Positions 1-10,474 of a stretch of 10,474 bases of DNA are shown one piece after another. This stretch comes from Spirochaetota bacterium (lineage in GTDB: Bacteria; Spirochaetota; Leptospiria; Turneriellales; Turneriellaceae), in the NCBI GenBank assembly GCA_029561505.1, contig JAKQXK010000132.1, positions 1-10,474 of the forward strand, read 5' to 3'. Under the pieces are notes generated by a model. It made no database searches, was not told the DNA's origin, and worked only from the letters and a program-made list of their open reading frames with translations. The translations under genes were made by a program, and so were the position numbers. Each line of letters begins with the position of its first letter. Position 1 is the stretch's first letter.

Positions 1-675
1 GAAAAAACCGCCGAGACGGATGTCAAACGCGGCGACTTCTTATACCTGTTCACCTCGGGTGAACGTTTCATGAAATATCTGCGCTCGATTTTGATTGGCG
101 TGCCCCTCTGGTTTGCCGTCGGCATTCTCATTATCTTCTCAAAAGAGTTCGGCGTCGCGCTCGGTGCGACCTTCACCGTAAACCCCGGCTACGCAATCGG
201 CTTTATGTATGGCGGATTATCGCTTGGCGACTTTCTCACGGGCTATCTCAGCCAAAGACTCGGCAGCCGGCGCATGGTTGTGCTTGTCTGCCAAATACTT
301 AATCTGGGGCTCATCACCGTCTACCTGCTCTCACGCGATTTTGGGCCGGTGTATTTTTATACCCTCTGCGTGGTGCTGGGTCTCGCCAACGGCTATTGGG
401 CGGTTTTTGTCACGATTGCTGCAGAACAGTTCGGTACCAATCTGCGCGCGACCGTCGCAACGACGGTACCTAACTTTGTGCGGGGCTCGGTGCCACTCTT
501 GACAACCGCATTCTTGTTTCTTGACAAACAGGTGTTTGCCCACGGTGCCGTGAACAGCGCGCAGGGCATGGTGCCGGCAGCGTTTATCGTCGGCGGGGTC
601 GCGCTGGCCCTCGGTATCTGGGCGATTCTAACGATGCCTGAGACGCACGGCAAAGATCTGAATTATCACGAATAG
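1..675 (+). CDS. MFS transporter, C-terminal part (5' end outside window)
   Basis: The frame is open from base 1 to the TAG at 673-675, giving the last 224 residues of a membrane protein; an internal ATG at 70 is not the start because coding quality continues upstream. About six hydrophobic segments are visible, matching the C-terminal six-helix bundle of the major facilitator superfamily. Between the second and third of these lies GYLSQRLGSRR, which corresponds to the MFS loop motif (GxxxDRxGRR) of the second half. A conserved stretch containing EQFGTNLRAT follows, and the protein ends MPETHGKDLNYHE, like the PET-G tail of sugar- and organic-acid-type MFS porters. The likely role is proton-coupled uptake or export of a small metabolite across the inner membrane; the substrate cannot be read from this half. 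It converges on the methyltransferase gene with only 12 bases between stops. Confidence 0.85.
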   Translation, partial: EKTAETDVKRGDFLYLFTSGERFMKYLRSILIGVPLWFAVGILIIFSKEFGVALGATFTVNPGYAIGFMYGGLSLGDFLTGYLSQRLGSRRMVVLVCQILNLGLITVYLLSRDFGPVYFYTLCVVLGLANGYWAVFVTIAAEQFGTNLRATVATTVPNFVRGSVPLLTTAFLFLDKQVFAHGAVNSAQGMVPAAFIVGGVALALGIWAILTMPETHGKDLNYHE

Positions 676-687
676 CGAAAGAGCTGT

Positions 688-1377
688 TTAGCGCGGTACA
701 GCAGTATAAATGTTCTGGTATGGCAAGAGCGCGCCATTGACAGTTACGGTATAACCAGCATTTCGCAGCTCTTCTTCTATCTGCGCGCGCGCCACCTTAA
801 TGTGCGGGGGTGGCCCGACGGGCAATTCGCCATCTTTGAAATCAATAATCACAAGAAAACCTTTGGCTGAAAGCCCCTGGCGCAGCTGTGAAAAATATTG
901 CACCCGGTCTTCGATATGGTGGTAAACATCAACGCTGACGAGTACGTCAACCTCGCCGGCCTTGAGACCTGCTGAACTGCTGCTGATATGCCGCGCTTCG
1001 AAATTTTTTGCCTGCGCCTGCGTGCTGCCGCGTTTATTCAAGAGCGCAATGAAACGCTCGTCAATGTCGAGAGCGAGCACCCGACCACCGGCTTTAAGAA
1101 ACCTGAATGAAAAATAACCAGAACCAGCGCCCAAATCGGCGAGCGTGAGCTTTGCCAGCGGCTGGTTACGAACCCGCTTCGCCTCGGCCTCAACGAACTG
1201 CACTACGGCTTCGGGCTTCTGCCAGCGATCACGCTCGGGCGAATCAAACGCTGTTACGAGTTCATCAAAACTACGCCGGTGCATGTGATGGTCGGCGTGA
1301 CTTTGCCCCGCAGATGCAGTGGCACATGTTGAAACAAAACAGCTGAGACCGGCAAATATAATTGCACGGGTTTTCAT
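688..1377 (-). CDS. Exported class I SAM-dependent methyltransferase
   Basis: The 229-residue protein starts [17 protein letters not shown] and has a signal-peptide-like N terminus: basic residues, a hydrophobic core and an ASA-G cleavage-like site near residue 23. Cys13 or Cys18 could alternatively be a loose spirochaetal lipobox. A His-rich stretch (HADHHMHRR, 27-35) is followed by [12 protein letters not shown], a sequence typical of a known methyltransferase subgroup. The Rossmann fold follows: motif [12 protein letters not shown] (79-89), an acidic strand end at D104 that would hold the SAM ribose, and VYHHIED (151-157) as in UbiE-like enzymes. SAM methyl transfer is inferred; the substrate is unknown. 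Export is puzzling because SAM is cytoplasmic. The ATG overlaps the tyrS TGA as ATGA, so the two are probably co-translated. Confidence 0.85.
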
Positions 1378-2627
1378 TCTGCGACCAACTGCACAAATTT
1401 GCGTTTACCTGCGCGCAGAATAAAATTTTCACTCACGGCCATCTTAAAATCGGTCAGTGCCAGCTCACTGCCATCGGCTTCTACCCGATAAATCGATTTT
1501 TGCTCAACCATCCGCCGCGCTTCAGAGTTTGAAGGCGCAAGCCCAGCCTCTTTAATGAGGGCAACCAATTGCGCGCCTTTAGTATAGCGGAATTCAGGTA
1601 TGTCCTGCGGAATGCCGCGATCTTTCGGATTGTGCACTTTGCTCCACTCTTCTGCGGTCGCTGTGGCAATTTCAGCCGAGGTAAAGCGAGCCGTAATTTC
1701 ATGCGCGAGGTCTGATTTCGCCTGTTTCGGGTGCAGGCTGCCATCTGCCAGCCCGGCTTTGATGCGAGAGATATCCTCAATTGACTTATTCGAGAGCAGT
1801 GTATAATAGTTCAGCATGAGTTCGTCGCTGATGCTCATCAGTTTGCCATAGATGTCGGCGGGTGTTTCTTGAATGCCGATGTAGTTACCCAGCGATTTTG
1901 ACATTTTTTTCACGCCGTCGAGCCCCACCAAGAGCGGTGTCATCATGACACACTGCTGCGGCTGGTTGTACTGCGCCTGCAGATCGCGGCCGACGAGCAG
2001 ATTGAACTTCTGGTCGGTGCCGCCGAGTTCGATGTCACTTTTCAGCGCAACCGAATCATAGCCCTGCATCAGCGGATACATAAATTCGACGAGCGAGATC
2101 GGCTGGCCCGCTGCGTAACGCTTTGAAAAATCATCGCGTTCGAGCATACGCGCGACCGTGTACTTGCCGGTCAGATGCAGCATGTCTTCAAGTTTAAGCT
2201 CGTTCAGCCACTTTGAGTTGAACACAATTTCTGTCTTCGCCGGGTCGAGAATCTTGAAAACCTGTTCTTTATAGGTGAGCGCATTCTTTTCGACCTCTTC
2301 ACGAGACAGCACTTTGCGCGTCTCAGATTTGCCCGTAGGGTCGCCGATCATCGCCGTGTAGTCGCCGACAAGAAAAAGTACGTGGTGTCCGAAGTTCTGA
2401 AACTGGCGCAGCTTCTGAATGAGCACCGCATGGCCGAGGTGCAGATCGGGCGCAGTCGGGTCGAAGCCGGCTTTAACCCGCAGTGGCACCTTTTTGTTGT
2501 GGCTATCGAGCAGTTTCTTGCGAAACTCATGAACCGGCAGAACTTCTTCAATACCTCGGGTCAGTTCTTGAAATTGCGATTCAAGCTCTGCGGGTAGCTC
2601 AATTTTATTCTGCGACGCCTCTGCCAT
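1374..2627 (-). CDS. tyrS: Tyrosyl-tRNA synthetase
   Basis: Class I aminoacyl-tRNA synthetase that activates tyrosine with ATP and charges tRNA-Tyr in the cytoplasm. From the ATG at 2627 the protein has 417 residues, normal for the family. Landmarks are the HIGH-type motif HLGH (63-66, in [11 protein letters not shown]), [15 protein letters not shown] (88-102), the tyrosine-site stretch GGTDQKFN (202-209) and KMSKS (241-245). An S4-like RNA-binding domain occupies about 355-417. The [11 protein letters not shown] and [10 protein letters not shown] wording resembles the TyrZ-like branch of bacterial TyrRS. An in-frame ATG at 2672 would add 15 residues and is preceded by AGAGG at good spacing. 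However, that stretch lies inside a degenerate inverted repeat and reads unlike a synthetase N terminus, so 2627 is preferred. It overlaps the downstream methyltransferase gene by 4 bases. Confidence 0.96.
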
Positions 2628-2642
2628 TCGGCAATTTCTTGC

Positions 2643-2713
2643 CTCAAAGACACAGCGGCGAGCAGAATGCATTACGCGCCTCTGTGCTCTCGGCGTTCTC
2701 TGTGTTTGAACTC
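2643..2713. repeat. Imperfect inverted repeat with CTCTGTG-type arms
   Basis: The gap between the VOC gene and tyrS holds two diverged arms. On the plus strand the left arm begins CTCAAAGACACAGCGGCGAG (2643-2662). The right arm contains CTCTGTGCTCTCGGCG (2680-2695) and TCTCTGTGTTTGA (2697-2709). Reverse-complementing the right arm gives TCAAACACAG and CGCCGAGAGCACAGAG, matching the left arm with gaps; an ATGCAT lies at the centre. Arms rich in ACACAGAG/CTCTGTG are, as far as I recall, a recurrent intergenic palindrome type in many bacterial genomes. I cannot confirm that this copy belongs to such a family. It may form a hairpin in the tyrS leader. Confidence 0.45.
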
Positions 2714-2723
2714 TTTCCCTTAA

Positions 2724-2738
2724 CGGGTTAACGACCCG
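2724..2738 (-). terminator. Weak stem-loop after the VOC gene
   Basis: CGGGT (2724-2728) and ACCCG (2734-2738) are perfect complements around a 5-base loop, a few bases past the VOC-gene stop codon. There is no clear U-tract on the minus strand after it, so this is at most a weak terminator or pause site. Confidence 0.22.
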
Positions 2739-2741
2739 AAA

Positions 2742-3179
2742 TCAACCCCAGTTTTCCATGCGGTCGCGCCGCTCTTGCCTGAAGTTTGTGATCTCGAGCC
2801 TCAAACCATCGGGGTCGGTGAAGAACACCGCGTAATAGTCCGGCGCGTATTCACGGTGATAGGCCGGTATCGACACGGTGATGCCTGCCTTGCGCATCGC
2901 AGCGGCAGCACGGTCGACATCCTCTTCATTATTCACCCTCAGGCAAAAGTGGTGAAGCCCCGCGCTTTCGCTGTTGAAATCGCCTTCGGCGCGCGCCTGG
3001 CGAATCACAATGCCAAAGTGGCGGTTGAAATATTGTACATGAGGATTACTATTGAGATGAAAAGCATTCTTGCGAAAGCCCAGTATTTCGCCGAGCACCG
3101 TGTCGTAATAGGCTTCTGAAATTTCGAGTGACCGCACCGAAAAATAGACATGATCGATACCGATGACTTCTGTAGCCAT
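2742..3179 (-). CDS. VOC superfamily (glyoxalase/dioxygenase-fold) protein
   Basis: The 145-residue single-domain protein matches the vicinal-oxygen-chelate fold with two beta-alpha-beta-beta-beta modules. Module 1 starts IDHVYFSVRSLEISEAYY with His10 at the first metal-ligand position. Module 2 starts LHHFCLRV with His76/His77. The C-terminal signature DYYAVFFTDPDGLRLEI carries Glu129 at the final ligand position, so a divalent-metal site appears intact. Family members include glyoxalase I, epimerases, fosfomycin- and bleomycin-resistance proteins and extradiol dioxygenases. The sequence does not choose among these, and no reaction is assigned. The ATG at 3179 lacks a strong ribosome-binding site. 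It sits 43 bases after the glycosyltransferase stop and 114 bases before tyrS, so co-transcription is possible but not shown. Confidence 0.88.
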   Translation of the reverse strand: MATEVIGIDHVYFSVRSLEISEAYYDTVLGEILGFRKNAFHLNSNPHVQYFNRHFGIVIRQARAEGDFNSESAGLHHFCLRVNNEEDVDRAAAAMRKAGITVSIPAYHREYAPDYYAVFFTDPDGLRLEITNFRQERRDRMENWG

Positions 3180-3222
3180 GGAGCATTGGGCGCTGCGCCA
3201 ACCAATTGTAAACGCGATTTAA

Positions 3223-4251
3223 TCAGGACGCGCAGATGAAGCTGACGCCTTCGCGGTAACCATTATCTGCCAACGATCTACTGATGACTTCGCGCGCCCC
3301 GCGCGACGACACGTAGACGACCACGAACGCTTTTGGCCCGGCAAACATTTCATCAGGTGAGACGACACGCACTCCCTGTATCACCTGCCCGACCCGGCGT
3401 GGGTGCACGTCGATGAATCTGTCGATTCTGATTCCCTGCGCGCTGAGCGCATCGATGCGCCGCCGGGTGCGCCGGCCACCCGACCAGACAGCTACGCTCG
3501 TATACCCGCGCGCGCCAAGCCATGCTGCAAGATATGAAGCCTTATGAGTGTAGAACTTTTCGATGTCGTAACGACTATCGGTGCGCGACGCCCGCGCACC
3601 ATGATCGCGCCACTGCAAGACGGGCGCGGGCACGCTGCTGAAGCGCAGACCTTGCGCGAGCAGGCGCAGCCACAAATCGTAGTCTTCGGGAAAATCACCG
3701 TGACGGTAGGGGTTTGCCAGCATCACCTCGCGCCGCACCATGACCGACGGGTGCGCCACCGGCGATTCAATAAATTGCCTGCATACAAAATCTGCGCTGC
3801 TCTGAATGGTATTCAGCCAATCGACGTAGCGCGCATAACCGGCGTTTTTTTCGGCATCGCCCAAATATGCGACATGGCCCGTGACGACGGCGACATCGCT
3901 ATGGCATTCGAGAAAATCTGCCTGCAACTCAAGCCGCTCGGGCGGCATGAGGTCGTCGGCGTCCATGCGCGCGATGTATAGCCCGCGCGACTGAGATACT
4001 CCATAATTCAACGCTGCGACGATGCCCTTCTCTGGCGATCGCAAGACCTGAATACGATGATCACCTGCAGCGGCGGATTGCAGAATTTCATAGCTACCGT
4101 CGCTGCTTGCATCATCGACGGCAATGAGTTCAAAGTTTGGCAGCGTCTGGCATAATATGCTCGCGAGGGTTTCGCGAAGCCAGGGTTCGGCATTAAAAAC
4201 TGGCATGACGATACTCACCCGGGGTGATTCGTTGCGTAAGGCGGCATGCAC
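3223..4251 (-). CDS. Family 2 glycosyltransferase with C-terminal Rossmann-like domain
   Basis: The 342-residue protein opens with PRVSIVMPVFNAEPWLRETL, the classic GT2 (GT-A) N terminus. VDDASSDGS (45-53) is the nucleotide-sugar-binding segment, RMDADD (95-100) contains the metal-binding DxD, and FPEDYDLWLRL (187-197) carries the expected catalytic acidic residues. After about residue 250 a second domain follows: VAVWSGGRRTRRRI, then IDRFIDVHPRRVG, then RGAREVI and an EGVSFICAS tail. This resembles a Rossmann-like module fused to some GT2 enzymes. The likely role is sugar transfer from a nucleotide-sugar at the inner membrane face during surface polysaccharide or LPS synthesis; donor and acceptor are unknown. 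The start is a GTG at 4251, the first possible start after an in-frame stop; a GGAGG lies rather far upstream, so start confidence is moderate. Divergent from xseB. Confidence 0.88.
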   Translation of the reverse strand: MHAALRNESPRVSIVMPVFNAEPWLRETLASILCQTLPNFELIAVDDASSDGSYEILQSAAAGDHRIQVLRSPEKGIVAALNYGVSQSRGLYIARMDADDLMPPERLELQADFLECHSDVAVVTGHVAYLGDAEKNAGYARYVDWLNTIQSSADFVCRQFIESPVAHPSVMVRREVMLANPYRHGDFPEDYDLWLRLLAQGLRFSSVPAPVLQWRDHGARASRTDSRYDIEKFYTHKASYLAAWLGARGYTSVAVWSGGRRTRRRIDALSAQGIRIDRFIDVHPRRVGQVIQGVRVVSPDEMFAGPKAFVVVYVSSRGAREVISRSLADNGYREGVSFICAS

Positions 4252-4393
4252 GCGCCAGTTTTACCGAGCGCCTCCGGGTGCCAACAGAAGGTCGGTTGGT
4301 CGCTTTCTGTAGTTTGGGAGAAATACCCCCGAAATATCACGCACTAAACGTCCTTTCGCCAACCTGATTGACGCGGCGTTTTTGTGACCAAGT
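4252..4393. promoter_or_regulatory. Divergent intergenic region between the glycosyltransferase and xseB
   Basis: These 142 bases separate two divergent genes and should carry both promoters. For the plus strand a TTGACG at 4368-4373 and TATGCT at 4393-4398 are 19 bases apart, a poor spacing that would put the start point near the xseB ATG. For the minus strand a TTGGCG followed 17 bases later by TGATAT is a weak candidate. Neither is convincing. No obvious operator repeat was seen. Confidence 0.3.
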
Positions 4394-4723
4394 ATGCTCG
4401 CCATGGCCGCCAAAAAGTCAGCATCTGCCCCGCCGGGCGACGGGGTCGCGGCAACCTTACCCGCAAATTTAACGTTTGAAAAGGCGCTCGCCGAACTCGA
4501 AGAGATCACCGAAAAGCTTGAAGACGGTAAAGAATCACTCGAAGAGTCGATGCGGCTCTATGAATACGGCCTTGCTCTGAAAGAATTCTGCGAAGTGAAA
4601 CTCAAAGAAGCCGAAGGCAAATGGCTGATGCTCAAGAAAGCGAAAGACGGCAGCGTCTCGGCGCAAGAGCTGCCCAACGACAAGATTCCCGAACCCAACG
4701 AGCTGCAGGGGCAGATGTTTTGA
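4394..4723 (+). CDS. xseB: Exodeoxyribonuclease VII small subunit
   Basis: The 109-residue protein contains the compact XseB signature FEKALAELEEITEKLEDGKE followed by SLEESMRLYEYGLALKEFCE and LKEAEGK, a helical hairpin that packs on the large subunit XseA. With XseA it forms exonuclease VII, which degrades single-stranded DNA from both ends in the cytoplasm. The low-complexity N terminus (Ala/Ser/Pro rich) and polar tail flank a domain of normal size. ATG 4394 or ATG 4403 (MAAKKSAS) could be the start; neither has a clear ribosome-binding site. It is first in a plus-strand operon, and its TGA overlaps the TTG start of the kdsD-like gene by 4 bases. xseA is not in this window. Confidence 0.93.
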   Translation: MLAMAAKKSASAPPGDGVAATLPANLTFEKALAELEEITEKLEDGKESLEESMRLYEYGLALKEFCEVKLKEAEGKWLMLKKAKDGSVSAQELPNDKIPEPNELQGQMF

Positions 4724-5697
4724 AAAGCGACCTGAAAGCTTCTATCGAAGAAACCTTTCGCGCGGCCGAAACTTCCCTGGCGGCGAACCTTGCAGACACA
4801 AGCTTCGTCGCCCAAGTGGCCGCCGCCGCCGAGGTCTTATCTGAATCAAAGAACCGCATTCTCACCTGCGGAATGGGCAAATCGGGCCTCATAGCACGAA
4901 AAGTCGCTGCAACACTGACATCGACCGGTTCGCCCGCGGTATTTCTTCACCCCGCCGACGCGCTGCACGGAGACATCGGCAACCTGCAGGCGAAAGAAGT
5001 TGTACTGGCCTTTTCTAACTCGGGAGAAACGCGTGAAATCGTCGAACTATTACCTCATATCAAGCGCCTTCAGGGCAAGCTGATCGCCGTCACACAAAAA
5101 GCCGACAGTACCCTCGCGCGCGACGCCGATGCTGCCATCAGCTATTCGATCACGCGCGAAGGTTGTCCGCTAGAACTTGCGCCTATGGCGTCGACGACGA
5201 TGTCGCTGGTGATAGGCGACGCCATCGCAACGGCGCTCATCAAGCTGCGCAAATTCAAACGCGAAGATTTTGGCAAATACCACCCATCAGGTACGCTCGG
5301 CAAAAAATTGCTCACCCGCGTCAAAGATGTGATGCAACCGATCGAAGGCGTGACCATCGCGCGCACCTCGCCCTTCAAGACCTTTTTGCCCAAAATGATC
5401 ACCGCGAACCTCGGCTGCATGGTGATCACTGGCAGCAAGGGCCACCTGCGGGGGATTCTCACCGACGGCGACATAAAGCGGCTGCTTGAATTCTATACCG
5501 CAAGCCCCACGAAACTTTTCAGCGCGACTGCCGGCGACATCATGACCGAAGACCCGATCTTCGTGCGCGATGCGGCGCTCGTTGATGAAGCATTTGCCCT
5601 CATGCAAGAGAAAAATACGTATATACTGCCCGTCGTGAATGCGCAGAAGAAACCCGTAGGGGTTGTGCGCATGCACGACCTCATGGTGACCAAGTAA
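4720..5697 (+). CDS. kdsD: Arabinose-5-phosphate isomerase, KpsF/GutQ/KdsD family
   Basis: Interconverts D-ribulose-5-phosphate and D-arabinose-5-phosphate, the first committed step toward Kdo and so LPS inner core. Starting from TTG at 4720, with AGGGG at 4707-4711 eight bases upstream, the protein is 325 residues, the family's usual length. Any longer frame runs through xseB and is artefactual. An N-terminal SIS domain (about 30-170) has GMGKSG (51-56, Lys54), HPADALHGDIG (77-87), SNSGET (99-104) and CPLELAP (149-155). EDFGKYHPSGTLGKKLL (182-198, His188) is the strongly conserved family stretch. Two CBS repeats follow (about 204-260 and 272-325), with ILTDGDIKRLL and VVRMHDL. The lysine and histidine fit residues considered catalytic in KdsD. 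Coupled to xseB by TTGA; one base precedes the next ATG. kdsD, kpsF and gutQ paralogues cannot be told apart here. Confidence 0.93.
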   Translation: MKSDLKASIEETFRAAETSLAANLADTSFVAQVAAAAEVLSESKNRILTCGMGKSGLIARKVAATLTSTGSPAVFLHPADALHGDIGNLQAKEVVLAFSNSGETREIVELLPHIKRLQGKLIAVTQKADSTLARDADAAISYSITREGCPLELAPMASTTMSLVIGDAIATALIKLRKFKREDFGKYHPSGTLGKKLLTRVKDVMQPIEGVTIARTSPFKTFLPKMITANLGCMVITGSKGHLRGILTDGDIKRLLEFYTASPTKLFSATAGDIMTEDPIFVRDAALVDEAFALMQEKNTYILPVVNAQKKPVGVVRMHDLMVTK

Positions 5698-5698
5698 C

Positions 5699-6517
5699 AT
5701 GTCTGACAACAATACAGCCGCCACATCAAAAATTGAAAAAGCGATACGCAAACTGCAACGCGACCGCATCGTCGTGTTTCGTATCAATGCCCTGACGCGC
5801 ATAGGCCGCGAAGAGCTCATGAATATCTTCGTGCGCATCTTTGACGAATTTCAGCTGAACCCGGCGATGCTCTTCAACCTGTATTCGGCAGTCGTTGAAA
5901 TTATCTTTAATGCGATCAAGGCGAATGCCAAACACGTCATTTTTAAATCTGAAGTACGCATGAAACTGCTGCAACAGCAGTTCGACGACATCGATTCATT
6001 GCTCGAAATCATCTTTCATGAAGAGATGCTGCGCGATTTCATGACGAGGCATATTATTCCCGAAAAGCTGAAAAAACGCGTCAACACGGTGCTGCAGCTG
6101 ACAGAAAAAAAGCGCACCGGGCGGGCCGCGACGCTGACGACCAAAGACATTCAGCAGCTGATGGAGTTCAACAAACTTCTTGAAGAAGAAGAGGTGTTCA
6201 TTCACTTCACCATGGCGATGACCGATGAAAAGATCGTGTTCAACGTGGTGAACGACATACCGATTCTGTCAAAAGACATGGAACGCATTCTACAGAGCCG
6301 CCGTGTGCATCGCAAGCTCTATGATGAGGGCAGGTCAACCGACTATTTCGGCCCCGACTTTATTGACGTGACTGAATCCGCGGGTTTTGGCATCGCTATG
6401 GCAGACGAGATCTATTATGAAATGGCACTCGACCCGCTCGAATTTTTCACGATTTCAGCATCAGATGGCGCGACGCGCGCGGTGATGCATTTTCCCCGAG
6501 CGAAATTTACTCTTTGA
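5699..6517 (+). CDS. Uncharacterised protein with GHKL (HATPase_c)-like features
   Basis: I do not recognise a named family; the 272 residues are soluble and charged with no signal peptide. Three stretches in the right order recall GHKL ATPases such as histidine kinases and anti-sigma kinases. An N-box-like VVEIIFNAIKANAK (65-78) has E67, N71 and K74 at the expected spacing. FNVVNDIPIL (181-190) sits where the G1 box DxGxG would be. SAGFGIAMADEIYY (227-240) resembles the G2 glycine motif, and the final strand TRAVMHFP (259-266) resembles the fold's closing strand. G1 is degenerate, so ATP binding may be weakened or lost. Between N-box and G1 lies a long helical insert (about 85-165) with acidic EEEE. 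It starts one base after the kdsD stop and is surely in that operon. A signalling or regulatory role is only a guess. Confidence 0.8.
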   Translation: MSDNNTAATSKIEKAIRKLQRDRIVVFRINALTRIGREELMNIFVRIFDEFQLNPAMLFNLYSAVVEIIFNAIKANAKHVIFKSEVRMKLLQQQFDDIDSLLEIIFHEEMLRDFMTRHIIPEKLKKRVNTVLQLTEKKRTGRAATLTTKDIQQLMEFNKLLEEEEVFIHFTMAMTDEKIVFNVVNDIPILSKDMERILQSRRVHRKLYDEGRSTDYFGPDFIDVTESAGFGIAMADEIYYEMALDPLEFFTISASDGATRAVMHFPRAKFTL

Positions 6518-6530
6518 TCTAATCCCTTGA

Positions 6531-6878
6531 CGGGAGCTTGCCACCAGGCATAAGCAACATGCTGGCGTTGCCGAGCGAAAAATTGGCGGCGGTGAAGACC
6601 TGCCGCCTGATCAGACAATTACCGCCCGTTTTCACGAAAACGGCACCTGGCTCGAAACAGAAACGGTCATCGGGCCCTACTCAGCGAAAGTGCGGCAGAA
6701 ACTTATGCCGAAGCCCGTCTTTAACGCCTGCAGAAAACTAGCCAAAAAAGCCGGCGCAGAAGACTTCTCTGGTGGTGTGACGATTCGCGATTTGCCGGGC
6801 AAGTACACGGTTGAGGCCACCTGCGGCGAGAAGCGGTTCACCTTCGATAAAAAGGCGAAAGTCTTAAAAGAAGAATAA
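6531..6878 (+). CDS. PepSY-like domain protein, start unresolved, possibly 5'-truncated
   Basis: The frame is open from 6531 (after a TGA at 6528) to the TAA at 6876-6878. From about 6612 it reads like protein: QTITARFHENGTWLETETVI, then FNACRKLAKKAGAEDF, GKYTVEATCGEKRFTFDKKA and KVLKEE. The pattern (strand with FxxNGxWLETE, helix, then strand YTVEAxxGxKRFTFDxxxKVLKEE) resembles PepSY-like/DUF2874 domains, usually periplasmic. In this frame the only standard start is GTG at 6690 (62 residues) or ATG at 6705, which would cut off the first strand. Earlier codons offer only ATT or CTG, and there is no signal peptide. It may be a truncated remnant, a frameshifted gene (a TTG/ATG-initiated frame overlaps at 6538-6741), or a short real protein. 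It follows the GHKL-like gene and converges on argH. Confidence 0.45.
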   Translation, partial: RELATRHKQHAGVAERKIGGGEDLPPDQTITARFHENGTWLETETVIGPYSAKVRQKLMPKPVFNACRKLAKKAGAEDFSGGVTIRDLPGKYTVEATCGEKRFTFDKKAKVLKEE

Positions 6879-6883
6879 CCGCA

Positions 6884-6908
6884 CTGCAGCAGCTCACGCC
6901 TGCTGCAG
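6884..6908. terminator. Inverted repeat at the convergent junction with argH
   Basis: CTGCAGCAG (6884-6892) and CTGCTGCAG (6900-6908) form a perfect 9-bp stem with a 7-base loop, between the PepSY-like frame and argH and overlapping the last argH codons (LLQQ). On the minus strand a T-rich stretch (TTATTCTTCTTTT) follows about six bases later; on the plus strand CAATTT follows. It could serve as a bidirectional terminator, but neither side has a perfect U-tract. Confidence 0.4.
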
Positions 6909-8288
6909 CAATTTCTCTGCAGCGGCGATCTGCTGGGCAACCGCCGGTGGGTTCGTTGACCCTTCACCCTGCCGGCGGCTGATCGACGCCAGCGGCGTGA
7001 AGAAATTCTGAGGAAAATGAATGTCGCGCCCCGCGAGAATTTGCCAATCGGTCTGTGTCAGAGTTTCAAGGCGTTTGCCCTGCTCTTCGGCAAATTTCAC
7101 GGCAGAACCTGCGACGGCGTGCGCGTCCCTGAACGGCACGTTATTTTCGCGTACCAGGTAGTCGGCGACGTCTGTCGCGAGCGCGAAACCGCGCGACAAA
7201 TTTTCAAGCACGCGGCTTTCATTAAAGCGTATATTCTGCAGAATTTCGAGCATACCGCTGAGGCCCTGGCGCGCCTGGCGAATGCTGTCAAAAAGGTAGA
7301 CCTTGTCTTCTTGCAAATCACGGTTATACGTCATCGGCAGGCCTTTCAGGTTCGTGATGAGTGCCTGCAGGTTGCCGTTGACGCGGCCGGCTTTTCCGCG
7401 CAAGAGCTCCGCAATGTCGGGGTTCTTTTTTTGCGGCATAATCGAAGAACCGGTAGTCACGGCGTCGCCGAGCGTCACGTAGCCGAACTCGGTTGAATTA
7501 TAGATAATGATGTCTTCACAGAAGCGCGAGATGTGTAAATAGAGGCGCGTCACCCAGAAATGGTAGTTGAGCTGGTAGTCGCGATTCGAAACTGCGTCCA
7601 TGCTGTTCGGGTATGGCGCGGCAAAACCCAGTTCTTTCGCTGTCATGGCCCGATCAATAGTGTAGTTCGCGCCGCCGAGCGCGGCAGAACCGAGTGGTGA
7701 ATAGCGCAGGCTCTGCAGCGTAAAGTCGAGCAGTTCGAGATCGCGCGCGAACTGCCAGAAATAGGCCATCAGATAATGACTCAAGAGCACCGGCTGCGCG
7801 ATCTGCAGGTGCGTATAGCCCACCCAAACGGTTGTCGGGTTTGCTTTCGCCAGATTCAGAAATGCCTTGAGCAGGCTCACGAGATCGGCGCGGTGCGATT
7901 GCAATGCCTCTCGTGTATACAGGTGCGTGTCGACCGCAACCTGGTCGTTGCGCGACCGGCCGGTGTGCAGTTTTTTACCAGTATCGCCGATGATCTCAGT
8001 CAAACGCGACTCGACGTGCATGTGAATGTCTTCGAGCGCTGCCGAATAAGTAAACTTACCCGATTCAATTTCACTCTCGACCTGCTTAAGGCCGCGTTCG
8101 ATATCACCGAATTCTGAAGCCGTCAGCACGCCGATGCTTTGCAGCATACGCGCATGCGCAAGCGATGCGCGGATGTCGACTTTATACAAGACCTGATCGA
8201 ATGAAATCGACTCGGAGATTTCTTCGGTTATTTTCGACGGTGGCGCATCAAAGCGCCCATGCCATAATTTATCGGTTTTGTCTGCCAT
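6894..8288 (-). CDS. argH: Argininosuccinate lyase
   Basis: Catalyses the last step of arginine synthesis, splitting argininosuccinate into arginine and fumarate as a cytoplasmic homotetramer. The ATG at 8288 gives 464 residues (MADKTDKLWHGRF), a normal length. An upstream in-frame ATG at 8381 would run through the 20-bp palindrome and into the dehydrogenase gene, and is rejected. Visible landmarks are LHTGRSRNDQVA (107-118), GYTHLQIAQP (157-166, His160 at the usual catalytic-base position) and the fumarase/aspartase superfamily signature GSSIMPQKKNP (280-290), whose serine loop supplies the catalytic acid. All expected motifs are intact. It lies 61 bases after the dehydrogenase gene on the same strand. 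No other arginine genes are adjacent. Confidence 0.97.
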   Translation of the reverse strand: MADKTDKLWHGRFDAPPSKITEEISESISFDQVLYKVDIRASLAHARMLQSIGVLTASEFGDIERGLKQVESEIESGKFTYSAALEDIHMHVESRLTEIIGDTGKKLHTGRSRNDQVAVDTHLYTREALQSHRADLVSLLKAFLNLAKANPTTVWVGYTHLQIAQPVLLSHYLMAYFWQFARDLELLDFTLQSLRYSPLGSAALGGANYTIDRAMTAKELGFAAPYPNSMDAVSNRDYQLNYHFWVTRLYLHISRFCEDIIIYNSTEFGYVTLGDAVTTGSSIMPQKKNPDIAELLRGKAGRVNGNLQALITNLKGLPMTYNRDLQEDKVYLFDSIRQARQGLSGMLEILQNIRFNESRVLENLSRGFALATDVADYLVRENNVPFRDAHAVAGSAVKFAEEQGKRLETLTQTDWQILAGRDIHFPQNFFTPLASISRRQGEGSTNPPAVAQQIAAAEKLLQQA

Positions 8289-8304
8289 TAGAGAATTATG
8301 GTAT

Positions 8305-8324
8305 AGACGCAGCATGCTGCGTCT
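8305..8324. repeat. Perfect 20-bp palindrome upstream of argH
   Basis: AGACGCAGCA is followed immediately by its exact reverse complement TGCTGCGTCT. It lies in the 61-base gap between the dehydrogenase stop and the argH start. It is too compact for an RNA hairpin with a loop and is not an ARG box. It may be a dispersed palindromic repeat, an operator for a dimeric regulator, or a cruciform-prone site. I recall similar AGACGCAGCATGCTGCGTCT sequences from intergenic regions of unrelated bacteria, but cannot check this here. Confidence 0.6.
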
Positions 8325-8349
8325 CCACAAAAACAAGCCACAAGAGCGA

Positions 8350-10113
8350 TTACAGAGCCAGTTTCGCCAGATCTCTTTCACGCAGATACTGCGGGTAGAG
8401 TTCGTACAGCGGTTCGAGCAACGGCAACAGCCTCATCGCACGCGGCAGGTTGCCTTTGGGGCTGACCTCTTTGCGCGCCAATGCCTGCATCAGGTTCACC
8501 TGCCCATGCCAGAAATAGTGTGCAACATCCGCTGAAAGGGTGAACTCCACCTCGGGCGTAAATGCGCGGGCAGCATCGCCCGTGAGCACCTGCTTTGCTT
8601 TGTCGTCGGTTGAACCGTCGAGCGCGATCGACGCATCGGGCGCGCTGTAGTTAAACCGTATTTTCAAGCCTGAATTTTTCAGGGGTGCGAAAAGTTTTGG
8701 GTCGGCCTGTACCTTGAGAAAATACGTTCCGAGAATGTCATAAACTGTGGCCTCATCTTTGAATATGGCCTTGAGTTTTTTGGCGGCGCCCGCCGTACGC
8801 GCAGCTTTGAGCTCTGATTTCGAAACGGCAATCGGCTTCAGATTCTGCTCATACGCGGTCTTCACGATTGCGCGCACCGCTTCACCGGTCACGGCCTGCG
8901 GGTTATTGAGCATCGCGCCGTCTTCGAGAGCCGTACGCACAACCTGTTCGAGTTTCGCCAGGCCGTCTTTCACGCCGGCCTCTTTGAGACTCAGCGGATG
9001 CCCGCAGAGGGCATTCAGCTTCTGGTTCATTGCGCGCAGTTTGCCTGCAAGGCTCTGCGCGCGTTGTTTCGTCAGCCATTCGTCGACGAGGCCTAACTGC
9101 GTCACCGCCTGGTTCACCGCAAAATTATCGAGACGCGAGACGATTTGGTTGAGTTCTTTCACGGGATAAAAACCGCTGTCGCCGAAAATCTGCGCGATAC
9201 GCGCGTAACGCGCCGCTGAACTTTCCATATTGTGCTCAACGCTGAACGGCAGAATGATGCTGTTCGCGAGCCCGTGCGGAATATGGTAAACCCCGCCTAA
9301 CGCATGGCTGATACCGTGCACAATACCGACGCCGCCGTGGTTAAACGCCACCGCAGCGAGAAACGACGCCGTGAGCATAGCGCCGCGCGCATTGAGATCG
9401 TTCGGCACCGCGACTGCCTGCAGAATATTCTGCACAATGAGTTCAATGGCATAGAGCGCGAGCGCGTCTGAAACCGGGTTGGGGTTCTGGCCCGCATAAC
9501 ACTCGATCGCGTGCGTCAGTGCGTCCATTCCCGTTGCGGCAGTGACCTTGCCAGGCATCGTCGCCGTCATCTCGGGGTCTAAGATGGCGATGTCGGGCAG
9601 AAAGTGGTCTTCTGCAAATGGCAGCTTCACCGAATTCGCGTCGTCTGAAACCATCGCGAACTGCGTCACCTCTGAGCCCGTGCCCGAAGTTGTGGGGATA
9701 AATACCGAAGGCAAGATTCTTTCTTTCAGCAATTGTGCGCCCATGTGCTGCTGCAGCGGCCCGCCCTTGACCATCAGCAGGTTGATGACTTTCGCCGAAT
9801 CGAGCACCGAACCGCCGCCAATCGCGATCACCATATCGCACTTGTTCTGAACGCCGAGTTCGGCCGCTTCGGTCACAACTTTGAGTTCGCTGTTGGGTGG
9901 CACATTATCGTATGTGGCAGCGATAGTGATCGCTGAACCCTGAAGCCCTTCGATGACTTTTTTGGCAAGGCCAGCAGCGACAATCACCTTATCGGTGACG
10001 AGCAGCGCACGTTTACCGGGAAAACCGGCAAGTTCTTCACCGAGGCGCGAGGCGAGCCCGATGCCATAACGAACCTTTGTCGGCAGCGAAAACTGGTAAT
10101 AATCAGGTAGCAT
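8350..10113 (-). CDS. Iron-type alcohol dehydrogenase fused to SCP2-like domain
   Basis: The 587-residue protein far exceeds the roughly 390 residues of ordinary Fe-ADH enzymes. Residues 1-425 form the dehydrogenase: cofactor motif GGGSVLD (99-105), TTSGTGSE (141-148), and metal ligands Asp197 and His201 (in GMDALTHAIECY) with His266 and His280 (HGISHALGGVYHIPHG). The 14-residue gap between the last two matches FucO-type enzymes. The module closes with MLNNP and KTAYEQN. After a Lys/Ala-rich linker, residues about 455-575 resemble an SCP2 sterol-carrier domain: FNYSAPDASIALDG, then FTPEVEFTLSADVAHYFWHGQ, then LMQALARKEVSPKGNL. It presumably oxidises an alcohol or reduces an aldehyde with NAD(P)(H), and the fused domain suggests a lipid-like substrate; this is inference. 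The ATG at 10113 has no ribosome-binding site. Confidence 0.93.
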   Translation of the reverse strand: MLPDYYQFSLPTKVRYGIGLASRLGEELAGFPGKRALLVTDKVIVAAGLAKKVIEGLQGSAITIAATYDNVPPNSELKVVTEAAELGVQNKCDMVIAIGGGSVLDSAKVINLLMVKGGPLQQHMGAQLLKERILPSVFIPTTSGTGSEVTQFAMVSDDANSVKLPFAEDHFLPDIAILDPEMTATMPGKVTAATGMDALTHAIECYAGQNPNPVSDALALYAIELIVQNILQAVAVPNDLNARGAMLTASFLAAVAFNHGGVGIVHGISHALGGVYHIPHGLANSIILPFSVEHNMESSAARYARIAQIFGDSGFYPVKELNQIVSRLDNFAVNQAVTQLGLVDEWLTKQRAQSLAGKLRAMNQKLNALCGHPLSLKEAGVKDGLAKLEQVVRTALEDGAMLNNPQAVTGEAVRAIVKTAYEQNLKPIAVSKSELKAARTAGAAKKLKAIFKDEATVYDILGTYFLKVQADPKLFAPLKNSGLKIRFNYSAPDASIALDGSTDDKAKQVLTGDAARAFTPEVEFTLSADVAHYFWHGQVNLMQALARKEVSPKGNLPRAMRLLPLLEPLYELYPQYLRERDLAKLAL

Positions 10114-10118
10114 GCGCT

Positions 10119-10146
10119 ATAATGGGGCTTCGAGAGACAGCGACAA
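10119..10146 (-). promoter_or_regulatory. Candidate promoter for the dehydrogenase gene
   Basis: On the minus strand TTGTCG (10146-10141) and CATTAT (10124-10119) are 16 bases apart, each a partial match to sigma-70-type hexamers. The -10 ends five bases before the ATG, which would give a transcript starting at or next to the start codon. A perfect TATAAT also reads on the plus strand at 10118-10123 but has no -35 partner. Confidence 0.3.
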
Positions 10147-10158
10147 CCAAATCATGAG

Positions 10159-10205
10159 TTTAGGTACATGCGTACACTAAAGCCGTTTCCTTCTCAGGAA
10201 ACGGC
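10159..10205. repeat. Two adjacent hairpins beside the long inverted repeat
   Basis: The first stem pairs TTTAG-GTAC (10159-10167) with GTAC-A-CTAAA (10172-10181) around ATGC, with one bulged A. The second pairs GCCGTTTCCT (10182-10191) perfectly with AGGAAACGGC (10196-10205) around TCTC. They stand back to back with no spacing and end one base before the long helix. Part of the first (ACTAAAGC, 10176-10183) can also pair with GCTTTAGT at 10264-10271, giving a competing fold. Confidence 0.7.
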
Positions 10206-10206
10206 G

Positions 10207-10365
10207 AACAGGCGCCGGAAACCGAAAAATCGAAATGCAGCGAAGCGGCTCTTGCCGCGGAGCGCTTTAGTCGCTAACCAAGTGGTCCACGACCTATTGG
10301 CAGTCGTTTGCTCATGCAAACGACGAGGCATTTCGAATTTTTCGGCAATTTTTCCGGCGCCTGTT
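10207..10365. repeat. Long inverted repeat enclosing three hairpins
   Basis: The outer arms pair over 32 bp. AACAGGCGCCGGAAA (10207-10221) is perfectly complementary to 10351-10365; CCGAAAAAT (10222-10230) pairs with 10337-10345; CGAAATGC (10231-10238) pairs with 10328-10335. The right arm has two bulges: CAATT (10346-10350) and one extra A (10336). The 89-base interior holds three further stems: GCGGC-TCTT-GCCGC at 10245-10258 with outer AGCG/CGCT; CCAA..GGTC-CAC-GACC..TTGG at 10278-10300; and GTCGTTTGC-TCAT-GCAAACGAC at 10303-10324. Such a fold suggests a structured RNA, a folded single-stranded recombination site or a miniature mobile element. No target-site duplication or canonical integron core site was found at the ends. 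Confidence 0.75.
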
Positions 10366-10474
10366 ATCCCGCCGCGCGGGATCTGGATTTTAAATAGAAA
10401 TGAGCCGAAACGACCGACAGAAGAACGATAACCGTCATACCAAAGTAGATGTTGCTGTAACTTTCGGCAGGCGC
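10364..10474 (-). CDS. Membrane protein, C-terminal fragment (5' end outside window)
   Basis: On the minus strand the frame is open from the window edge to a TAA at 10366-10364, giving the last 36 residues. It begins APAESYSNIYFGMTVIVLLS and continues VVSAHFYLKSRSRAAG. The segment IYFGMTVIVLLSVVSAHFYL is a good transmembrane helix, followed by a basic tail (KSRSR) that would lie on the cytoplasmic side. No family can be named from this piece. Its stop codon uses the first two bases of the long inverted repeat. It is on the same strand as the dehydrogenase, 250 bases upstream. A GC-rich stem (10366-10382) overlaps its last codons. Confidence 0.5.
   Translation of the reverse strand, partial: APAESYSNIYFGMTVIVLLSVVSAHFYLKSRSRAAG

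Follow-up and report, generated by a model that had tools for sequence, protein, structure and literature searches.

What is the dense cluster of hairpins that lies between two minus-strand genes near the end of the window, i.e., the whole 10,474-nucleotide stretch analysed here, which is contig C306 in a draft genome (G000) of 722 contigs? The initial annotation had offered three candidates: a folded recombination site, a miniature palindromic element, or a structured RNA or leader of the adjacent dehydrogenase gene. To the left lies a gene for an iron-containing alcohol dehydrogenase (minus strand, start 10113), and to the right the 3' end of a minus-strand gene whose counterpart in Turneriella parva matches MFS_1. 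The TAA stop of this right-hand gene (minus strand, 10366-10364) overlaps the foot of the element's long helix, P1, and the T. parva counterpart has TGA where the window element ends on TAA.

The window element and its copies

The two hairpins (10159-10181 and 10182-10205) and the long helix (10207-10238/10328-10365) described in the initial annotation are present, and the fold far exceeds chance. As RNA, positions 10150-10375 of the plus strand fold at -112.7 kcal/mol, as against a mean of -66.2 (sd 4.7) for 200 dinucleotide shuffles, none of which is as good (z = -9.87). The minus strand folded as RNA (z = -9.27) and 10159-10365 of the plus strand folded as single-stranded DNA (z = -12.2) are likewise equalled by none of 200 shuffles. 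As had been noted, the interior of the long helix holds three hairpins, P2, P3 and P4, and its 3' arm bears bulges of 1 and 5 nt, the latter situated 17 bp from the junction. The parts are as follows:

10159..10181, plus strand: left hairpin TTTAGGTACATGCGTACACTAAA, from the fold and present too at the T. parva copy of the locus
10182..10205, plus strand: side hairpin H1, GCCGTTTCC-TTCTCA-GGAAACGGC, from the fold
10207..10238, plus strand: 5' arm of the P1 helix, from the fold
10239..10275, plus strand: P2 hairpin with an invariant AGC/GCT base, and the junction strand TTTAG, from the family alignment
10276..10301, plus strand: optional P3 hairpin, CCAAGTGGTC-CAC-GACCTATTGG, from compared copies
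10302..10327, plus strand: CAG, the P4 hairpin (TCGTTTGC-TCAT-GCAAACGA) and the start of the invariant CGAGGC strand, from the family alignment
10328..10366, plus strand: 3' arm of P1 with the 1-nt and 5-nt bulges, from the fold

The P3 hairpin was spotted by eye in six copies from five genomes and is missing from the T. parva copy of the same locus, and H1-like hairpins lie 5' of the core in most of the T. parva-type copies displayed. Open reading frames across the window copy have no Pfam match, and four terminator-like sites lie close to it as compared with 1.1 expected. The earlier statement that the element does not match tmRNA stands: a tRNA/tmRNA search of the window found none, and Rfam 15 at gathering score gave no match in the window and 11 loci. 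At E-values up to 10, positions 10050-10474 yield a single 9.6-bit match (E 9.5).

A search of the host genome and its relatives, as the initial annotation had advised, showed that the window element belongs to a repeat family. With it as query, BLASTN finds matches in five of 41 genomes; the covariance model R1 finds them in eight of 120, namely all seven of the genus and one (G009) from a different genus of the same family, Turneriellaceae. Covariance model R2 recovers the identical eight among 296 genomes of the phylum (7/7 of the genus; 1/289 of the others), in a scan whose capped scoring and stricter filters make its per-genome counts lower bounds. In T. parva DSM 21527 (G004), R2 finds at least 62 matches, 13 of which are the opposite strand of another match, leaving at least 49 places among the 150 scored of 2208 candidates. 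Uncapped scanning of 400 kb of this genome gives 11 distinct places at E < 0.001 (three of them weak, among them the variant junction of L127) versus eight in the R2 scan, and hence the true copy number in T. parva is above 49. With the T. parva origin assumed at base 1, the replication-strand bias of the copies is 30/52 (p = 0.33); sampled GC skew puts the origin near 1.3 Mb, with which a recount by hand gives 20/52.

A pattern of the exact core occurs in 29 stretches of genome contigs (17 spirochaetal, 12 from other organisms) and in two of viral contigs. Model R1 matches 16 of the 17 spirochaetal stretches. Among the 12 others it matches just two, L174 at 20 bits (E 0.025) and, on the opposite strand, L164 at 13 bits (E 1.9), and it gives 16 bits (E 0.28) on the two viral ones; spread outside the group was rejected, the non-spirochaetal and viral matches being taken as chance. 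A literature search by titles and abstract openings on Turneriella repeats, transposable elements, small RNA, and MITEs and stop codons did not bring up the family, and the passages on repeat-related terms in the T. parva genome paper (PMC3746428) mention no such repeat.

Several copies sit beside tRNA genes for His/Leu, Gln, Cys and Phe (L101, L103, L230, L237, L085), the L085 copy being also near a tmRNA gene. In L083, the sequence next to the copy (about 880-960) bears a visual resemblance to a portion of a cobalamin riboswitch, a likeness that Rfam at gathering score does not confirm.

The three-way junction and its strand

Read from the outside inwards, a copy consists of an outer helix or terminal repeat, often H1, then P1 and a three-way junction with P2, an optional P3, and P4. 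The outer helix or terminal repeat varies by copy group, and P2 is variable. The common core of the copies has the form GCAGC-(P2)-GCTTTAGCAG-(P4)-CGAGGC, with the junction strands UUUAGCAG / CGAG. In counts that are conditional, since the search pattern itself demanded a junction-like strand, CTTTAGCAG stands 5' of P4 in 72 of the 81 copies with distinct arms (pattern CTT[TC][AG]G, insert, [CT]A[GA]), and, with a stricter pattern, CGAGG stands 3' of P4 in 59 of 62 copies and CGAGA in three. The arms are free, with 27 different six-mers in P4 and 45 in P1 among the 81 copies, and still pair.

In an alignment of 16 selected rows, paired cells amount to 96.2%, and both sides have changed in 12 of 35 pairs. 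Among 45 rows aligned to the structure, one of them from the opposite strand, the corresponding values are 95.8% and 30 of 35, and kinship of the copies inflates such covariation figures. For both alignments, none of 500 shuffles attains any of five measures, and slid structures pair fewer than 50% of cells. When arms are read outward from the anchors until two successive mismatches, 1824 of 1963 pairs are Watson-Crick. A single copy, a lack of covariation and an ordinary fold energy, the three findings that the initial annotation had named as counting against it, are all contradicted.

Compensation can also be followed in place. The tRNA-His/tRNA-Leu spacer has same-orientation copies in T. 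parva (L230) and in G005 (L101), and of their 21 pairs 13 are identical, seven have changed on both sides, one has changed on one side and none is broken, though the two copies may represent separate insertions in one spacer. Two further orthologous comparisons of 21 pairs each have no both-side change, one with a single one-sided change and one unpaired position, the other with four unpaired positions.

Since each G-U pair of one strand corresponds to an A-C mismatch in the complementary strand, the two should be about equally frequent in the absence of a strand preference. On the plus strand of the 81 copies G-U outnumbers A-C by 52 to 23 (p = 0.001), and in a smaller overlapping set by 32 to 10, with p-values that are too small because the copies are related. 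Counted per copy, 34 are richer in G-U, nine are richer in A-C and 38 are ties. This excess favors the plus strand in single-stranded form. It cannot separate RNA from single-stranded DNA, as both accept G-U/G-T more readily than A-C.

Of 88 copies, 35 have a bulge of 5-8 nt on the 3' arm of P1, 14-18 bp away from the junction (16-18 bp in 32 of these); eight copies have a bulge of 5-7 nt on the 5' arm instead, at 12-14 bp, and 45 have no large bulge on either arm. The owners of the 35 are T. parva (24), the window's genome (8), and G002, G003 and G005 (one each). A related bulge, gagttt, is common to many copies, and unrelated bulges (aacaa, ataca, aatcc, cttcttaa) occur with different outer arms. 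The initial annotation had likened the bulges to the extrahelical bases of attC sites. The likeness has some merit, since the bulges of these 35 copies keep a nearly constant distance from the junction, in some cases on unrelated arms.

Mobility and gene ends

Copies are present or absent between relatives. The second copy at L127 of T. parva, which has a variant junction and matches weakly (29 bits), is absent in G002 (7 versus 223 bases) and G000 (28 versus 245 bases). The L118 copy is absent in G002 (79 versus 265 bases), that of L020 in all six other genomes in the stretches displayed, that of L016 in G000, G002 and G005, and that of L018 in G000, G003 and G005, while the L221 locus has a gap of 112 bases in G000. 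At the L018 locus, G003 and G005 have another perfect hairpin right after the stop codon, where T. parva has the element.

In G002, G003 and G005 the core is carried inside MITE-like elements with terminal inverted repeats. End patterns recovered end pairs at 13 of the 33 loci tried in these genomes (20 gave none), and all 13 end-paired elements have target duplications of 8-9 bp, nine perfect (8/8 or 9/9) and four at 8/9, in a scoring that allowed one-base shifts. The core is present in nine of the 13 (157-229 bp) and absent in four (126 or 74 bp), and hence is dispensable for that transposition. L264 and L265 of G005 are 74-bp core-less elements with the ends of core-bearing ones and duplications of 8/9 and 9/9. 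The T. parva-type copies, that of the window included, have no readable target duplication. The miniature palindromic element of the initial annotation is borne out by the dispersed copies, the empty sites and the target duplications of the sister-species copies, and a mobile palindromic repeat family is well supported. Against this stands a search for an autonomous partner by shared ends (two end types, GGGCGCGNGATTT and GGGTGCGGGCGCG; seven genomes, mostly fragmented drafts), in which only short elements, some of them without the core, and no transposase with matching ends were recognised. Within a few kilobases of one copy, T. parva has an open reading frame (L267, 882-1880) that resembles, by eye, an IS30-type transposase.

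At L239 (T. parva, near G004:C1:3447753) the P4 of one copy encloses a second, full copy that brings a side hairpin of its own, and at L221 the outer helix extends into the ends of both flanking genes, which suggests that hairpins might serve as insertion targets.

Gene context was taken from simple ORF calls, in which an ORF overlaps the core at 10 of 75 sites. Many copies, the window's among them, abut a stop codon at one of their ends. The core lies 32-44 nt past the stop codon in 21 of the 34 copies with a plus-strand gene upstream, and exactly 40 nt past it in 11. The 67 sites with both neighbors called comprise 18 convergent, 13 divergent and 36 co-directional arrangements; given this mixture, and a favored strand that is antisense to the dehydrogenase gene, the suggested leader of that gene is unsupported as a general role. 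By eye, the L018 gene of T. parva is five codons shorter than in G000, its TAA forming the foot of H1, and at L016 the neighboring gene loses six codons to a TAG located where the element ends. A stop codon can thus come from the element; at L020 the position of the stop codon is unchanged.

Readings of the family and known systems

The window element is probably a copy of a new non-autonomous, MITE-like family of mobile hairpin repeats of about 150-230 bp in the Turneriella group. The terminal-repeat versions would be moved in trans by DDE-type transposases, and insertions at gene ends would be tolerated because the element's ends are able to supply a stop codon. Judging from the conservation, covariation, strand asymmetry and bulge, the core is a putative recognised shape: the folded plus strand, as single-stranded DNA or RNA, would be read by a protein or other factor, and the shape would outlive its sequence because that factor reads the folded strand. 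If so, a bacterial mobile repeat outside integrons would be conserved as a shape with nearly all of its sequence free, in a group that includes a cultured type strain. Further, at least 49 copies in a single 4.4-Mb genome, many of which are a gene's last bases, would shape 3' ends genome-wide. Since the arms vary freely, the family would amount to a natural mutagenesis experiment from which the recognised shape could be derived.

More tentatively, the junction could be a new class of folded recognition module, serving a factor of the Turneriella group as an RNA aptamer, a ribozyme or a single-stranded DNA site. As a shape-defined cargo, it would travel in several mobile palindromes whose ends differ and which insert at hairpins and at the ends of genes.

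It is rather doubtful that the core is a functional structured RNA of the genus (a 3'-end element, aptamer or small ribozyme) selected locus by locus and merely spread by the terminal repeats. Such an RNA would account for an invariant junction whose arms are free yet paired, the 52 G-U versus 23 A-C, the in-place compensatory changes between L230 and L101 and the many copies right behind stop codons. However, the mixed gene arrangements would make about half of the copies antisense to the upstream gene, promoter-like sites close to the window copy number zero, and Rfam has no match. Replication template switching, which corrects quasi-palindromes to palindromes and would pair the arms without selection on structure, is improbable as the source of the pairing: while the H1 of L023 and the outer helix of L221 do pair with flanking gene sequence, and the hairpin-in-hairpin nesting of L239 is of the kind expected, the process leaves the conserved junction and the G-U/A-C asymmetry unexplained and should erase the 5-8-nt bulges at 14-18 bp, which instead recur.

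That the element is an attC-like integron site, at which a tyrosine recombinase would cut the folded single strand, is very improbable, since, for all its attC-like folded and specific strand, sequence-free arms, bulge and position near gene 3' ends, and the tyrosine recombinases present in the genomes, RYYYAAC with its exact complement across occurs in none of 72 copies (the window element has neither RYYYAAC nor GTTRRRY on either strand, as originally annotated), and the integron-integrase model TIGR02249 is above cut-off in none of eight genomes (best 106 of 265 bits; all 14 control genomes also score below cut-off). Of seven loci that hold the best recombinase, one has a strong match to the element close by and a second a weak one (17 bits, E 0.07); an integron-type recombinase was hence rejected as the mobiliser. 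The folded recombination site in the integron sense is unsupported.

The preferred reading, a family of mobile hairpin repeats, has several partial parallels. Like the bacterial MITEs and small repeats reviewed in PMC2229807, the Turneriella family is short, dispersed, intergenic, palindromic and non-autonomous, and it shares with MITEs the target duplications (in sister-species copies), the dispersed short copies without a coding gene and the presence or absence between relatives. According to the same review, some small mobile repeats among Correia/NEMIS, CIR, RUP, RPE and ERIC/RU-1 bear RNA structural motifs. What may set the Turneriella family apart from these is an innermost junction that is conserved while arms and ends vary, and a core that is common to elements whose ends differ and is lacking in some of them. 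Dispersed intergenic hairpins are also a feature of REP elements. Unlike in REP/RAYT systems, no element match of significance lies close to the Y1 transposase genes, which occur in six of the 11 genomes; the best match at 11 loci is one of 17 bits (E 0.023), and RAYT was rejected as the mobiliser. The BOX elements of pneumococcus are modular, with outer modules that pair around variable inner ones, and the Turneriella family would resemble them in this modularity. Finally, the copies in L022, L025 and L026 of T. parva and L108 of G000, whose arms are otherwise different, have a similar extra palindrome in P4, approximately TAGAGCGGTTTC..GAAACCGC, as though one hairpin had been placed onto another.
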